Shown here: positions 1 to 64,000 of the stretch, one piece after another
Layout of the letters: every line of letters starts with the position of its first letter
Numbering within the stretch: the stretch's first letter is position 1
Assembly (NCBI RefSeq): GCF_023921125.1
Contig: NZ_CP099466.1
Span: 2,976,001-3,040,000, forward strand
DNA length: 64,000 bases
DNA from: Arthrobacter caoxuetaonis
GTDB lineage: Bacteria; Actinomycetota; Actinomycetes; Actinomycetales; Micrococcaceae
Direction: 5' to 3'
Made by a program: the position numbers and the translations under genes
The notes under the pieces: model-generated
Told to the model about the DNA's origin: nothing
Databases searched by the model: none
The model's input: only the letters and a program-made list of their open reading frames with translations

Positions 1-139
1 CTCACCTCTGCCGCTTTCGTTGCTCAGGGCCCCGCAGCGGCGCCCGCGGACCTCCGTCCGGTACTTGCCCACTCTAGGGCCGCTCCTCGGGGCTCTCCAA
101 GTGTTCTCCTCCTCCACGGACTTCTTCCGTCTCCCCCGG
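1..139. other. Left-edge stretch without a supported gene
   Basis: No convincing coding frame, RNA gene or strong hairpin is visible. A minus-strand frame opens near position 73 and runs off the window edge, but it has no recognisable protein motif and no clear ribosome binding site. The next gene leftwards presumably starts beyond the edge. Confidence 0.4.
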
Positions 140-403
140 TTATGACGCCAGCAGCCGGCGCAGCCGGGCTTCATCAATGTGCCAGAAGTCCCGCTGGATT
201 CCGTTGATCATCAGGACCGGGACCTCCTCGGAGAAACGGGCAAGGTAGTCGGGGTCACCGTCAATAGAGCGTTCCTGCCACGGAACGCCGAAATCGCCGC
301 ACACCCGGTCCAGAACCTTCCGGGCCGCCTCGCACAGGTGGCAGCCCGGGCGCGTCAGCAGCAGGACCTCCGGAACCGGCGCGGACGTTGGTACACCATT
401 CAT
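140..403 (-). CDS. Glutaredoxin-family thiol-disulfide protein
   Basis: Small (87 aa) thioredoxin-fold protein, probably a cytoplasmic thiol-disulfide reductase. The dithiol motif C-H-L-C is at residues 21-24 behind an RPG turn, and the cis-proline segment EEVPVL lies at about 59-64, so both active-site elements are present. I chose the ATG at 403 because GGAAG sits just upstream; an in-frame ATG at 445 lacks a comparable site and would crowd the divergent phosphatase start at 471. The same pairing of a glutaredoxin-like gene with a SerB-like HAD phosphatase occurs in other actinobacteria. The physiological substrate cannot be told from sequence. Confidence 0.85.
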   Translation of the reverse strand: MNGVPTSAPVPEVLLLTRPGCHLCEAARKVLDRVCGDFGVPWQERSIDGDPDYLARFSEEVPVLMINGIQRDFWHIDEARLRRLLAS

Positions 404-470
404 GACTTCCAACTTAGCCTGCACGGACCCATGTCCGTGGAACAAGCGGGTTTTTCAGTAGACTCGAGCT

Positions 471-1283
471 ATGCCCCGATCCACTGCCGTCCGAGCCACC
501 GATTATCCGGCTGCGGCAGGAACTCCGGGAGAAGCGGCTTTTTTCGACGTCGACAATACCCTTATGCGCGGTGCCAGCCTGTTCCATGTGGCGCGCAAGA
601 TGCACCAGCGGGGGGTCTTCACCCTTCGGGAGGCCGGCGGTTTCGCGTACAAGCAGCTGCGCTTCATGCTGAAGGGCGAGAACCTCAAGGACGTTCACAG
701 CGTCCGTGACGCAGCCCTGGCCTTCGCAACGGGACTGGCAGCCGAGGACGTCCGTACCCTCGGCGAAGAGGTCTACGACGAAATGATCGTTTCGAAGATC
801 TGGCCCGGCACCCGCGCACTGACCGAACAGCATATGAAGGCGGGCCGGCCGGTGTGGCTGGTCACGGGAACGCCGGTGGAAGTGGCATCGGTGATTGCCA
901 GCCGGCTGTCACTGACAGGAGCCCTGGGGACTGTCAGCGAGGTGGCCGACGGCCTCTACACCGGCCGGCTGGTCGGTGAATTCCTGCACGGTCCGGCCAA
1001 GGCAGAAGGCGTCCGTGCCCTCGCCGAGCAGGAGGGACTGGATCTCTCCCGCTGCTGGGCCTACAGCGATTCCTTCAACGACGTGCCGCTGCTGACGTTG
1101 GTGGGCCATCCTGTGGCGATCAATCCTGACGCGCGCCTCCGCCGGCACGCCCGCGATCACAACTGGCCCGTCTATGATTTCCGGTCCGGACGCCGTGCCG
1201 CCACGCTCGGCCTTAAGACGGCTTCGGCTGCCGGGGCAGCCTACGGATTGTGGCGCGGCTTTTCCTGGGTCCGTTCCCGCTAG
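471..1283 (+). CDS. HAD-IB family hydrolase (SerB-like phosphatase)
   Basis: 270-aa haloacid dehalogenase subfamily IB phosphatase. Motif I, FFDVDNT, supplies the nucleophile Asp26 and acid/base Asp28. Motif II is LVTGTP, and the metal-binding motif IV, YSDSFNDVPLL, lies near residue 200. The C-terminus after about residue 245 is a hydrophobic/aromatic tail (AAYGLWRGFSW) that may touch the membrane. The family includes phosphoserine phosphatase and lysolipid-type phosphatases, and the substrate is not decided here. It is divergent from the glutaredoxin gene, with only 67 bases between start codons, so the promoters must lie in that gap or overlap the coding ends. The actinobacterial homologue is often called SerB1. 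Confidence 0.88.
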   Translation: MPRSTAVRATDYPAAAGTPGEAAFFDVDNTLMRGASLFHVARKMHQRGVFTLREAGGFAYKQLRFMLKGENLKDVHSVRDAALAFATGLAAEDVRTLGEEVYDEMIVSKIWPGTRALTEQHMKAGRPVWLVTGTPVEVASVIASRLSLTGALGTVSEVADGLYTGRLVGEFLHGPAKAEGVRALAEQEGLDLSRCWAYSDSFNDVPLLTLVGHPVAINPDARLRRHARDHNWPVYDFRSGRRAATLGLKTASAAGAAYGLWRGFSWVRSR

Positions 1284-1305
1284 GTCCGTCCCCGCGCAGG
1301 TCTTA

Positions 1306-1348
1306 AAAAGCTGAAGCCCGCCAAGTCCTGAACCGGACGGCGGGCTTC
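1306..1348 (-). terminator. Hairpin terminator for the bL37 transcript
   Basis: GAAGCCCGCC (1313-1322) is perfectly complementary to GGCGGGCTTC (1339-1348), with an inner GTCC/GGAC stem around a TGAACC loop. Read leftwards, the hairpin is followed by a T-run (AGCTTTTTAAGA), so it suits the minus-strand gene best. It may also stop the HAD phosphatase transcript from the other side. Confidence 0.8.
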
Positions 1349-1367
1349 TGCGGCGCTAAAGAAGAAT

Positions 1368-1466
1368 CTACTTCTTGTTGCGGCGCTGGTGACGGGTCTT
1401 GCGAAGCAGCTTACGGTGCTTCTTCTTAGCCATACGCTTGCGGCGCTTCTTAATAACTGAACCCAC
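1368..1466 (-). CDS. Small basic ribosomal protein bL37 (AURKAIP1/COX24 domain)
   Basis: A 32-aa, extremely Lys/Arg-rich protein starting at GTG 1466 and reading MGSVIKKRRKRMAKKKHRKL, continuing to a C-terminal RRNKK. This matches the short actinobacterial AURKAIP1/COX24-domain protein now recognised in mycobacterial ribosome structures as bL37. GAGGA lies four bases before the GTG. It is shorter than common gene-calling cut-offs and easily missed. It sits 183 bases downstream of the HTH gene on the same strand, an arrangement conserved in actinobacteria (Rv0500A-Rv0500B in M. tuberculosis, from memory). A Rho-independent-type hairpin follows immediately. Confidence 0.9.
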   Translation of the reverse strand: MGSVIKKRRKRMAKKKHRKLLRKTRHQRRNKK

Positions 1467-1649
1467 AGAGTCCTCACAAACTTGAATTAGGAGCCATGCC
1501 GGTTCCTGGATCAGGGGGCCTGGGCGGCCCGCCGTCAACGGTTCCGGCAGATACTAGCCATGATTGAAACGTTCCTTAACAGGGTACCGCTTCCACGCTG
1601 TCTTTCCGGACAGCGCCGTTTGCACCCTGGCACCCGTTTCGGGTGATGC

Positions 1650-1862
1650 CTAAGCGGTGCCCGTCCGGCGGTCGATCACCGCGTTGCGCAGAACCTGCTG
1701 CACCGCAGATTCCGGAACCCGGTAGGACCGTCCGAACCGGACTGCCGGAAGTTCTCCGGAGTGCACCAGCCGGTAAACGGTCATCTTGGACACACGCATG
1801 ACATCCGCGACCTCTGACACCGTCAGAAACCGCACGTCCGAGAAATTGCTCTCGTCTGCCAT
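1650..1862 (-). CDS. Excisionase/BldC-like helix-turn-helix DNA-binding protein
   Basis: 70-aa protein consisting almost entirely of a MerR-type winged helix-turn-helix. FLTVSEVADVMRVSKMTVYRL forms the HTH (about residues 12-32) and GRSYRVPESAV the wing/second helix. It has no effector domain, like the BldC/excisionase superfamily, which bind DNA as head-to-tail arrays. The homologue in this neighbourhood (Rv0500A class) is a conserved chromosomal regulator, not a phage excisionase, and no integrase is present here. The 262 bases upstream contain no gene. They include a short direct repeat (TGATGACC, twice, near 1971-1989) that could be a binding array, but this is only inference. Confidence 0.85.
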   Translation of the reverse strand: MADESNFSDVRFLTVSEVADVMRVSKMTVYRLVHSGELPAVRFGRSYRVPESAVQQVLRNAVIDRRTGTA

Positions 1863-2124
1863 TTATCTCTTGTTCCTTCGTTCGGAAGCAACTTGCGTCC
1901 AGTCCGACTGGAGGGGCGAAGCGCAAGGAGCGCAATCCCGTCTCGTCGAACATCGGCGGCGTGTCGCCTTGATGACCATCTGATGACCGTCTAGCACTCT
2001 ACTCTAGTGGCTGAAGTAACCATAGTGGAAGTTTTTCCGCTGAAAGACGGTCCCTTTCCGCGATGTTTCTTCCGCTTGCTCCCGCGGTCCGCGGCCGGCG
2101 CCGGTGCAGGACTGCAGCACGGCT

Positions 2125-3222
2125 TCAGGCTCCGGTGCGACGGCGCCGGGAGGCTGCTGCCAGCGCCTCGAGAATGACAGCCGACGTATCCCAGTCCATG
2201 CACTTGTCCGTGATGCTTTGCCCGTAGGTCAGCGGGCGGGGGTTCTCGCTGTCGTGCGGCTGCGCGCCGCCCACCAGGAAGCTCTCCAGCATGACGCCTG
2301 CGAGCCTGTGCCGTGCATCGTGGCCGGATTCCAGCGTGGCGGCCAGTTCCAGTGCCACTTCTGCCTGGCGGTGATGGTTCTTGCCGCTGTTGGCGTGGCT
2401 GGCGTCCACGATTAGGCGCGGGTTAAGGCCCTTGCCGGCCAGGGTTTCGGATGCCGCAAGCACATCCGGGGCGGAGTAGTTCGGCCCGGAGCTGCCGCCG
2501 CGGAGGATGAGGTGCGTGTCGGGATTCCCGGCGGTACGGACCATTGATGCCCGTCCTGCGCCGTCGATCCCCAGGAATGACTGCGGAGCGGACGCGGCAT
2601 CGCACGCGTCCACGGCGATCTGCAGCGAACCGTCGGTTCCGTTCTTGAAGCCGACCGGCATGGACAGCCCGGAGACCAGCTGCCGGTGGATCTGGCTCTC
2701 GGTGGTCCGGGCTCCGATTGCTCCCCACGACACCAGGTCGGCGACGTACTGGGGGCTGATGGGTTCCAGGAATTCTGTCCCGGTGGGCAGGCCGAGTTCC
2801 GCAGCCGCGATGAGGAAGCGCCGCGCGGCGAACAGCCCGGTGGCGATGTCATGGCTGCCGTCCAGGCGGGGATCGTTGATCAGCCCTTTCCATCCCACTG
2901 TGGTGCGCGGCTTTTCGAAGTAGGCCCGCAGCACCACGAGAAGATCGGACCGGTGCTCTTCGGCGGCAGCGGCAAGGCGTGCAGCGTACTCCAGCCCGGC
3001 CACCGGATCGTGGATCGAGCAGGGCCCTACGATCACAAGGAGCCGGTCATCGGCCCCGTTGAGTACGGCACGGATGTCTTCGCGCCCCCGGCTCACGACG
3101 CCGGCAAGCTCGTCGGTGAGCGGCAGTTCAGCCAGGAGATCGGCGGGTGCCGGCAGCGGGAGGAACTCGCTGACCCGCAGGTCCGACGTACGGTTTGAAT
3201 GTTTTGTGCTGGTGAGGTTCAT
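2125..3222 (-). CDS. aroG: Class I 3-deoxy-7-phosphoheptulonate (DAHP) synthase
   Basis: Condenses phosphoenolpyruvate and erythrose 4-phosphate in the first step of the shikimate pathway. At 365 aa it matches the AroF/G/H (class I alpha) family rather than the longer plant-like class II type. The metal-ligand Cys lies in VIVGPCSIHDP (about residues 63-73), the substrate-binding stretch RAYFEKPRTTVGWKG at 99-113, followed by KNGTDG, ILRGG and DASHANSGKN. The ATG at 3222 has only a weak Shine-Dalgarno (GGGA), consistent with control by the upstream leader and hairpins described separately. Whether the enzyme is also feedback-inhibited by Tyr, Phe or Trp cannot be read from the sequence. Confidence 0.95.
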   Translation of the reverse strand: MNLTSTKHSNRTSDLRVSEFLPLPAPADLLAELPLTDELAGVVSRGREDIRAVLNGADDRLLVIVGPCSIHDPVAGLEYAARLAAAAEEHRSDLLVVLRAYFEKPRTTVGWKGLINDPRLDGSHDIATGLFAARRFLIAAAELGLPTGTEFLEPISPQYVADLVSWGAIGARTTESQIHRQLVSGLSMPVGFKNGTDGSLQIAVDACDAASAPQSFLGIDGAGRASMVRTAGNPDTHLILRGGSSGPNYSAPDVLAASETLAGKGLNPRLIVDASHANSGKNHHRQAEVALELAATLESGHDARHRLAGVMLESFLVGGAQPHDSENPRPLTYGQSITDKCMDWDTSAVILEALAAASRRRRTGA

Positions 3223-3245
3223 GGTCCCGTTATCCGTGTGTGAGG

Positions 3246-3364
3246 CCGGCGGGACTTCTCTTCAGACCCCGCCGGATATGGCGAAGGGCAAGGGAATAAT
3301 CCCCTGCCCTGGTGGCTCTGAAGGTTGGCGTCAGCGAATTATCGCGCGGGCTCCTCCAGAGCCA
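3246..3364 (-). promoter_or_regulatory. Probable attenuator hairpins of aroG
   Basis: In transcript order three pairings are visible. (1) TGGCTCTG inside the leader codons (3364-3357) pairs perfectly with CAGAGCCA (3320-3313), just after the leader stop. (2) AGGGCAGGGGA (3310-3300) pairs with TCCCTTGCCCT (3295-3285) around a 4-base loop, with one G-U pair. (3) CCGGCGGG (3275-3268) pairs perfectly with CCCGCCGG (3253-3246), close to the aroG start. Pairing 1 can form only if ribosomes leave the leader free, the logic of a classical attenuator. No U-tract follows, so the outcome could be termination or occlusion of translation. Confidence 0.65.
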
Positions 3365-3395
3365 ACGAAAAATACGCATACCAACGGTTAGTCAT
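3339..3395 (-). CDS. Aromatic-rich leader peptide of aroG
   Basis: 18-codon reading frame translating to MTNRWYAYFSLALEEPAR. Four of six consecutive residues are aromatic (W5, Y6, Y8, F9), covering all three end products of the shikimate pathway. It lies 116 bases upstream of aroG on the same strand and ends before a set of hairpins. No Shine-Dalgarno is seen, but a -35/-10 pair places the probable transcript start at the A of its ATG, so translation is likely leaderless. Its inferred role is to sense charged aromatic tRNAs through ribosome stalling and so set aroG expression. It is not expected to act as a peptide. Confidence 0.75.
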   Translation of the reverse strand: MTNRWYAYFSLALEEPAR

Positions 3396-3401
3396 GCCTA
3401 G

Positions 3402-3431
3402 ACGGTAGGCCCAGGCCGCGCTGCTTGGCAA
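3402..3431 (-). promoter_or_regulatory. Probable promoter of the aroG leader transcript
   Basis: On the minus strand TTGCCA (-35, 3431-3426) and TACCGT (-10, 3407-3402) are separated by 18 bases. The -10 ends six bases before the ATG of the leader peptide, so the predicted start nucleotide is that A. This matches the leaderless transcripts common in actinobacteria. The call is by inspection only. Confidence 0.6.
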
Positions 3432-3569
3432 GCCGGGCGCCCGCCGGCCTGGATTGTGACGCTGCCGCCCGCCTCTCCGCCCGCTTCGTGAACATGCCTT
3501 GTCAGGCCCGCACGCCGCTCCGTAGTCTCAATGATTCCAGAGCAGAATGCTTCGAAAGGCGTTGCCCCC

Positions 3570-6274
<2,705 letters not shown>

Positions 6275-6829
6275 CTAGGGGCGACGGCGACGGAACTTGG
6301 GCAGTGAACCCAGCAGATCAGCGGCGCGTTCCGCGGCGCGGCCGACGGTGCGGCCAAGCTGCTGCTGGACGCTGGCGTCGGATGCCGAAAGGTGCTCGGC
6401 GGCCCCCGGCGGCAGCTGCGCTGCCACGGCAGCGGCAGCGGTTTGCCGGCCTGCCTCGGACGCTGGGCGTCCGGCAAACAGGGACCGGCCGCCGCGTGTT
6501 TCGGCTGTCTCCAGCCCGGCGGCGACGCCGGCCAGACGCGGAGTGGTGGGCTGGGCGGCGGTAAGTGATGGCAGATCAAATGCGCTTAGCCATAGTACTA
6601 CTTCATCGAGGGGGGCCGTCTTCAGCGCGTAGTAACGGCGCTGGCCGTCAGCGCGCATGGTGACAAGGCCGGCCTCGCGCAGGACCTTCAGGTGCTTCGA
6701 CACCGTGGGCTGGCTGACCTCCAGTTCTTCAACCAGCGTTCCAACGGATTTGTCCCCGCCACGGAGGGCACCGAGGATTTCACGCCGGGTGCCTTCCGCG
6801 ATGACAGCGAATACATCGTCAATGACCAT
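6275..6829 (-). CDS. ArsR-type winged-helix regulator with long C-terminal tail
   Basis: The first 90 or so of 184 residues form an ArsR winged helix-turn-helix (IAEGTRREILGAL, VSQPTVSKHLKVLREAGLV, GQRRYYAL). No metal-binding Cys motif such as ELCVCDL is present, so it is not an obvious metal sensor. The second half is Ala/Gly/Arg-rich, ends in KFRRRRP and matches no domain I recognise; it may help dimerise or hold the nucleoid. The ATG at 6829 is chosen because AAGG lies 8 bases upstream; the ATG at 6835 is too close to it. It follows acuC by 61 bases on the same strand and is probably co-transcribed. Confidence 0.8.
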   Translation of the reverse strand: MVIDDVFAVIAEGTRREILGALRGGDKSVGTLVEELEVSQPTVSKHLKVLREAGLVTMRADGQRRYYALKTAPLDEVVLWLSAFDLPSLTAAQPTTPRLAGVAAGLETAETRGGRSLFAGRPASEAGRQTAAAAVAAQLPPGAAEHLSASDASVQQQLGRTVGRAAERAADLLGSLPKFRRRRP

Positions 6830-6890
6830 AGGCATTACCTTAGCGGTACATGCCCCCGGCGGCCTTCCCGCCATCGGGACGTGCAGCGGA

Positions 6891-8105
6891 CTAGTCGAAC
6901 CAGGGGTCCAGTCCGTGGAGCGGGAAGATCTCCTTGCGGGTGGCCATGACAGTCCGGTCAATGTCGTCATTGGGGTCGTAGCCGACTTCCCAGGACCGCC
7001 ACCACATGTCCACGCCGTCCCCCATCGCCTGCGGGGTATCGATGCCGTGCCGTTCCCGGACGTAGTCGCGCCAGGCGGCCGGAACCGGCGTCGTCACCGG
7101 CATTCGGTGGTTCGCAGCCACTGCCAGCAGCAGGGCCCAGGACCGCGGAACCACACTCGCAACGTTGTAGCCGCCACCGCCGGTGGCTACCCAGCGGCCT
7201 TCGCTGAACTGGTCGGCCAGCCCGGAAATGCTCAGCGCTGCCTGCCGCTGGGTATCCACGGAAAGCCGCAGGTTGGACAGCGGGTCGTCCCGGTGTCCGT
7301 CGCAGCCGTGCTGGCTGATGATCACCTGCGGCTCAAAGGCACCGGTGAGCTGCGGGACGACGGCGTGGAAGGCCCGGAGCCAGCCGGCGTCCGAGGTGCC
7401 CGGCGGCAGGGCCACGTTCACCGCTGTGCCCGGCGCGTCCGGTCCCCCGGCTTCGTTGGCGAATCCCGTGCCCGGGAAAAGCGAAAGCCCTGTCTCGTGC
7501 AGGGAAATGGTCATGACGCGCGGGTCGTTCCAGAAGATCGACTGCGTGCCGTCACCGTGGTGCGCGTCGACGTCGATGTAGAGGACTCGGGTATAGCCGG
7601 CAGCAAGGAAACGGTCGACGGCGGCAGCGGCGTCGTTGTAGATGCAGAACCCGGAGGCCTTGCCGGCCGCGGCGTGGTGCATTCCTCCGCTGAAGTTCAC
7701 TGCGTGCAGCGCTTCGCCGGACAGCACCGCTTCCGCCGCTGCCAGCGATCCTCCAAAGAGCCTGGCGCTGGCTTCGTGCATGCCCTCAAAGGCCGGGTCG
7801 TCTTCGGTACCCAGTCCCAGCGGTTCATTTACCTGCCCGGGATTCCGGCTGACGTCACGCACGGCGGCAACGTATTCGGGCAGATGGACCCGGGCCAGCT
7901 GGGAGTCGCTTGCGACGAACGAATCGGTCAGGCTCACCTGCGGGAGGTCGAAGATTCCCAGTTCCTTCGCGAGCCGGGCAGTGAGGTCCAGGCGGAGCGG
8001 ACTCATGGGATGGTTTGGCCCAAAGTTGTAGCCCATCATCGACTCGTCCCACACGATGCGTGTTGGAATCGCGGGGAGGCTCAGCCCGGAAGTGGTCATG
8101 CTCAC
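6891..8105 (-). CDS. acuC: Histone-deacetylase-superfamily protein AcuC
   Basis: 404-aa zinc-dependent deacetylase of the class I HDAC fold. The catalytic His pair lies in FSGGMHHAAAG (core GMHHA), and zinc ligands in YIDVDAHHGDG (Asp, His) and a later Asp in the QHGCDGHRDDPL region; FCIYNDAAAA and GGGGYN are also family signatures. In Bacillus AcuC deacetylates and reactivates acetyl-CoA synthetase, and an acs gene lies about 31 kb away in this window, but no acuA or acuB is adjacent. GTG at 8105 and ATG at 8099 are both possible starts. It is divergent from trkH and probably shares a transcript with the ArsR gene. Confidence 0.9.
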   Translation of the reverse strand: MSMTTSGLSLPAIPTRIVWDESMMGYNFGPNHPMSPLRLDLTARLAKELGIFDLPQVSLTDSFVASDSQLARVHLPEYVAAVRDVSRNPGQVNEPLGLGTEDDPAFEGMHEASARLFGGSLAAAEAVLSGEALHAVNFSGGMHHAAAGKASGFCIYNDAAAAVDRFLAAGYTRVLYIDVDAHHGDGTQSIFWNDPRVMTISLHETGLSLFPGTGFANEAGGPDAPGTAVNVALPPGTSDAGWLRAFHAVVPQLTGAFEPQVIISQHGCDGHRDDPLSNLRLSVDTQRQAALSISGLADQFSEGRWVATGGGGYNVASVVPRSWALLLAVAANHRMPVTTPVPAAWRDYVRERHGIDTPQAMGDGVDMWWRSWEVGYDPNDDIDRTVMATRKEIFPLHGLDPWFD

Positions 8106-8208
8106 AGGCTACGCGATGCGGCCCCCGCGTCCCGCAACGCCGGCGGCAGGGTTAAGTGGTTTACTACCTATTCAGGACCACCGCGCACAGAACTGGACTT
8201 TTCTACCC

Positions 8209-9618
8209 ATGGCATCCGATCCTCAGCTGACGCGGCAGACCAACCTGCGCCGCCCCCTCGGCTTGGTAGTTGCAGCCCGGGACTTCATAGACGCCGTGGC
8301 CAACTCGTCCCCGGCGCGGCTGGCCCTGATCGTCTTTTCCCTTGTCATCCTGTTGTTCACGGCCCTCCTGGCACTGCCCGTGGCGTCCTCCTCGGGGCAG
8401 GCCACCGCCCTGCATGATGCGTTGTTCACGGCTGTTTCGGCCGTCTGCGTCACCGGGCTGACCGTGGTGTCCACGGCAACCCACTGGTCCGCGTTCGGCC
8501 AGGTACTCATTCTGGTGGCTATCCAGGTGGGCGGCCTGGGCATCCTGACCATGGCTTCACTGCTGGCACTGGCCGTGAACCGGCGTCTGGGCCTGCGCGG
8601 CAAGCTGATCGCACAGGAAGGCATGAACACCGGCCGCCTGGGCGAGGTCGGCAACCTGCTGCGGATCGTTGTCAGCACCACGGTGCTGATTGAACTCGCG
8701 CTGGCCGCTGTGCTGGCACCCCGGTTCATGATCTTGGGCGAGTCACCGGGACAGGCGATTTGGCACGCCGTCTTTTACGCCGTCTCCTCCTTCAACAACG
8801 CCGGGTTCACGCCGCACTCGGACGGTTTGGTGCCGTACGAATATGACCTGTGGGTCCTGGTGCCGATCATGGTCGGCGTCTTCATTGGCAGCCTGGGCTT
8901 CCCGGTCATCATGGTCCTGCTGCAGAGCCGGCTGCGGGCCCGGGGTTGGAACCTGCACACCAAGCTCACGGTGCTGATGTCACTGATCCTGTTGGTTGCC
9001 GGCACGCTGCTCTGGGCGGTTTTCGAATGGTTCAACCAGCGCACCATTGCCGGGATGGGCGTCGGAGAGAAGATCCTGCACGCCCTGTTCGCCTCCGTGA
9101 TGATGCGTTCGGGCGGCTTCAGCCTGGTGGACATGGCGGACCAGGACGCCTCCACCCTTCTCATCACGGACATGCTGATGTTCGCCGGCGGCGGCTCCGC
9201 ATCGACGGCCGGCGGCATCAAGGTGACCACCATTGCCGTGATCTTCCTGGCCATCGTTGCCGAGGCCCGCGGTGACACGGACGTCCGCGCCTTCGGACGG
9301 AACATCCCGGCCGGTGCCCTGCGCGTGGCCATTTCCGTGGTGATCCTGGGCGCAACCATGGTGGCGATGGCTACCATCGGGCTGCTGGTCGTCACGGACG
9401 AAACCCTGCAGCCGGTACTGTTCGAAGTGATCTCTGCCTTCGCTACCGTAGGACTAAGTGTTGGGCTCAGTCCCGAGCTGCCGCCGTCTGGCAAGTACAT
9501 CCTGGCCGGCCTGATGTTCGCCGGGCGCGTGGGCACCATCACCCTGGCCGCCGCCCTGGCGCTGCGGCAACGCAAGCCGTTGTACCACTACCCCGAGGAA
9601 AGGCCCATCATTGGCTGA
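8209..9618 (+). CDS. trkH: TrkH/KtrB-family potassium channel subunit
   Basis: 469-aa multi-pass membrane protein of the TrkH/KtrB/HKT family, the K+-translocating subunit. It shows the four-fold pore-loop pattern with selectivity-filter glycines, for example SAVCVTGLTVV, SSFNNAGFTPHSDG, MMRSGGFS and FATVGLSVGLSPELP. The large membrane region starts near residue 30 (LALIVFSLVILLFTALLAL). An open frame extends upstream to 8056, but that would run into divergent acuC, so ATG 8209 is preferred. It overlaps the next gene, a regulatory RCK subunit, by 8 bases, indicating a two-gene operon of the Ktr type. Confidence 0.93.
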   Translation: MASDPQLTRQTNLRRPLGLVVAARDFIDAVANSSPARLALIVFSLVILLFTALLALPVASSSGQATALHDALFTAVSAVCVTGLTVVSTATHWSAFGQVLILVAIQVGGLGILTMASLLALAVNRRLGLRGKLIAQEGMNTGRLGEVGNLLRIVVSTTVLIELALAAVLAPRFMILGESPGQAIWHAVFYAVSSFNNAGFTPHSDGLVPYEYDLWVLVPIMVGVFIGSLGFPVIMVLLQSRLRARGWNLHTKLTVLMSLILLVAGTLLWAVFEWFNQRTIAGMGVGEKILHALFASVMMRSGGFSLVDMADQDASTLLITDMLMFAGGGSASTAGGIKVTTIAVIFLAIVAEARGDTDVRAFGRNIPAGALRVAISVVILGATMVAMATIGLLVVTDETLQPVLFEVISAFATVGLSVGLSPELPPSGKYILAGLMFAGRVGTITLAAALALRQRKPLYHYPEERPIIG

Positions 9619-10279
9619 GAGACCGCCGCACAACGCCCCCGTCCTGGTTATTGGGCTGGGACGCTTCGGTTCTGCCACCGCCGAGCAGCTGGTGAAGCAG
9701 GGCCGGGAAGTCCTGGCGATCGAGCGGGACCCGGACCTGGTGCAGAAGGCCTCGGGAAAGCTCACCCACGTGGTCCAGGCGGATGCGACCAACATTGACG
9801 CGCTGAAGCAGCTCGGCGCGCAGGACTTCTCCGCCGCCGTCGTGGGCGTGGGCACGTCAATCGAGTCCAGCGTGCTGATTACCGTGAACCTGGTGGATCT
9901 GGGCATCGAGCACCTGTGGGTCAAGGCGATCACGCCCGCCCACGGCAAGATCCTGACCCGGATCGGCGCCAACCACGTGATTTACCCGGAGGCCGATGCG
10001 GGCCAGCGGGCCGCACACCTGGTGGGCGGCCGGATGCTGGACTTCATCGAGTTCGACGACGACTTCGCAATTGTCAAGATGTACCCGCCCAAGGAGACCC
10101 AGGGATTCACCCTGCGCGAGTCCAACGTGCGGTCCAAATACGGGGTCACGATCGTCGGGGTGAAGTCCCCGGGCGAGGACTTCACCTACGCCCAGGCGGA
10201 CACCCGGGTCTCCAGCCGGGACGTGCTGATCGTTTCCGGCCACGTGGACCTGCTGGAACGGTTCGCCTCGCGCCCCTAG
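9611..10279 (+). CDS. trkA: TrkA/KtrA-type RCK regulatory subunit
   Basis: 222-aa cytoplasmic gating protein. The N-terminal RCK_N Rossmann fold begins VLVIGLGRFGSATAEQL (about residues 11-27) with acidic residues in AIERDPD for the ribose of the nucleotide. The C-terminal half (GFTLRESNVRSKYG... DVLIVSGHVD) is an RCK_C domain. A single RCK module makes it KtrA-like rather than the doubled E. coli TrkA. It starts at TTG 9611 with GGAAAGG at 9597-9603 inside the end of trkH, so translation is coupled. It should bind NAD(H)/ATP or c-di-AMP, but the ligand is not determined here. Confidence 0.92.
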   Translation: MAERPPHNAPVLVIGLGRFGSATAEQLVKQGREVLAIERDPDLVQKASGKLTHVVQADATNIDALKQLGAQDFSAAVVGVGTSIESSVLITVNLVDLGIEHLWVKAITPAHGKILTRIGANHVIYPEADAGQRAAHLVGGRMLDFIEFDDDFAIVKMYPPKETQGFTLRESNVRSKYGVTIVGVKSPGEDFTYAQADTRVSSRDVLIVSGHVDLLERFASRP

Positions 10280-10299
10280 CGGGCGGTCCCTCCGCTAGG
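10275..10299. terminator. Short bidirectional hairpin between trkA and proC
   Basis: CCTAGCGG (10275-10282) and CCGCTAGG (10292-10299) are perfect inverted repeats with a 9-base loop. The stem contains the TAG stop of trkA and, on the other strand, the TAG stop of proC, so one structure ends both convergent genes. No T-run follows. Confidence 0.5.
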
Positions 10300-11140
10300 A
10301 AGCGGCGTTCAACTCACCGGTGATTTCTGCAGAGCGTTCGGCGGCCGCGGCCATGCCGGCTGCAATGATGCCCGGCAGGTCCCGGTCCGCGAAGACTCCG
10401 ATGGCCGCTTCCGTGGTCCCGTTGGGGCTGGTCACGGCCCTGCGGAGGGCCGCGGCGTCGGCTCCGGGTTCGGCCAGCATGGCGCCGGCGCCGGCCAGGG
10501 TTTCGGCGGCAAGCAGGACCGCCAGCTCCGGCTCGAGCCCCAGTTCCGCTCCGGCCTTCGCCATGGCTTCAGCAAGATAGAAAGCGTAAGCGGGTCCGGA
10601 TCCGCTGACTGAACCTACGGCGTTGATCTGCTCTTCGGGAACCTGGACCACGCGCCCGGTTCCCGCCAGGAGCGAGCGCACCAGTTCCACGGACGCCGGT
10701 GCAGCCGCAGTTCCGGCGGACAGCGCGGTGACGCCCCGGCCCAGCTTGGCCGGAGTGTTGGGCATGGTGCGGATGACCTGGGCCCCGGCCGGCAGGGCGG
10801 CTTCCATCAATTCCAGCGGCACCGCGGCAGCAACGCTCACGACGACGGCGCCGGGCTTCAGCACCGGTCCCACCTCGGTGAGCATGGCACGCACGCCGGC
10901 GGGCTTGACCCCTACGATCAGCACGTCGGCTTCCGCTGCGGCGTTCCGGTTGGCGGCTTCGTCCTCCGAGCCTGCCAAGACGGTGATCCCATGGCGGACA
11001 CGCAGTTCGGCGGCCCGTTCGGCGCGGCGGACGGTGGCAGTGACCCGGTCCTTGGGGAAGCCTCCGGCGAGGATGCCGCCGAGGATGGCTTCGTTCATGG
11101 AACCGCAGCCGAGGAATGAGATTCGGGGAGAAGTGGGCAT
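10295..11140 (-). CDS. proC: Pyrroline-5-carboxylate reductase
   Basis: 281-aa last enzyme of proline synthesis, reducing pyrroline-5-carboxylate with NAD(P)H. The N-terminal Rossmann motif is FLGCGSMNEAILGGIL (GCGSM at about 11-15). TMPNTPA lies mid-protein, and the C-terminal dimerisation helices carry the family signature LRRAVTSPNGTTEAAI near residues 237-252. In many actinobacteria proC lies beside the excisionase-like HTH and bL37 genes; here aroG to trkA have been placed between them. About 250 bases upstream (11141-11389) contain no recognisable gene and should hold its promoter. Confidence 0.95.
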   Translation of the reverse strand: MPTSPRISFLGCGSMNEAILGGILAGGFPKDRVTATVRRAERAAELRVRHGITVLAGSEDEAANRNAAAEADVLIVGVKPAGVRAMLTEVGPVLKPGAVVVSVAAAVPLELMEAALPAGAQVIRTMPNTPAKLGRGVTALSAGTAAAPASVELVRSLLAGTGRVVQVPEEQINAVGSVSGSGPAYAFYLAEAMAKAGAELGLEPELAVLLAAETLAGAGAMLAEPGADAAALRRAVTSPNGTTEAAIGVFADRDLPGIIAAGMAAAAERSAEITGELNAAS

Positions 11141-11389
11141 GGCCCGATTCTTTCATGCCCTCCCCGCAGCCCCGAATACGCCTGATTCGGAGCTAATATC
11201 CAGCTTCCTCAATGCTCCTGCACATCGTCGGTGCCTATTGTGGGTACTGCCTCTTGGAGGTGCGAGTGATGAAGGGCCGGTTTTCCGGTCCTGTGGTGCC
11301 GGCGATTCGTGGATGTTCCCCCCAACCGTCCCGTTGCAATCGTCGGCACACACTCGTTTAACCGCCCGGTTCCGGGCTTCTTTCCGCCG

Positions 11390-12223
11390 TTATTCGTCCA
11401 CGACCTGGTTCAGGTTTACCCGGGCGAACTCCAGCGTCTGGCGCAGCATTTCTTCCCGTTCGCCGGGCTCTTTGGCCTTGCGGGTGCTGACTTCAATGGC
11501 CACGGTCCCTGTGTACCCCGTCTCTGAAAGGTACTGCAGGGCTTCGGCGCAGCGCTGTGTCCCTTCCCCGGGGAGCAGGTGCTCATCCTTGCCGTTGGGC
11601 GTTCCGTCGGTCAGGTGGACATGGCTCAGCCGGGTCCCCAGCCTGCGGATCTCTTCGTAGGAGTCCATTCCCGCGATCGCAGCATGGGAGAAGTCCCAGG
11701 TCACATGCTCGTAGGGTTCCGGAAGCGGGTTCCAGTGGGGCAGGTACGCCTTGGCCTCCCGGCCGCGGACCCGCCACGGATACATGTTCTCCACCGCAAT
11801 GGTGACGCCGTACTGCTCGGCAATGTGCCGCACGCCTTCAGCAAAGTTTCCGGCATAGCCGGTCTGCCAGCGGAACGGCGGGTGCGCCACCACGACGCTC
11901 GCCCCGACTTCGGCGGCCATCGCGGCGGAAAGCTCGATCTTGGTCCATGCTTTACCCCAGACCTGCTGTGTCAGCAGCAGGGTGGGAGCATGGATCGCGA
12001 GCACCGGCATCCGGTACCGCTCGATCAGGTCCTTCAGGGTCTCCGGATTCCGGCTGATCTGGCTGCCCGTGACCATCACCTCCACCCCGTCGTATCCGAG
12101 GTCGTGCGCCACCGCAAAAGTGTCATGGACAGAGAGCGGATAGACCGAGGAACTGGACAACGCCACCGGGATACGCGGCAGGTTGGAGGCGGGTTGGACA
12201 GGCTTTGGTGAGGTTAGGGTCAT
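11390..12223 (-). CDS. Sugar phosphate isomerase/epimerase-like TIM-barrel protein
   Basis: 277-aa protein of the AP-endonuclease-2/xylose-isomerase-like TIM-barrel superfamily. Metal-site segments are visible as DGVEVMV (Glu), VVVAHPPF (His), IAVENMYPW (Glu) and HVHLTDGTPNGKDEHLLPGEG (His, Asp, core HVHLTDG), in the order expected for the fold. The substrate is unknown; the conserved actinobacterial homologue (Rv0498 type) is uncharacterised to my knowledge. Its start overlaps the end of the Ppx/GppA gene by 4 bases, indicating translational coupling. The linkage to ppx and proC is conserved and suggests a housekeeping role. Confidence 0.85.
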   Translation of the reverse strand: MTLTSPKPVQPASNLPRIPVALSSSSVYPLSVHDTFAVAHDLGYDGVEVMVTGSQISRNPETLKDLIERYRMPVLAIHAPTLLLTQQVWGKAWTKIELSAAMAAEVGASVVVAHPPFRWQTGYAGNFAEGVRHIAEQYGVTIAVENMYPWRVRGREAKAYLPHWNPLPEPYEHVTWDFSHAAIAGMDSYEEIRRLGTRLSHVHLTDGTPNGKDEHLLPGEGTQRCAEALQYLSETGYTGTVAIEVSTRKAKEPGEREEMLRQTLEFARVNLNQVVDE

Positions 12224-13257
12224 GTTGTGCTCGCACTTCCGTTCGATTCACCGGCAACAGCCAGGACCAGCGCCCCGGCCGGTTCCTGCGGGTATGTTTC
12301 AGGCCCGGCCGGCAGCGGGCCCGGGGTGTCGAAACGCAGCGTGTCGAACCGCTGCAGGATCAGCCCCTCGCGCAGCGCCCAGGGGCAGATGCGCAGGGAC
12401 TTGAGATCAAACGCTTCCATGGCGGCCTCCGCGACCAGGGCTCCGGCCAGCAGCTGGGGAGCCCTCAGCGCCGAGACGCCGTCCAGCCGGGAAATGTCGG
12501 CAGCGCTCATCCCGGACAGCCGCTGGACAAGCTGGGAAAGGTCGCTGCGGCGCAGCTTCCGCTTGGCGTAGGGGCCGGCCGCCGAGGGTGCCGCGCCGCA
12601 CACACGGGCCAGTGAGCGGAAAGTCTTCGAGGTTCCCGTCGCCACGTGCGGCGTTCCGTACGGGAGAAATTCCAGCAGCGCGTCCTGCACCGTGTCCCTG
12701 ATGTAGGCCCGCAGGGCCGCCACGCGGCGGGGTGCGGGCGGGTCTGTCTGAAGCCAGTCCCGGGTGAGGCGTCCGGCTCCCAGCGGAACGGAGACGGCGA
12801 CGTCGGGCAGTTCGTCCTGTCCCTGCGCCAGTTCGAAGGACCCGCCGCCAATGTCCAGGTCAAGCAGGCTGCCTGCACCCCAGCCGTACCAGCGCCTGGC
12901 GGCCAGGTAGGTCATGGAGGCTTCCTGCCGTCCGCTCAGCTCCCGAAGGGCGACGCCGGTCTGCTCCTCCACGTGTTCCAGCACCAAGGGCCCGTTTGCT
13001 GATTCCCGGATGGCTGAGGTGCTGAACGCGAGCAGGTCCTGGGCTCGGTGCCGGGCGGCGAACTCACGTGCCTCCAGCACGAATTCCACGAGGAGCCGCT
13101 GCCCCTCGTCCGTGATCGCGCCGTCGTCGTCCAGATGGGTCACCAGCTGCAGCGGCCGCTTGTGGGAGGCATACGGAACGGGCCGGGCACCGGGGTGCGC
13201 GTCCACCAGCAGCAGGTGGACGGTGTTTGAGCCGATATCCAGGACGCCTAGACGCAT
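12220..13257 (-). CDS. Ppx/GppA phosphatase-family protein
   Basis: 345-aa member of the exopolyphosphatase/guanosine pentaphosphate phosphohydrolase family (ASKHA fold). The first phosphate loop is VLDIGSNTVHLLLVDA (residues 5-20), and the second is LDIGGGSFELAQG near residue 135. It is single-domain, without the C-terminal HD-like domains of E. coli Ppx. This matches the short actinobacterial type, of which Rv0496 (Ppx1) hydrolyses short-chain polyphosphate. It overlaps the isomerase gene by 4 bases and follows topA by 87 bases on the same strand. Polyphosphate and pppGpp activities cannot be separated by sequence. Confidence 0.9.
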   Translation of the reverse strand: MRLGVLDIGSNTVHLLLVDAHPGARPVPYASHKRPLQLVTHLDDDGAITDEGQRLLVEFVLEAREFAARHRAQDLLAFSTSAIRESANGPLVLEHVEEQTGVALRELSGRQEASMTYLAARRWYGWGAGSLLDLDIGGGSFELAQGQDELPDVAVSVPLGAGRLTRDWLQTDPPAPRRVAALRAYIRDTVQDALLEFLPYGTPHVATGTSKTFRSLARVCGAAPSAAGPYAKRKLRRSDLSQLVQRLSGMSAADISRLDGVSALRAPQLLAGALVAEAAMEAFDLKSLRICPWALREGLILQRFDTLRFDTPGPLPAGPETYPQEPAGALVLAVAGESNGSASTT

Positions 13258-13344
13258 GGTTCCATTATCGCGCCGCTGTTGCCGCGCACGCGTTCCCGGC
13301 CCCGGGGAGGGGTCAGGAGGGCGTGCACGGCAGCGGGCACGTGC

Positions 13345-16065
13345 TTACTTCTTCGCTGCGGCGCGCTTGCGGACCGGCTTCTTGGCAGCCGGACCCTTTT
13401 CGCGCTTCTCGGCCAGGAGTTCCAGTGCCCGTTCCCGGGTCAGCTCCTCGATGGCCATGGACCGCGGAACCGTGATGTTGGTGATCCCGTCGGTGATGTA
13501 CGGCCCGAACCGGCCGTCCTTCACGACTACGGGCTTCTCCGACACCGGATCGGTACCGAACTCCGCCAGCGGGGCAGCTGCCTGGCGTCCGCCGCGCTGC
13601 TTCGGCTGCGAGTAAATCTCCAGGGCCTGCTCAAGCGTGATGGTGAAGATTTCCTCTTCGGAGCCGATCGAGCGGGAGTCGGTGCCCTTCTTGAGGTAGG
13701 GACCGAACCGGCCGTTCTGCACCGTGATCTCATTGCCTTCGGCATCTGTCCCGAGCACGCGCGGAAGCCGCATCAGCTTCAGGGCTTCCTCCAGGGTGAC
13801 CGTCTCAACGCTCATGGACTTGAAGAGCGAGCCGGTGCGCGGCTTGACCTTGACGGGCTTCTTGGGGGGCTTGGGCTTGCCGTTCTTGTAGTATTCCACC
13901 GGCTGGTTGGCCAGTTCCTCGGCCGTCATCTCCGGGATCAGTTCAATCACGTAGGGCCCGTAGCGGCCGTTGCGTGCCACAATCGTGCGGCCGGTTTCCG
14001 GATCTTCGCCCAGGACGCGTTCCTCGGGTCCGGCGCTGTTCATCAGCTCGAGCGCCTTCTCGGCGGTCAGCTCATCCGGAGCCAGGTCCTCAGGGACGTT
14101 GGCGCGGTCCGGCTCGGTGCCTTCCGGTGCATCCGCAGGCAGCGGGCGCTCCAGGTACGGGCCGAACTTGCCCACGCGCAGCACGATTCCGTCAGCAATC
14201 TCGATCGAGTTCACTGCCCTCGCATCGATTTCGCCGAGGTCGTTCACGATCGTGTGCAGGCCGGTTTCGACGCGGTCGCCGTAGTAGAACTGGTTCAGCC
14301 ACTCCACGCGGCCGGCTTCGCCGCGGGCAATGCGGTCCAGGTCCTCTTCCATTTCCGCGGTGAAGTCGTAGTCCACGTAATCCGTGAAGTGCTCCTCCAG
14401 CAGGCGCACCACGGAGAACGCGATCCAGCTCGGAACCAGCGCCTGGCCGCGGGTGGTGACGTACCCGCGGTCCATGATGGTGGAGATGGTCGCTGCGTAG
14501 GTCGAAGGCCGTCCGATGCCGAGCTCTTCCAGCATCTTCACCAGCGAAGCTTCGGTGAAACGCGGCGGCGGGGACGTTTCATGGCCGCCGGCAGCCAGGT
14601 CGGCTGCGCTGAGCGGATCGTCCTTCTTCAGGATCGGCAGGCGCGAATCGTCGCTGCCGTCCTCCTCGTTGCGCGAAGCATCATGGCCCTCTTCGTAGGC
14701 AGCCATGAAGCCCCGGAAGGTGATGACCGTACCGCTGGCCGAGAACTCGGCGTCGCGCCCGTCCGCGGACACCGCACCCAGCTTGACCGACGCCGTCGAA
14801 CCCTTGGCATCAGCCATCTGGGAGGCCACAGTGCGCTTCCAGATCAGCTCGTACAGCTTGAATTCGTCGCCGCGCAGCGAGGATGCCACCTGCGCCGGCG
14901 TGCGGAAGGAGTCACCGGCGGGGCGGATGGCCTCGTGGGCTTCCTGCGCGTTCTTGGACTTGCCCTTGTACACGCGGCGGGCTTCCGGCACGTATTCGGG
15001 TCCGTACAGTTCCGAGGCCTGACGGCGGGCGGCATTGATCGCCTGGTCCGAAAGGGCCGGCGAATCGGTACGCATATAGGTGATGTAGCCGTTTTCATAC
15101 AGCCGCTGTGCCACCTGCATGGTCACGCGGGAGGAGAAACGCAGCTTGCGGCTGGCTTCCTGCTGCAGCGTGGAGGTGGTGAACGGCGCCGCCGGGCGGC
15201 GGGTGTACGGCTTGGTTTCCAGCGACCGGACGGTGAACGACGCATCCTGGAGGCCGGCTGCCAGGGAGACGGCGGCCGCTTCATCCAGGTGCGTGACAGT
15301 CTTGGACTTGAGCTCACCGCGGTCGGTGAAGTCCTTGCCGGTGGCGATCCGTGCACCGTCGACCGAGGTCAGGCGTGCCTTGAAGGTTTCCGAGGACGCC
15401 GTGGCGAAGGTGCCCAGCAGGTCCCAGTAGGAGGCGGAGCGGAAGGCCATGCGCTCGCGTTCGCGCTCGACCACCAGCCGGGTCGCGACGGACTGCACGC
15501 GGCCGGCGGAGAGTCCGCGGGCTACCTTGCGCCAGAGCACGGGAGAAATCTCGTACCCGTAGAGGCGGTCGAGGATGCGACGGGTTTCCTGCGCATCGAC
15601 CATCGAGATGTCGACGTCGCGCATCTCCAGCAGGGCGCGCTGGATGGCTTCCTTGGTGATTTCGGGGAAGGTCAGGCGGTGCACCGGAACCTTGGGCTTG
15701 AGCACCTGGAGCAGGTGCCAGGCAATGGCTTCGCCTTCGCGGTCACCGTCAGTTGCGAGATAGAGCTCGTCGGCGTCCTTCAGGGCGGCCTTGAGCTCGG
15801 CGACCTTCTTCTTTTTATCCGTGGAGACCACGTAGTAGGGCTCGAAGTCCTTTTCGACGTCGACGGCGAACTTGCCCAGCGAGGACTTCTTCAGCTCAGC
15901 CGGGAGGTCAGACGGCTGGGGAAGGTCCCGGATATGGCCCATTGAGGCGGTCACCTCGAAGCCTTCACCAAGGTATCCGGCAATAGTCTTGCCCTTGGCC
16001 GGTGACTCGACAATTACCAGCTTCTTCTTCTTGCCGGTCGACTTGTCCGTTGCCTTAACTGGCAC
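13345..16065 (-). CDS. topA: DNA topoisomerase I
   Basis: 906-aa type IA topoisomerase that relaxes negatively supercoiled DNA. The TOPRIM domain starts LVIVESPAKGKTI and has the acidic cluster in ATDGDREGEAIAWHL. The catalytic tyrosine is about Tyr330 in YITYMRTDS. The C-terminal third has no zinc-finger cysteines. It instead holds repeated GRFGPY/GRYGPYV-type modules (about four), typical of actinobacterial TopA, and ends in a Lys/Arg-rich tail (AAKKPVRKRAAAKK) known in mycobacteria to aid processivity. It is an essential housekeeping gene, and the upstream gap of about 160 bases should contain its promoter. Confidence 0.97.
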   Translation of the reverse strand: MPVKATDKSTGKKKKLVIVESPAKGKTIAGYLGEGFEVTASMGHIRDLPQPSDLPAELKKSSLGKFAVDVEKDFEPYYVVSTDKKKKVAELKAALKDADELYLATDGDREGEAIAWHLLQVLKPKVPVHRLTFPEITKEAIQRALLEMRDVDISMVDAQETRRILDRLYGYEISPVLWRKVARGLSAGRVQSVATRLVVERERERMAFRSASYWDLLGTFATASSETFKARLTSVDGARIATGKDFTDRGELKSKTVTHLDEAAAVSLAAGLQDASFTVRSLETKPYTRRPAAPFTTSTLQQEASRKLRFSSRVTMQVAQRLYENGYITYMRTDSPALSDQAINAARRQASELYGPEYVPEARRVYKGKSKNAQEAHEAIRPAGDSFRTPAQVASSLRGDEFKLYELIWKRTVASQMADAKGSTASVKLGAVSADGRDAEFSASGTVITFRGFMAAYEEGHDASRNEEDGSDDSRLPILKKDDPLSAADLAAGGHETSPPPRFTEASLVKMLEELGIGRPSTYAATISTIMDRGYVTTRGQALVPSWIAFSVVRLLEEHFTDYVDYDFTAEMEEDLDRIARGEAGRVEWLNQFYYGDRVETGLHTIVNDLGEIDARAVNSIEIADGIVLRVGKFGPYLERPLPADAPEGTEPDRANVPEDLAPDELTAEKALELMNSAGPEERVLGEDPETGRTIVARNGRYGPYVIELIPEMTAEELANQPVEYYKNGKPKPPKKPVKVKPRTGSLFKSMSVETVTLEEALKLMRLPRVLGTDAEGNEITVQNGRFGPYLKKGTDSRSIGSEEEIFTITLEQALEIYSQPKQRGGRQAAAPLAEFGTDPVSEKPVVVKDGRFGPYITDGITNITVPRSMAIEELTRERALELLAEKREKGPAAKKPVRKRAAAKK

Positions 16066-16224
16066 TGTTCTCCTACGTACGGGTGGATCATAAACGGGTG
16101 ATGGACGGCGCAGGCGATTGGACCGCAGGCGTGCTCATCCTAAGACAGTATGGGGAATCCCCAAGCACTAGGGTAACCTCAACCGCGCCCCCGGGCTGAC
16201 GAAAGCCCATATCAGTGGCCCATG

Positions 16225-17901
16225 CTACGCCTGGACGGGCAGCAGGAATCCGTCCAGCACCAGGTTGCGGACCTCGGCTTCCAGAGCCGGCGCAAACTCC
16301 GGATCGTCCCGGCCCAGCAGGGCACCCAGCGCACCGATGATCGCGCCGGCGGGCAAATCGCCGTCGCACGCCGAGACGAAGCCGGTGAGCTCCGTGCTCA
16401 TCAGGTTGGTGCGGCGCAGGCCCGCTCCCTGGCGCAGCAGGATCACGCCGGGATGTTCGGCGCCGGGACGCTGATGGCGTTCCTCCGTGACGTCATCTGC
16501 CACCACCAGATGCTCAGCGGCGAGATCCGGATGGGCCTGGCTCCAGTCAAAGCGGTCGACGGCGGCAGCCAGGTGCGGTCCGATCGGGGCTTCCAGCGGA
16601 TGGGTAATTTCCTCGAACCGGCGAAGCGGCGTGGCGCCGGGTTCCGCGCGGCGGCGCATCCAGACCGATCCGAAGCCGATTCCGGTGGTTCCTCGGGAGG
16701 CGAAATCGGCGAGGTAGGCGGCGTAGGACGCGGCGTAGTCCTTGCGGTCGCGGTTCTCTGCTGCGTCGCGGAGCCACATTTCGGCATATTCCGCGGGGCT
16801 GAGGACTTCGCGCTGGATGACCCAGGCGTCCATGGACTCCGGCAGCCAGGAACGAAGCCTGGCGCTCCAGCCGGTTTCGTTTTCCTCGCCGTGTTCCGCG
16901 TCGCCGGGCTCCTGGATCTCCCAGTTGCCGAGCAGCTGCGCTGTTCCGCCGGGCGCCAGGACACTCTCGAGGTTGCGGAACAGGCCGGACACTATGGCGT
17001 CACCGGGCAGTCCGCCGTCGCGGTAGGTGAAACGTTCCTCCGGAGTTTCCTCCGCGGAGCGCGGGGTAATGACGAACGGCGGGTTCGTGACCACCAGGTC
17101 GAACTGTTCCCCGGTCACCGGTTCGAGCATGCTGCCCAGCCGCAGGTCGACCCTGTCTTCCGGACGGGCCGGGTCGATGCCCAGTGCCGCGGCGTTCAGC
17201 AGGAGGTTGAACCGGGTGAAGGCCAGGGCCCGTTCGGAAATGTCCGTCGCTGTGACGTGCTGCGCGTGGCTGAGCAGGTGGAAGACCTGGATGCCGCAGC
17301 CGGTGCCCAGATCCAGTGCCCTGTCGGCCGGGCGGCGGACGGTCAGCTGGGCCAGGGAAAGCGAGGCCTGTCCGATGCCCAGCACGTGGTCATGCGGCAG
17401 CACGCCGGGGCGCTGGTGGGAACCGAGGTCGCTGGCGACCCACAGCAGGGTTGCGGGCAGCGCCTCCGGCCTTCCGTCGCCGTTGCCGCCGTCGGACACA
17501 GGTGGTGCATCAAAGGAATAGGGGCGCAGGTCCACCGCGGCGCGAACCCGGTCCGGGTTCTCCGGGTCGTCCTCGATGAGGCCGAGGCTCCGCAGGCCTG
17601 CGGAGCCGGTCCGGGGGAAAGCCTTCTCCAGGAGTGCCGCAGGCAGGGACTCCCCCACCAGCCACAGCGCCACGGCCGCCGCAACAGGTTCGGGTGCCGC
17701 GGCGTCGAACGCTGCCTGGCAGGCAAGCATTGCCGGCACCACCTGGTCCCTGCCCAGCGCCGCACCGGCCTCCCCGCCCAGGAAGGCGGCGACGCCGTCG
17801 ACCGTGTAGCCGGCATCGGCAAGGTCGGCAGCGAGGCCGCCCAGCAGCTGGAGGTTGGAACTTTGCGGTGCGCCCGGGACACGGGAGAAGTCAGTCACCA
17901 A
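16225..17901 (-). CDS. Class I SAM-dependent methyltransferase with N-terminal accessory domain
   Basis: 558-aa protein with two parts. The first 140 or so residues are helical and match no catalytic family I recognise; actinobacterial homologues carry a DUF there. A Rossmann methyltransferase follows, with the SAM loop LDLGTGCGIQVFHLL near residue 190 and the amide/amine methylation motif LVVTNPPFVI near residue 272. The NPPF motif is shared by HemK/PrmC glutamine methyltransferases, RsmC-like rRNA enzymes and N6-adenine DNA methylases. No target-recognition domain or restriction gene is adjacent, so a protein or rRNA substrate is more likely than DNA modification. It lies upstream of topA on the same strand. 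Confidence 0.85.
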   Translation of the reverse strand: MVTDFSRVPGAPQSSNLQLLGGLAADLADAGYTVDGVAAFLGGEAGAALGRDQVVPAMLACQAAFDAAAPEPVAAAVALWLVGESLPAALLEKAFPRTGSAGLRSLGLIEDDPENPDRVRAAVDLRPYSFDAPPVSDGGNGDGRPEALPATLLWVASDLGSHQRPGVLPHDHVLGIGQASLSLAQLTVRRPADRALDLGTGCGIQVFHLLSHAQHVTATDISERALAFTRFNLLLNAAALGIDPARPEDRVDLRLGSMLEPVTGEQFDLVVTNPPFVITPRSAEETPEERFTYRDGGLPGDAIVSGLFRNLESVLAPGGTAQLLGNWEIQEPGDAEHGEENETGWSARLRSWLPESMDAWVIQREVLSPAEYAEMWLRDAAENRDRKDYAASYAAYLADFASRGTTGIGFGSVWMRRRAEPGATPLRRFEEITHPLEAPIGPHLAAAVDRFDWSQAHPDLAAEHLVVADDVTEERHQRPGAEHPGVILLRQGAGLRRTNLMSTELTGFVSACDGDLPAGAIIGALGALLGRDDPEFAPALEAEVRNLVLDGFLLPVQA

Positions 17902-17957
17902 TCCAGTCTAGGTTCCGGTGCACCTGCCCCTTCCCCCGCACCGCCTCCCCCCCCTGG

Positions 17958-19415
17958 TCAGGCGCGGCGGGGGATCTTGATGAAGGGCGCCAGCACCAGT
18001 CCGGCCGTGGCCAGGAGCGCTCCGATGATGAAGGCGGTGTGTGCGCCGGAGAACAACGAATCCAGCAGGGCCGAGCCTTCGCCGAGCTTCGCAGCGGAAA
18101 GCATGGACAGGACCGTGACGAAGATGGTGGTGCCGATCGCGCCGCCAAGCTGCTGTCCGGTGTTGAAGATCGCCGAGCCGTGGCCGTAGAGCCGGGGATC
18201 GACCGTCGCCAGGGCCGCGGAGAGAAGCCCGGTCATCAGCATGGCCAGTCCGATGCTGAAGACAATGTGGGCCGCCGTGAACGCCCAGAGCGGGGACTCC
18301 GCAGTGAGGAACACGTAGAGCCACTGCCCCAGTGCCAGCATGGCGGCACCCGGGATGAGGACCGGGCGCGGGCCAAACTTGTCAAAAACCCGGCCGAAGA
18401 CGGGTCCGACGGCGGCCTGCACCAGTCCGCCGGGCAGGAGCATCATGCCGATGGTCAGGGTGTCCAGGCCGCGGCCGGTCTGGAGCATGATCGGCACTAT
18501 CATCACGGTTCCCAGCAGGGTGCCCATGGCGATCATGATCATCACGACGCTGAGGCTGAAGTTCCGGTTCCGGAACGGTGCCAGGTTCAGCAGTTCCCTG
18601 CCGGTCCGGGCAAGGGTGATTTGCCGTTTGATGAACAGGGCCAGGGATCCGGCACCGACGACGACGCTGGCTCCGACCAGGAGGAGGTTCTCCGACGCGT
18701 GTTCCAGGCTGGAAATCGCGTAGACCAGGAACCCAAAGGCCAGGGCGGAGAGAATCACCGAGGGAACGTCCAGCGGCAGCTTGCGGGTGGCGGAGGGGAT
18801 CTTGATGAAGATGATTCCCAGGACGAGGATCACCAGGGCGATCGGCGTCATCAGCACGAAGATCCAGTGCCAGCTCAGGGCATTGACCACTGCACCGGAC
18901 ACAGTGGGTCCGACGGCCGGCCCCACCGAAATGACGATGGAGTTCAGCCCCATGATGGCACCGCGCTTGTGCATGGGCACCAGCGTCAGCGTGGTGGTCA
19001 TCAGCAGCGGCAGCACGATCGCCGTGCCCACGGCCTGAATAATCCGGGCGATCAGCAGGACAGCGAAGCTCGGCGCAAAGACTGCGAGTACCGTGCCGAC
19101 CAGGAAGCTGGCCAGGGCAAAGATAAACAGGCTGCGGGTGGTGAAGCGCTGGAGCAGGAATCCGGTGGCGGGGATGACCACGGAGACGGTCAGCAGGAAT
19201 CCGGTGGTGAGCCACTGCCCTGCTGCGGCGGAAACGTCCAGATCCGCCATGATCGAGGGCAGGGCCACGGTCAGGACTGTTTCATTCAGGATCATCAGGA
19301 ACGCGGCCAGGGCCAGTGCTCCGATGATGCCTGTCAGCTGTTTGGTGGACAGTGCCGGACGGGGCGGTGCAGCGGTCTGCCCCTGGTGCTCGGCTGTGGT
19401 GCTTTCGTGACTCAA
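17958..19415 (-). CDS. MFS multidrug exporter, DHA2 (14-TM) family
   Basis: 485-aa proton-coupled drug exporter of the EmrB/QacA type. The first helix carries the family motif LNETVLTVALPSIMADLDVS near residue 35, and about 14 hydrophobic segments follow. TTG 19415 is chosen as the start because GAGGA lies 4-5 bases upstream; further in-frame codons upstream run into the divergent TetR gene and its operators. The divergent TetR regulator with palindromic sites in the shared gap suggests classic substrate-induced efflux control. The exported compound is unknown. Confidence 0.88.
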   Translation of the reverse strand: MSHESTTAEHQGQTAAPPRPALSTKQLTGIIGALALAAFLMILNETVLTVALPSIMADLDVSAAAGQWLTTGFLLTVSVVIPATGFLLQRFTTRSLFIFALASFLVGTVLAVFAPSFAVLLIARIIQAVGTAIVLPLLMTTTLTLVPMHKRGAIMGLNSIVISVGPAVGPTVSGAVVNALSWHWIFVLMTPIALVILVLGIIFIKIPSATRKLPLDVPSVILSALAFGFLVYAISSLEHASENLLLVGASVVVGAGSLALFIKRQITLARTGRELLNLAPFRNRNFSLSVVMIMIAMGTLLGTVMIVPIMLQTGRGLDTLTIGMMLLPGGLVQAAVGPVFGRVFDKFGPRPVLIPGAAMLALGQWLYVFLTAESPLWAFTAAHIVFSIGLAMLMTGLLSAALATVDPRLYGHGSAIFNTGQQLGGAIGTTIFVTVLSMLSAAKLGEGSALLDSLFSGAHTAFIIGALLATAGLVLAPFIKIPRRA

Positions 19416-19453
19416 GGATTCCTCGGTTTCTGTCGGACTCGAACCGGAAAATA

Positions 19454-19502
19454 CTGTCACAGACTGACAGATTTTTCTAACCGAAGTGGCATACTGTGAC
19501 AG
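19454..19502. promoter_or_regulatory. Probable TetR operator sites between exporter and regulator
   Basis: CTGTCA and TGACAG form a perfect inverted repeat with a 5-base spacer (19454-19470). The 9-mer CTGTCACAG at 19454-19462 recurs as its reverse complement CTGTGACAG at 19494-19502, 31 bases on. Both lie in the control region shared by the exporter and the TetR gene, the expected place for autoregulation plus exporter repression. Confidence 0.6.
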
Positions 19503-19545
19503 AAGACAAGCCGCTCGCGGACACTCCAACGGAAGCTGGGACAGC

Positions 19546-20145
19546 GTGGGAAAAAGGGAAGACCACAAGGCCGCAACCAGACGGGACATCCAGCTGGCAA
19601 CCCTGGACCTGCTGGAGACAGCGGGGATCGAGACCACGACGGTGGCCCGCATTGCGGAACGGGCCGGAATCTCCGAGCGGACCTTCTTCCGCTACTACGA
19701 CTCGAAGGAATCCGCCGCGGTGCCGGGCCAGAGCGAACTGCTGGACGCACTCCTCTCCCGGGAGCTCCAGCCTTCCCTGTCCCCGGCTGAGATTCTGCGA
19801 GAGCTGATCGATGCCTGCCGGGAACAGTTCGCCTATGAGGTTGAACAGGTGGAGTTCAAACGGATTTCGAGGCTGCTGCTGCACGAACCCAGGCTGCTGC
19901 AGGCGGTCTCCCGTCAGGAAATACACCTGGTGAATGTGCTGAGCGGCGCGCTGGCCGAACGGGGCCTGCTCCCCCGGATGCAGGCACAAATCGTGGCGGA
20001 GCTGATTACCTGCACCTGGCGGATTGCCTGGCAGTGCTTTGCCCTGGAGGAAACCGCCGGCCGTGCCTCGAATCCTGCGGAGCTGTTCGAGCAGGCAGTA
20101 TCCAGCCTGGCGGAAGTCACCGCCCCGGCTGCGTTCAGCGCTTAG
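19546..20145 (+). CDS. TetR/AcrR-family transcriptional repressor
   Basis: 199-aa regulator with a TetR HTH at about residues 12-57: ATLDLLETAGIETTTVARIAERAGISERTFFRYYDSKE is represented by its recognition helix ISERTFFRYY. The C-terminal ligand domain (about 60-199) is all-helical and not assignable to a ligand class. GTG 19546 is preferred, since GGAAG lies about 10 bases upstream and the protein then begins MGKREDHK; an in-frame GTG at 19486 would place coding sequence over the operator. It is divergent from the DHA2 exporter, its likely target. Confidence 0.85.
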   Translation: MGKREDHKAATRRDIQLATLDLLETAGIETTTVARIAERAGISERTFFRYYDSKESAAVPGQSELLDALLSRELQPSLSPAEILRELIDACREQFAYEVEQVEFKRISRLLLHEPRLLQAVSRQEIHLVNVLSGALAERGLLPRMQAQIVAELITCTWRIAWQCFALEETAGRASNPAELFEQAVSSLAEVTAPAAFSA

Positions 20146-20157
20146 CAGGACTCGGCT

Positions 20158-20176
20158 GCCGGGGCGGAGGCCCGGC
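20158..20176. terminator. Weak hairpin between TetR and flavoprotein genes
   Basis: GCCGGG (20158-20163) and CCCGGC (20171-20176) pair around a 7-base loop between two convergent genes; a flanking GGCT/AGCC could extend the stem. There is no T-run. It could serve as a bidirectional terminator. Confidence 0.35.
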
Positions 20177-20177
20177 T

Positions 20178-21992
20178 TTAGCCGACGGGTTCCGTCAGGG
20201 TTTCGCGTTCCGCCCCACCCAGTCCGGCAGCCTGCTGTGCTGCCGCGTGCCGCGCCGCCCGGTAGCCGAAGACCATGGCCGGGGCGATCGTGGACCCGGC
20301 GCCGGGATAGGTGCGGCCCATCACCGATGCCGTGGTGTTACCCGCGGCATAGAGCCCGGGAATCAGGCTTCCGTCTTCCCGAAGCACCCTCGCCTCTTCA
20401 TCGGTCAGCAGGCCGCCCTTGGTGCCCAGGTCTCCGGGGTAGAGCCGGATGGCGTAGAAGGGACCCTTTTCCAGCGGGCCGAGGTTCGGGTTCGGCTTGA
20501 CCCGCGGATCGCCGTAGTAGTTGTCATACGCGGTGGCGCCCCGGTTGAAATCCTCATCCACCCCGGTGCGCGCGAATCCGTTGAAGCGCTGCACGGTGTC
20601 CTCCAGCGCTCCCTGCGGCAGGCCCATCTGCTCAGCCAGCCCGGTCAGTGTGTCAGCGCGCAGCAGCAGGCCCGCCCGCCTCCACTTCTTTCGCCCGGAC
20701 ACGAGGGACGCGTTCAGGTAGCGCTGGGTATGCCGGACGTCGGTGACCAGCCAGCTGGGCACTGAAGGCGCTTTGGCCTGGCGTTCGAGCATGTGGTGGC
20801 CGAAGTCCACGTAGGACTCGGACTCGTTGAGGTACCGGTTGCCTTCCCCGTCCACCACCAGGGAGAACGGCATGGACCTCTCGGCCAGCGTGAAGGTGAC
20901 CCTGCCTGTCGGACCGACTGTCGATGGTCCCCACCAGGCGTCGTCCATCAGCGCCAGGCCTCCGCCGAGCTGGCTGACCATATCGATCACCGTGCCCTGG
21001 TCGCCGTCGGGCGCTGAAGAGTACTCCCGTTCCAACCCGTGGTATTTCTTCCGCCACTCGGCGTTCCGCGCGAAGCCGCCCGCACCGAGAATCACCCCGG
21101 AACGCGCCCGGATCCGCACCGGCTTCCCGCCGCGGGTGACGACGGCGCCGATCACGGCTCCGTCCTCATCCTGGATCAGGTCCGTCAGCGGGGAGGAGAG
21201 CCAGACCGGGGTCTGCTGGTTGCGGACTATGTACATCAGGGACGACGTCAAGGCGCCGCCGGTACCGAACAGCCGCTTGCCGGCGAGCAGTCCGCCGAGG
21301 GTGCGGAACACAAAGCGGGCCCCGCGGACAAAGCCGCCGGGCGTGGACCAGGCACGGGAAATCTCCCAGACGTCGTCTGTCGTCAGCGGAACCGGCATCC
21401 CCTGCGATTTCGCCCTCGCCTTGTTGAACCACGGGCCGAGCAGGCGGGTGTCGAACGGTTTCACTTCGAGGGAGCGGCCAATCATTCCGCCGGGACGGTC
21501 CGGATAGTAGTCGGGGTAGTCTTTCGACCTCATCCACTGCACCCCCAGCCCGCCCAGGAAATCCACCAGTTCCGGAACGGTTCGCAGGAATGCCACCTTG
21601 CGTTCCCGGGAGGAGGCCGGGCCGACGTCCCCGATGACCTCTTCCATGTAGGTCAGTGCCTTCTTCTCACTGTCGCTGACGCCGTCGGCGCGCATGAGCG
21701 GATTGTTCGGCATCCACAGTCCGCCGCCCGAAATCGCCGTTGTCCCGCCCCAGAATTCGGTACTTTCCACAACCAGGACATCCTGTCCGGCGTCCGCAGC
21801 GGTTATGGCCGCGGTCAGCGCCGCACCGCCGCTTCCCACGACCAGGACATCCGTGATCCGGTCCCATCCGGCGCCGGCGTCTTTGCCTGCCTGATGTTTG
21901 GCCGGCTGCGCTGCCGGTGTTCCGGGTACCTGAGGCATGCCGGCAGGCATGCCTTGTGCGGCTGAGGTGCCGCTCGCTTCTGTGCTTTCCAT
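20178..21992 (-). CDS. FAD-dependent 3-ketosteroid-dehydrogenase-like oxidoreductase
   Basis: 604-aa flavoprotein of the succinate dehydrogenase/fumarate reductase superfamily, nearest in wording to 3-ketosteroid delta-1-dehydrogenases. After about 43 residues of low-complexity Pro/Ala/Gly leader comes the FAD-binding segment VLVVGSGGAALTAAITAAD, then WGGTTAISGGGLWMPNN. Near the C-terminus GRTYPGAGSTIAPAM carries the Tyr and Gly that in KstD face the substrate, and GLYAAGNTTA closes the FAD site. The genuine substrate may be a steroid or another alicyclic ketone; no other sterol catabolism gene is nearby. It is convergent with the TetR gene, so control by that regulator is uncertain. Confidence 0.75.
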   Translation of the reverse strand: MESTEASGTSAAQGMPAGMPQVPGTPAAQPAKHQAGKDAGAGWDRITDVLVVGSGGAALTAAITAADAGQDVLVVESTEFWGGTTAISGGGLWMPNNPLMRADGVSDSEKKALTYMEEVIGDVGPASSRERKVAFLRTVPELVDFLGGLGVQWMRSKDYPDYYPDRPGGMIGRSLEVKPFDTRLLGPWFNKARAKSQGMPVPLTTDDVWEISRAWSTPGGFVRGARFVFRTLGGLLAGKRLFGTGGALTSSLMYIVRNQQTPVWLSSPLTDLIQDEDGAVIGAVVTRGGKPVRIRARSGVILGAGGFARNAEWRKKYHGLEREYSSAPDGDQGTVIDMVSQLGGGLALMDDAWWGPSTVGPTGRVTFTLAERSMPFSLVVDGEGNRYLNESESYVDFGHHMLERQAKAPSVPSWLVTDVRHTQRYLNASLVSGRKKWRRAGLLLRADTLTGLAEQMGLPQGALEDTVQRFNGFARTGVDEDFNRGATAYDNYYGDPRVKPNPNLGPLEKGPFYAIRLYPGDLGTKGGLLTDEEARVLREDGSLIPGLYAAGNTTASVMGRTYPGAGSTIAPAMVFGYRAARHAAAQQAAGLGGAERETLTEPVG

Positions 21993-22166
21993 CCCCAGTG
22001 CCTTTCCGCGGCCCTGCCCGTCAGGGGCAGGGACGAACCGTGTCCGGCCGGTCGGCCGTGCGCGGGAGCGTACCAGCCGCAGGAGCGTTTGGGGACGGGA
22101 AGGCGCCCGGCGGCGGATAACCGTCAGGCGGGGCTTCGGCGGGGTGCCGCAGCAGGTGCGGCAGTG

Positions 22167-23075
22167 CTACTGTGCGCCGTCCTGGTCCGCACAGCCGTCA
22201 GGGCAGCGGAGGGTGGAAGGGTCCGCAGCGCACTCGGCGCAGTACAGCGTGAGCTTGCGGCAGGACGGGTTGGAGCAGTTCTCGAACTTGCTGGTCGGAG
22301 CCTGGCAGCGGACGCATTGTCCGATCGTGGCGGCGTCGTCAGTGAACTCCATGTGCATCCGCTTGTCGAAGACATACAGCGAGCCCTCCCACAGGCCCTT
22401 GTCCCCGAAGGTCTCCCCGTAGCGGACGATTCCGCCCTTCATCTGGTAGACCTCCTGGAACCCGCGGTTCACCATGAGCGCGGAAAGCACTTCGCAGCGC
22501 ACGCCGCCGGTGCAGTACGTGACCACGGGCTTGTCCTTGAGGTCGTCGTACTTGCCCGACTCCAGTTCCTTGATGAAGTCATGGGTGGTGGTGACGTCCG
22601 GAACCACGGCACCCTTGAACTTGCCGATCTGGGCTTCGAAGGCATTGCGCCCGTCGAAGAAGACGACTTCCTCGCCCTGGGCCTTCTTCTGCTCCACCAG
22701 GCTGTGCAGCTCTTCGGGCCGCAGGTGCGTGCCGCCGCCCACAACACCGTTTTCGTCGACCTTGAGCTCACCGGGAGCGCCGAAGCTCACGATCTCGGGA
22801 CGGACCTTCACGCTCAGCCGCGGGAAGTCGTCCGCCGAGCCCTCGGAATACTTGATGTCCATCTTCTTGAAGGCGGGGTATTCCCTGGTTGCCTTCACGT
22901 AGGCCTTGACGGCGCCCAGGTCCCCGCCAACGGTTCCGTTGATGCCGTCCTTGGAGACCAGGATCCGCCCGCGCAGGCCCAGTTTTTCGCACAGGGTCCG
23001 CTGCCAGAGGCGGATGGCCTCCGGGTCGGAGAGAGGGGTGAAAGCGTAGTAGAGAGCAATTCGGTTAACAGCCAC
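22167..23075 (-). CDS. trhO: tRNA uridine(34) hydroxylase TrhO (rhodanese-like)
   Basis: 302-aa protein of the YceA/UPF0176 family, which hydroxylates uridine 34 of certain tRNAs to 5-hydroxyuridine. The N-terminal acylphosphatase-like part begins [15 protein letters not shown]. The central rhodanese domain carries the active-site Cys in [18 protein letters not shown]. The C-terminal region has several Cys ([19 protein letters not shown], then [20 protein letters not shown]), which look like a zinc-binding tail characteristic of longer actinobacterial members. The tail function is inferred only. It is divergent from a GNAT gene across 83 bases. Confidence 0.92.
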
Positions 23076-23158
23076 GTCTTAAGGGTAGACCGGCGGGGGA
23101 AATCCTTATTTTGTGTTCAGCCCTGCCGCCGGCTGGGGCTGCGGGCTAATGTTCATTC

Positions 23159-23809
23159 ATGAACGCGCTAACCGACGAACTCCTGGACACCTGGTTCACT
23201 GGGTGGGCCCTTGCCCGCGGTTACCAGACGCGCCGCGAGGGCCGGTTTCCTGCGGCTTTCCTGCACGACAAAACCAATAACTGGGAGTATTTCGCGCTGG
23301 AGCCTTCGCAGGACGAATTTGCGGCTCTGGCTTCCTCGGCGCGGCAGGGTGCGGGACGGCTGTTCACCATCGTCACCTCGCGGATCGGCGAGTTCAACGG
23401 CGCGGCCAACGTCTACGGGCTGTCGGTCAGGTCCACCGATGAAGTGTTCATGGTGCTGGACATGGACGGGCAGGACATCGAGGACCCGCTTCCTCCGGAC
23501 GGATTCGAGGCCGAGACGTTCCGGCGCGGCACCGGGGGGAAGGTGCTCGTCACCCTGGACGGCGGACCTGCCGCCCTCGGCCACGTTGCGGTGGTGGACG
23601 GGTACGCGGTCTACGACCAGATCGCCACGGAACCGGACTTCCGCCGCCGCGGACTGGGCAGCTACGTGATGCGGGCCCTGACCGCAGTCGCCCTGGAACA
23701 CGACGCCGAGACCGGGCTGCTCATCTCACCGGAAACAGGGCTGGAACTGTACCGCTACCTGGGCTGGGATTCGCTGGCCAGCGTGATGATGTTCGAACCA
23801 CGGCTGTAG
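23159..23809 (+). CDS. GNAT-family N-acetyltransferase
   Basis: 216-aa protein with a single GNAT fold in the C-terminal half. The acetyl-CoA-binding motif A, IATEPDFRRRGLGSYVMRALTA, is seen around the RRRGLGSYV loop near residue 160, and LYRYLGWDS is the usual end of the fold. The first 100 residues form a less conserved domain. Substrate unknown; there is no evidence that it is the AcuA-type lysine acetyltransferase, although acuC and acs are in the same window. It lies 73 bases upstream of the helicase gene on the same strand. Confidence 0.82.
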   Translation: MNALTDELLDTWFTGWALARGYQTRREGRFPAAFLHDKTNNWEYFALEPSQDEFAALASSARQGAGRLFTIVTSRIGEFNGAANVYGLSVRSTDEVFMVLDMDGQDIEDPLPPDGFEAETFRRGTGGKVLVTLDGGPAALGHVAVVDGYAVYDQIATEPDFRRRGLGSYVMRALTAVALEHDAETGLLISPETGLELYRYLGWDSLASVMMFEPRL

Positions 23810-23881
23810 CTGATTTCGCCTGCCGCGGACCCCGTGCCGTCCGGGTCCCGGTCCCGGGTACACCGGTGGGAGAATGGCCGC

Positions 23882-26314
23882 GTGGCCTTACATGATTCCC
23901 TGATCCCGCTGCTGGGCGGCGGTGCCGAACCGGAGCAGCTGGTCCACGTCCACGAGATTCCGGCCCGGCAGGCCCAGACGGTGCCGTGGCCCCAATGGGT
24001 CCACCCCGATGTGATCTCGGCCTACGAGCGGCTCGGTGTCCACCTTCCCTGGCGGCACCAGGCGGAGGCAGCGGAGTCTGCCCACTCCGGCAGGCACACG
24101 ATCATCTCCACCGGCACGGCCTCGGGAAAGTCACTGGCCTACCAGCTCCCGGTGCTGGACGAGATTCACCGCACCGCCCTGGACGACCGGATCAGCCTGG
24201 AGCCCACCGGCTCTGTGGCGCTATACCTTTCACCCACGAAGGCGCTCGCCGCCGACCAGCTTGCCGCCCTGAACGCGCTTCACCTCCCCACGCTCAGGGC
24301 AGAAACGTACGACGGCGACACGGACCCGGGGGCCCGGCGCTGGATCCGGGACCACGCGAACATGGTGCTGGCCAACCCCGACATGCTGCACTTCGGCGTG
24401 CTGCCCAACCACACCTGGTGGGCACGGTTCTTCCGGCGCCTGAAGTACGTCATCATCGATGAGGCCCACAGCTACCGTGGCGTTTTCGGGTCGAACGTGG
24501 CGAACCTGATGCGGCGGCTGCGCCGGATCTGCGCCTACTACGGTGCCGATCCGGTGTTTATTGGCGCCTCCGCCACCTCGGCGGACCCCGCCCAGTCCTT
24601 TGGGCGGCTCATCGGCGGGGACGTCCACGCCGTGACCCATGACTATTCTCCGCACGGCGCAACCACCGTGGCACTCTGGGAACCGCAGCTGACCGAGCTG
24701 AAAGGCGAGAACGGAGCCCGCGAGCGCCGGACGGTCATCGCCGAAACCTCCGACCTGCTGGCGAACCTGGTCTCGGCCCAGGTACGCACCATCGCATTCA
24801 TCAAATCCCGCCGCGGCGCTGAGGCGATCGCCACGATCACCCGCCGGCTGCTGGACGAGGTCCATCCGTCGCTGCCGGGGAGGGTGGCGGCCTACCGGTC
24901 CGGATATCTCCCGGAGGAACGTCGCGAGCTGGAGAACCAGCTGCGCAGCGGAGCGCTGCTGGGCATTGCCAGTACCTCGGCACTGGAGCTGGGGATCGAC
25001 ATTTCCGGCCTCGACGCCGTTCTGGTGGCCGGCTGGCCGGGAACCCGTGCGTCCCTGTTCCAGCAGATCGGCCGGGCCGGGCGGTCGGGGCAGGATGCCC
25101 TGGCGGCCTTCGTTGCCAGCGATGACCCGCTGGACACCTATCTGGTCCATCACCCTGAGGCCATCTTCGACATCTCCGTGGAAGCCACCGTCTTCGATCC
25201 TTCCAATCCTTATGTCCTGGGGCCGCACCTGTGTGCGGCGGCTGCGGAACTGCCGCTGACTCCGGACGAGCGCGGCCTCTTCGGTCCCACCGCAGCAGGG
25301 CTGCTGGACTCCCTGGTGGCGCAGGGGTATCTCCGGCGCCGTCCGGCCGGCTGGTTCTGGACCCATGCAGAGAGTGCTGCCTCCATGGTGAACCTGCGTG
25401 CTGCCGGTGCCGGACCCATCAACATTGTTGAATCGGAAACCGGCACCCTGCTGGGCACCATGGACGGCGCGCAAAGCCAGTACCAGGCGCACACCGGAGC
25501 CGTGTACGTGCATCAGGGCCAGACGTTCCTGGTGGATGAACTCAATGAGGCCGACCACTGCGCCATGGTGACCCGGGCCAACCCGGAGTTCTACACCCAG
25601 GCCCGGGACATCACCCAGATCGACGTCATGGAAGCCGAGCGCACGTCCCAATGGGGAGAAGTGACCGTCTGCTTCGGCACGGTGAAGGTCACCACCCAGG
25701 TGGTCTCCTTCCAGCGCAAGGCCCTGGTCTCGAACGAGATCCTGGGCGAGGAGCCGCTGGACCTTGAGGCCAAGGAGCTGTTCACCAAGGCTGTCTGGTT
25801 CATCATCGACGAGAAGCTTCTTCTGGGTGCCGGGCTGGCCGCCGCAGACTTCCCCGGCTCGCTGCACGCTGCTGAGCATGCTTCCATTGGCATGCTCCCC
25901 TTGGTCGCCACGTCGGACCGCTGGGATATCGGCGGCGTTTCCACTGCCCTGCATGCAGACACCGGCAAGCCGACCATCTTCGTTTACGACGGCCATCCCG
26001 GAGGGGCGGGCTTCGCCGAGCGCGCCTACGAAGCTGCGACCGTCTGGCTGACGGCCACCCGGGACGCCATCCGGTCCTGTGAGTGCGACGGCGGCTGCCC
26101 CTCGTGTGTGCAGTCCCCCAAGTGCGGCAACAAGAACAACCCGCTGGACAAGAAGGGCGCCGTCACCCTGATCGACGTGCTGCTGGACAGCGCGCCGGAC
26201 GGTTCGGATGGCTCGGACAGTTCGGACGGAACGGACCGTTCGGACGGAACGGTCCGCTCAGCCGGTCCGGATGGAAACCGGGTATCCGCCGGCTCGGCTG
26301 CTGAGCTCCGCTAG
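23882..26314 (+). CDS. DEAD/DEAH helicase with DUF1998 zinc domain (MrfA-like)
   Basis: 810-aa superfamily 2 helicase. Walker A is STGTASGKSLAYQL near residue 75, the DEAH box VIIDEAHSY near 195, and motif VI QQIGRAGRSGQ near 395. The C-terminal DUF1998 region has the Cys4 cluster CECDGGCPSC...CG (about 733-750). This architecture is that of Bacillus MrfA, which helps repair mitomycin C lesions, and of Rv3649. GTG 23882 is chosen because GGAGAA lies 7 bases upstream. The last 45 residues are a Ser/Asp/Gly-rich disordered tail encoded partly by an 18-bp direct repeat. Its stop overlaps that of the last Tad gene in CTAG. Confidence 0.92.
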   Translation: MALHDSLIPLLGGGAEPEQLVHVHEIPARQAQTVPWPQWVHPDVISAYERLGVHLPWRHQAEAAESAHSGRHTIISTGTASGKSLAYQLPVLDEIHRTALDDRISLEPTGSVALYLSPTKALAADQLAALNALHLPTLRAETYDGDTDPGARRWIRDHANMVLANPDMLHFGVLPNHTWWARFFRRLKYVIIDEAHSYRGVFGSNVANLMRRLRRICAYYGADPVFIGASATSADPAQSFGRLIGGDVHAVTHDYSPHGATTVALWEPQLTELKGENGARERRTVIAETSDLLANLVSAQVRTIAFIKSRRGAEAIATITRRLLDEVHPSLPGRVAAYRSGYLPEERRELENQLRSGALLGIASTSALELGIDISGLDAVLVAGWPGTRASLFQQIGRAGRSGQDALAAFVASDDPLDTYLVHHPEAIFDISVEATVFDPSNPYVLGPHLCAAAAELPLTPDERGLFGPTAAGLLDSLVAQGYLRRRPAGWFWTHAESAASMVNLRAAGAGPINIVESETGTLLGTMDGAQSQYQAHTGAVYVHQGQTFLVDELNEADHCAMVTRANPEFYTQARDITQIDVMEAERTSQWGEVTVCFGTVKVTTQVVSFQRKALVSNEILGEEPLDLEAKELFTKAVWFIIDEKLLLGAGLAAADFPGSLHAAEHASIGMLPLVATSDRWDIGGVSTALHADTGKPTIFVYDGHPGGAGFAERAYEAATVWLTATRDAIRSCECDGGCPSCVQSPKCGNKNNPLDKKGAVTLIDVLLDSAPDGSDGSDSSDGTDRSDGTVRSAGPDGNRVSAGSAAELR
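26221..26256 (+). repeat. 18-bp tandem repeat in the helicase tail
   Basis: TTCGGACGGAACGGACCG (26221-26238) is followed directly by the same 18-mer with one change, A to T (26239-26256). It encodes the Ser-Asp-Gly-Thr repeats of the disordered helicase C-terminus. It is probably a slippage-prone linker of no fixed length. Confidence 0.8.
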
Positions 26315-26757
26315 CCGCCCGGCGGACCAGCCCGGGCACGGGCAGACGGCGGCCACGGCAGGAATTTGCCGGCACGCGACTGCACATGGACAGTGACTGT
26401 CTGGGCGGCCAGGTCCGTGGCGCACGATGCCAGCTCAGCGGCATTCCGCCCGGCCACCTCCCCGGCAACGGTGCAGGGATCCCCCGTCCGCAATCCCCTC
26501 AACGTGTCAGCCGCGGCCAAAGCCGCCAGATCTGCTGCTGCTCCGGCGCGGGCAGCTCCCACCGTTGCCTGCACGAGCAGCAGCACCGCCAGGATGACCG
26601 CAATCAGGCTGAGCGCGATGGCCAATACCAGGACTGTTCCCGATCCTGCTTCTGGCAAGGCAGCCCGCGCGGGCTGCGTACCCCCGCAGCGGCGTGGACC
26701 AGAGCACGGGTCACCCACAGAACCTCTGCTTCTTCGGTTCGCGCGCATCCGTGTCAT
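26311..26757 (-). CDS. TadE-like protein of the helicase/secretion neighbourhood
   Basis: 148-aa predicted single-pass exported protein. After a basic N-terminus (MTRMRANRRSR) the hydrophobic segment GSGTVLVLAIALSLIAVILA spans about residues 40-60, preceded by Glu-Ala-Gly as in prepilin-type signals but lacking the Glu at +5. The mature part contains an alanine-rich helix and a Cys pair (DPCTVAG, ELASCATD). It corresponds to Rv3654c-type proteins always found with Tad genes. ATG 26757 overlaps the TGA of the TadE gene (ATGA), so translation is coupled. It ends the operon, tail to tail with the helicase. Confidence 0.8.
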   Translation of the reverse strand: MTRMRANRRSRGSVGDPCSGPRRCGGTQPARAALPEAGSGTVLVLAIALSLIAVILAVLLLVQATVGAARAGAAADLAALAAADTLRGLRTGDPCTVAGEVAGRNAAELASCATDLAAQTVTVHVQSRAGKFLPWPPSARARAGPPGG

Positions 26758-27161
26758 GGAGGCTCCTCCGGCAGTGCCGCGGCCTGCGCGGAGAGGGTGA
26801 TGGGAAGGTGCTCCAGCAGCGGTGCCTTCAACCCGGATTCCACCCGGACCATCACCCACTCCCCCTCCGCGGCCAGACTCAGAACTGCGTCGGATCCAGC
26901 CAGCCGGGCAACGGTTCCGGACGCAGCATCAGCCTCGCCGCGCATGACCTGCCTGGCCGCCGCGCGTGCCGCTTCCTCCAACCGAAGCTGGGTGATCCCT
27001 GCTGCCGCCCCGGTAAGCAGCCCTGCCAGCACCACAACGGCCGCCGGCAGCGCCACGGCCAGTTCCGCCGTCACCGCTCCGTGTTCCGGCGACCGGGCTG
27101 CGGCACTGCTGCCAGCGCTCGCTCGTCCCAGCCGCCGGGGGTCCCCCGGCTGCCGGATCAT
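26754..27161 (-). CDS. tadE: TadE-family minor pilin
   Basis: 135-aa pseudopilin. The prepilin-type signal is EHGAVTAELAVALPAAVVVLAG, in brief G|AVTAEL with Glu at +5 after the cleavage Gly, directly followed by a membrane helix (about residues 28-52). The remainder is a small periplasmic/extracellular domain. In Tad systems TadE assists Flp pilus assembly or anchoring. It is linked by ATGA overlaps both to the upstream DUF4244 gene and to the downstream TadE-like gene. A prepilin peptidase (TadV/CpaA) is not in this window and must be elsewhere. Confidence 0.85.
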   Translation of the reverse strand: MIRQPGDPRRLGRASAGSSAAARSPEHGAVTAELAVALPAAVVVLAGLLTGAAAGITQLRLEEAARAAARQVMRGEADAASGTVARLAGSDAVLSLAAEGEWVMVRVESGLKAPLLEHLPITLSAQAAALPEEPP

Positions 27162-27511
27162 CCGAAACTCAGTGCCGCCCGGATCAGCGACATCAGCAGC
27201 TCACGGACATCGCCGCTGCCCAAGACGGCGGCGAGGAGCGCCGCGAATGCCACTGCAGCCAGGGTGGCAATGGCGTATTCGGCAGTGGCCATGCCAGCCT
27301 CCGGCTCATGAACGGCCGGCAGCTGCCTGCGCTTGGTTCGTATGTCCGTGACCGAGGCGGGCCGGCCGTGATCCGGCTCCGGTTCGCGGTTTGGAACGCG
27401 AGTCTCCGGCAGGTCACCTTGCCCGGGCGCCGCTCCGGGGAGCGTTGCCTGGCGGGGCACAGGTGCCGTGCTTTGTGGCGCAAGTGTTTTAGCTGCATGC
27501 ATTGAGGACAT
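27158..27511 (-). CDS. DUF4244 protein, probable Flp-type major pilin
   Basis: 117-aa protein whose C-terminal 44 residues look like a Flp pilin. Cleavage after Gly73 would give MATAEYAIATLAAVAFAALL, with Glu at +5 and Tyr at +6 as in the G|XXXXEY motif, and then a short tail. What is unusual is the roughly 73-residue Pro/Gln/Arg-rich leader, far longer than the 10-25 residues of typical Flp prepilins. The ATG at 27511 has an ideal AAGGAG 5 bases upstream, the strongest binding site in this operon, consistent with a highly made structural subunit. The pilin role is inferred from motif and context. Confidence 0.8.
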   Translation of the reverse strand: MSSMHAAKTLAPQSTAPVPRQATLPGAAPGQGDLPETRVPNREPEPDHGRPASVTDIRTKRRQLPAVHEPEAGMATAEYAIATLAAVAFAALLAAVLGSGDVRELLMSLIRAALSFG

Positions 27512-27644
27512 TTTCACTCCTTGTAGGTACCTGCTGGCTTTGTGTCTGCCTGATTGATTCTTCGCCAGTCTCTCGCCCCGGGGTTTGCCCTGGTCCCCGT
27601 TCTGGACAAGGCTTCCCGCCCCTGCACTTGTGGAGGAAGAAGGG

Positions 27645-28295
27645 TCAGAAAGCGGGCAGCAGAGTGAGCACCAGCGGCACCACGGCCAGGCAGATAAACG
27701 CCGGGAGGGCACACAGCCCCAGCGGAAGGACCAGCTGAACTCCGAGCGCTGCGGCCCGGCGTTCAGCTTCCCGGGAACGACGGCGGCGGATCTGGGCTGC
27801 CTGGGCATGCAGGATGGCGGCGGAGGGTGCACCACTCGTCGCAGCAAACCCCAGGGAGCTCCTGAGCGCGCCTGCGCTGCTCCTGGCTTCTTCCGAGGCT
27901 TCGCCGTCGAGGGCCAGCTCCCATGCTGCCGCCCACGGGGCGCCGAGTTCCACTGCCGTCACCAGGCGGCGCAGCATCCGCGCCGTGTGCGGATCCGCCG
28001 ACCCGGCGATAATCCGCAGGGCTGACGGCAACGGGCGTCCGGCGGTGAGCATGGCCCCCGCAAGATCCAGGATCAAAGCCGGGTCGCTGCTGACGGCACT
28101 GCGGTAGGTGCGCTGGAGCGGTTGGGCCTGCGGTCCCGGGACGCCGCCGGGCCTGTCCCGCGCAGTGCCGGCTCCGCTGTGCCGTGCCGGCCAAAAAAAG
28201 ACAGCCGCGGAAACGCCCAGCAGCAGGCCCACGATGATGCCGGTCAATGCGGGGTCCGCGGGATCATCAGCGTCCGCCTGCGCTTCCCGCCGCAC
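27645..28295 (-). CDS. tadC: TadC-like type II secretion F-domain protein
   Basis: 216-aa inner-membrane platform protein. A hydrophobic helix follows the N-terminus (LTGIIVGLLLGVSAAVFFW, about 18-36), and a single GspF/T2SSF domain spans about 70-170 (DPALILDLAGAMLTAGRPLPSALRI). Two more membrane helices lie at the C-terminus (LVLPLGLCALPAFICLAVVPLVL). It starts at GTG 28295, overlapping the end of tadB by 29 bases. Its partner TadB carries a second F domain, and together they should form the platform driven by TadA. The 133-base gap to the next gene separates it from the pilin gene. Confidence 0.85.
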   Translation of the reverse strand: MRREAQADADDPADPALTGIIVGLLLGVSAAVFFWPARHSGAGTARDRPGGVPGPQAQPLQRTYRSAVSSDPALILDLAGAMLTAGRPLPSALRIIAGSADPHTARMLRRLVTAVELGAPWAAAWELALDGEASEEARSSAGALRSSLGFAATSGAPSAAILHAQAAQIRRRRSREAERRAAALGVQLVLPLGLCALPAFICLAVVPLVLTLLPAF

Positions 28296-29070
28296 GGCGC
28301 ACCAGTGCCATCGACCAGGCCCTTGCGCCCAGCGCCAGCCCCAGACCGGTTACCGCGGTGGCCCATCCCAGCGGCCCGCCCGCCAAGACGGCCAGGGGGT
28401 TGCCACCGAGGAGATACCCCATCAGGAGCCCTGCGGCTGGAAGCCAGGTCAGCAGCTTCATCGTCGCTTTCGGACCAGACATCGCCGTGGCACGCGCTGC
28501 CGTGGAGTCCAGGGCGGCCTCCAGTTCCCGGCCGTACCGGGCGAGTATGCCGGCCAGCGGAGCGCCGCTGCGTTCCGACGCGTCTACGCAGGCCGCCAGG
28601 TCCTGCCAGACCATAGCCACGAAAGGATCTCCCGCCGCCGCTTGCTCAGCGGCCCGCTGGAAAACGGGAACCGGGCTCATGCCCAGGGCCGCCGCACGGG
28701 CAGCGGCTTCTAGAATCAACGGGGATGGGCTGTCTTCCCCGTCGATGAGCTCATCCTGCCTGCTCAGGCGTGCAGCGTCCGACCACAGTTCCCTCGGAGT
28801 CCGGCCCGCTGACAGCAGGCCCGCGAGCTGCTGGACCAGAAGCGGGAACCGGTGCAGCTCGTCGTCCCGCGACTCTCTGAGCCGACGGATCTTCGTACGG
28901 AAACGGGACCCCTGACGAGGTTTTTGCTTCCACCCAGCGCTGCGCTGCTTAGTCCCCTGGCTCGGCGGAAGGGCATCCGCTGGCCGGTGCTTTCCCGGCA
29001 GCCTGGCGGCGTCCCCCGCCAGCAGGATCCCCGCGAGCGCGAGCAGGGCTCCCACCGTCCACCCGGTCAT
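28267..29070 (-). CDS. tadB: TadB-like type II secretion F-domain protein
   Basis: 267-aa membrane protein with an N-terminal helix (VGALLALAGILLAG), a basic cytoplasmic loop, a GspF domain at about 60-190 (FPLLVQQLAGLLSAGRTPRELW) and two C-terminal helices. ATG 29070 is chosen because GGGAG lies 8 bases upstream; an in-frame codon at 29088 is possible. Located between tadA and tadC, the canonical order of actinobacterial Tad operons. Predicted to form the inner-membrane platform with TadC. Confidence 0.85.
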   Translation of the reverse strand: MTGWTVGALLALAGILLAGDAARLPGKHRPADALPPSQGTKQRSAGWKQKPRQGSRFRTKIRRLRESRDDELHRFPLLVQQLAGLLSAGRTPRELWSDAARLSRQDELIDGEDSPSPLILEAAARAAALGMSPVPVFQRAAEQAAAGDPFVAMVWQDLAACVDASERSGAPLAGILARYGRELEAALDSTAARATAMSGPKATMKLLTWLPAAGLLMGYLLGGNPLAVLAGGPLGWATAVTGLGLALGARAWSMALVRRAAGSAGGR

Positions 29071-29160
29071 CCCCTCATCTCCCGGCACCCGCTAAACCGC
29101 ACCCATCCGTGGGCAGGGACCGGAACAGGAACGGCCGGCTGGACACCTGGTCGCGGAACC

Positions 29161-30423
29161 TCATCCCGGGACAATCCCGCCGGCCAGCCTCTGCTGCAGC
29201 TGATCCCAGCCCCGCTGGCGCGGCTGGCCGCCCGGCTTCCAGGCAGGCTGGACTCTCAGCTCTCCGTGTGCCGCAACGGAAAAGATCCCAATCTCCCCGA
29301 TACGCCGGCCTGCCGGCGTGCGTTCCATATGGACGACTGCGTCCAGTGCTCCCGCGGCTTGCAGGGCGAGCGCATCGCTGCTCATCCCGGCCAGTGCGCC
29401 CAGGGCCGCCAACCGGGCCGGCACCGTTGACGCAGAGTTGGCATGGATGGTGCCCCCGGCGCCGTCATGCCCGGTGTTCATGGCGGCCAGCAGTTCCCGG
29501 ATCTCGGCTCCGCGGCACTCACCGACCACCAGACGGTCCGGACGCATCCGCAGTCCCTGCCGGACCAGTTCCGCCAGGTCAATGGAACCTGCTCCCTCCA
29601 CATTGGTGTGCCTGCACTGCAGTCCCACCACGTGCGGGTGCCTGGGGTCCAGTTCCGCTGCATCTTCGATGAGCACCAGGCGCTCGCCGGGCGCGCAGAG
29701 TCCCAGGAGCGCTGAGAGCAGCGTGGTTTTCCCGGTGCCGGTGGCACCGCTGACCAGGAAGTTCAGGCGGCCGGCGACAATCCGGCGCAGCAGCTGCCCT
29801 CCTTCTTCATCGAAGGTCCCCGCCGCAAGGAGTTCGGAAAGGGCAAAGCTCCGCGGGCGCCGCAGCCGGATTGAGAGCAGCGTGGTTCCCGTGGAGACGG
29901 GAGCCAGGACGGCGTGCACGCGGTGATCGCCCAGTTGGACATCCGCGCACGGGCAGGAATCATCCAGTCTCCTGCCGCCCGCGGCGAGCAGCCGGCCGGC
30001 AAGAGCCCGCACATCGGCGTCGGATTCGAACCTTATCCCGGTGAGCTCGAGACCGGCTCCGGTGTCCGTCCAGACCTGGTCTGGCGCGTTCACCAGGATG
30101 TCGGTAAGTTCGGGATCGCGAAGCAGGGGCTGAAGCGGCCCCAGGCCCTGCAGGTCCGCCCTGACCCGATCCACCGCCAGCAGGCCGCCTTCAGAGCCGA
30201 GGAGGCGTCCGCTGGCATGGACCGCCGCAGCCAGCCTTGTGCCTGTGACCGGGGTTTCTCCGGCGAGAAGATCCGCGCGTACCTGGGACACCAGGCCGGG
30301 ACTGTAGGTTCCGGAACCCTCCTGCAGGGCGGCGGTCCGGCGGGCGTGTTTGCGGGAGCGTTCCGGCACCGGCCCCGCCGCACCATCGTGCCGTTTTCCG
30401 CCCGGACCCCGGCCGGAAGTCAT
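29161..30423 (-). CDS. tadA: TadA/CpaF-family pilus assembly ATPase
   Basis: 420-aa secretion ATPase of the VirB11/CpaF family. An N-terminal domain (about 50-190) precedes Walker A in VSGATGTGKTTLLSALLG near residue 230; the Asp box (VLIEDAAELD), Walker B-type segment (MRPDRLVVGECRGAE) and His box (GHDGAGGTIHANS) follow. It energises Flp pilin polymerisation. The start ATG 30423 overlaps the stop of ssd (ATGA). As only one such ATPase is present, assembly and any retraction would use the same motor, as in other Tad systems. Confidence 0.93.
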   Translation of the reverse strand: MTSGRGPGGKRHDGAAGPVPERSRKHARRTAALQEGSGTYSPGLVSQVRADLLAGETPVTGTRLAAAVHASGRLLGSEGGLLAVDRVRADLQGLGPLQPLLRDPELTDILVNAPDQVWTDTGAGLELTGIRFESDADVRALAGRLLAAGGRRLDDSCPCADVQLGDHRVHAVLAPVSTGTTLLSIRLRRPRSFALSELLAAGTFDEEGGQLLRRIVAGRLNFLVSGATGTGKTTLLSALLGLCAPGERLVLIEDAAELDPRHPHVVGLQCRHTNVEGAGSIDLAELVRQGLRMRPDRLVVGECRGAEIRELLAAMNTGHDGAGGTIHANSASTVPARLAALGALAGMSSDALALQAAGALDAVVHMERTPAGRRIGEIGIFSVAAHGELRVQPAWKPGGQPRQRGWDQLQQRLAGGIVPG

Positions 30424-31571
30424 GCGTCGCCCGGAACCGGGTCAACGGCATCGAGGATCCGTGCCAGGGCACGCCTGAACCTGCGCCGCCTCAGTTCCAG
30501 CAACCTGCCTCTGTCTTCCGCCGCCGCGACAGCTCGCACACAGGGCAGATATCCCGCGAGGCGGATGCCTGCTGCGTCAGAGACACGGACCTCGTCGAGC
30601 CCTTCGCCGAAAGGACCACGGACAACCGCGAAGGTATCGGGGGCACTCGCCTGCAGGGACCCCCACCAGGAACGTGCAGCCAGGAGCAGCTGCGTCCGTC
30701 CGGAAAGGACAACCAGCAGGGCATCGCAGTGGCCCAGGACCAGGCTGCCCGGCCGCGGGCAGGTCCCCAGATCGAGAAACGTGAGGTCGAAGGCATAACG
30801 GGCAGCTTCGAGCACGGACGGCAGGACCTCCGCTTCCTGGCCTTCCTGCACCGGTTCACCTGCAGGTCTTGTCAGCAGCGAAAAGCCCCCGACATCCGGC
30901 AGGGCAGAGACCAGCTGTTCGGGGTTGAGCGTTCCCCGCACATCGGCCAGGTCCGGCCACCGCAGTCCCGGAATGCCTTCGGCTCCCAGCCGGTACTCCA
31001 GGCCTCCTCCACAGTCGTCAACGTCAGCAAGCAGGACACCCCTGCCTGTCTGTGCCGCCCGCTGTGCCAGCAGGCAGGCCAGCGTTGATCCCCCGGCACC
31101 CCCAAACGTTCCGGCAATCCCAACAACCCGTCCGCGGGGCCCGTTCCTCCGGGCAAGGTGTTCGGCAAGCCAGGCACCGGCAGCCGGCAGGGCCGCCACG
31201 CGGTCCATACCGCAGCGGGCCGCGTCTGACCACAGGGCCGCGCTCTCCGGACCCACGCAGATGGTTTCCGTTCCCCTAAGTCCGGCGAGCGAGGGGTTGC
31301 CTGCAGTACGGAGAAAATCAGGGGTGAGCAGCACGGTCTGTGGCTGCAGCCTCAGCGCCTCGGCTGCATCGCCGGCGATCTGCATGTCGATCCCCGCCGC
31401 GACGGCAATCCGGGCTATGTCATCCTGCAGCACCTGGTCCTCCGGCCGGATCAGGACGACTCCTGTGCCTGCCCCTGACGATACGGTGTCCTCCCTTCGG
31501 GGTAGTTCCCGCCCGGGTCCGTCAGCTGGCCGTCCACGCAGGTGTGGACGCCAGAGCGTCGTGTCTGTCAT
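30420..31571 (-). CDS. ssd: Ssd/CpaE-like MinD-family ATPase
   Basis: 383-aa protein: an N-terminal receiver-like pseudo-domain (about 30-115, VLIRPEDQVLQDDIARIA) and a C-terminal ParA/MinD ATPase with the P-loop GIAGTFGGAGGSTLACLLA near residue 145. The loop lacks the usual deviant-Walker double Lys (GGAGGST rather than KGGxGKT), so nucleotide hydrolysis may be impaired. Homologues are CpaE (pilus localisation) and mycobacterial Ssd (Rv3660c, septum-site determining). It heads the seven-gene Tad operon and is divergent from a PolA-like gene; the 139-base gap between them should contain the operon promoter. Confidence 0.85.
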   Translation of the reverse strand: MTDTTLWRPHLRGRPADGPGRELPRREDTVSSGAGTGVVLIRPEDQVLQDDIARIAVAAGIDMQIAGDAAEALRLQPQTVLLTPDFLRTAGNPSLAGLRGTETICVGPESAALWSDAARCGMDRVAALPAAGAWLAEHLARRNGPRGRVVGIAGTFGGAGGSTLACLLAQRAAQTGRGVLLADVDDCGGGLEYRLGAEGIPGLRWPDLADVRGTLNPEQLVSALPDVGGFSLLTRPAGEPVQEGQEAEVLPSVLEAARYAFDLTFLDLGTCPRPGSLVLGHCDALLVVLSGRTQLLLAARSWWGSLQASAPDTFAVVRGPFGEGLDEVRVSDAAGIRLAGYLPCVRAVAAAEDRGRLLELRRRRFRRALARILDAVDPVPGDA

Positions 31572-31710
31572 GGACCCAAGCCTTGCCGGAGTCTGCAAGG
31601 AAACCTGCCTGCCCGCCGCGATCTGTGGAGAACGCACCCCGGACGCCGGGATGTGCAGGATCGGAGAGCCGGATGCCCGAACCCGAACCGGGACAGGACA
31701 GAATGGGAGC

Positions 31711-33423
31711 GTGTACATAGTCCTCGCCCCTGCACCGGCAGCGCATGCCTGGGTGCTGCAGGAAACCGACGGAACCGGCGCACCCAGCGCATCCGCCGCC
31801 GTCGTGCCTTCTGCTGACCTTGCGGCGGCGGTCGACGCGGCGGAGACCCGGCCTGTCCGCTGGGTGTGGGACCGCACCCGCGAAACCTACGGCGCGCTGC
31901 TCGCCGCCGGAATCACCGTGGAACGAAGCCACGATGTCAGCCTGTGCCGTGAAATCCTGCGCCATTCTGAATACGCGGCCCCCACCGCCTACGTGGACGC
32001 GCTCCGCGCCAACGCGACTGACGCCGAACCGGACCTCGCTCCCCGCCGGCTTCTCCCCATACCGCCCGCACCGGACCAGGGCTCTCTGTTCGACGGACTT
32101 GACGGACTCGACGGCACGGAGGATCCCCGCGCCAGGAACCACGCCCGCACGGCCGAAGACGTTACGGCGGAGCTCCAGGACCAGCTCGCCGCCGTCGCCG
32201 GGTCCGCCGAACGCCGCAAGCTGACGCTGCTGTTGGCGGCAGAATCCGCCGGCGGACTCGTGGCGGCGGAGATGGAGCACTCCGGCATCCCCTGGCGCCG
32301 GGACCTGCACGAAGCCATGCTCGAAGAACAGCTGGGCCCCCGGCCGCCGGAGGGCCAGCGCCCGGCCAAGCTGGAGGCCGCGGCCGCGGAGCTCCGCGCT
32401 GCGCTGGGAAACCCGGCTTTCAACCCGGATTCGCCGCAGGAACTGCTCCGCGCCCTCCACCGCGCCGGCATCGAGGTCCGGACCACCCGCACGTGGGAGC
32501 TGGAGCAGCAGGACCACCCGGCGATTGAACCGCTGCTGCGCTACAAGAAGCTCTCCCGGCTGCTCTCCGCCAACGGCTGGGCCTGGTTGGATGACTGGGT
32601 CGACGGGGGACGGTTCCGCACCGAATACGTGGTGGGCGGCGTTGTCTCCGGCCGGTGGTCCTCCCGCGGCGGCGGTGCCCTGCAGATCCCCAAGAACGTG
32701 CGCGATGCCGTGCGTGCCGATCCGGGCCACAAACTCCTGGTTGCGGACGCGGCCCAGCTGGAGCCCCGGGTCTTGGCCGCACTGGGACAGGACGATGTGC
32801 TGGCTGCCGCCGCCCGCGGCAAGGACCTCTATCAGGGGATCGCCAACCAGGGCTTCAACGGCGACCGGTCACTGGCCAAGATCGCGATGCTCGGCGCCAT
32901 GTACGGGGCAACCAGCGGTGAAGCCGGGCGCCTGATGCCGGTCCTCACCCGGACCTACCCCCGGGCCATCGACGTCGTCGAACGGGCTGCCCGGGCCGGC
33001 GAAGCGGGCAAGAGCGTCTCCACCAGGCTGGGCCGCAGCACTCCGCCGGTCTCCGAACGCTGGCTGCGTTCCCAGCAGACCGCTTCCGCCGAGGAACAGC
33101 GCCGCGCAGACACCCTGGCACGTTCCCGGGGCCGTTTCACGCGAAACTTCGTGGTGCAGGGAACGGCTGCGGAATGGGCCACCTGCTGGCTGGCGGGGAT
33201 ACGACGCCGGCTGCGGGCGGCGTCGGGCACCTCGCCGGCGGGTCAGCTGGTGTTTTTCCTGCACGACGAAGTCATGCTGCACGTGCCCGCCGGGCGTGTC
33301 CGGGAAGCGGAAGCAATCGTCGCTGAAGCGGCCGCGGAGGCCACGGAACTGTTGTTCGGGCAGATCCCGCTGGAGTTCCCCGTGGTGAGCGCCGTCGTCG
33401 ACTCTTATGCGGAGGCGAAGTAG
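31711..33423 (+). CDS. PolA-like family A DNA polymerase, short form
   Basis: 570-aa protein annotated in related genomes as a bifunctional 3'-5' exonuclease/DNA polymerase. The polymerase core is clear: motif A is LLVADAAQLEPRVLAALG (canonical DYSQIELR altered but the Asp kept), motif B AKIAMLGAMYGATSGEAG and motif C FFLHDEVMLHVP. The N-terminal 190 residues correspond to the exonuclease region, yet I see no DxE catalytic motif, so proofreading is doubtful. There is no 5' nuclease domain. GTG 31711 is the best start by homology, though GGGAG is only one base away. It is distinct from the housekeeping Pol I, which should lie elsewhere. Confidence 0.85.
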   Translation: MYIVLAPAPAAHAWVLQETDGTGAPSASAAVVPSADLAAAVDAAETRPVRWVWDRTRETYGALLAAGITVERSHDVSLCREILRHSEYAAPTAYVDALRANATDAEPDLAPRRLLPIPPAPDQGSLFDGLDGLDGTEDPRARNHARTAEDVTAELQDQLAAVAGSAERRKLTLLLAAESAGGLVAAEMEHSGIPWRRDLHEAMLEEQLGPRPPEGQRPAKLEAAAAELRAALGNPAFNPDSPQELLRALHRAGIEVRTTRTWELEQQDHPAIEPLLRYKKLSRLLSANGWAWLDDWVDGGRFRTEYVVGGVVSGRWSSRGGGALQIPKNVRDAVRADPGHKLLVADAAQLEPRVLAALGQDDVLAAAARGKDLYQGIANQGFNGDRSLAKIAMLGAMYGATSGEAGRLMPVLTRTYPRAIDVVERAARAGEAGKSVSTRLGRSTPPVSERWLRSQQTASAEEQRRADTLARSRGRFTRNFVVQGTAAEWATCWLAGIRRRLRAASGTSPAGQLVFFLHDEVMLHVPAGRVREAEAIVAEAAAEATELLFGQIPLEFPVVSAVVDSYAEAK

Positions 33424-33434
33424 CCGTTCCGGCT

Positions 33435-34376
33435 CTACCTGCGCCCTGCGGTCCCGGACGGAGGAAGCTCTGCTGCCGGAAACCACCGAACCACCAGCAG
33501 CGAATATGCCAGCAGGAAGGCAAGGGAAAAGGGCAGGGCGGCAAGCGGCAGGTCGGTTGCATTCGGGTCTGCCAGGCCCACCGCGCCGAGGCCCAGGACG
33601 CCCACATTGTTGACCACGTGCAGAACGATCGCAGCCTCGAGCCCTCCTGTGCGCCACGTGATCCAGCCGGCGGCCACCGCGAAGGCAGCTACATCGATCT
33701 GTCCCACGATGCCGTAGTCATGGCCCAGGACGAACAGTGGAACAGGCATCAGGATCGCAAACGCCGGATGCCGCAGCCAGGACCCAATAACCTGCATCAG
33801 CAGCCCCCGGAAGGCGTATTCCTCTGCGGCAGCCTGGATCGGCACAACCGCCAGCACAACCAGCAGCAACAGCCAGACATCCCCGCCCCCGCCGTTCCCG
33901 GCGGAGGCTCCGCCTGTGGGTCCCTCGTTGCCCGGCAGCAGCAGGCTGACGGCGCTGGTCACCAGGAACAGTGCCGCGGCCAGCGCCAGGGGTTTAGGGA
34001 AGAGCCTCCATCGCAGCCGGCCCGCAGTTGATAAGAGTGTTCCAGCGGGACGCCTGCCGCCCCAGCGGACACCCAGCGCCGCGGCCGGCCAGAGCAGGCA
34101 AATCGTGCCCAGCAGGAAAGCCAGTTGCCCAGGGTCCCGCAGGTCGGCATCTTCTGACAGTGCCCGGTCAACGCTCACGGACACTGCAGGTACAAAAGCG
34201 CCCACAACCAGCATCACTACGACAGCAAGCAGGGTCAGGCCACAGAAGAGGCCGGCCGCGGTTAGCACGGTGAGCAGCGGACGCCACCAGCGGTAGTCCG
34301 GCACAGAACGGGCCATGCGGTGGAACGGGTAGGCGTGCACCTGGCGGCCGGGGAAGGTAGGCAGAGTGATAGACAT
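33435..34376 (-). CDS. CPBP-family intramembrane glutamic protease
   Basis: 313-aa multi-pass membrane protein. The CPBP/Abi motifs are present in order: EEYAFRGLLMQ (motif 1 with the Glu-Glu pair and Arg), FVLGHDYG (motif 2 His) and IVLHVVNN (motif 3 His/Asn). Bacterial members are implicated in prenylated-protein or bacteriocin-immunity proteolysis, and the substrate here is unknown. ATG 34376 is preferred over upstream in-frame ATGs at 34460 and 34505, which would reach into the control region of the divergent histidine kinase. Divergence from a two-component system suggests it may be a target of that system. Confidence 0.87.
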   Translation of the reverse strand: MSITLPTFPGRQVHAYPFHRMARSVPDYRWWRPLLTVLTAAGLFCGLTLLAVVVMLVVGAFVPAVSVSVDRALSEDADLRDPGQLAFLLGTICLLWPAAALGVRWGGRRPAGTLLSTAGRLRWRLFPKPLALAAALFLVTSAVSLLLPGNEGPTGGASAGNGGGGDVWLLLLVVLAVVPIQAAAEEYAFRGLLMQVIGSWLRHPAFAILMPVPLFVLGHDYGIVGQIDVAAFAVAAGWITWRTGGLEAAIVLHVVNNVGVLGLGAVGLADPNATDLPLAALPFSLAFLLAYSLLVVRWFPAAELPPSGTAGRR

Positions 34377-34509
34377 AACCCCAGCCTGTCCCGCCGGTAC
34401 GGCTGCCCGCTTCGGTACTTCGGCCCGTTTTTGTTGGCCAGTCGGCGTCGTGAAGTTCATGCTTTCGGCTAATTGCCGCTCTCCAGGGCCCCTCACTAGG
34501 ATCAATGAG

Positions 34510-35673
34510 ATGCCACAACGACTCGAACACCCCAGCGCCCTGAAAACTGCTGGCCTGACCTTCGGCGCCGCCGTAACGGGTCTCCTGGTTTTCCTGGTTG
34601 TTCAGGGCAGCATGCTTCCGCCCGACGGCGCCGATCCCGCCCCCTTCATCGGCCTGATGTTCCTGGACTTTATGCTGGGTGTCGCCGCCTTTGGCCTCCT
34701 CCCCCTGGCCCTCCGCCGGTTCCCCGTAGGTGCCGGGCTGGGGATCATCGCCCTGTCCTCCCTGTCAACGCTGGCCTTCGTTCCTGCCTGCATGGCCCTC
34801 ATCGGAATTGCCGCGCTGCGCCGCCCCCGAGCCCTGGCGGCAGCGGTGCTGGTTTATGCCGCTGCCGTCGCGGTGGACCTGACAGTCCGCCCTGTGGAAG
34901 ACATGGCCTGGTGGGCCTTGTCGCTGACCGCGCTGGCCATGCTCCTCGTCCTTGTCCTGATCGGCCTGAACCGCGGCGCACGCCGGGCGCTGATAGCCTC
35001 ACTCAGGCACGAAGCGGACAGCGCGCGCCGCGAGCAGGATGCCCTCGCCGCCCAGGCACGGCTGGCTGAGCGCACCCGCATCGCCCGGGAAATGCATGAC
35101 ACCCTGTCCCACCGGCTCAGCCTCATTGCCATGCATGCGGGAGCCCTGGAGTACCGCGCGGACCTTGACCGGGAGACCATCCGTTCCACTGCCGCCGTGC
35201 TGCGCGAAACTGCTCACACGGCTGCCGGGGAGTTGCGCACGGTCTTGTCCGTGCTGCGGGAGGAAGCCGCGGAAACCTCGCCGCAGCCCACCGTCCATTC
35301 CATTCCCGCCCTGGTTGAAACGGCCCGCGCAGCCGGCAGCGACGTCACGCTTCACATGGATCCGCCGCTGCGGGGAGACGAGGCAGCTTCTCTGCCGGAC
35401 GCCACGTCGCGCCACCTCTACCGCGTGGTGCAGGAAGGACTCACCAACGCGCAGAAACACGCTCCCGGCCTGCCGGTCACGGTATCGCTGACCGGTGGCC
35501 CCGGGCGGGGAATCACTGTATCCGCGAGCAACCCGGTGTCCGGGCAGGGCACCGCTGCGCCGGGTGGACTGGGACTGGTTGGCCTTGCCGAACGTGCCCG
35601 GCTCGCGGACGGCACTTTTGAATCCGGCCTCCGCCACGGCATGTACACCACCACCGTGAAGGTTCCGTGGTGA
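34510..35673 (+). CDS. NarL/DesK-type sensor histidine kinase
   Basis: 387-aa membrane kinase. Roughly five hydrophobic segments occupy residues 14-160 with no large extracellular sensor domain, so a membrane or small-molecule cue is likely. A coiled-coil linker precedes the HisKA_3 box REMHDTLSHRLSLIAMH (phospho-acceptor His near residue 196). The HATPase_c domain has the N box EGLTNAQKHAPG and G box GGLGLVGLAERARL. AGGA lies about 9 bases before ATG 34510. Its stop overlaps the response-regulator start (GTGA), a tightly coupled pair. Confidence 0.9.
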   Translation: MPQRLEHPSALKTAGLTFGAAVTGLLVFLVVQGSMLPPDGADPAPFIGLMFLDFMLGVAAFGLLPLALRRFPVGAGLGIIALSSLSTLAFVPACMALIGIAALRRPRALAAAVLVYAAAVAVDLTVRPVEDMAWWALSLTALAMLLVLVLIGLNRGARRALIASLRHEADSARREQDALAAQARLAERTRIAREMHDTLSHRLSLIAMHAGALEYRADLDRETIRSTAAVLRETAHTAAGELRTVLSVLREEAAETSPQPTVHSIPALVETARAAGSDVTLHMDPPLRGDEAASLPDATSRHLYRVVQEGLTNAQKHAPGLPVTVSLTGGPGRGITVSASNPVSGQGTAAPGGLGLVGLAERARLADGTFESGLRHGMYTTTVKVPW

Positions 35674-36365
35674 GTGTGGAACCGATCCGGATCCTGGTCG
35701 TAGATGATGAGCCCCTCATCCGGGCCGGGCTGCGGCTCATTCTTGAAGGTGCCCCGGATATTTCCATTGTTGGTGAAGCGGGCGACGGCGAGGCAGCGCT
35801 CAGGCTCGCTGCCGAGCACCGGCCCGACGTCGTGCTGATGGACATCCGTATGCCCGTACTGAATGGAATCGCGGCGACGGAACGCATTACCGGGTCCCTG
35901 CGCCCGCCACGGATCATCGTCCTGACTTCGTTCGACACCGATGACTTTATTCTGGACGCGCTGCGGGCAGGGGCAAGCGGATTCCTGCTCAAGGACACGG
36001 CCCCCGCAGACCTGGTATCCGCCGTCCGGGACGCTGCACAGGACAACCTGCGCTTCTCCCCGAAAATCCTCAGGCGGATCGTCGCCGCGGCAGCCTCAGC
36101 CCCGGGCCCCGCCCAGCTTCCCGAGGACCGGTTGAAGGAACTGAGCAACCGTGAACGCGCCGTGGCAGAGGCGGTAGCCCGGGGGCTGACGAACACGGAG
36201 ATCAGTGCCGAACTTTTCGTCAGTGTCGCCACCGTCAAGACGCATGTCGCCAATGCCTTTACCAAGCTGGACGTGACCAACCGCGTCCAGCTCGCCGTAG
36301 CGGTCCTGGAATCGGGGCCGCCCAGGCCAGGCACCCGGCTAGAGGGCAGGGACCATCTCGCGTGA
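35670..36365 (+). CDS. LuxR/NarL-family response regulator
   Basis: 231-aa regulator. The receiver domain (about 5-120) has the acidic pocket in VVDDEP and phospho-acceptor Asp near 57 in VVLMDIRMPV, with Lys in FLLKDTAP. The C-terminal LuxR-type HTH (LSNRERAVAEAVARGLTNTEI, recognition helix VATVKTHVANAF) spans about 160-220. GTG 35670 overlaps the kinase stop; GTG 35667 is an alternative. Its last 27 bases overlap the 3' end of the convergent CoA pyrophosphatase gene, so both C-termini are encoded in the same DNA. Confidence 0.92.
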   Translation: MSVEPIRILVVDDEPLIRAGLRLILEGAPDISIVGEAGDGEAALRLAAEHRPDVVLMDIRMPVLNGIAATERITGSLRPPRIIVLTSFDTDDFILDALRAGASGFLLKDTAPADLVSAVRDAAQDNLRFSPKILRRIVAAAASAPGPAQLPEDRLKELSNRERAVAEAVARGLTNTEISAELFVSVATVKTHVANAFTKLDVTNRVQLAVAVLESGPPRPGTRLEGRDHLA

Positions 36366-37022
36366 GGTGTCCCACGGCAGCGTCCAGCCGAGCTGGTTGA
36401 ACAGATCGTCCAGGATCAGGGCCGTGAAGCCCCAAACCACCACGCCGTTCACCAGGAACGCCGGCCCGCGGTGCACCTGTCCCCCGCGGGCGACCACGGT
36501 GGTGCGCCGGTTGGCCGGGTCCAGCAGGTCCGCTACCGGGACGCGGAACACCGAAGCGGATTCAGCCTCATCCACAACATCGACCGGCGTCGGCTTGTCC
36601 CACCATCCCAGCACCGGCGTGACCAGGAAGTTGCTGACCGGCAGCCCCACTTCCGGCAGCGCACCGAGGATCCGCACGCCGGAGGGATCCAGCCCGGTCT
36701 CCTCGTTCGCTTCGCGGAGGGCGGCAGCAATGGCATCGGTGTCGGAGTCATCTACGGCACCGCCGGGAAAGGCGATCTGGCCGGGATGCGAGTTCAGCGT
36801 GGACGCTCGTTCCACAAAGAGTACGTCCAGGTCATCGGGCACCGCGTCGGCGTGGAAGCGTGCCGGATGCTCATCCAGCACGCCGAACAGGATCAGCACC
36901 GCCGCGGCCCGGGCAGCGTCAGGATCCACGGCCCGGGTCATGAACCGCAGGTCCCGGCCAAAGTTGCCGGCGCCGTCGGATACCAAAGCGCCGAAAGCCT
37001 CCAGCTCTGCCTGGGCGCTCAT
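36339..37022 (-). CDS. NUDIX coenzyme A pyrophosphatase
   Basis: 227-aa NUDIX hydrolase. The NUDIX box is complete: FPGGAVDDSDTDAIAAALREANEETGLD, seen as GG...REANEETG around residues 90-110. The adjacent LNSHPGQIAFPGG matches the extended CoA-pyrophosphatase signature (cleaving CoA or acyl-CoA to 4'-phosphopantetheine and 3',5'-ADP). Coupled to nth by an ATGA overlap, an association conserved in actinobacteria (Rv3672c/Rv3674c). Its C-terminal codons overlap the response regulator on the other strand. Confidence 0.9.
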   Translation of the reverse strand: MSAQAELEAFGALVSDGAGNFGRDLRFMTRAVDPDAARAAAVLILFGVLDEHPARFHADAVPDDLDVLFVERASTLNSHPGQIAFPGGAVDDSDTDAIAAALREANEETGLDPSGVRILGALPEVGLPVSNFLVTPVLGWWDKPTPVDVVDEAESASVFRVPVADLLDPANRRTTVVARGGQVHRGPAFLVNGVVVWGFTALILDDLFNQLGWTLPWDTSREMVPAL

Positions 37023-37810
37023 GCTTCGAGCCCGAATCCCGCGGCGCGGAGTTCCGCCCGGGTTTCGGAAGCCATCATCCGGGCCAGCAGCTCTTCGCGT
37101 CCCGGCGCCAGCTCGTACTTCAGCAGTTTCCGGGCCTTGTCCGGGTCCGTCTCACCTTCGCCGTAGGAAGGGCACAGCTGCGCGACAGCGCAAACACCGC
37201 AGGCGGGCTTCTTGGCATGACAGACTCGGCGTCCGTGGAAGACCACGCGGTTGGACAGCGGCGTCCAGTCCTTGGGTTCGAACAGCTCCGCCACGTCCTG
37301 CTCAACCTTGACCGGGTCCTTCGATTCGGTCCAGCCGAACCGGCGGGAGAGCCTCAGGAAGTGGGTGTCTACGGTGATGCCGGGAACCCCAAAAGCGTTG
37401 CCGAGGACCACGTTGGCGGTCTTGCGGCCCACACCGGCCAGTTTCACCAGGTCTTCGAGCTTGTTGGGCACCTGGCCGTCATAATCGTCCACGATCTGTG
37501 TGGCCAGCTTCTTGATCGCGGCGGACTTGGCCCGGAAGAAACCGGTGGGCCGGATGATTTCCTGGAGCTCGGCTTCGTCGGCCTCCGACAGCGCGCGTGC
37601 ATCCGGGTAGCGGGCGAAGAGAACCGGGGTCACGGCATTCACGCGCACGTCCGTGGTCTGCGCGGAGAGCACCGTGGCGATCAGCAGTTCGAAGGCGTTG
37701 GTGAAGTCCAGTTCAGCCACCGCGTAGGGGTACAGCTCCCCGAGCAGGCGGTTGATCTTTCGTGCGCGGCGCTTGAGCGCCAGCAGGGAGGCGTCACTGC
37801 CGGTTGCCAT
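37019..37810 (-). CDS. nth: Endonuclease III
   Basis: 263-aa bifunctional DNA glycosylase/AP lyase that removes oxidised pyrimidines. The helix-hairpin-helix is in LVKLAGVGRKTANVVLG with the catalytic Lys, and the catalytic Asp in ITVDTHFLRLSRRFG. The [4Fe-4S] cluster ligands are in CHAKKPACGVCAVAQLC (C-x6-C-x2-C-x5-C, about residues 203-219). It overlaps the NUDIX gene by 4 bases. In M. tuberculosis a thioredoxin-like gene sits between the two; here it is absent. Confidence 0.96.
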   Translation of the reverse strand: MATGSDASLLALKRRARKINRLLGELYPYAVAELDFTNAFELLIATVLSAQTTDVRVNAVTPVLFARYPDARALSEADEAELQEIIRPTGFFRAKSAAIKKLATQIVDDYDGQVPNKLEDLVKLAGVGRKTANVVLGNAFGVPGITVDTHFLRLSRRFGWTESKDPVKVEQDVAELFEPKDWTPLSNRVVFHGRRVCHAKKPACGVCAVAQLCPSYGEGETDPDKARKLLKYELAPGREELLARMMASETRAELRAAGFGLEA

Positions 37811-37879
37811 AGGGGTTTCGTCCTTCGCAGTTGGCTGAGCCCCGCGGCCGCAGGGGCAGCGGGGCTCCTTGCCGGGGTC

Positions 37880-39295
37880 TTAGTGTCCGGAGTTTTCGTC
37901 GCTGACGCGTTCGATGTTGCTCAGGTCGCGCAGGACGCCGATGCGCCCGGTGCGCTTGTCCTGGACGAGGAATTCGTGGCCGCGGTCTTCCAGGCCCAGT
38001 TCCCAGTCGCCCGGGTAGAACATGAACAACGGCATTCCGGTGCGCTCGTCAACAATCTGGCGGGGCGTACCCACGGCAAACCAGAATGCCTCAACCACGT
38101 TCTCGTTCTCCTCGCGCGTAGCGGAGATCGATTCCGAGGACTGCGTTGCGGGAGAGCCCGACGACGGCGAGCCGGCGGACACCGCCGGGTTCACCGTGGT
38201 GGCGGGCAGGGATTGCTGCCCGGCCGGAGCCGGCGCCTCCGCAGGCTGCTCGGAAGAATCCTGGCTGGAAGGGGCCTGGTTGGAAGAATCCTGGGTGGAA
38301 GGGGCCTGGGCGTTTTCCGGCCGGTCCGTGCCGAAACCCGCAGGAGCAGTTTCGCCGAACGCGGCACCCGTTCGAGGCGTGCCTGCACCAGCGGATCCTG
38401 CACCAGCGGCTCCTGCACCGGCAGCTCCTGCCGCAGCTCCGGCAGCGGCCGCAGCGGCACCCCCGGCAACGCCGGTTGCACCAGCACCAGCGCCGGAAGC
38501 GCCGGGACGGACATCGCCCTGCCCTGCAGGAGCAGGAGCACCGTGATCCCGCTCGGCCCCGGGACGTCCTGCGTTCGGCGCGGCCTGGCGCTCTCCGTCA
38601 TGGTCAGTCGAAACACGTCCCTCGTCCGGCCGGGCCGCCGCTGTCTGCCGTGCATCGCGCTCCTGGCGGGCGTCGGGATACTGCCCGAAGGCACCGGTAT
38701 GCGGCTGGCCGGCGGGGTGGCCTGCGTCCTTGGGAGCAGGCGCAGGCTTGGGTGCGCGCGCCAGGGGAAGGGCCTCACGGGCCACCGGGTGGGCGGGGAT
38801 TTCCTTCCGGCCGGAAAATTCCGCGGAGAACGGCGGAATGTGCGGCGCAAACGTGGTGGCTGCTACGAGCACAATGGCACCAATGAGGCAGATCAGGGCG
38901 CCGACGCTGAAGACGTACACCAGCTGGAGGAAAAAGAAGATGACAGCAAGCACCGCAATCACCGAGGCGAACTGGTCCAGCGACAGCGAGCCGACGCGCA
39001 GGCGTGTTCCCGGAGACAGACGTCGAGCGACAAACAGGCCGGCAACTGCCACCGGCATGATGATGCCGATTCCGACGAAGAACAGGGAGAAGGCGGACCA
39101 GAGGTTGAGCCTGCCCCCCGTGGCGAAGGGAAGGACGCTGCCAATGAGCAGCAGCAGGACGGCTGATCCAACCACGATGTCGCGCAGCCCGAAAGGACCG
39201 GCTACGGCGTGGGGCCCTCCGTCAACAGAGGCCTGCTTCGGCGCTGGTGCATCCGCGTCCGTGCGTGCCTCATTTTCGATGTGGGGCTGGTTCAT
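37880..39295 (-). CDS. Membrane protein with long Ala/Pro/Gly-rich disordered region
   Basis: 471-aa protein of unknown function. The N-terminal half has about four membrane helices (for example VVGSAVLLLLIGSVLPF and FASVIAVLAVIFFFLQLVYVF). About 230 residues of low complexity follow, rich in Ala, Gly, Pro and Gln, including two 10-residue repeats (QAPSxQDSSx) encoded by a 30-bp tandem repeat. A more ordered C-terminal segment of about 85 residues (ENVVEAFWFAVGTPRQIVDE ... MFYPGDWELGLEDRG) looks like a compact cytoplasmic or external domain. GGAGACGAGA directly precedes ATG 39295. Downstream of acs divergently and upstream of nth; no function is assigned. Confidence 0.75.
   Translation of the reverse strand: MNQPHIENEARTDADAPAPKQASVDGGPHAVAGPFGLRDIVVGSAVLLLLIGSVLPFATGGRLNLWSAFSLFFVGIGIIMPVAVAGLFVARRLSPGTRLRVGSLSLDQFASVIAVLAVIFFFLQLVYVFSVGALICLIGAIVLVAATTFAPHIPPFSAEFSGRKEIPAHPVAREALPLARAPKPAPAPKDAGHPAGQPHTGAFGQYPDARQERDARQTAAARPDEGRVSTDHDGERQAAPNAGRPGAERDHGAPAPAGQGDVRPGASGAGAGATGVAGGAAAAAAGAAAGAAGAGAAGAGSAGAGTPRTGAAFGETAPAGFGTDRPENAQAPSTQDSSNQAPSSQDSSEQPAEAPAPAGQQSLPATTVNPAVSAGSPSSGSPATQSSESISATREENENVVEAFWFAVGTPRQIVDERTGMPLFMFYPGDWELGLEDRGHEFLVQDKRTGRIGVLRDLSNIERVSDENSGH
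38251..38310 (-). repeat. 30-bp tandem repeat, two copies
   Basis: Positions 38251-38280 and 38281-38310 are nearly identical 30-mers (three differences). They encode two consecutive Gln/Ser-rich decapeptides in the disordered part of the membrane protein. A slippage origin is likely. Confidence 0.8.
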
Positions 39296-39615
39296 TCTCG
39301 TCTCCGTTCCGACAGCAACCATCCGGAAGGCGGGTGCGCCGACCGTGCAGGCACCGCCGCGGCGGCGCCACAAGCGGTTTGCTTTCAGTAACAGCCTAGT
39401 TCCCGCCAGTTGGACAGACTACCCGGGCGGCCCCGGCTGCGGCATGCAGGAGCTACCGTTCATCGCATAAACGCCCCGTTTCACGGAGGCGGATGTGAGC
39501 GGCGCCACAGCGGTAGTGCTGCCGGGTTAGGGTTGGGGAAACAGCACAGAACCCCGCCGGCCGGGCGCAAGCCCGGAAAAGGCGGCCGGGTGAGAGCCAA
39601 CCGAAAGGGTCCGAG
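39296..39615. other. Intergenic control region between the membrane protein gene and acs
   Basis: 320 bases without a supported gene between divergent transcription units. The left end should hold the membrane-protein promoter. The right end holds the acs control region with a Crp/GlxR-like palindrome (39494-39509) and GAAAGGG before the acs ATG. No hairpin or RNA gene is evident. Confidence 0.6.
39494..39509 (+). promoter_or_regulatory. Crp/GlxR-like binding site upstream of acs
   Basis: TGTGAGCGGCGCCACA matches the Crp/GlxR consensus TGTGA-N6-TCACA in 9 of 10 fixed positions. It lies 107 bases before the acs ATG. A Crp/GlxR-type regulator is encoded at 46.1 kb in this window, and GlxR controls acetate genes in corynebacteria. 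Confidence 0.6.
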
Positions 39616-41604
39616 ATGTCTGAACAGCCACCGGTCAAGCAGCAGGGCGAAGCACTGGAGAACCTCTACCATGAGCACCGCAGCTTTCCGCCCAGCGCGG
39701 AATTTGCCGCGGCCGCGGTGGCACAGCCGGAACTTTACGAGGACGCCGCAGCCGCCGGACCGGAGTTCTGGGCCCGCCAGGCACGGGACCTGCTGAGCTG
39801 GGATGAGGACTTCACCCAGACCCTGGACTTCTCCGACGCGCCCTTCGCCAAGTGGTTCGTAGGCGGAAAGCTCAACGCGTCCTACAACGCCCTGGACCGC
39901 CACGTTGAACAGGGGCGCGGAGACCGCGTCGCCATCTACTTTGAGGGCGAGCCCGGCGACACCCGCACGTACACCTACGCCCAGCTCACCGAAGAAGTGA
40001 AGAAGGCCGCCAACGCGTTCGAGTCGCTCGGGGTCTCCAAGGGCGACCGCGTCGCCGTCTATCTGCCGATGATCCCCGAAGCTGTCATCACCATGCTGGC
40101 CTGCGCCCGGATTGGCGCCGTCCACTCCGTGGTCTTCGGCGGCTTCTCCGCAGACGCCCTCCGCAGCCGCATCGACGACGCCGAAGCGAAGCTCGTCGTC
40201 ACCGCCGACGGTTCCTACCGCCGCGGCAAGCCCACCCAGCTGAAGCCGGCTGTGGACGAATCCCTGGTAAGGGACGGCCACAGTGTGCAGCACGTCCTGG
40301 TGGTCAAGCGCAACGGCGAGCCCGTGGACTGGACCGATGGCCGCGACGTGTGGTGGGACGACGCCGTCGCCACTGCGAGCGCCGAGCACACGCCCGTACC
40401 GCATGACTCCGAGCACCCGCTGTTCATCCTCTACACCTCCGGCACCACCGGGAAGCCGAAGGGCATCCTGCACACCACGGGCGGGTACCTGACCCAGACC
40501 GCGTTCACGCACCTCGCCACCTTCGACCTCAAGCCCGAGACCGATGTCTACTGGTGCACCGCCGACGTCGGCTGGGTGACCGGCCACAGCTATGTCACCT
40601 ACGCGCCGCTGGTCAACGGTGCCACGCAGCTGATGTACGAAGGCACCCCGGACACACCCCACCAGGGCCGCTGGTGGGAGCTGGTGGAGAAGTACAAGGT
40701 GTCCATTCTCTACACGGCGCCGACTGCGATCCGGACCTGCATGAAGTGGGGACGGGACATCCCCGGGAAGTTCAACCTGGACTCCATCCGGGTGCTGGGA
40801 ACCGTGGGCGAGCCGATCAACCCCGAAGCCTGGATGTGGTACCGCACGGTGATCGGCGGCAATGGCGGCAAGAAGGAAATCCCGGCCCCGATCGTGGATA
40901 CGTGGTGGCAGACCGAAACCGGTGCCCACATGATCGCGCCGATGCCCGGAGTCACGGCCACCAAGCCCGGATCGGCCCAGGTGCCCGTCCCCGGCATCTC
41001 CGTGGACGTGGTGGATGAAATGGGACAGCCGGTGCCCAACGGTTCCGGCGGTTTCCTGGTGGTGAAGGAACCCTGGCCCGCAATGCTGCGCGGCATCTGG
41101 GGAGATCCGCAGCGCTTCAAGGACACCTACTGGTCCCGGTTCGACAACATGTACTTTGCCGGTGACGGCGCCAAGAAGGACGAGGACGGTGACATCTGGC
41201 TGCTCGGCCGGGTCGACGACGTCATGAACGTGTCCGGACACCGGCTCTCCACTACGGAGATCGAGTCTGCACTCGTCAGCCATCCCTCGGTGGCGGAAGC
41301 CGCCGTCGTTGGTGCCGTTGATGAGACCACGGGTGAAGCTGTGGTCGCCTTCGTGATCCTGCGCGGCAGTGCCAAGGACGACGCCGACATCGTCACCACG
41401 CTGCGCAACCACGTGGGCAAGGAGATCGGCCCCATCGCGAAGCCGCGGCACATCCTGGTGGTTCCCGAACTGCCCAAGACCCGGTCCGGCAAGATCATGC
41501 GCCGCCTGCTCAAGGACGTGGCCGAGGGCCGCGAGCCGGGCGACTCAAGCACGCTGGCCGACAACACGGTGATGTCCCAGATTGCGGAGTCCCTGCGCAA
41601 GTAG
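39616..41604 (+). CDS. acs: Acetyl-coenzyme A synthetase
   Basis: 662-aa AMP-forming ligase converting acetate, ATP and CoA to acetyl-CoA via acetyl-AMP. The P-loop-like motif is [20 protein letters not shown] near residue 275, followed by the acetate-site [18 protein letters not shown] and the hinge [19 protein letters not shown]. The acetylatable Lys is in [10 protein letters not shown] near residue 625, the target of lysine acetylation and of AcuC/CobB deacetylation in other bacteria. GAAAGGG before ATG 39616 supports the start. Length is typical of Acs. A long palindrome follows its stop at 41625. Confidence 0.97.
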
Positions 41605-41624
41605 CATCCCGCTGTCCGCGCGAA

Positions 41625-41680
41625 CGAGATAACAGAAACTGCCCGTATCGGACCTGATACGGGCAGTTTCTGTTATCTCG
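41625..41680. repeat. Long perfect palindrome, element copy 1 (also acs/ohr terminator)
   Basis: 25-base arms (41625-41649 and 41656-41680) pair without mismatch around the loop GGACCT. The left arm begins CGAGATAACAG and continues AAACTGCCCGTATC. It lies between the convergent acs and ohr genes and could terminate both, though there is no long T-run. A second copy with the same 16-base arm core (AGAAACTGCCCGTATC) occurs at 63202-63263. Confidence 0.85.
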
Positions 41681-41695
41681 GTGAGTTTGGAAGGA

Positions 41696-42118
41696 CTAGC
41701 CGACGACGGCGTCCACTTCCACGTCGATGTTGCCGCGGGTGGCGTTGGAGTACGGGCAGACCTGGTGTGCTTCCTGGGCAAGCTTGTCAGCCGTTGGCTG
41801 GTCCACACCGGACATTTCCACGTGGAGGGCCACGGCGAGCTGGAAGCCGCCCTCTTCCCTGGGGTTGATGCTGACCTCGGCGGTGACCGCACTGTCGCTG
41901 ATCTCGGCCTTCGCCTGGCGGGCCACCATCTTCAGTGCCGAGTGGAAACAGGCCGCGTAGCCCACGGCGAAGAGCTGCTCCGGGTTGGTTGCCCCGCCGG
42001 CGCCGCCCATTTCCTGCGGAACAGCGAGATCCACCGCCAGCAGGCCATCGCTCGTCCGGGCTTCGCCGTTCCGGCCGTCACCGGTGGCGGTTGCAACTGC
42101 GGTGTAGAGGGCACTCAT
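41696..42118 (-). CDS. ohr: Organic hydroperoxide resistance protein Ohr
   Basis: 140-aa OsmC/Ohr-fold peroxidase that reduces organic hydroperoxides. The two reactive cysteines are in GYAACFHSAL (about Cys58) and VCPYSNATRGN (about Cys122), with an Arg in the SD(G)LLAVDL region typical of Ohr. AAGGAG before ATG 42118 is strong. Instead of the usual MarR-type OhrR neighbour there is a divergent TetR gene with a palindromic operator between, so the control may differ. Thiol electrons usually come from lipoylated proteins, which are not encoded here. Confidence 0.93.
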   Translation of the reverse strand: MSALYTAVATATGDGRNGEARTSDGLLAVDLAVPQEMGGAGGATNPEQLFAVGYAACFHSALKMVARQAKAEISDSAVTAEVSINPREEGGFQLAVALHVEMSGVDQPTADKLAQEAHQVCPYSNATRGNIDVEVDAVVG

Positions 42119-42180
42119 GGGAACTCCTTGGGGGTAGGAAACGTCTTCGTGAACAGCGGGACTTTGCCTCGCCGTCCAAG

Positions 42181-42200
42181 TAGACTAACTAGTAAGTCTA
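42181..42200. promoter_or_regulatory. 20-bp palindromic operator between ohr and tetR
   Basis: TAGACTAACTAGTAAGTCTA is a near-perfect palindrome centred on ACTAGT, with only the A/A pair at positions 7 and 14 breaking symmetry. It lies 28 bases before the TetR start and 62 bases from the ohr start, as expected of an autoregulatory operator. Confidence 0.75.
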
Positions 42201-42228
42201 CTAAACGCCATCCCCAGGAGCCCCCGCT

Positions 42229-42819
42229 ATGGCACCCACTCCCCCTGCAGGCACTCCCCCGGTCCGGGACCGCATCCTGGCAGCTGCCGGCGAACTGTTC
42301 TACGCCGAGGGCATCCGGGCGGTCAGCGCCGACAAGATCATCGCCGCGGCGTCCACCACCAAGGTCACCTTCTACCGCTACTTCCCAACCAAGGACGATC
42401 TGGTTGCCGGGTACCTGGACGCCCAGTCGGACCGGATCCGCGAGGCCGCCGCCCGGCTTCCGGCAGATCCCTGCCAGGCACTTGCTGCCCTTGCGGACGC
42501 CATGGGCACGGAAGCATGCCGCCCGGGCTTTCGGGGGTGCCCGTTCATCAACGCTGCCGCCGAGTATCCTGCTGCGGACCACCCGGTGCGTGCTGCCGTG
42601 GAGCGCCACCGCAACTGGTTCCACGGCCTCGTGGCTGACCTGGCCGCACGGTTGGGCGCCGAGGACCCGCAGCAGGCGGCAGACCAGCTGGTCATGCTCC
42701 GGGACGGGGCCATGGTGCACGGCTATGTCTCCGATCCCACGGGGGTCGGCCCCAGCCTGCTGCAGGCCGGACGCGCGGTCCTGCAGCTGCACCTTCCAGC
42801 CGGCACCGCACTCCGCTGA
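42229..42819 (+). CDS. TetR-family regulator divergent from ohr
   Basis: 196-aa repressor. The N-terminal TetR HTH (about 15-60) has the recognition helix TKVTFYRYFPTKDD. The C-terminal domain contains GTEACRPGFRGCPFINAAAEYP, of which the core RGCPFINAAAEYP is a conserved signature in a TetR subfamily, with two Cys seven residues apart (about residues 98-105). The cysteines could sense peroxides or electrophiles, which would fit the ohr neighbour, but that is inference. It is followed after 69 bases by the MHS transporter. Confidence 0.85.
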   Translation: MAPTPPAGTPPVRDRILAAAGELFYAEGIRAVSADKIIAAASTTKVTFYRYFPTKDDLVAGYLDAQSDRIREAAARLPADPCQALAALADAMGTEACRPGFRGCPFINAAAEYPAADHPVRAAVERHRNWFHGLVADLAARLGAEDPQQAADQLVMLRDGAMVHGYVSDPTGVGPSLLQAGRAVLQLHLPAGTALR

Positions 42820-42888
42820 CCGGCCCTGAATGAGCCACCCCGCGGGCCGGTTGGCAAAACACCGGAACACCTAGCACAATCAGCACTT

Positions 42889-44217
42889 GTGTCTACTTCC
42901 CCCACAGCAGTGAACCCTGCCCAACGCGCCCGCATGGCCCGCAAGGTTGCCGGCGCTTCGTTCGTCGGAACCGCACTGGAGTCCTATGACTTCTACGTCT
43001 TTGGTACCGCAGCGGCCCTGATCCTGAACCGGGTGTTCTTCCCGGACGTGGACCCGGTGACCGGCACCCTGCTCGCGTTCCTTTCCCTGGGCATGGGGTT
43101 CGTGGCCCGGCCGCTGGGCGCAATCCTCTTCGGACACATCGGTGACCGGGTGGGGCGGAAGAAGTCGCTCATCTACACCATCGTGCTGATGGGACTGGCA
43201 ACCGGCGTGATCGGGCTGCTGCCCGATTACAACGCCATCGGCATCTGGGCGCCGGTGCTGCTGGTGCTGCTGCGCCTGCTGCAGGGCCTGGCAGTGGGCG
43301 GGGAATGGGGCGGAGCGGTCCTTATCGCCAGCGAACACGCAGAACCCAAGAAGCGGGCGCTGTTCGCTGCGATCCCCCAGATCGGCTCTCCGGTCGGGAC
43401 CATCATGGTCACGGCCACCTTCCTGCTCCTGGCCCAGGTCTCCCCCGAGGCTATGGAAGCCGGGGTCTGGCGGATCCCGTTCCTGCTGGCCTTCCCCTTC
43501 ATGGCGGTGGCCCTGTACATGCGCCTGGCGATTGACGAAACTCCGGTCTTCAAGGACGTCGCCGAGCACAAGGAAGTGGCACGGGTCCCCCTGCTCGACG
43601 TGCTGCGCACCCAGCCCGCCGCCGTCGGCATTGCCATGGCCGCAGCCCTGCTGGGTATTGGCTCCTACTTCCTGATGACCACCTACACGCAGGCCTACGG
43701 CATTTCCGAACTGGGACTCTCCCAATCAACGGTCCTGAACGCAGCGCTGGTCGGCTCGGTGCTGCAGCTCGCCACGATTCCGGCGTTCGGCTACCTCGCC
43801 ACCAAGATCGGTTCGGCGAAAGTGGTCGCTGCCGGCGCAGCCGCGACACTGCTGATTTCCTTCCCGCTGTACTACCTGATCAGCATCGCCAACCAGCCGG
43901 TCTACATCCTCACGATCCTGATCGGCGGAATCGCCCCGACCGCGGCCTGGGCTGCGCTCGGCGGCTTGATGGCGGATCTGTTCCCGGCCCGCACGGGCTT
44001 TACCGCCATGTCGATCGCCTACAGCTTCGCAGGGATCCTGGCCGGCTTCACTCCCGCGGTCACACAGGTCTTCTCCGACGCGACCGGAGCCGCGTGGTGG
44101 CACCCGGGTGCGGTGTTGGCGCTGATGTCGCTGGTGACCATCGCCGGTGCGCTGGGCGCCGGGCGCATGATCAAGGCGAGGTCACAGACTGAACCGGCCG
44201 CGGCCGTTGCGGCATAG
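42889..44217 (+). CDS. MHS-family MFS proton symporter (shikimate/metabolite type)
   Basis: 442-aa, 12-helix transporter of the metabolite:H+ symporter family (KgtP, ProP, ShiA). Family signatures are [19 protein letters not shown] at the first helix, [17 protein letters not shown] in loop 2-3 and [19 protein letters not shown]. It starts at GTG 42889. Eight bases separate it from aroQ, so the two are almost certainly co-transcribed, suggesting uptake of shikimate, quinate or dehydroshikimate. The substrate remains inferred from context, as this family also carries citrate, betaine and other carboxylates. Confidence 0.88.
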
Positions 44218-44225
44218 TTGAGTCC

Positions 44226-44693
44226 ATGACTACACCGACTCGCAACCTGCTGGTCCTGAACGGACCGAACCTGAACCTGCTCGGCACCCGCGAACCGGCG
44301 GTGTACGGCAGGCACACACTCGACGACGTCGAGGCCACCGCCATGTCCGCGGCCGAAGCCCACGGCTGGACTGCAGACTGCATCCAGTCCAACCACGAGG
44401 GCGACCTGATCGACGCGATCCACGGAGCGCCGGGGCTGGCTGACGCGATCATCATCAACCCGGCTGCTTACAGCCACACGTCCGTGGCCCTGCGCGACGC
44501 GCTCTCCGGCGTCGGCCTTCCGGTGGTGGAAGTACACCTGAGCAACATCCACAAGCGCGAAGAGTTCCGCCACCATTCCTTCGTCTCAGCCGTCGCCGAG
44601 GTCGTGATCTGCGGAGCGGGAATCCATGGCTACCGGATGGCAGTTGATTACCTCGCCGCCACACTGGACCCGCAGGGCGGGCAATCCCAGTAG
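44226..44693 (+). CDS. aroQ: Type II 3-dehydroquinate dehydratase
   Basis: 155-aa dodecameric-type enzyme of the shikimate pathway (third step) and of quinate catabolism. [20 protein letters not shown] at the N-terminus carries the catalytic Arg and Tyr. [28 protein letters not shown] (catalytic Asn/His) and [15 protein letters not shown] follow in canonical order. Preceded by an MHS transporter gene, which favours a role in using external quinate/shikimate as well as biosynthesis. Its stop lies three bases from the stop of convergent marP. Confidence 0.94.
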
Positions 44694-44696
44694 CGG

Positions 44697-45890
44697 CTAT
44701 TCGCTGATGCACTCCCCTGCCGAGACGGAGCTGCGGTAGCTTGACGCGGCTTCGGCGATCGGCCCGAGCTCGGCAAGTGAGAGTGCATACCCGATCGGCT
44801 GGTCGCCGGTGGTCTTCGCGAAGATCACTCCGGCCACCCGTCCGTCAATGTCCAGCAGCGGCCCCCCGGAGTTGCCCTGCTGCACATTGGCGGCAAGCGT
44901 GTAGACCTCCAGGACCTCGGGCGAGGTGCCGTAGATGCTGCGGACCGAAACGTCACCGAGGTTCTGGACCGTGGCCGGCTGCAGCCGGAAGGGGCCGCCC
45001 GCGGGATACCCGGCGAACGCCACCGTCGTCCCGTCCGCCAGCCGTTCTCCCAGCGCGATCGGTTCGGCATCCAGGTTGTCAACGGCAATCACGGCGAGGT
45101 CCCGCGCCGGGTCAAAGTGCACCACGCGTCCCGGCAGAACTCCTCCGCCCGGCACCTGGACCACGGGTTCCCTGACCCCGGCGACGACGTGCGCGTTGGT
45201 GATGACGCGGTCATCAGCGACCACGAAGCCGGAACCGGTCTGGTTCTGGCCGCACTGGAAGGCCGTTCCGGTGATCTTCAGGACGGAGGCAGACGACGCC
45301 GTCAGGGCCTCGGAGCTAATCCCTTCGGTGGGCACTTCAACGGCTTCCGGCACCGCGCTGTCCAGTATCCGCGGCAGCCCCTCATCAATCGTGAAGGAGC
45401 GGATCTGGGCGGCCCAGGTCTTCACCGGATCCGGGGTTGCCGAATCGATCGCTGCCAGGACCCGCGAGGCAGCAATCTGCTGCGAGAGGAAGGGCATGCC
45501 CAGGGTTGCGATGCTGAAGGCCAGCATCGACATCACCACCGCGGCGACGACCACGTTCAGCGCCCCACCGAGAATACGGTCCAGGGCACGCAGCGGTGCG
45601 AAGTTGAACCAGCGGCGGACTCCGGCGCCCAGGGCAGCACCTGCGGCGTGGCCCACGAGGACCAGGATGACGGCGGTGGCGATCACAGCGACCAGACGCC
45701 ACGTCTCGTCGGGAACCCATCCGGAGACCAGCGGGATCGCAAAGAAGGCAGCTATGGCACCGGCCACGAAGCCCACGATGCCGCCGAGACTGACCGCAAG
45801 ACCGTTGCGCAGGCCCGCCAGGAGGTAGAAAAAGAGCGCCAGCAGCAGGATGATGTCCAGAACGGTGAGTCCGAGCACAAAGAGCTCCAA
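44697..45890 (-). CDS. marP: MarP-family membrane serine protease
   Basis: 397-aa protease with four N-terminal membrane helices of CvpA type (residues 5-25, 33-53, 65-85, 108-130) and a periplasmic trypsin-like domain. The triad is His234 (VITNAHVV), Asp264 (PARDLAVI) and Ser341 (QGNSGGPLL). Cys213 and Cys394 correspond to the activity-controlling disulfide of M. tuberculosis MarP (Cys214-Cys395). MarP is needed for acid resistance there, cleaving a cell-wall hydrolase. The near-identical numbering makes orthology likely. Confidence 0.92.
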   Translation of the reverse strand: MELFVLGLTVLDIILLLALFFYLLAGLRNGLAVSLGGIVGFVAGAIAAFFAIPLVSGWVPDETWRLVAVIATAVILVLVGHAAGAALGAGVRRWFNFAPLRALDRILGGALNVVVAAVVMSMLAFSIATLGMPFLSQQIAASRVLAAIDSATPDPVKTWAAQIRSFTIDEGLPRILDSAVPEAVEVPTEGISSEALTASSASVLKITGTAFQCGQNQTGSGFVVADDRVITNAHVVAGVREPVVQVPGGGVLPGRVVHFDPARDLAVIAVDNLDAEPIALGERLADGTTVAFAGYPAGGPFRLQPATVQNLGDVSVRSIYGTSPEVLEVYTLAANVQQGNSGGPLLDIDGRVAGVIFAKTTGDQPIGYALSLAELGPIAEAASSYRSSVSAGECISE

Positions 45891-46094
45891 TAAGATGTAA
45901 GTACACGTGCGGCTGCCAGGTAGCCCTTAGCATCCCGAGTCTAGCGGGCTGTACCGGCGTTTGAACGGCGGTGTTGCCCGGGCCACAACCGGCGGCCGTT
46001 TTATCATCCGAGCGCGAACAAGGCTATTACAGCTGTCACATGGCTCTCCTGTGCGGCAAGATAATAGAAGCGACAACTATTTACAGGAGATTTC

Positions 46095-46772
46095 ATGGAT
46101 ATCGAGGTATTGCGCCGCGCGCCTTTGTTCGCCTCACTGGGAGACGACGTCTTCGCCGCATTGACTGCCGAGCTCACCGAGGTCGACCTGTCCCGCGGAG
46201 CGTCTGTTTTCCGCGAAGGCGACCAGGGCGACCAGCTGTATTTCATCGTGTCCGGAAAGATCAAGCTGGGGCGTTCCGCGCCCGACGGCCGGGAAAACCT
46301 GCTGGCCATTCTTGGCCCTGGTGAACTCTTCGGCGAGATGGCCCTTTTTGATCCCAGCCCTCGCACCGCAACTGCGACGGCTGTGTCCGAAACCCGCCTC
46401 GCCGGGCTGCGCCACGACAACCTGCGGGCACTGATCGAGACCCGTCCCGAGGTCTCGGTACAGCTGCTTCAGGCCTTGGCCCGCCGGCTGCGCCGGACCA
46501 ACGAATCCCTGGCTGACCTGGTCTTCTCGGACGTACCGGGCCGTGTTGCCAAGGCACTGCTGGACCTTGCCGACCGCTTCGGCCGGCCGGCAACAGACGG
46601 CATTCTCGTGGCCCACGAGCTGACCCAGGAAGAGCTGGCCCAGCTCGTCGGTGCCTCACGCGAAACCGTGAACAAGGCCCTCGCGGAATTCGTCCAGCGC
46701 GGCTGGCTCCGGCTCGAAGCCCGCGCTGTCGTCATCCTGGACGTACAGCGGCTGCGCCAGCGCTCCCGCTAG
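46095..46772 (+). CDS. crp: Crp/Fnr-family cAMP-type regulator (GlxR/Crp)
   Basis: 225-aa global regulator. The cyclic-nucleotide domain (about 8-115) has the phosphate-binding cassette GELFGEMALFDPSPRTATA, with Glu and Arg as in cAMP-binding members. The C-terminal winged HTH has LTQEELAQLVGASRETVNKALAEF near 172-195. AGGAGA precedes ATG 46095. It is orthologous in context to Rv3676 (Crp) and to corynebacterial GlxR. A degenerate Crp-like site (TATTACAGCTGTCACA, 46025-46040) upstream could be autoregulatory, but it matches only one half well. A strong terminator follows the gene. Confidence 0.94.
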   Translation: MDIEVLRRAPLFASLGDDVFAALTAELTEVDLSRGASVFREGDQGDQLYFIVSGKIKLGRSAPDGRENLLAILGPGELFGEMALFDPSPRTATATAVSETRLAGLRHDNLRALIETRPEVSVQLLQALARRLRRTNESLADLVFSDVPGRVAKALLDLADRFGRPATDGILVAHELTQEELAQLVGASRETVNKALAEFVQRGWLRLEARAVVILDVQRLRQRSR

Positions 46773-46781
46773 GACCGCGGT

Positions 46782-46820
46782 AAAAAGGCACTGTTCCCGC
46801 GAGGGAACAGTGCCTTTTTT
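46782..46820 (+). terminator. Rho-independent terminator of crp
   Basis: A 17-bp perfect stem (46782-46798 with 46803-46819), reading AAAAAGGCACTGTTCCC on the left arm, around the loop GCGA and running into a T6 tract. The A-tract on the opposite side makes it bidirectional, so it also serves the convergent NUDIX gene ending at 46838. Confidence 0.95.
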
Positions 46821-46837
46821 CGTGCGTCAGGTCCGAA

Positions 46838-47752
46838 TCAGCGGCCGCGCTGCCCCGCACCCTCCGCTGCATCGTTGCCGGACACGCGCAGCAGGTAGGC
46901 GCCGTCGTCGTCCTTCACCAGTTCGGGCTGGTGCACAGTGTTCGGCCGGCGGTGCGCCAGATAGGCAATACAGCCCTTGGCCTTGGCCAGTTTCTCGAGC
47001 ATCAGCTGCACTGACGGGACGGTGAGCTGCTCAAGGGTCAGGCCCACTGTGTCCGGCTGGCCCACCTCGTCGCCCAGCGCCGTCGTCTGCCGGCGTTCGA
47101 ATTCGTGCACCGCGATGCACCATTTGCCCCAGATCCCCCTGCCCTGCAGCAGCGAGGACTCCTGCCCCAGCGGCTGGACGGCCGCAAAGTAATACGTGTC
47201 AAAGCGGCGCAGAGCGAAGTCGGCGGTTTTCCAGTGGGACAGCGGACGGAGCAGGTCTGTGCGGAGTCCCAGCCCCCGGCGCGCAAGAAGTGCCGGGAAC
47301 GATTTCTCTCCGGAGGCTATGCCTTCCCGTGCTTCCATCCATTCCGGTCCGCGGTTGCTTTCCAGCAGGGTGGAGGCATCCGGCCCGGCCAGCAGGATCC
47401 CGGTCTCTTCGAAGAGTTCCCGGATCGCGGCCACCACATGGCGCATGGCCTGCTGGTGGTCGTCCATCCCCAGCGCCTTGGCCCACTCCGATGGCGTGGG
47501 ACCGAACCAGGGCACCTGGTCGCCGTCTGTTTCCTCCAGGCTTCCGCCGGGAAAGGCAATCTTTCCCAGCGGTGACTCGCCCCGGCGGTACCGCAGGAAA
47601 ACCTCCGCGCCTTCCCGGGAATCGCGCAGGAGGAGTACTGACGACGCGGCGCGCGGCTTGCGGGGCGTGCCCTCGCCGCGCTCAAACCAGCTTTCCGCTG
47701 CCGCCTGCTGTGCGGGCGGCAGCGGAAAAAGACGGTTGGTAAAGCTAGGCAA
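46838..47752 (-). CDS. NUDIX hydrolase with split NUDIX box (NUDT19/RP2-like)
   Basis: 304-aa NUDIX protein. The box is interrupted: KIAFPGGSLEETD is separated by about 35 residues from AAIRELFEETGILLAG, the arrangement of the eukaryotic NUDT19/RP2p group, whose members cleave CoA derivatives. The remaining sequence (LRPLSHWKTADFALRRFDTYYFAA) also matches that group. It starts at TTG 47752, overlapping the RidA stop by 8 bases, so it is the third gene of a DUF4177-RidA-NUDIX operon. Substrate not determined. Confidence 0.88.
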   Translation of the reverse strand: MPSFTNRLFPLPPAQQAAAESWFERGEGTPRKPRAASSVLLLRDSREGAEVFLRYRRGESPLGKIAFPGGSLEETDGDQVPWFGPTPSEWAKALGMDDHQQAMRHVVAAIRELFEETGILLAGPDASTLLESNRGPEWMEAREGIASGEKSFPALLARRGLGLRTDLLRPLSHWKTADFALRRFDTYYFAAVQPLGQESSLLQGRGIWGKWCIAVHEFERRQTTALGDEVGQPDTVGLTLEQLTVPSVQLMLEKLAKAKGCIAYLAHRRPNTVHQPELVKDDDGAYLLRVSGNDAAEGAGQRGR

Positions 47753-48227
47753 ATTCCGCGATCACTTCCACTTCCACCGGGGAATCCAGCGGAAGGACGG
47801 CGACGCCGACGGCGGAGCGGGCATGGCTGCCGGCCTCACCGAAGACCTGGCCGAGCAGTTCGGAGGCACCGTTGATGACCCCCGGCTGTCCGGTAAAGGA
47901 GGGATCCGACGCCACGAAGCCGACCACTTTCACAATCCTGGTCACACGGTCCAGGTCGCCGATCTGCGCCTTGATCGCGGCCAGCGCATTGACGGCACAG
48001 CGGGCCGCATACGCCTTGGCGTCCTCGGCGGAGACCTCTGCCCCGACCTTGCCCACGGCCGGCAGCCCCCCGTCAACAAATGGAAGCTGCCCCGAGGTGT
48101 ACACGTGGTTGCCGGTCACGACCGCCGGAACGTAGGCAGCCACGGGTGCAGCTACGCCGGGAAGCTCCAGGCCCAGTTCCGCCAGCCGCTGCTCGACGGC
48201 GGATACGGCCTCGGGGCCGGCACTCAC
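47745..48227 (-). CDS. RidA/YjgF-family protein
   Basis: 160-aa trimeric-type enamine/imine deaminase family protein. Family features are VVTGNHVYTSGQLPFVDG, the central RCAVNALAAIKAQIG helix and a C-terminal VAVLPLDSPVEVEVIAEF. The catalytic Arg of RidA proper (RAxV before the last strand) is replaced by SAVGVAVL, so deaminase activity is uncertain; many actinobacterial paralogues lack it. Length (160 against about 130) reflects an N-terminal extension (AVEQRLAELGLELP). GTG 48227 shares a base with the stop of the preceding gene. Confidence 0.88.
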   Translation of the reverse strand: MSAGPEAVSAVEQRLAELGLELPGVAAPVAAYVPAVVTGNHVYTSGQLPFVDGGLPAVGKVGAEVSAEDAKAYAARCAVNALAAIKAQIGDLDRVTRIVKVVGFVASDPSFTGQPGVINGASELLGQVFGEAGSHARSAVGVAVLPLDSPVEVEVIAEFA

Positions 48228-48382
48228 TAGGCCTTCTCCCGTTTCATGTAGGCCACGGATCCGGTGCCGTTCGGTGCGGGGGTGATCTGCACCAGCTCCC
48301 ACCCTTCTTCACCGTGCATGTTCAGCACGGCGCCGGGGGTGTGCAAAGGCAGCGGTGTAATGAAGTATTCCCATTTGCTCAT
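48227..48382 (-). CDS. Small DUF4177-type protein
   Basis: 51-aa protein beginning MSKWEYFITPLPLH and continuing GEEGWELVQITPAP...AYMKREKA, matching the DUF4177 pattern (WEY...GEEGWELV) of short conserved proteins. Function unknown. The M. tuberculosis counterpart (Rv3678A, from memory) has the same position next to RidA. The gene is short enough to be missed by length filters. It heads the three-gene operon and is divergent from ponA2 by 37 bases, so their promoters overlap. Confidence 0.85.
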   Translation of the reverse strand: MSKWEYFITPLPLHTPGAVLNMHGEEGWELVQITPAPNGTGSVAYMKREKA

Positions 48383-48419
48383 GATCCAAAGACTAGCGCG
48401 TGCTTGTAGACTGATCGGC

Positions 48420-50639
48420 ATGGCAGCTAGCAAATCTCCTTTTTTTGACACGGCTACCACGCTGGGCAAGATCGTCGCCTTTTTTGGTGTGAGCGCTTTG
48501 TGCGGCGTCCTCGCCGCCGGCCTGCTGGTTCCGGCCGCTGCTGCCGCAGGAACCGCCGCTTCCGGGTCCATCCAGTTCTTCGACCAGCTCCCTTCGGAAC
48601 TGCAGCGCGGAGCCCTGGCCGAACCGTCCAGCATCTACGCCAGCGACGGTTCACTGATTGCCACGCTGTACGAGGAGAACCGCCAGCCCGTCACGCTGGA
48701 CCAGATTTCCCCCAACATGATCGACGCCATGCTCGCGATCGAGGACGACCGCTATTACGAGCACGGCGGCGTCGACCTCCAGGGCATCTTCAGCGCCGTT
48801 GTCTCCAACGTGACGTCCGACCGGACCCGCGGCGCATCGACCATCACGCAGCAGTACGTGAACAACGTGATCATCGACACCAACCTGCAGGAAGGCGGGG
48901 AGGTTGTCTTCAGCGGCCAGAAGACCATTGGGGACAAGCTGCGCGAGGTCAAGCTGGCAATTGCCGTGGAAAAGGAACTCAGCAAGGACGAAATCCTTGA
49001 GGGCTACTTCAACATCGTGCCGTTCAGTGGGAAAACTTTCGGCGTGCAGGCAGCTTCCAAGTACTTCTTCAACGTCGAGGCGAAGGACCTGAGCATCGCC
49101 CAGGCCGCCCTGCTTGCCGGCGTCGTCAACGGCCCCACCTACTACAGCCCGGAGCTGAATCCGGAGCGTTCGCTGGCCCGCCGCAACCTGGTGCTGGACG
49201 CCATGCTGGACAAGGGCCGCATTACCCAGGAGGAACACGACGCCGCCGTCGCCACTCCCATGGAACTGAACCTGACCCCGGTTCCCAACAACTGTGTGGG
49301 CGCGGTGCAGGCACCGTACTTCTGCGACTACATCGAGCACCTGGTCCTCAACGACCCGGCCTACGGAGCCGAGCGGGAGGACCGGGAAAAGCTGCTCTAC
49401 CGCGGCGGCCTGAGCATCACCACCACGCTTAACCCCACGCTCCAAAACGCGGCCCAGGCTGCCATCAACGAAACCGCGAACCCGGACACCACCGATGCTG
49501 AAATCGGCCACTCCATGGTCAGCGTGGAGCCCGGCACCGGCAAGATCCTGGTCATGGCGCAGAACACCCGCTACACCCCGGAACTCGCGCCTGGAAACTC
49601 AGTGCAGAACTTCAACGTGGACGTCTACCAGGACGGCGACCCCACCAAGTACCTCAACGGCCTGGGCGGTTTCCAGCCCGGATCAACGTACAAACCGTTC
49701 ACCGTGGCGGCCTGGCTGGACTCCGGCAAGACGCTCAATGCCACCCTGAACGGCAACAAGCGCACGTACCCGGCCGGCACACGCTGGAACGCCAGCTGCT
49801 ATGGCGGTGCCTATGTCAGCACCGAGCCCTGGACCCCAATCAACTACGGCGACACCAACTACCGCACCACCACCGTGCTTGAGGGACTGGCCCAGTCCTT
49901 CAACACCATCACCCTGGCCGAAGCCCGTGAGCTGGACCTGTGCAAGTTCCAGGAAATGGCCTTCGCGGCGGGCGTGCACAACGGCAAGGGCGCAGACGGG
50001 GAACGCGAGATGCTTTCCGTCGACCCGCCGTCCACGTTCGGCGGCGGCGGAGACGCTTCCCCGCTGTCCATGGCCACCGGGTTCGCGACGTTCGCTGCCG
50101 AGGGCCTGATGTGTGAGCCCCGTGCCCTGGTTTCGGTCAAGACCAGCGACGGCGAAGAACTGCCGGTTCCCGAGCAGAGCTGCAGCCAGGTCATGCGCAA
50201 GGAAGTTGCCCAGGGCGTGAATATGGCTACCCAGCGGGTAATGACAGCCGGTTCCGGCATCAACCTCCAGGTCGGGGTTCCGATTGCAGGAAAGACCGGT
50301 ACCAACGACTTCCGTTCGCAAACCTGGTTCATGGGTTACAGCACCGGCCTCTCCACTGCTTCCTGGATCGGCAACTGGAAGGCCAACAACACCTCCATGT
50401 CGGACAAGCTGATTGGCGGGCGGATCTACCCCGAGATTGATGGTTCGCTCATCGCCGGTCCGTCCTGGAAGAACTTCATCCAGCGGGTGCCCGGCCAGTA
50501 CGGCGCCAACCCGTTTGCCAACCCGCCCGCAAACGTCGTTGGGCAGGCCCCCGCGCCGCCGCGCCCCAGCGCTCCTGCCCCGAACCGGGACAACCGCGGG
50601 AACAACGGCAACAACGGCAACAACCAGAACAACGACTGA
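48420..50639 (+). CDS. ponA2: Bifunctional class A penicillin-binding protein
   Basis: 739-aa peptidoglycan synthase. One N-terminal membrane helix (about 15-45) is followed by the glycosyltransferase domain, with AIEDDRYYEHGGVDLQGI (catalytic Glu), GASTITQQYVNN and a later GYFNIVPFSGKTFGVQAAS. The transpeptidase domain has S-x-x-K in GSTYKPFTV (Ser about 421), S-x-N in AQSFNTITL and KTGTND (about 625). The mycobacterial orthologue ends in a PASTA domain; none is seen here, only an Asn/Gly-rich tail (NNGNNGNN) of roughly 60 residues. It lies two bases before a phosphoesterase gene, as in M. tuberculosis. Confidence 0.94.
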   Translation: MAASKSPFFDTATTLGKIVAFFGVSALCGVLAAGLLVPAAAAAGTAASGSIQFFDQLPSELQRGALAEPSSIYASDGSLIATLYEENRQPVTLDQISPNMIDAMLAIEDDRYYEHGGVDLQGIFSAVVSNVTSDRTRGASTITQQYVNNVIIDTNLQEGGEVVFSGQKTIGDKLREVKLAIAVEKELSKDEILEGYFNIVPFSGKTFGVQAASKYFFNVEAKDLSIAQAALLAGVVNGPTYYSPELNPERSLARRNLVLDAMLDKGRITQEEHDAAVATPMELNLTPVPNNCVGAVQAPYFCDYIEHLVLNDPAYGAEREDREKLLYRGGLSITTTLNPTLQNAAQAAINETANPDTTDAEIGHSMVSVEPGTGKILVMAQNTRYTPELAPGNSVQNFNVDVYQDGDPTKYLNGLGGFQPGSTYKPFTVAAWLDSGKTLNATLNGNKRTYPAGTRWNASCYGGAYVSTEPWTPINYGDTNYRTTTVLEGLAQSFNTITLAEARELDLCKFQEMAFAAGVHNGKGADGEREMLSVDPPSTFGGGGDASPLSMATGFATFAAEGLMCEPRALVSVKTSDGEELPVPEQSCSQVMRKEVAQGVNMATQRVMTAGSGINLQVGVPIAGKTGTNDFRSQTWFMGYSTGLSTASWIGNWKANNTSMSDKLIGGRIYPEIDGSLIAGPSWKNFIQRVPGQYGANPFANPPANVVGQAPAPPRPSAPAPNRDNRGNNGNNGNNQNND

Positions 50640-50641
50640 CC

Positions 50642-51592
50642 TTGGCTGCGACAACACATTCCGTCCTGAAAACCGCGGCCTGGGCAGCCGGCAGCGCTGC
50701 CGCAGCCGGCGCAGGTGCCTTCGCCTACGGATCACTCATCGAGCGCAATCTTTTTGGCATCCGCACCGAGGAGGTCGCTGTGCTGCCTCCGGGCAGCCAG
50801 CCGATGCGTGTCCTGCATCTCTCCGACATCCACTACGTACCGGGGCAGGCGCGCAAGACCCGCTGGCTGCAGTCGCTGGCGGACCTTGAGCCGGACCTCG
50901 TGGTCAACACCGGGGACAACCTCAGTCATCTCGAAGCGGTCCCGCCGCTGCTGGAGGCGCTGAAACCGCTGCTGCGGTTCCCGGGTGTGTTTGTGCCGGG
51001 CTCGAATGACTACTACGCGCCGGTGCTGAAGAACCCGTTTACCTACTTCACGTCGCCGTCCAAGCTGCGGAAGAACCCGGCCAAGCTGCCGTTCGGAGAA
51101 ATGTTCTCCGCGTTTGGCAACGCCGGCTGGGTGGGCCTGGCCAACCGGAACCAGTCCCTGGTCCTGAACGGCATGCGGCTGGACTTCTCCGGCGTCGATG
51201 ATCCGCACCTGAAGAGGGACCGCTACGCGGGTTTCCCGGCCGGCAGTTCGACGTCGGACTCCGCCCGCCACCTGCGCATAGGCGTCGCCCACGCCCCGTA
51301 CCAGCGGGTCCTGGACTACTTCACCGACGGCGGAGCGCAGCTCATCCTGGCCGGGCACACCCACGGCGGCCAGGTCTGCATTCCGGGCTACGGCGCATTG
51401 GTCAGCAACTGCGACCTGCCGACCTGGCGGGCCAAGGGGCTGACCGACTGGGAGCACCGCGGCCGCACGGTCCCGCTGAACGTCTCTGCCGGAATCGGCA
51501 CGTCCCGGTTCGCCCCGGTGCGGTTCGCCTGCCGCCCGGAAGCAGTCCTGCTCACCCTCACCCCCGCCGAGAGGCCAGTTACGGCTCCTTAG
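50642..51592 (+). CDS. Membrane-anchored calcineurin-like metallophosphoesterase
   Basis: 316-aa protein with an N-terminal signal-anchor (about 8-33) and a metallophosphoesterase domain. Metal motifs are in order: LSDIHYVPG (Asp-His), VNTGDNLSH (Asp, Asn), GSNDYYAP (Asn-Asp replacing GNHE), GVAHAPYQRV (His) and GHTHGGQVCIPGYGA (His-x-His). Close to YkuE/YaeI-like enzymes and Rv3683; it could act on lipid or nucleotide phosphates. It starts at TTG 50642, three bases after the ponA2 stop, so the two form an operon. The last codons lie inside a long palindrome. Confidence 0.88.
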   Translation: MAATTHSVLKTAAWAAGSAAAAGAGAFAYGSLIERNLFGIRTEEVAVLPPGSQPMRVLHLSDIHYVPGQARKTRWLQSLADLEPDLVVNTGDNLSHLEAVPPLLEALKPLLRFPGVFVPGSNDYYAPVLKNPFTYFTSPSKLRKNPAKLPFGEMFSAFGNAGWVGLANRNQSLVLNGMRLDFSGVDDPHLKRDRYAGFPAGSSTSDSARHLRIGVAHAPYQRVLDYFTDGGAQLILAGHTHGGQVCIPGYGALVSNCDLPTWRAKGLTDWEHRGRTVPLNVSAGIGTSRFAPVRFACRPEAVLLTLTPAERPVTAP

Positions 51593-51627
51593 AGCCTTGA
51601 AACCAGCCGTAACTGGCCTCTCGGCGG
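51564..51627. terminator. Long palindrome spanning the phosphoesterase stop codon
   Basis: 23-base arms (51564-51586 and 51605-51627) pair perfectly; the left arm begins CCGCCGAGAGGCCAGTTACG. The left arm encodes the last residues of the phosphoesterase and the TAG stop lies in the 18-base loop. It resembles the palindromes at 41.6 and 63.2 kb in length and in an outer CGAGA, but its core differs. It probably terminates the ponA2 operon. Confidence 0.8.
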
Positions 51628-51730
51628 AAAGTAGCCGGCGCCGTCGTACCGAAGGGCTGCCGTGGCCTACGATTGAGCGGTATCCGGTCCGCTGCCCCGG
51701 CGCGGACCACTGCGAGCTCGAAGAGGATTA

Positions 51731-53551
51731 ATGCCCCGGCAGACAACGTTGCTCCAATCGCTGGGCCGTCTGTACCCGCATGTCAGGCCAATCCTTCCGC
51801 GTTTGTTCCTGGGGTTCCTCTGCGCACTGGGCGCCAGCGTCGTCGCCCTGGCAATCCCGCAGGTGCTGCGGGTGCTGGTGAACTCCTACCTGGAACCCGG
51901 GGGCTCGGTGCCTGCCCTGTGGTGGGCAACGGGAATCGTGCTGCTGCTCGGGTCGCTTGAGGCTGTTTTCCTGGCCCTCCGCCGCCAGTTCGCGATCGCA
52001 CCGTCAACGACTGTGGAGACCAGCCTTCGGACATCCTTCTACCGGCACCTGCAGGATCTCTCCATTGCCTTCCACGACCGCTGGGGCTCCGGCCAGCTGC
52101 TTTCGCGGGCCATGAGCGACCTGAACCTGATCCGCCGCTGGATGGCGTTCGGTGCCATGATGCTCATCGTCACGGCCCTGACCGTCGTCATCGGCGTCAC
52201 CATCATGTTCTTCACCGCCTGGCAGCTGGCCATCGTGTTCCTGGCCGCGGCCGTTCCGATCATCATTTACGGCTTCCGCTTCCGCCGGTTCTACGGACGC
52301 GTCTCGCGGCAGAGCCAGGACCAGGCGGGAGACCTGGCCACCACCGTGGAAGAGTCAGTCCACGGCATCCGGGTGCTGAAAGCGTTCGGCCGCAGCTCCG
52401 AAGCGCTCGATGCCTTCGAGGAACAGGCCGAAGGGCTCCGCCAGACCGAGGTCTACAAGGCCAACTCCCTGGCCAAGTTCTCCCTGGTGGTGACGCTGCT
52501 TCCGGAGGCGGCGCTGGCCGTCTCCCTGGTGCTGGGGATCCTGCTGGTCGACGCCGGGCTGGTCAGCATCGGCGCCCTGGTCGCGTTCTTTGCCACTGCC
52601 GCCGTGATCGCCGGACCGGTGGAGTCCATGGGCCCGCTGCTCTCCATGACCCTGACCGCCAAAACAGCGATCGACCGGCACTTCGAGGTCATGGACGCCA
52701 AACGCACCATTACGGATCCTGAGCAGCCCTGCCGCCCGGCCGAAGTCCACGGGCAGCTTTCGTTCGATGACGTGCACTTCGCTTATCCGGATGCGTCCCC
52801 GGAGCGGCCGGATGTGCTCGACGGCGTCAGCCTGGACCTTCGCGCCGGTGAAACCATGGCTTTGGTCGGCATCACCGGCAGCGGAAAGTCCACCCTGCTG
52901 CAGCTGGTCCCGCGGCTCTACGACGTCACGGCGGGCAGCATCCGGATCGACGGCACCGATGTGCGGGATTACCGGCTGGAAGACCTCCGGTCCATCGTGG
53001 CCGTTGCCTTCGAGGACACCACGCTGTTCTCCAGCTCGGTGCGGGACAACGTGCTCCTGGGAGCGGATCCTGCCAGCGATGCCGAGGCGGACCTCCTGCT
53101 CCGCGAGGCACTGGAAGTGGCACAGGCCCAGTTCGTGTACTCGCTCCCCCAGGGTGCTGACACCCTGATCGGCGAGGAAGGACTGAGCCTTTCCGGCGGA
53201 CAGCGCCAGCGCGTGGCACTGGCGCGGGCGATCGCTGCCCGGCCGGGCCTCCTGATCATGGATGACCCGCTCTCCGCTTTGGACGTCCGCACCGAAGAAC
53301 TCGTCGAGCACCGCCTCCGTGAGGTCCTGGCCGACACCACGACCCTGGTGGTGGCGCACCGCCCGTCGACGGTCTCGCTGGCCGACCGCGTGGCGCTGAT
53401 GGAAAACGGCCGCATCTCCGCTGTGGGCACCCACGCCGAGCTGCTGGCCGGCAACGAACATTACCGGCATGTCATCGCGAGCCTTCCTGCGGAACCGCAG
53501 GACCTGGACAGCCAACTGGAAACCGAAGACGAAGACGGGGTGGTCCTGTGA
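51731..53551 (+). CDS. ABC half-transporter with degenerate ATP site
   Basis: 606-aa exporter half: a six-helix membrane domain (about 20-315) and a nucleotide-binding domain with Walker [10 protein letters not shown] (about 381-389), canonical signature [14 protein letters not shown] and Walker [13 protein letters not shown]. The residue after the Walker B Asp is Asp rather than the catalytic Glu, marking this as the non-catalytic Walker half of a heterodimer. Its partner starts within its stop codon (GTGA). Substrate unknown; heterodimers of this type export drugs or lipids. Confidence 0.92.
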
Positions 53552-55404
53552 GCCGGTTCAGCATCCGCCGGGGCGCTGCCTCCGTTCCGGCTGAGAGCCG
53601 TGTTCCTTCCGGCACCGCCGGGGAGGACAACGTCAATCTTGACCGTTCCGAAAACCAGGCCGTCCGACGCCGTTCCCTGACACTGCTGGGGTCCCTGCTG
53701 AAGCCCAACCGGGGCCGGTTCATCCTCACTATCGCCCTGGTGGTCATCTCCCAGGCCGCCCGGGTAGCCGGCCCGGCGATTATTGCCTTCGGAATCGACC
53801 ATGCCCTGCCGGCGCTGCAGGCGGGCAACTCCCTCCCGCTCCTGGCATCCGGCGGAACATACCTGCTCGCCGCAGTGCTGGCCGCCGCCCTGACTGCGGG
53901 TTATGTGCGCTCAACGGCTCAGCTGAGCCAGGCCATGCTGCTGGACCTGCGCCTGCGCGTTTTCCGGCACACCCAGCGCCTCAGCCTGGAATTCCACGAA
54001 CGCTACACCTCCGGGCGGATCATTTCGCGCCAGACGTCCGATCTGGAGGCGCTGCGCGAACTGCTCGACTCGGGCATCAGCTCGCTCGCCTCCGGAGCCA
54101 TGTACATGGTGTTCGTCGCGGTGAGTATCTTCGCCCTGGACTGGCGCACCGGCGTGCTGCTGTGTGTTGCCTTCGTGCCCATGTACCTGCTCACGCGCTG
54201 GTACCAGAAGCGTTCCCAGATCGCCTACCGCGCCTCCCGGGTCACGTCAGCCAGGCTCATCGTGCATTTCATCGAGACGATGACGGGCATCCGCGCCGTG
54301 AAGGCTTTCCGGCGGGAGAAGGTCAACGCGCAGAAGAACGACGAGCTGGCCGAGGATTACCGGAAGGCCACGCTGCGCTCGATCAACCTCAACGGGGTGT
54401 TCCAGCCGGGCCTGATGTTCATTGGGAACGCCACCGTGTCACTGGTGCTGCTGGTGGGCGGCTTCCGGGTGCTCGACGGCGGACTGGAGGTGGGCGCACT
54501 GCTGGCACTGCTGCTGTACGCCAAGCGCTTCTTCCAGCCCGTGGACCAGATGGCAATGTTCTACAACTCGTTCCAGTCCGCCTCGGCCGCGCTGGAGAAG
54601 GTCTCAGGACTGCTGGAGGAAGTTCCCACGGTGCGTCCGCCCACAAACCCGGTGGAACTCAAGGACGCGAAGGGAGACATCAGGTTCGACGGCGTGGAGT
54701 TCCGGTACGGTGACGGCCCGCTGATCCTGCCGCGGATGGACCTGCACATTCCCGCCGGACAGACGGTGGCCCTGGTCGGCCAGACCGGTGCCGGCAAATC
54801 GACCCTTGCCAAGCTGATAGCCCGCTTCTACGACCCGTCGTCCGGGACCGTGCTGCTCGACGGGGTGGATCTGCGGGACCTCACTCAGCGGGACCTGCGC
54901 CGCGCCGTCGTCATGGTGACGCAGGAAGCGTTCCTGTTCAGCGGCACGGTGGCTGAGAACATTGCCCTGGGCAAACCGGGCGCCTCGCAGCAGGACATCG
55001 AGGCCGCTGCCCGGGCCGTGGGGGCGCATGAGTTCATCGCATCCCTTCCGGAGGGGTACAACACAGACGTGAACAAGCGCGGCGGCCGGGTCTCGGCAGG
55101 CCAGCGGCAGCTGATCAGCTTCGCCCGCGCTTTCCTGGCCGATCCGGCGGTGCTCATCCTGGACGAAGCGACGTCCTCGCTGGACATTCCGAGCGAACGG
55201 CTGGTGCAGCAGGGCTTGAAGTCCCTGCTGGGCAACCGGACCGCGCTGATCATCGCGCACCGGCTCTCCACCGTCGAGATTGCTGACCGGGTGCTGGTGA
55301 TGGACTCCGGGGAAGTCGTCGAAGACGGCACGCCTGCGGAGCTGACCAGCGGCACCGGGCGTTTCGCTGCGCTCAATGAGGCGTGGCAGGACTCCCTCGT
55401 CTGA
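53548..55404 (+). CDS. ABC half-transporter with catalytic Walker B
   Basis: 618-aa exporter half with about 40 extra N-terminal residues, six membrane helices, Walker [10 protein letters not shown], Walker [13 protein letters not shown] with the catalytic Glu, and a signature changed from LSGGQ to [14 protein letters not shown]. Combined with the preceding gene this gives one complete ATP site (this Walker A/B plus the partner LSGGQ) and one degenerate site, as in BmrCD or TM287/288. The GTG start overlaps the upstream stop by 4 bases. Confidence 0.92.
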
Positions 55405-55507
55405 GTCTTCGGCCCGGACCGACGCCAATTTCGCGCTCCCGGCCCCTGTCGAGTACACTTGTAAAGTTGCTTCGCCGGGAGGGAAACCTTCGGCCAGGCA
55501 GTGGTTA

Positions 55508-55584
<77 letters not shown>

Positions 55585-55591
55585 AATCGAA

Positions 55592-55623
55592 GAAGGGTCC
55601 ATCATTTTTGATGGGCCCTTTTT
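55592..55623 (+). terminator. Rho-independent terminator of tRNA-Pro
   Basis: AAGGGTCCATC pairs with GATGGGCCCTT (one G-U pair) around a T-rich loop and runs into TTTTT, 9 bases after the tRNA CCA end. It is a typical tRNA terminator. Confidence 0.92.
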
Positions 55624-55731
55624 GCTGCCCTGCTGGGGCTCAGTCCCCATCGGGCTAACGGACCCTTTGACGGAGGAAACGCCGCGGGTAAGCTCGGGTT
55701 CACTTTCTGCCTAGCCGCCCAGGAGGTTCCA

Positions 55732-56373
55732 ATGGCTGTTCGTGTTGACCTGAACATTTCCCTCGACGGATACGCCACCACTACGGACCAGACCCCCGAA
55801 TATCCCTTCGGCCAGGACTGGGGGCGGCTGGTCGGCCCGTACGTGGCCACCCGGACCTTCCGGGAGCGCGTGCTGCACGAGACCGGCGGTGAAGGGACCA
55901 CCGGCGTGGACGATAAGTACGCCGAGGCCTACTTTGACCGGATCGGTGCGGAAATCATGGGGGCCGGGATGTTCGGCCTGCACAACTTTCCCGACGATCC
56001 GGACTGGCAGGGCTGGTGGGGAGACGAGCCTCCGTTCCGGGTCCCGGTCTACGTCCTGACGCATACGCCGCGCCCACCGCTGGAAATGGCCAACGGGACC
56101 CGCTTCGAGTTCATCACCGCTTCCCCCGAGGAGGCTCTGGAAAAGGCACTGGACGTTGCCGGCGACAGGGACATTCGGGTGGGCGGGGGTCCCACGGTGG
56201 TCAGGTCGTTCCTGGAAGCGGGACTGGTCGATCAGCTGCACGTTGGCATCACCCCCATCCTGCTGGGCCGCGGCATCAACCTGTGGGAAGGCCTCCGCGG
56301 CCTGGAAGACGCCTACGACGTGATTGCGGAAACAGCGGAAAGCGGAGTCGTGCACCTGACCTTCCGGGGCTGA
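55732..56373 (+). CDS. Dihydrofolate reductase/RibD-C family protein
   Basis: 213-aa protein with the RibD C-terminal/DHFR-like fold. It begins VRVDLNISLDGYATT, and the C-terminal half has the NADPH-binding stretch DIRVGGGPTVVRSFLEAGLV followed by DQLHVGITPILLGRGINLWE. Members are frequently annotated as dihydrofolate reductase, but most are uncharacterised reductases; no rib or thymidylate genes are adjacent. GGAGG lies 9 bases before the ATG. It is convergent with purC. Confidence 0.87.
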   Translation: MAVRVDLNISLDGYATTTDQTPEYPFGQDWGRLVGPYVATRTFRERVLHETGGEGTTGVDDKYAEAYFDRIGAEIMGAGMFGLHNFPDDPDWQGWWGDEPPFRVPVYVLTHTPRPPLEMANGTRFEFITASPEEALEKALDVAGDRDIRVGGGPTVVRSFLEAGLVDQLHVGITPILLGRGINLWEGLRGLEDAYDVIAETAESGVVHLTFRG

Positions 56374-56395
56374 GCCCCCGGAAGGTCAGGACGGC

Positions 56396-57289
56396 TTAGG
56401 CGAACGCTTTTCCGGTCAGCCGCTCGTAGGCCTCCACGTAGCGGGCGCGGGTGCGCTCGATGACGTCGGCCGGCAGGGCGGGCGGAGGCATATCGGAGGC
56501 CTTGTCCCAGCCGGATTCGGCGGAGGTCAGCCAGTCCCGGACGTACTGCTTGTCGAAGGACGGCTGGGGCTTCCCCGGCTCGTAAAGGGATGCGTCCCAG
56601 AAGCGCGAGGAGTCCGGGGTCAGCACCTCATCGCCCAGTGTCACCAGTCCCGTGGACGGATCCAGGCCGAACTCAACCTTGGTGTCGGCCAGGATAATTC
56701 CGCGTTCCCGGGCAATGGCCTCTGCAGCTGTGTAGATCGACAGGGTCAGGTCCCGGATTGTCGCTGCGGTTTCCGCGCCAACAGCGGTGACGACGGCGTC
56801 GTAGTTAATGTTTTCGTCATGCTCGCCCACTTCGGCCTTTGCAGACGGCGTAAAGATCGCGGGCTCCAGCCGCGACCCGTCCACCAGGCCCTCCGGCAGC
56901 GGCACATCGCACACGGTCTGCGACTGGCGGTACTCAGCCAGGCCGGAACCGGTTAGGTAGCCGCGGGCAATGGCCTCAACCGGGTACATCGCCAGCTTCT
57001 TGCAGATCATCGCCCGGCCGGCTACCTCGGCCGGCACGCCTTCATCGGCGGAAATCACATGGTTGGGGATGTCGCCCAGCTGGTCGAACCACCACAGACT
57101 CAGCTGCGTCAGGATGCGCCCCTTGTCCGGAATCGTGCTGGCCAGGACATGGTCGTAGGCGCTGATCCGGTCGCTGGCTACCACCAGCACACGGTCTTCG
57201 GCGGCATCTGGGCCCGCGGGAACGTAGAGGTCGCGGACCTTGCCCGAATAGATGTGCTTCCAGCCCTGCAGCTGCGGAGCGGCGCTCAC
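56396..57289 (-). CDS. purC: SAICAR synthase
   Basis: 297-aa phosphoribosylaminoimidazole-succinocarboxamide synthase, adding aspartate to CAIR with ATP in purine synthesis. IYSGKVRDLYVP at the N-terminus contacts ATP; EAIARGYLTGSGLAEY and ADTKVEFGLDPSTG are substrate-site signatures. Length matches the longer eukaryote/actinobacterial type. The ATG overlaps the purD stop by 4 bases; purD and purC form a minus-strand operon, complementing purF-purM 3 kb away on the other strand. Confidence 0.96.
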   Translation of the reverse strand: MSAAPQLQGWKHIYSGKVRDLYVPAGPDAAEDRVLVVASDRISAYDHVLASTIPDKGRILTQLSLWWFDQLGDIPNHVISADEGVPAEVAGRAMICKKLAMYPVEAIARGYLTGSGLAEYRQSQTVCDVPLPEGLVDGSRLEPAIFTPSAKAEVGEHDENINYDAVVTAVGAETAATIRDLTLSIYTAAEAIARERGIILADTKVEFGLDPSTGLVTLGDEVLTPDSSRFWDASLYEPGKPQPSFDKQYVRDWLTSAESGWDKASDMPPPALPADVIERTRARYVEAYERLTGKAFA

Positions 57290-58596
57290 AGGAGGCCCTT
57301 TTCGTTGTCGACGCCGGCGCTTCCGGCAGGAACCACGATTTCGCTGCGGGAAGCCTTCAGCGCAATGTCAGTGCGGTGCTGCGAGCCTTCCAGGCCGATC
57401 TCGGCCACACCGGCGTAGGCGAGGTCGCGGGCCTGGGCCAGGTCCTCCCCCAGCGCGACGACGGCCAGGACGCGTCCGCCGGCGCTGACAATCTCGTTCG
57501 CCTCGAGCGACGTTCCGGCGTGCAGTACGTGGACGCCGTCGATCGCCTCCGCTTCAACCAGACCGAGGATCGGGTCGCCGGTGCGCGGGGCATCGGGATA
57601 GTTTTCCGAGGCGACGACGACGGCGACTGCCGTGCGGGGATCCCACTTCAGCTGTTCCATGGCGTCCAGTTCGCCCTTCGCCGCTGCCAGCAGCAGGCCG
57701 CCGAGCGGGGTCTTCAGCCGGGCCAGCACGGCCTGTGTTTCCGGATCGCCGAAGCGTGCGTTGAACTCGATGACCCGCATGCCGCGGGAGGTGAGCGCCA
57801 GTCCGCAGTACAGGACGCCGACAAAGGGCGTGCCCCGGGCTGCCATTTCGTCCACGGTGGGCTGGGCAACGCGGGCAATGACATCGTCCACGAGGTTGGC
57901 CGGGGCCCATTCCAGGGGAGAGTAGGCTCCCATGCCGCCGGTGTTGGGGCCTTCGTCGTTGTCGAAGATCCGCTTGAAGTCCTGGGCCGGCGCCAGCGGA
58001 ACCACGTGCCGACCGTCGGAAAGGACAAAAAGGGAAACTTCCGGGCCGTCGAGATATTCCTCGATCACCACCGTGCCGCCGGCTTCGAAGCAGGCAGCGG
58101 CGTGGGCCAGGGCTTCGCCGCGGTCGGAGGTCACAACCACTCCCTTGCCCGCAGCCAGCCCGTCGTCCTTCACGACGTACGGAGCGCCGAAGGTGTCCAG
58201 GGCGTCGGCTGCTTCGTCGGCGTTCGCCGCGACGCGCGCCATCGCCGTGGGAACGTTCGCAGCCGCCATCACCTGCTTTGCGAAAGCTTTTGAGGCCTCC
58301 AGCTGTGCCGCCTCTTTGGAAGGACCAAACACGGGGATCCCTGCCTCACGCACCGCGTCCGAGACTCCCGCGGCAAGCGGCGCCTCAGGACCCACGACGA
58401 CGAGGTCGGCTCCGAGCCGCACGGCCAGTTCCGTGACGGCTGCGGGGTCACTGGCGTTGAGGGAATGGACCGGAACGATCTGGGCGATTCCGGCGTTCCC
58501 GGGGGCCGCGTGGACCTCGGAAACATAGGGATCGGCCAGCAGGGAACGGACAATGGCATGTTCGCGGCCACCGGGGCCAACAACGAGAACCTTCAC
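57286..58596 (-). CDS. purD: Phosphoribosylamine-glycine ligase (GAR synthetase)
   Basis: 436-aa ATP-grasp enzyme joining phosphoribosylamine and glycine, the second step of purine synthesis. It begins MKVLVVGPGGREHAIVRSL, typical of PurD. The ATP-grasp core has VVKDDGLAAGKGVVVTSD and VIEEYLDGPEVSLFVLSDG, and the metal/substrate loop VIEFNARFGDPETQAVL. It is translated first in the purD-purC operon. The 125-base gap to the divergent asparaginase gene should hold its promoter; no PurR-type operator or riboswitch was recognised. Confidence 0.96.
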   Translation of the reverse strand: MKVLVVGPGGREHAIVRSLLADPYVSEVHAAPGNAGIAQIVPVHSLNASDPAAVTELAVRLGADLVVVGPEAPLAAGVSDAVREAGIPVFGPSKEAAQLEASKAFAKQVMAAANVPTAMARVAANADEAADALDTFGAPYVVKDDGLAAGKGVVVTSDRGEALAHAAACFEAGGTVVIEEYLDGPEVSLFVLSDGRHVVPLAPAQDFKRIFDNDEGPNTGGMGAYSPLEWAPANLVDDVIARVAQPTVDEMAARGTPFVGVLYCGLALTSRGMRVIEFNARFGDPETQAVLARLKTPLGGLLLAAAKGELDAMEQLKWDPRTAVAVVVASENYPDAPRTGDPILGLVEAEAIDGVHVLHAGTSLEANEIVSAGGRVLAVVALGEDLAQARDLAYAGVAEIGLEGSQHRTDIALKASRSEIVVPAGSAGVDNEKGLL

Positions 58597-58721
58597 AAGA
58601 CTTCAGCCTACTTGCCCGGGCGCGCGCCCTGAAAGCCGCTACGCGTGCATGACGGCATAAACCCGCCCGCCGCGGTTCCCGGCGTCCCCGCTGTATCAGG
58701 CAGTATCCGTAGACTGGCCTT

Positions 58722-59726
58722 ATGCCTGCCACTTTCACTGCTGCCGACGCCGTTGAACTCGCTGTCCTGGAGCGCAACGGCTTCATCGAATCCCGTCATG
58801 CGGGGTCCGCCGTCGTCCTCTCCTCGGACGGATCCGTGGTGACTGCACTCGGCGATATCACCACCCCCGTGTTTCCACGCTCTTCGCTCAAGCCCTTCCA
58901 GGCCGTCGCTGCCATGCAGGCGGGTGTTCCGCTGCGCGGCGCGCAGGTGGCCCTCGCCGCTGCCAGCCACATAGGCGCGAAGGAACACACCGACGTCGTG
59001 CAAGGCATGCTCGAGGCAGCCGGGGTCACCGAGGACGATCTGCAGTGCCCCGCTGACTGGCCGCAGGACGAACAGGCCCGCATCGAACTGATCCGCTCCG
59101 GCAAGGGAAAACAGCGGATCTCGTTCAACTGTTCCGGCAAGCATGCAGCGTTCCTGTGGGCCTGCACTGAAAACGGCTGGGACACCTCCACCTACCTGGA
59201 CCCGGCGCATCCGCTGCAGCAGGGCATTGCCCGGGTTATCGAAGACTTCTGTGAAGAGAAACCGGCCCACTGGGCGGTCGACGGCTGCGGCGCTCCGCTC
59301 GCGGCCCTCTCCCTGACCGGGCTCGCCCGCGGAATCGGCAAGCTCGCCAAGGCCCCCTCGGACAAGCACGGAGACGCGCGGGCGGCGACTGTTGCCACCG
59401 CCATGCTGGATTACCCGTGGGCCGTCCATGGCGTGGGCCGGGAGAACTCCGTCGTCATGGAGGACCTCGGAATCGTTGCGAAGTCCGGCGCTGAGGGAGT
59501 CCTCGTGCTGGGAACAGACACCGGTGTCTCGGTCGCGCTGAAAATGCTTGACGGCAACGGGCGTGCTGCCACCCTCGTGGGCCTGACCCTGCTCGCCGCC
59601 AGCGGTGCCATCGACCCGGAGGGTGTCTTCAAGGTGCTGGCCAAAGTCGTGCCTCCGGTACTCGGCGGCGGCGAGCCCGTAGGCAGCCTGCGCCTGGCCG
59701 CTCCCGTCACCGCGCTGCTGGACTAG
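58722..59726 (+). CDS. Asparaginase (AnsA/Rhizobium-type family)
   Basis: 334-aa protein of the asparaginase II (Rhizobium etli type) family, related to serine-beta-lactamase-like folds and unrelated to E. coli AnsB. The likely active-site segments are [14 protein letters not shown] (Ser-x-x-Lys) near residue 48 and [15 protein letters not shown] (Ser-Gly-Lys-His plus a neighbouring Cys) near residue 135, with the second loop [18 protein letters not shown]. It would convert asparagine to aspartate and ammonium. It is followed two bases later by the SCP-like gene, so they are co-transcribed. Confidence 0.9.
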
Positions 59727-59728
59727 TC

Positions 59729-60109
59729 ATGGCGCGGCGCAGGATTTCATCTGCCGACGGCGGAGCTGCCCTTGCCGCTGCCGCGGCAGGCGCGGCGGAC
59801 CGCCAGACGACGGCGGCTGCCGTACGGTATGCCCTCGAGGAACTGGCCGAGCGGGTACCGGGCAACAGCGTGGAGGTACGGGTACCTCCGTTTGGCGTCA
59901 CCCAGTGCATTCCCGGCCCGCGGCATACCCGCGGAACCCCGCCCAACGTGGTGGAAACCGACGCTGCTACCTGGCTCGCACTGGTGACGGGCACGCTTTC
60001 CTGGGCAGACGCCGTCGCCGCGGGAAAAGTCTCGGCCTCCGGCCTGCGGGCAGACCTTGCGGACTGCCTCCCGCTGTTTCCGGGGATCCCCGGCGACGGG
60101 AACTCCTAA
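59729..60109 (+). CDS. Sterol-carrier-family protein
   Basis: 126-aa soluble protein with the bacterial sterol-carrier/MDMPI-C-like pattern: [29 protein letters not shown] and, towards the C-terminus, [28 protein letters not shown], in brief WLALVTG...V.ASG. Such small domains bind hydrophobic ligands, but a biochemical role here is not established. The M. tuberculosis gene beside purF (Rv0807, from memory) has the same position. It starts two bases after the asparaginase stop. Confidence 0.85.
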
Positions 60110-60134
60110 CCTCTACTGCCGGTAGAATTCCCGT

Positions 60135-60455
60135 ATGACTTCCGAGCAGCACAGCCCCGAGCGGCGCGAGATCACCATCCGGCGCGCTCCCCGTTTTGTC
60201 CCCTTCATGGCCCTGGGTGTGGTGGTGGCGTTCGTGGTTGCCCTGGTCATGGCCTACACCGGCCCGGAGAACCCGCAGTACACCCGTGAAGCCGTCCTGG
60301 GTTTCTTCACCGTGATGCTGGCGCTTCCCGGCGTCGCCCTGGGCTGCGTTGCCGCCCTCATCCTGGACCGGATCAGCGTGCGGCGTTCCGAGCACGCCAT
60401 CGTTGAAGCCGCCGACGACGATCCCGGCAGCACGGGTCCGTCACCACTGGCGTAA
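60135..60455 (+). CDS. Small two-helix membrane protein
   Basis: 106-aa predicted inner-membrane protein with two hydrophobic segments, FVPFMALGVVVAFVVALVMAY (about 21-41) and FFTVMLALPGVALGCVAALIL (about 58-78), joined by a short loop GPENPQYTRE. A polar N-terminus and an acidic C-terminal tail (EAADDDPGS) flank them. Homologues accompany purF in actinobacteria, but I do not know a function. Located 25 bases after the SCP-like gene and about 50 bases before purF. Confidence 0.75.
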   Translation: MTSEQHSPERREITIRRAPRFVPFMALGVVVAFVVALVMAYTGPENPQYTREAVLGFFTVMLALPGVALGCVAALILDRISVRRSEHAIVEAADDDPGSTGPSPLA

Positions 60456-60506
60456 CGCACCGCCGCGGAGGCTGATGCGGACCCCGATCGTGAGAGAATG
60501 AGTCCC

Positions 60507-62060
60507 ATGGCACGCGGTGACGGAAAGCTTTCCCACGATCTCATGCCCGGCGAGAAAGGACCGCAGGATGCCTGCGGGGTTTTCGGCGTCTGGGCCCCCG
60601 GCGAAGAGGTAGCGAAGCTTACCTATTACGGGCTGTACGCTCTGCAGCACCGGGGGCAGGAGTCCGCCGGTATCGCAACGAGCGACGGCAACCGGATTAG
60701 CGTCTACAAGGACATGGGACTGGTTTCCCAGGTCTTTGACGAGACCACGCTGAACACCCTGCTCGGGCACATCGCCATCGGCCACTGCCGCTACTCCACC
60801 ACCGGTGCTTCCCATTGGGCGAACGCGCAGCCCACCCTGGGGGCCACCGCTGCCGGCACCGTGGCACTGGCCCACAACGGCAACCTGACCAACTCCGCAG
60901 AGCTGTACGAGATGATTCTTGAACGCCAGGGACGTCCCCGCTCCGGCGAGATCGCCCAGGGCAACACCTCGGATACCGCCCTGGTCACGGCGCTGCTGAA
61001 CGGCACGGACGGCCGCAGCCTCGAAGAAACGGCACTGGAGCTGCTGCCCAAACTGCGCGGCGCCTTCTCCTTTGTGTTCATGGACGAAGGAACCCTGTAC
61101 GCCGCCCGCGATACGTACGGAGTCCGTCCCCTGGTCCTCGGCCGGCTGAACCGGGGCTGGGTTGTGGCTTCCGAAGGTTCCGCACTGGCCACCGTCGGTG
61201 CAAGCTTCATCCGCGAGATCAAGCCCGGCGAGTTCATTGCCATCGATGAGAACGGCATCCGTTCCCAGATGTTCGGCGAGCCGACGCCGGCAGGCTGCGT
61301 CTTCGAATACGTCTACCTCGCCCGCCCGGACGCTTCCATCAACGGGCGTTCGGTCTACGAATCCCGGGTCGAGATGGGCCGCCAGCTGGCCCGTGAAAAC
61401 TCTGTCGAAGCAGACATCGTGATTCCCGTTCCGGAATCCGGAACACCCGCTGCAGTTGGCTATGCCGAGCAGTCCGGCATCCCCTTTGCCCACGGCTTCG
61501 TCAAGAACTCCTACGTGGGACGCACCTTCATCCAGCCGAGCCAGACCCTGCGCCAGCTCGGCATCAAGCTGAAGCTGAACGCCTTGGAATCCGTGATCCG
61601 CGGCAAGCGTGTGGTCGTCGTCGACGATTCGATTGTGCGCGGCAACACCCAGCGCGCGATCGTGCGGATGCTGCGCGAAGTCGGCGCCAAGGAAGTCCAC
61701 GTCAAGATTTCTTCCCCTCCGGTCCAGTGGCCCTGCTTTTACGGCATCGACTTTGCTTCGCGAGCCGAGCTGATTGCCAACGGCGCCAAGGTCGAAGAAA
61801 TCTGCACCTCGATCGGTGCTGATTCCCTGGCGTACATTTCCGAAGACGGCATGATCGGTGCTACCCAGCAGCCGCGCGAGAAACTGTGCACGGCCTGTTT
61901 CACCGGCCAGTACCCGATTGAGCTGCCCTCCGCTGACCGGCTGGGCAAGAACCTGCTGGAACCGCCCTCCGATGCGGACGGCTCCAACGGCTGCGATCCG
62001 GGCCCGGACAGTGAATTCGAGACCCTCCTGACCCCCACAGACAAGAAAGAATCAGTATGA
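60507..62060 (+). CDS. purF: Amidophosphoribosyltransferase
   Basis: 517-aa first enzyme of purine synthesis (PRPP + glutamine to phosphoribosylamine). A propeptide of about 22 residues precedes Cys23 (ACGVFGVW), the glutaminase nucleophile exposed after self-cleavage. The PRPP site is VVVVDDSIVRGNTQRA. Cys in AGCVFEYV, WPCFYGI and LCTACFTG match the four ligands of the [4Fe-4S] cluster of the Bacillus-type enzyme, suggesting oxygen-sensitive stability. ATG 60507 is preferred over 60498 because GAGAGA would be one base from the latter. The end overlaps purM (ATGA). Confidence 0.96.
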   Translation: MARGDGKLSHDLMPGEKGPQDACGVFGVWAPGEEVAKLTYYGLYALQHRGQESAGIATSDGNRISVYKDMGLVSQVFDETTLNTLLGHIAIGHCRYSTTGASHWANAQPTLGATAAGTVALAHNGNLTNSAELYEMILERQGRPRSGEIAQGNTSDTALVTALLNGTDGRSLEETALELLPKLRGAFSFVFMDEGTLYAARDTYGVRPLVLGRLNRGWVVASEGSALATVGASFIREIKPGEFIAIDENGIRSQMFGEPTPAGCVFEYVYLARPDASINGRSVYESRVEMGRQLARENSVEADIVIPVPESGTPAAVGYAEQSGIPFAHGFVKNSYVGRTFIQPSQTLRQLGIKLKLNALESVIRGKRVVVVDDSIVRGNTQRAIVRMLREVGAKEVHVKISSPPVQWPCFYGIDFASRAELIANGAKVEEICTSIGADSLAYISEDGMIGATQQPREKLCTACFTGQYPIELPSADRLGKNLLEPPSDADGSNGCDPGPDSEFETLLTPTDKKESV

Positions 62061-63172
62061 GCGCGAGCGAAAACTCCATCACCTATGCCTCCGCAGGTGT
62101 GGACGTCGAAGCCGGTGACAAGGCCGTCGAACTGATGAAGGCGGCCGTGAAGGCCACCCATAACGAGAGCGTTCTCGGCGGGGTGGGCGGATTCGCCGGT
62201 CTCTATGACGTTTCCCGGCTCCTCACGTACAAGAAGCCGCTGCTCGCCACCTCCACCGACGGCGTCGGCACCAAGGTCGCCATCGCCCAGGCCCTGGACA
62301 TCCATCACACCATCGGCTTCGACCTGGTCGGCATGGTGGTCGACGACATCGTAGTTGTTGGCGCCGAGCCCCTGTTCATGACCGATTACATTGCCTGCGG
62401 CAAAGTATTCCCGGAGCGCATCGCGGACATCGTCCGGGGCATTGCGGCAGCGTGCGAAGTTGCCGGCACCGCACTGGTGGGCGGCGAAACGGCCGAACAC
62501 CCGGGCCTGCTGGGCGTCGATGAGTACGACGTCGCCGGCGCCGCCACCGGCGTCGTCGAAGCTGCCGACCTTCTGGGCCCCGAACGCGTTCGCAGCGGTG
62601 ACGTGGTGATTGGCATGGCGTCCTCCGGTATCCACTCCAACGGCTACTCCCTGGTGCGCCGCGTCATCAACCACGCCGGCTGGCAGCTCGAACGCCAGAT
62701 CCCTGAACTGGGCCGCACCCTCGGCGAGGAACTGCTGGAACCGACCCGCGTCTACGCGGCGGATTGCCTGGACCTGGCCCGCTACGCGCCTGCCGGCGTG
62801 CACGGCTTCAGCCATGTGACCGGCGGCGGTCTGGCCGCAAACCTGGCACGCGTGCTCCCGAAGGGACTCGAAGCCACCGTGGACCGCTCCACCTGGGAAC
62901 TTCCGCCGGTGTTCAAGCTGGTCAGCGAGCTGGGCAACGTGCCCCTTCCGGACTTGGAACGCACACTCAACCTCGGCGTAGGCATGGTGGCCATCGTTGA
63001 CGCTGCCGGTGCCGATGCTGCGCTGGCGCGGCTGGCTGAGCGCGGCGTCCCTGCGTGGACCATGGGAACCGTGGGCGAGGGCGGAGAGCCCGAGTCCGGC
63101 AACCCGGACTACGTCCAGGGCGCCAAGGGTGTCGACGGCGGCGCTGTCCGTCTGGTCGGCAACTACGCCTAG
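62057..63172 (+). CDS. purM: Phosphoribosylformylglycinamidine cyclo-ligase (AIR synthetase)
   Basis: 371-aa enzyme forming aminoimidazole ribotide from FGAM with ATP. Signatures are ITYASAGVDVEAGDKAVELM at the N-terminus, LLATSTDGVGTKVAIAQ, GFDLVGMVVDDIVVVGAEPLF and GGETAEHPGLL. Length is normal. It is translated with purF through a 4-base overlap. A palindrome at 63202 and a second hairpin at 63317 follow, separating it from convergent DUF3073. Confidence 0.97.
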   Translation: MSASENSITYASAGVDVEAGDKAVELMKAAVKATHNESVLGGVGGFAGLYDVSRLLTYKKPLLATSTDGVGTKVAIAQALDIHHTIGFDLVGMVVDDIVVVGAEPLFMTDYIACGKVFPERIADIVRGIAAACEVAGTALVGGETAEHPGLLGVDEYDVAGAATGVVEAADLLGPERVRSGDVVIGMASSGIHSNGYSLVRRVINHAGWQLERQIPELGRTLGEELLEPTRVYAADCLDLARYAPAGVHGFSHVTGGGLAANLARVLPKGLEATVDRSTWELPPVFKLVSELGNVPLPDLERTLNLGVGMVAIVDAAGADAALARLAERGVPAWTMGTVGEGGEPESGNPDYVQGAKGVDGGAVRLVGNYA

Positions 63173-63201
63173 ACCCCACAGGGCTTCCACTTCCCCACTT
63201 T

Positions 63202-63263
63202 CATCGAGATTGCAGAAACTGCCCGTATCAGCTTTGATACGGGCAGTTTCTGCAACCTCGATG
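63202..63263. repeat. Long palindrome, element copy 2 (after purM)
   Basis: 28-base arms (63202-63229 and 63236-63263) around the loop AGCTTT pair with a single A-C mismatch (63209/63256). The inner core AGAAACTGCCCGTATC is identical to copy 1 at 41.6 kb. The next bases differ from copy 1 (TTGC versus TAAC), and the opposite arm differs correspondingly. Confidence 0.85.
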
Positions 63264-63316
63264 GGGAGCGCACATCGGGGCCGACCGGATGCCTGCGGAA
63301 TTTCCGCCTTTAACGC

Positions 63317-63353
63317 CCTTCAGCGGATCCACCGTCTGGTGATCCGCTGAAGG
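63317..63353. terminator. Bidirectional hairpin between purM and DUF3073
   Basis: CCTTCAGCGGATC (63317-63329) pairs perfectly with GATCCGCTGAAGG (63341-63353) around an 11-base loop. It lies 41 bases from the stop of DUF3073 and downstream of purM, so it may serve both convergent units. Confidence 0.75.
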
Positions 63354-63393
63354 AAAGCAATTGGGCTTGTCGAAAACGAGTGGTTCGCTGCAC

Positions 63394-63627
63394 CTAGCCG
63401 ATGCGGCGGGAGCCCTCGTCGTCGTCTTCCTCGCCAAATTGATCTGCGTACTTATCCTCGTACGCCGAGTAATCCGGCTCGGCCGGCTCCTCGGGATATC
63501 GACTCGATGGACGGCTCGTTGGGCCCGACAGCTCTCGCTGCAGGGCCGAGTAATCCGTGGCAGGAGTGAAGTACTTCATCTCGCGTGCCTGCTTGGTTGC
63601 TTTTGCCTTTTGACGGCCGCGCCCCAT
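63394..63627 (-). CDS. DUF3073 protein
   Basis: 77-aa highly charged actinobacterial protein. The basic N-terminus MGRGRQKAKATKQAREMKYF is the family hallmark, followed by STPATDYSAL-like text (TPATDYSALQREL) and an acidic, Tyr/Asp/Glu-rich C-terminus (DQFGEEDDDEGSRR). It has no known enzyme motif; the charge split suggests nucleic-acid or ribosome binding, which is inference. Positioned convergent to purM as in M. tuberculosis (Rv0810c) and Streptomyces. The 270 bases upstream contain a GTAAC-N5-GTTAC motif at 63710-63724. Confidence 0.9.
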   Translation of the reverse strand: MGRGRQKAKATKQAREMKYFTPATDYSALQRELSGPTSRPSSRYPEEPAEPDYSAYEDKYADQFGEEDDDEGSRRIG

Positions 63628-63854
63628 GGCGTGACCCCCTTTTTGCGTCGATCCGGAGGTGGTCGCTCGGGCAGGAGAGCGAGGCCCCGGAATATTCGGT
63701 CAATTTGTCGTAACTACAGGTTACATGTTTTCCCGCTGCTGCGTGCCCCGGAGGAGCCGCAGACACAATCAACTTCCAAGTTTAGTCCGCGCATCGCTTC
63801 GGCGTGTACTGCGCTGCCACCTGCAAATTCGCTAAAGTCAGGGAGGAGACGACG

Positions 63855-63905
63855 TTGCGGGACCACGGAGCGGCCATGAACAGGGAGGGCACACGTTCAC
63901 CATGA
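63855..63905 (+). CDS. Possible 16-codon upstream reading frame
   Basis: TTG 63855 is preceded by a strong GGGAGGAG (63841-63848). The frame encodes MRDHGAAMNREGTRSP and its TGA overlaps the ATG of the next gene (ATGA). The downstream gene has only a distant binding site of its own (GGGAGG, 13 bases away), so coupling through this minigene is plausible. It could equally be an accident of a GC-rich leader. Confidence 0.35.
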   Translation: MRDHGAAMNREGTRSP

Positions 63906-64000
63906 GCGATCAGAAGAGGACGCCAAGGCCGGGCCCGGCCCTGCCTGGAAAGTCCCCGCGGCCATCGCCGAACAGCAGCGCGGGCCCCAAAGGTTCCGGC
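63902..64000 (+). CDS. Start of an unidentified gene, cut by the window edge
   Basis: The first 33 codons, MSDQKRTPRPGPALPGKSPR and onward, are open to the end of the window. The stretch is Pro/Ser/Gly/Lys-rich and disordered in character, so no family can be assigned. The start is supported by ATGA overlap with a short upstream frame; the remainder lies outside the window. Confidence 0.5.
   Translation, partial: MSDQKRTPRPGPALPGKSPRPSPNSSAGPKGSG

Follow-up and report, generated by a model that had tools for sequence, protein, structure and literature searches.

How could one short leader in front of one gene monitor the supply of three amino acids? This question is raised by the aroG locus of Arthrobacter caoxuetaonis, which lies in a 64,000-nucleotide stretch of DNA (hereafter, the window). 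Synthesis of tryptophan, tyrosine and phenylalanine begins with the product of a class I DAHP synthase gene such as aroG, and the initial annotation had placed upstream of this gene an 18-codon frame containing W-Y-A-Y-F, which is indeed present on the minus strand. Attenuation in general is likely at this leader on the strength of the sequence comparisons described below, and we consider it probable that the element is, specifically, a ribosome-mediated attenuator that senses charged tRNA-Trp, tRNA-Tyr and tRNA-Phe and is of the same kind as aroR of Corynebacterium glutamicum. Two features characteristic of such attenuators can be recognized here, a short upstream ORF carrying codons for the end products and mutually exclusive helices, with a predicted dependence on ribosome position in the fold models. 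The features of the locus are collected in Table 1.

Table 1. Features of the aroG leader region, in window coordinates
Feature	Coordinates	Strand	Basis or comment
Predicted -35 element TTGCCA	3426..3431	-	TTG 15-19 nt before the -10 box in 54/62 distinct Micrococcaceae-type loci
Predicted -10 element TACCGT, 6 nt before the leader ATG	3402..3407	-	TANNNT conservation
Leader ORF MTNRWYAYFSLALEEPAR, 18 codons, ATG...TAA	3339..3395	-	Predicted leaderless, with the transcript start at or near 3395
Regulatory codons TGG TAT GCG TAT TTT (W-Y-A-Y-F)	3369..3383	-	Conservation and codon preference
Segment 1 GTTGGCTCTGGAGG, inside the ORF	3353..3366	-	Pairs with segment 2
Segment 1' GGAGCCC	3348..3354	-	Could fold back on segment 1 within the ORF as a short hairpin; duplex predicted by the fold model
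Segment 2 CCTTCAGAGCCACC	3311..3324	-	Alternative partners: segments 1 and 3
Hairpin T, a terminator-like stem of 11 pairs separating segments 2 and 3	3285..3310	-	Swap test; double changes in alignment A1
Segment 3 CCGGCGGGGTCTGAAG, where the GGCTCTG-type motif recurs	3260..3275	-	Segment 2:tail swap test; masked-position test
Segment 4 AGTCCCGCCGG	3246..3256	-	Pairs with segment 3 or segment 5; swap tests
Segment 5 GGATAACGGGACC, aroG ribosome-binding region	3223..3235	-	Predicted duplex GTCCCGCCG:CGGATAACGGGAC; Shine-Dalgarno match weak by eye
aroG, class I (AroFGH-type) DAHP synthase, 365 aa	2125..3222	-	Start at 3222; PF00793 and TIGR00034 matches

The closest named relative of the aroG product among the matches listed is that of Arthrobacter citreus (82% identity). 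In overlapping genome samples, a class I DAHP synthase is encoded by 12 of 29 members of the genus, by 48 of 120 from the family, by 57 of 248 from the order and by 59 of 296 from the class. All 29 members of the genus encode a class II DAHP synthase (e.g. L242, G000:C1:1468897-1470201), so that the class I enzyme with its leader is an additional isozyme. None of the 25 class II loci inspected (350 nt upstream of mechanically chosen starts) carries an aromatic leader, and a search of the organism's own genome for the 15-base leader core, allowing at most one mismatch, returned nothing besides the aroG site. At L092/L093 (genome G022) and at G116:C1:2819428-2820491 (leader in L183), aroG is split into two separate matches and the leader is intact, a possible sign of recent isozyme loss or of sequencing errors. 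Just downstream of aroG lies a minus-strand gene for a 70-aa excisionase-type helix-turn-helix protein (1653-1862; TIGR01764, PF12728), and the intergenic region with the leader promoter is common to aroG and a divergent plus-strand gene (3531-4850) for an FMN-dependent alpha-hydroxy-acid dehydrogenase-like protein that resembles lactate dehydrogenase or MftD, below curated cut-offs.

Does the leader persist in relatives? Among 226 loci, four were not oriented and were dropped, so that 222 upstream regions were read; by a loose aromatic-ORF criterion, 172 of these 222 regions pass against 31 of the 222 reverse complements (a set that includes non-actinobacterial loci). When the non-actinobacterial loci were removed by title, 172 class I loci remained, and a leader was found by pattern in 138 of them and by eye in four more (L124, L127, L205, L206); these four came from eight inspected pattern misses, of which one was masked and three lacked a leader. 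The W/Y/F codons, whose conservation upstream of aroG in relatives the initial annotation had proposed as a check, are largely kept, and the peptide recurs letter for letter in relatives. No leader was detected by pattern in 17 of 17 loci with a full match in family f35, in the three loci titled Bifidobacterium, Gardnerella or Bifidobacteriaceae (L043, L047, L062) or in four f4 loci (L197-L200), with L043 and L197 having a frame that passes the loose criterion only. Thinning of the 138 leaders left 113 non-redundant ones, 17 to 25 aa in length, with W, Y and F together in 101, F and Y in nine and W and Y in three. The Micrococcaceae form is RWYAYF with a nearly invariant core, and 18 bases, CGTTGGTATGCGTATTTT, are identical in 42 of 47 WYA[YN]F leaders. 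Elsewhere the forms are RWYWRF (Isoptericola, Puerhibacterium), RAYWRF or GYWRF (Williamsia, Mycobacterium), NRWYWRY (Streptomyces) and QRVYFWF (Nocardia). The constant position of the leader before a DAHP synthase gene is no argument here, since this gene served to select the loci.

The promoter proposed in the initial annotation, TTGCCA and TACCGT separated by 18 nt, was located exactly as described, with 6 nt between the second element and the leader ATG. All 62 distinct Micrococcaceae-type leaders have TANNNT 6-9 nt before the ATG, compared with a background of 0.0092 per position; such a box lies 5-9 nt before the ATG in all 138 pattern leaders, where, however, the choice of start favoured the box. 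The spacing of the -10 element fits transcripts that would begin at the leader ATG itself, i.e. that are leaderless. Neshat and co-workers (2014) reportedly describe the C. glutamicum aroR transcript as leaderless. Several Streptomyces lividans leaders have been described as leaderless-type transcripts beginning at the ATG (PMC8079986, available text).

The codon choice in the leaders is the inverse of the usage in the aroG genes themselves. In the 113 leaders, TAT outnumbers TAC by 165 to 6 and TTT outnumbers TTC by 106 to 10, whereas in 78 aroG genes from the same set the ratios are 5:389 and 8:559, respectively. A single tRNA with a wobble-position G normally decodes both members of each pair, so that decoding may be slower at the codons ending in U. 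The preference for TAT could in part also serve RNA pairing, given that the bases of the aromatic codons pair with a stretch past the stop codon (swap z -6.4, see below).

Of the 113 leaders, four (L030, L036, L069, L224) were dropped because the automatic call of hairpin T failed or T was absent. Counted from the first base of the last aromatic codon to that of segment 1 (GGCTC), the offset is 8 nt in 98 of the remaining 109, 11 nt in nine leaders, 9 nt in one and 14 nt in one. When the A site holds this last aromatic codon, the start of segment 1 is 11 nt downstream of the first P-site base, about where mRNA enters the ribosome; stalls at the earlier aromatic codons likewise leave segment 1 free. 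The reading frame relative to segment 1 is kept in 108 of 109 leaders. In L118, with an inserted base, and L196, with another spacing, the frame over segment 1 and the tail of the peptide are changed and the RNA motif is nearly the same, which speaks for the RNA rather than the peptide as the conserved entity there.

Could the RNA between the leader and aroG then be the receiver of the signal? From the leader to aroG, the RNA is predicted to fold more stably than shuffled sequences (z = -5.3; 0 of 200 shuffles equally stable). The initial annotation had paired leader bases 3364-3357 (TGGCTCTG) with 3320-3313 (CAGAGCCA), and complementarity is complete there and extends to 12 pairs in the window; the 8-bp GC hairpin that it had noticed near aroG (CCGGCGGG/CCCGCCGG) also exists, 3' of the 11-pair hairpin. 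Beyond hairpin T lies a second copy of the segment 1 motif, GGCTCTG or GGCTCCG, as segment 3. To assess the helices by comparison, pairing partners were exchanged between species in a swap test on 99 loci (a further ten of the 109 having been dropped for a length over 235) and on 51 representatives; apart from this thinning to 51, the shuffle and swap figures ignore relatedness. Exchange made the duplexes of the ladder poorer: the z values for the 99 loci and the 51 representatives, respectively, are -14.1 and -10.7 for the helix of segments 1 and 2 (1:2), -8.9 and -7.2 for segment 2 with the tail, -25.8 and -18.4 for the arms of T, -10.2 and -7.8 for 3:4, and -8.5 and -4.7 for 4:5, with 0 of 2000 permutations as good for any of these in either set, whereas four pairs outside this ladder gave z values between -1.3 and +4.9.

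The three motif copies change together at one position, T-A-T in 47 and C-G-C in 45 of 109 leaders, a count that is biased by the search because segment 3 was chosen by maximal pairing; the swap of the whole tail and a masked-position test are fairer. With position 5 masked in the search, segment 3 still pairs with segment 2 at that position in 85 of 109 leaders (TA in 46, CG in 37), against 32.8 +/- 4.4 for shuffled tails. Compensatory changes within the Micrococcales were sought in alignment A1, comprising 41 of 45 prepared sequences (L122, L174, L175 and L177, in which T is differently built, were omitted). For 1:2 plus T, 97.7% of the cells are paired and nine pairs are changed on both sides, 3 of 14 in 1:2 and 6 of 10 in T; for 3:4, 97.6% are paired and 3 of 6 pairs are changed on both sides, so that compensatory changes, which the initial annotation had suggested looking for in the hairpins, are seen for 1:2, T and 3:4 (0 of 500 shuffles in each test). 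The 2:3 helix is 95.1% paired in A1, with no covariation beyond that in shuffles (79 of 500), and its support accordingly comes from the comparison between clades. The 4:5 helix is the weakest-supported of the ladder and its signal is modest: the mean longest helix is 5.22 pairs against 4.66 +/- 0.11 when swapped, and at least five contiguous pairs can form in 73 of 99 loci against 60 of 99 after one swap. On the whole, comparison supports the putative alternative helices 1:2, 2:3, 3:4 and 4:5, of which 1:2 and 2:3 share segment 2. The general claim of the initial annotation, a Trp/Tyr/Phe leader with a switchable RNA before aroG, thus draws support from conservation, promoter spacing, codon inversion and compensatory changes alike.

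The presence of a downstream motif copy and of a segment complementary to the ribosome-binding region suggests a relay. Transcription would start at the leader ATG and, as the promoter spacing implies, the ribosome would load without a Shine-Dalgarno sequence. When tryptophan, tyrosine or phenylalanine is short, the ribosome would stall on TGG TAT GCG TAT TTT; segment 1, beginning about at the mRNA entry, would be free to pair with segment 2, segment 3 could pair with 4, and the aroG ribosome-binding region would be left open, presumably the ON state. When all three are plentiful, the ribosome would run to the stop codon and keep segment 1 from segment 2, which would pair with 3; segment 4 would then be free to cover the ribosome-binding region, presumably the OFF state. 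Hairpin T probably adds termination where it is followed by a U-tract, for example in Williamsia, Mycobacterium and Paractinoplanes loci. The sequences themselves show the ORF, the promoter spacing, the codon bias, the geometry and, by comparison, the alternative helices; stalling, the direction of the switch and the shares of termination and translation control belong to the model. We advance only tentatively, with somewhat more doubt than belief, the full scheme in which the relay 1:2, 2:3, 3:4, 4:5 passes the position of the ribosome across a dispensable, inserted T to the aroG ribosome-binding region, in a widespread actinobacterial three-amino-acid sensor that is leaderless and uses U-ending, presumably slow codons, with lineages shifting between termination and translation control by gain or loss of the U-tract.

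How much of this scheme is reproduced by equilibrium folding, when the ribosome is taken to cover the RNA as far as 12 nt beyond the P site? Over the 99 loci, the model yields 1:2 at 0.89 and 2:3 at 0.06 for a stall at the Trp codon, 0.86 and 0.05 at the Tyr codon, and 0.60 and 0.16 at the Phe codon; with the ribosome at the stop codon, 2:3 reaches 0.67, 1:2 being zero by construction (0.77 when pairing across the ribosome is permitted), and with no ribosome the values are 0.69 and 0.21. With a footprint of +15, the Phe-codon stall would resemble the stop state (1:2 0.21, 2:3 0.51). The predicted 3:4 pairing is higher in the stall than at the stop in 91 of 99 loci, albeit with means of only 0.15 and 0.02, i.e. 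as a minor helix. In the window, the modelled values are 0.80 for 2:3 and 0.88 for 4:5 at the stop and 0.57 for 3:4 and 0.29 for 4:5 in the Trp stall, and the Tyr8 and Phe9 stalls would keep 4:5 at 0.63 and 0.66; in the close relative L002, 4:5 would drop from 0.87 at the stop to 0.68 in the Trp stall. Over the 99 loci, the modelled difference in 4:5 between stall and stop is weak (-0.059, p 0.06). Over these loci, the two states are alike in how far the ribosome-binding region is exposed (mean difference -0.005, p 0.52), and simple equilibrium exposure as the readout is unsupported over the family. The equilibrium folds are thus in favour of the 1:2/2:3 switch, the final step onto the ribosome-binding region being a putative one.

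What, then, is the role of hairpin T? The 11-bp hairpin that the initial annotation had seen beside the leader pairing was recovered, and its stems typically have about 10-13 pairs among relatives. Were T a regulated intrinsic terminator, and 3:4 and 4:5 ordinary structure of a 5' UTR, the locus would be a case of plain transcription attenuation, an explanation that we regard as rather unlikely even though T is the best supported helix (z -25.8) and C. glutamicum aroR has been described as acting on transcription (PMC11802643, available text). Compatible with it are the tails with 5-7 T among the first eight bases after the stem in 12 of 113 leaders, including Williamsia, Mycobacterium, Gordonia and Paractinoplanes loci, with 2-4 T in 96, counts that depend on the automatic stem end inasmuch as the stems of some rows take in tail bases. 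The tail in the window, TCGCCATATC, is U-poor, with two T in the first eight bases, and a scan of positions 3150-3600 for terminator-like sites with a T-run gave none; because an intrinsic terminator with a U-tract is not seen, we do not class the leader in the window as a transcriptional attenuator. Moreover, no structure that excludes T was found, and regulated formation of T is rejected as a folding mechanism, T forming in every modelled state (about 0.995). In L036, L069 and L224, T is apparently absent and segments 2 and 3 form a direct hairpin by eye. With the U-tract varying by lineage and these three loci appearing to lack T, the hairpin looks like an insert that acts as a terminator in certain lineages, whereas its role in the window may be purely structural.

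The conservation of the peptide itself invites other explanations. An arrest by the nascent peptide, in which WYAYF would stall the ribosome on a free aromatic amino acid in the manner of TnaC, could make sense of the nearly invariant RWYAYF core of the Micrococcaceae. We find it very improbable given that codon choice, not only the residues, is conserved against the usage of the genes, that other clades have YWRF, RYPYF or RFYF instead, and that in L118 and L196 it is the peptide tail that changed. It is hardly credible that the frame encodes a small functional protein whose aromatic codons have no regulatory role: this would fit the maintenance of the frame relative to segment 1, but the lengths and tails differ, the order of aromatic residues varies and the codon inversion would be left unexplained. 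A T-box or other Rfam family was also considered and discarded: covariance models run over the window gave one tRNA at the gathering score and no T-box or other family, and near the leader there was one chance-level match (E 4.7).

The preferred reading, a ribosome-mediated attenuator, can now be set against known systems. The E. coli trpL and pheL leaders are the attenuators of trp and pheA, and the statement of the initial annotation that the parts follow trp/phe attenuators holds for the stalling codons in a short ORF and for the mutually exclusive helices. It does not extend to the second motif copy downstream, the predicted helix onto the ribosome-binding region and T without a U-tract in the window; the aroG leader further differs in combining three amino acids in one leader and in its predicted leaderless start. 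Translational attenuators of the ermC type are alike in that the position of the ribosome decides the masking of the ribosome-binding site, as it would at aroG, and differ in the signal, an antibiotic-arrested ribosome there and, putatively, uncharged aromatic tRNAs here (PMC10219788, available text).

The closest precedent is aroR-aroF of C. glutamicum, known from descriptions, where a leader with aromatic codons likewise precedes a class I DAHP synthase gene. In genus g211, probably Corynebacterium, of the family of Mycobacterium, the class I enzyme is present in 6 of 29 genomes; of the six loci, three (L253-L255) have RFYF/WRFYF leaders in which visual inspection finds the same segments 1 and 2 and hairpin T, a fourth looks related in layout, and the other two show nothing of the kind. 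The start of C. glutamicum aroF itself gave no match in the 301 genomes searched. The leader before aroF has been reported to carry Phe-Tyr-Phe (PMC4046766) and is named aroR (PMC7356990). The window has no Phe-Tyr-Phe codons, its W-Y-A-Y-F adding tryptophan, and does have the class I DAHP synthase downstream; we take F-Y-F to be the motif of one branch, and the window element to be a variant of the same kind as aroR, not aroR itself. The relay steps 2:3, 3:4 and 4:5 do not appear in the available text of the aroR descriptions (PMC4046766, PMC7356990, PMC11802643). According to a review, aroF transcription rises when phenylalanine is limiting but is indifferent to the availability of tyrosine, which in C. 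glutamicum goes against triple sensing (PMC11802643). The initial annotation had taken a mixed W/Y/Y/F leader to be undescribed. This has to be qualified by the aroR precedent and otherwise stands, in that a literature search covering few subscription papers brought up no account of a leader combining Trp, Tyr and Phe codons before this gene. In their available texts, a 2005 comparative study of Actinobacteria gives no conserved RNA structures for phenylalanine/tyrosine operons (PMC1262725), and a reannotation of S. lividans lists eight leaders, none at a DAHP synthase (PMC8079986); an ilvB leader (PMC10272879) and a tool for uORFs (PMC10219788) are likewise on record.

Leaders with aromatic codons, such as MSAKFYFYFFWHLKPLADREGES, also occur upstream of proteobacterial DAHP synthase genes (L041, L045, L052, L054, L066, L071, L073, L075; Burkholderiales, Xanthomonas, Bradyrhizobium and others). 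In eight of the nine loci inspected, a CCGCC..GGCGG hairpin is followed by a run of at least six T, and these leaders look like classical three-segment attenuators; a general literature search, not aimed at proteobacteria, returned no description of them.

What does the actinobacterial leader tell us beyond this one locus? In sequence terms, the window leader appears to be a wider, tryptophan-including variant of the aroR-type switch, distributed across many actinobacterial families. A switch described for one industrial species would thereby turn out to be shared throughout the group, in more than a hundred natural variants, and this number of variants opens the codons, the helices and the output to dissection by comparison and simple reporters. 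The system would allow testing how one leader integrates three amino acids, why regulatory codons reverse the preference of the host and how an attenuator moves from control of termination to control of translation. Furthermore, there is relevance for strains engineered toward aromatic compounds, in some of which the aroR leader of C. glutamicum has been replaced (PMC7356990).
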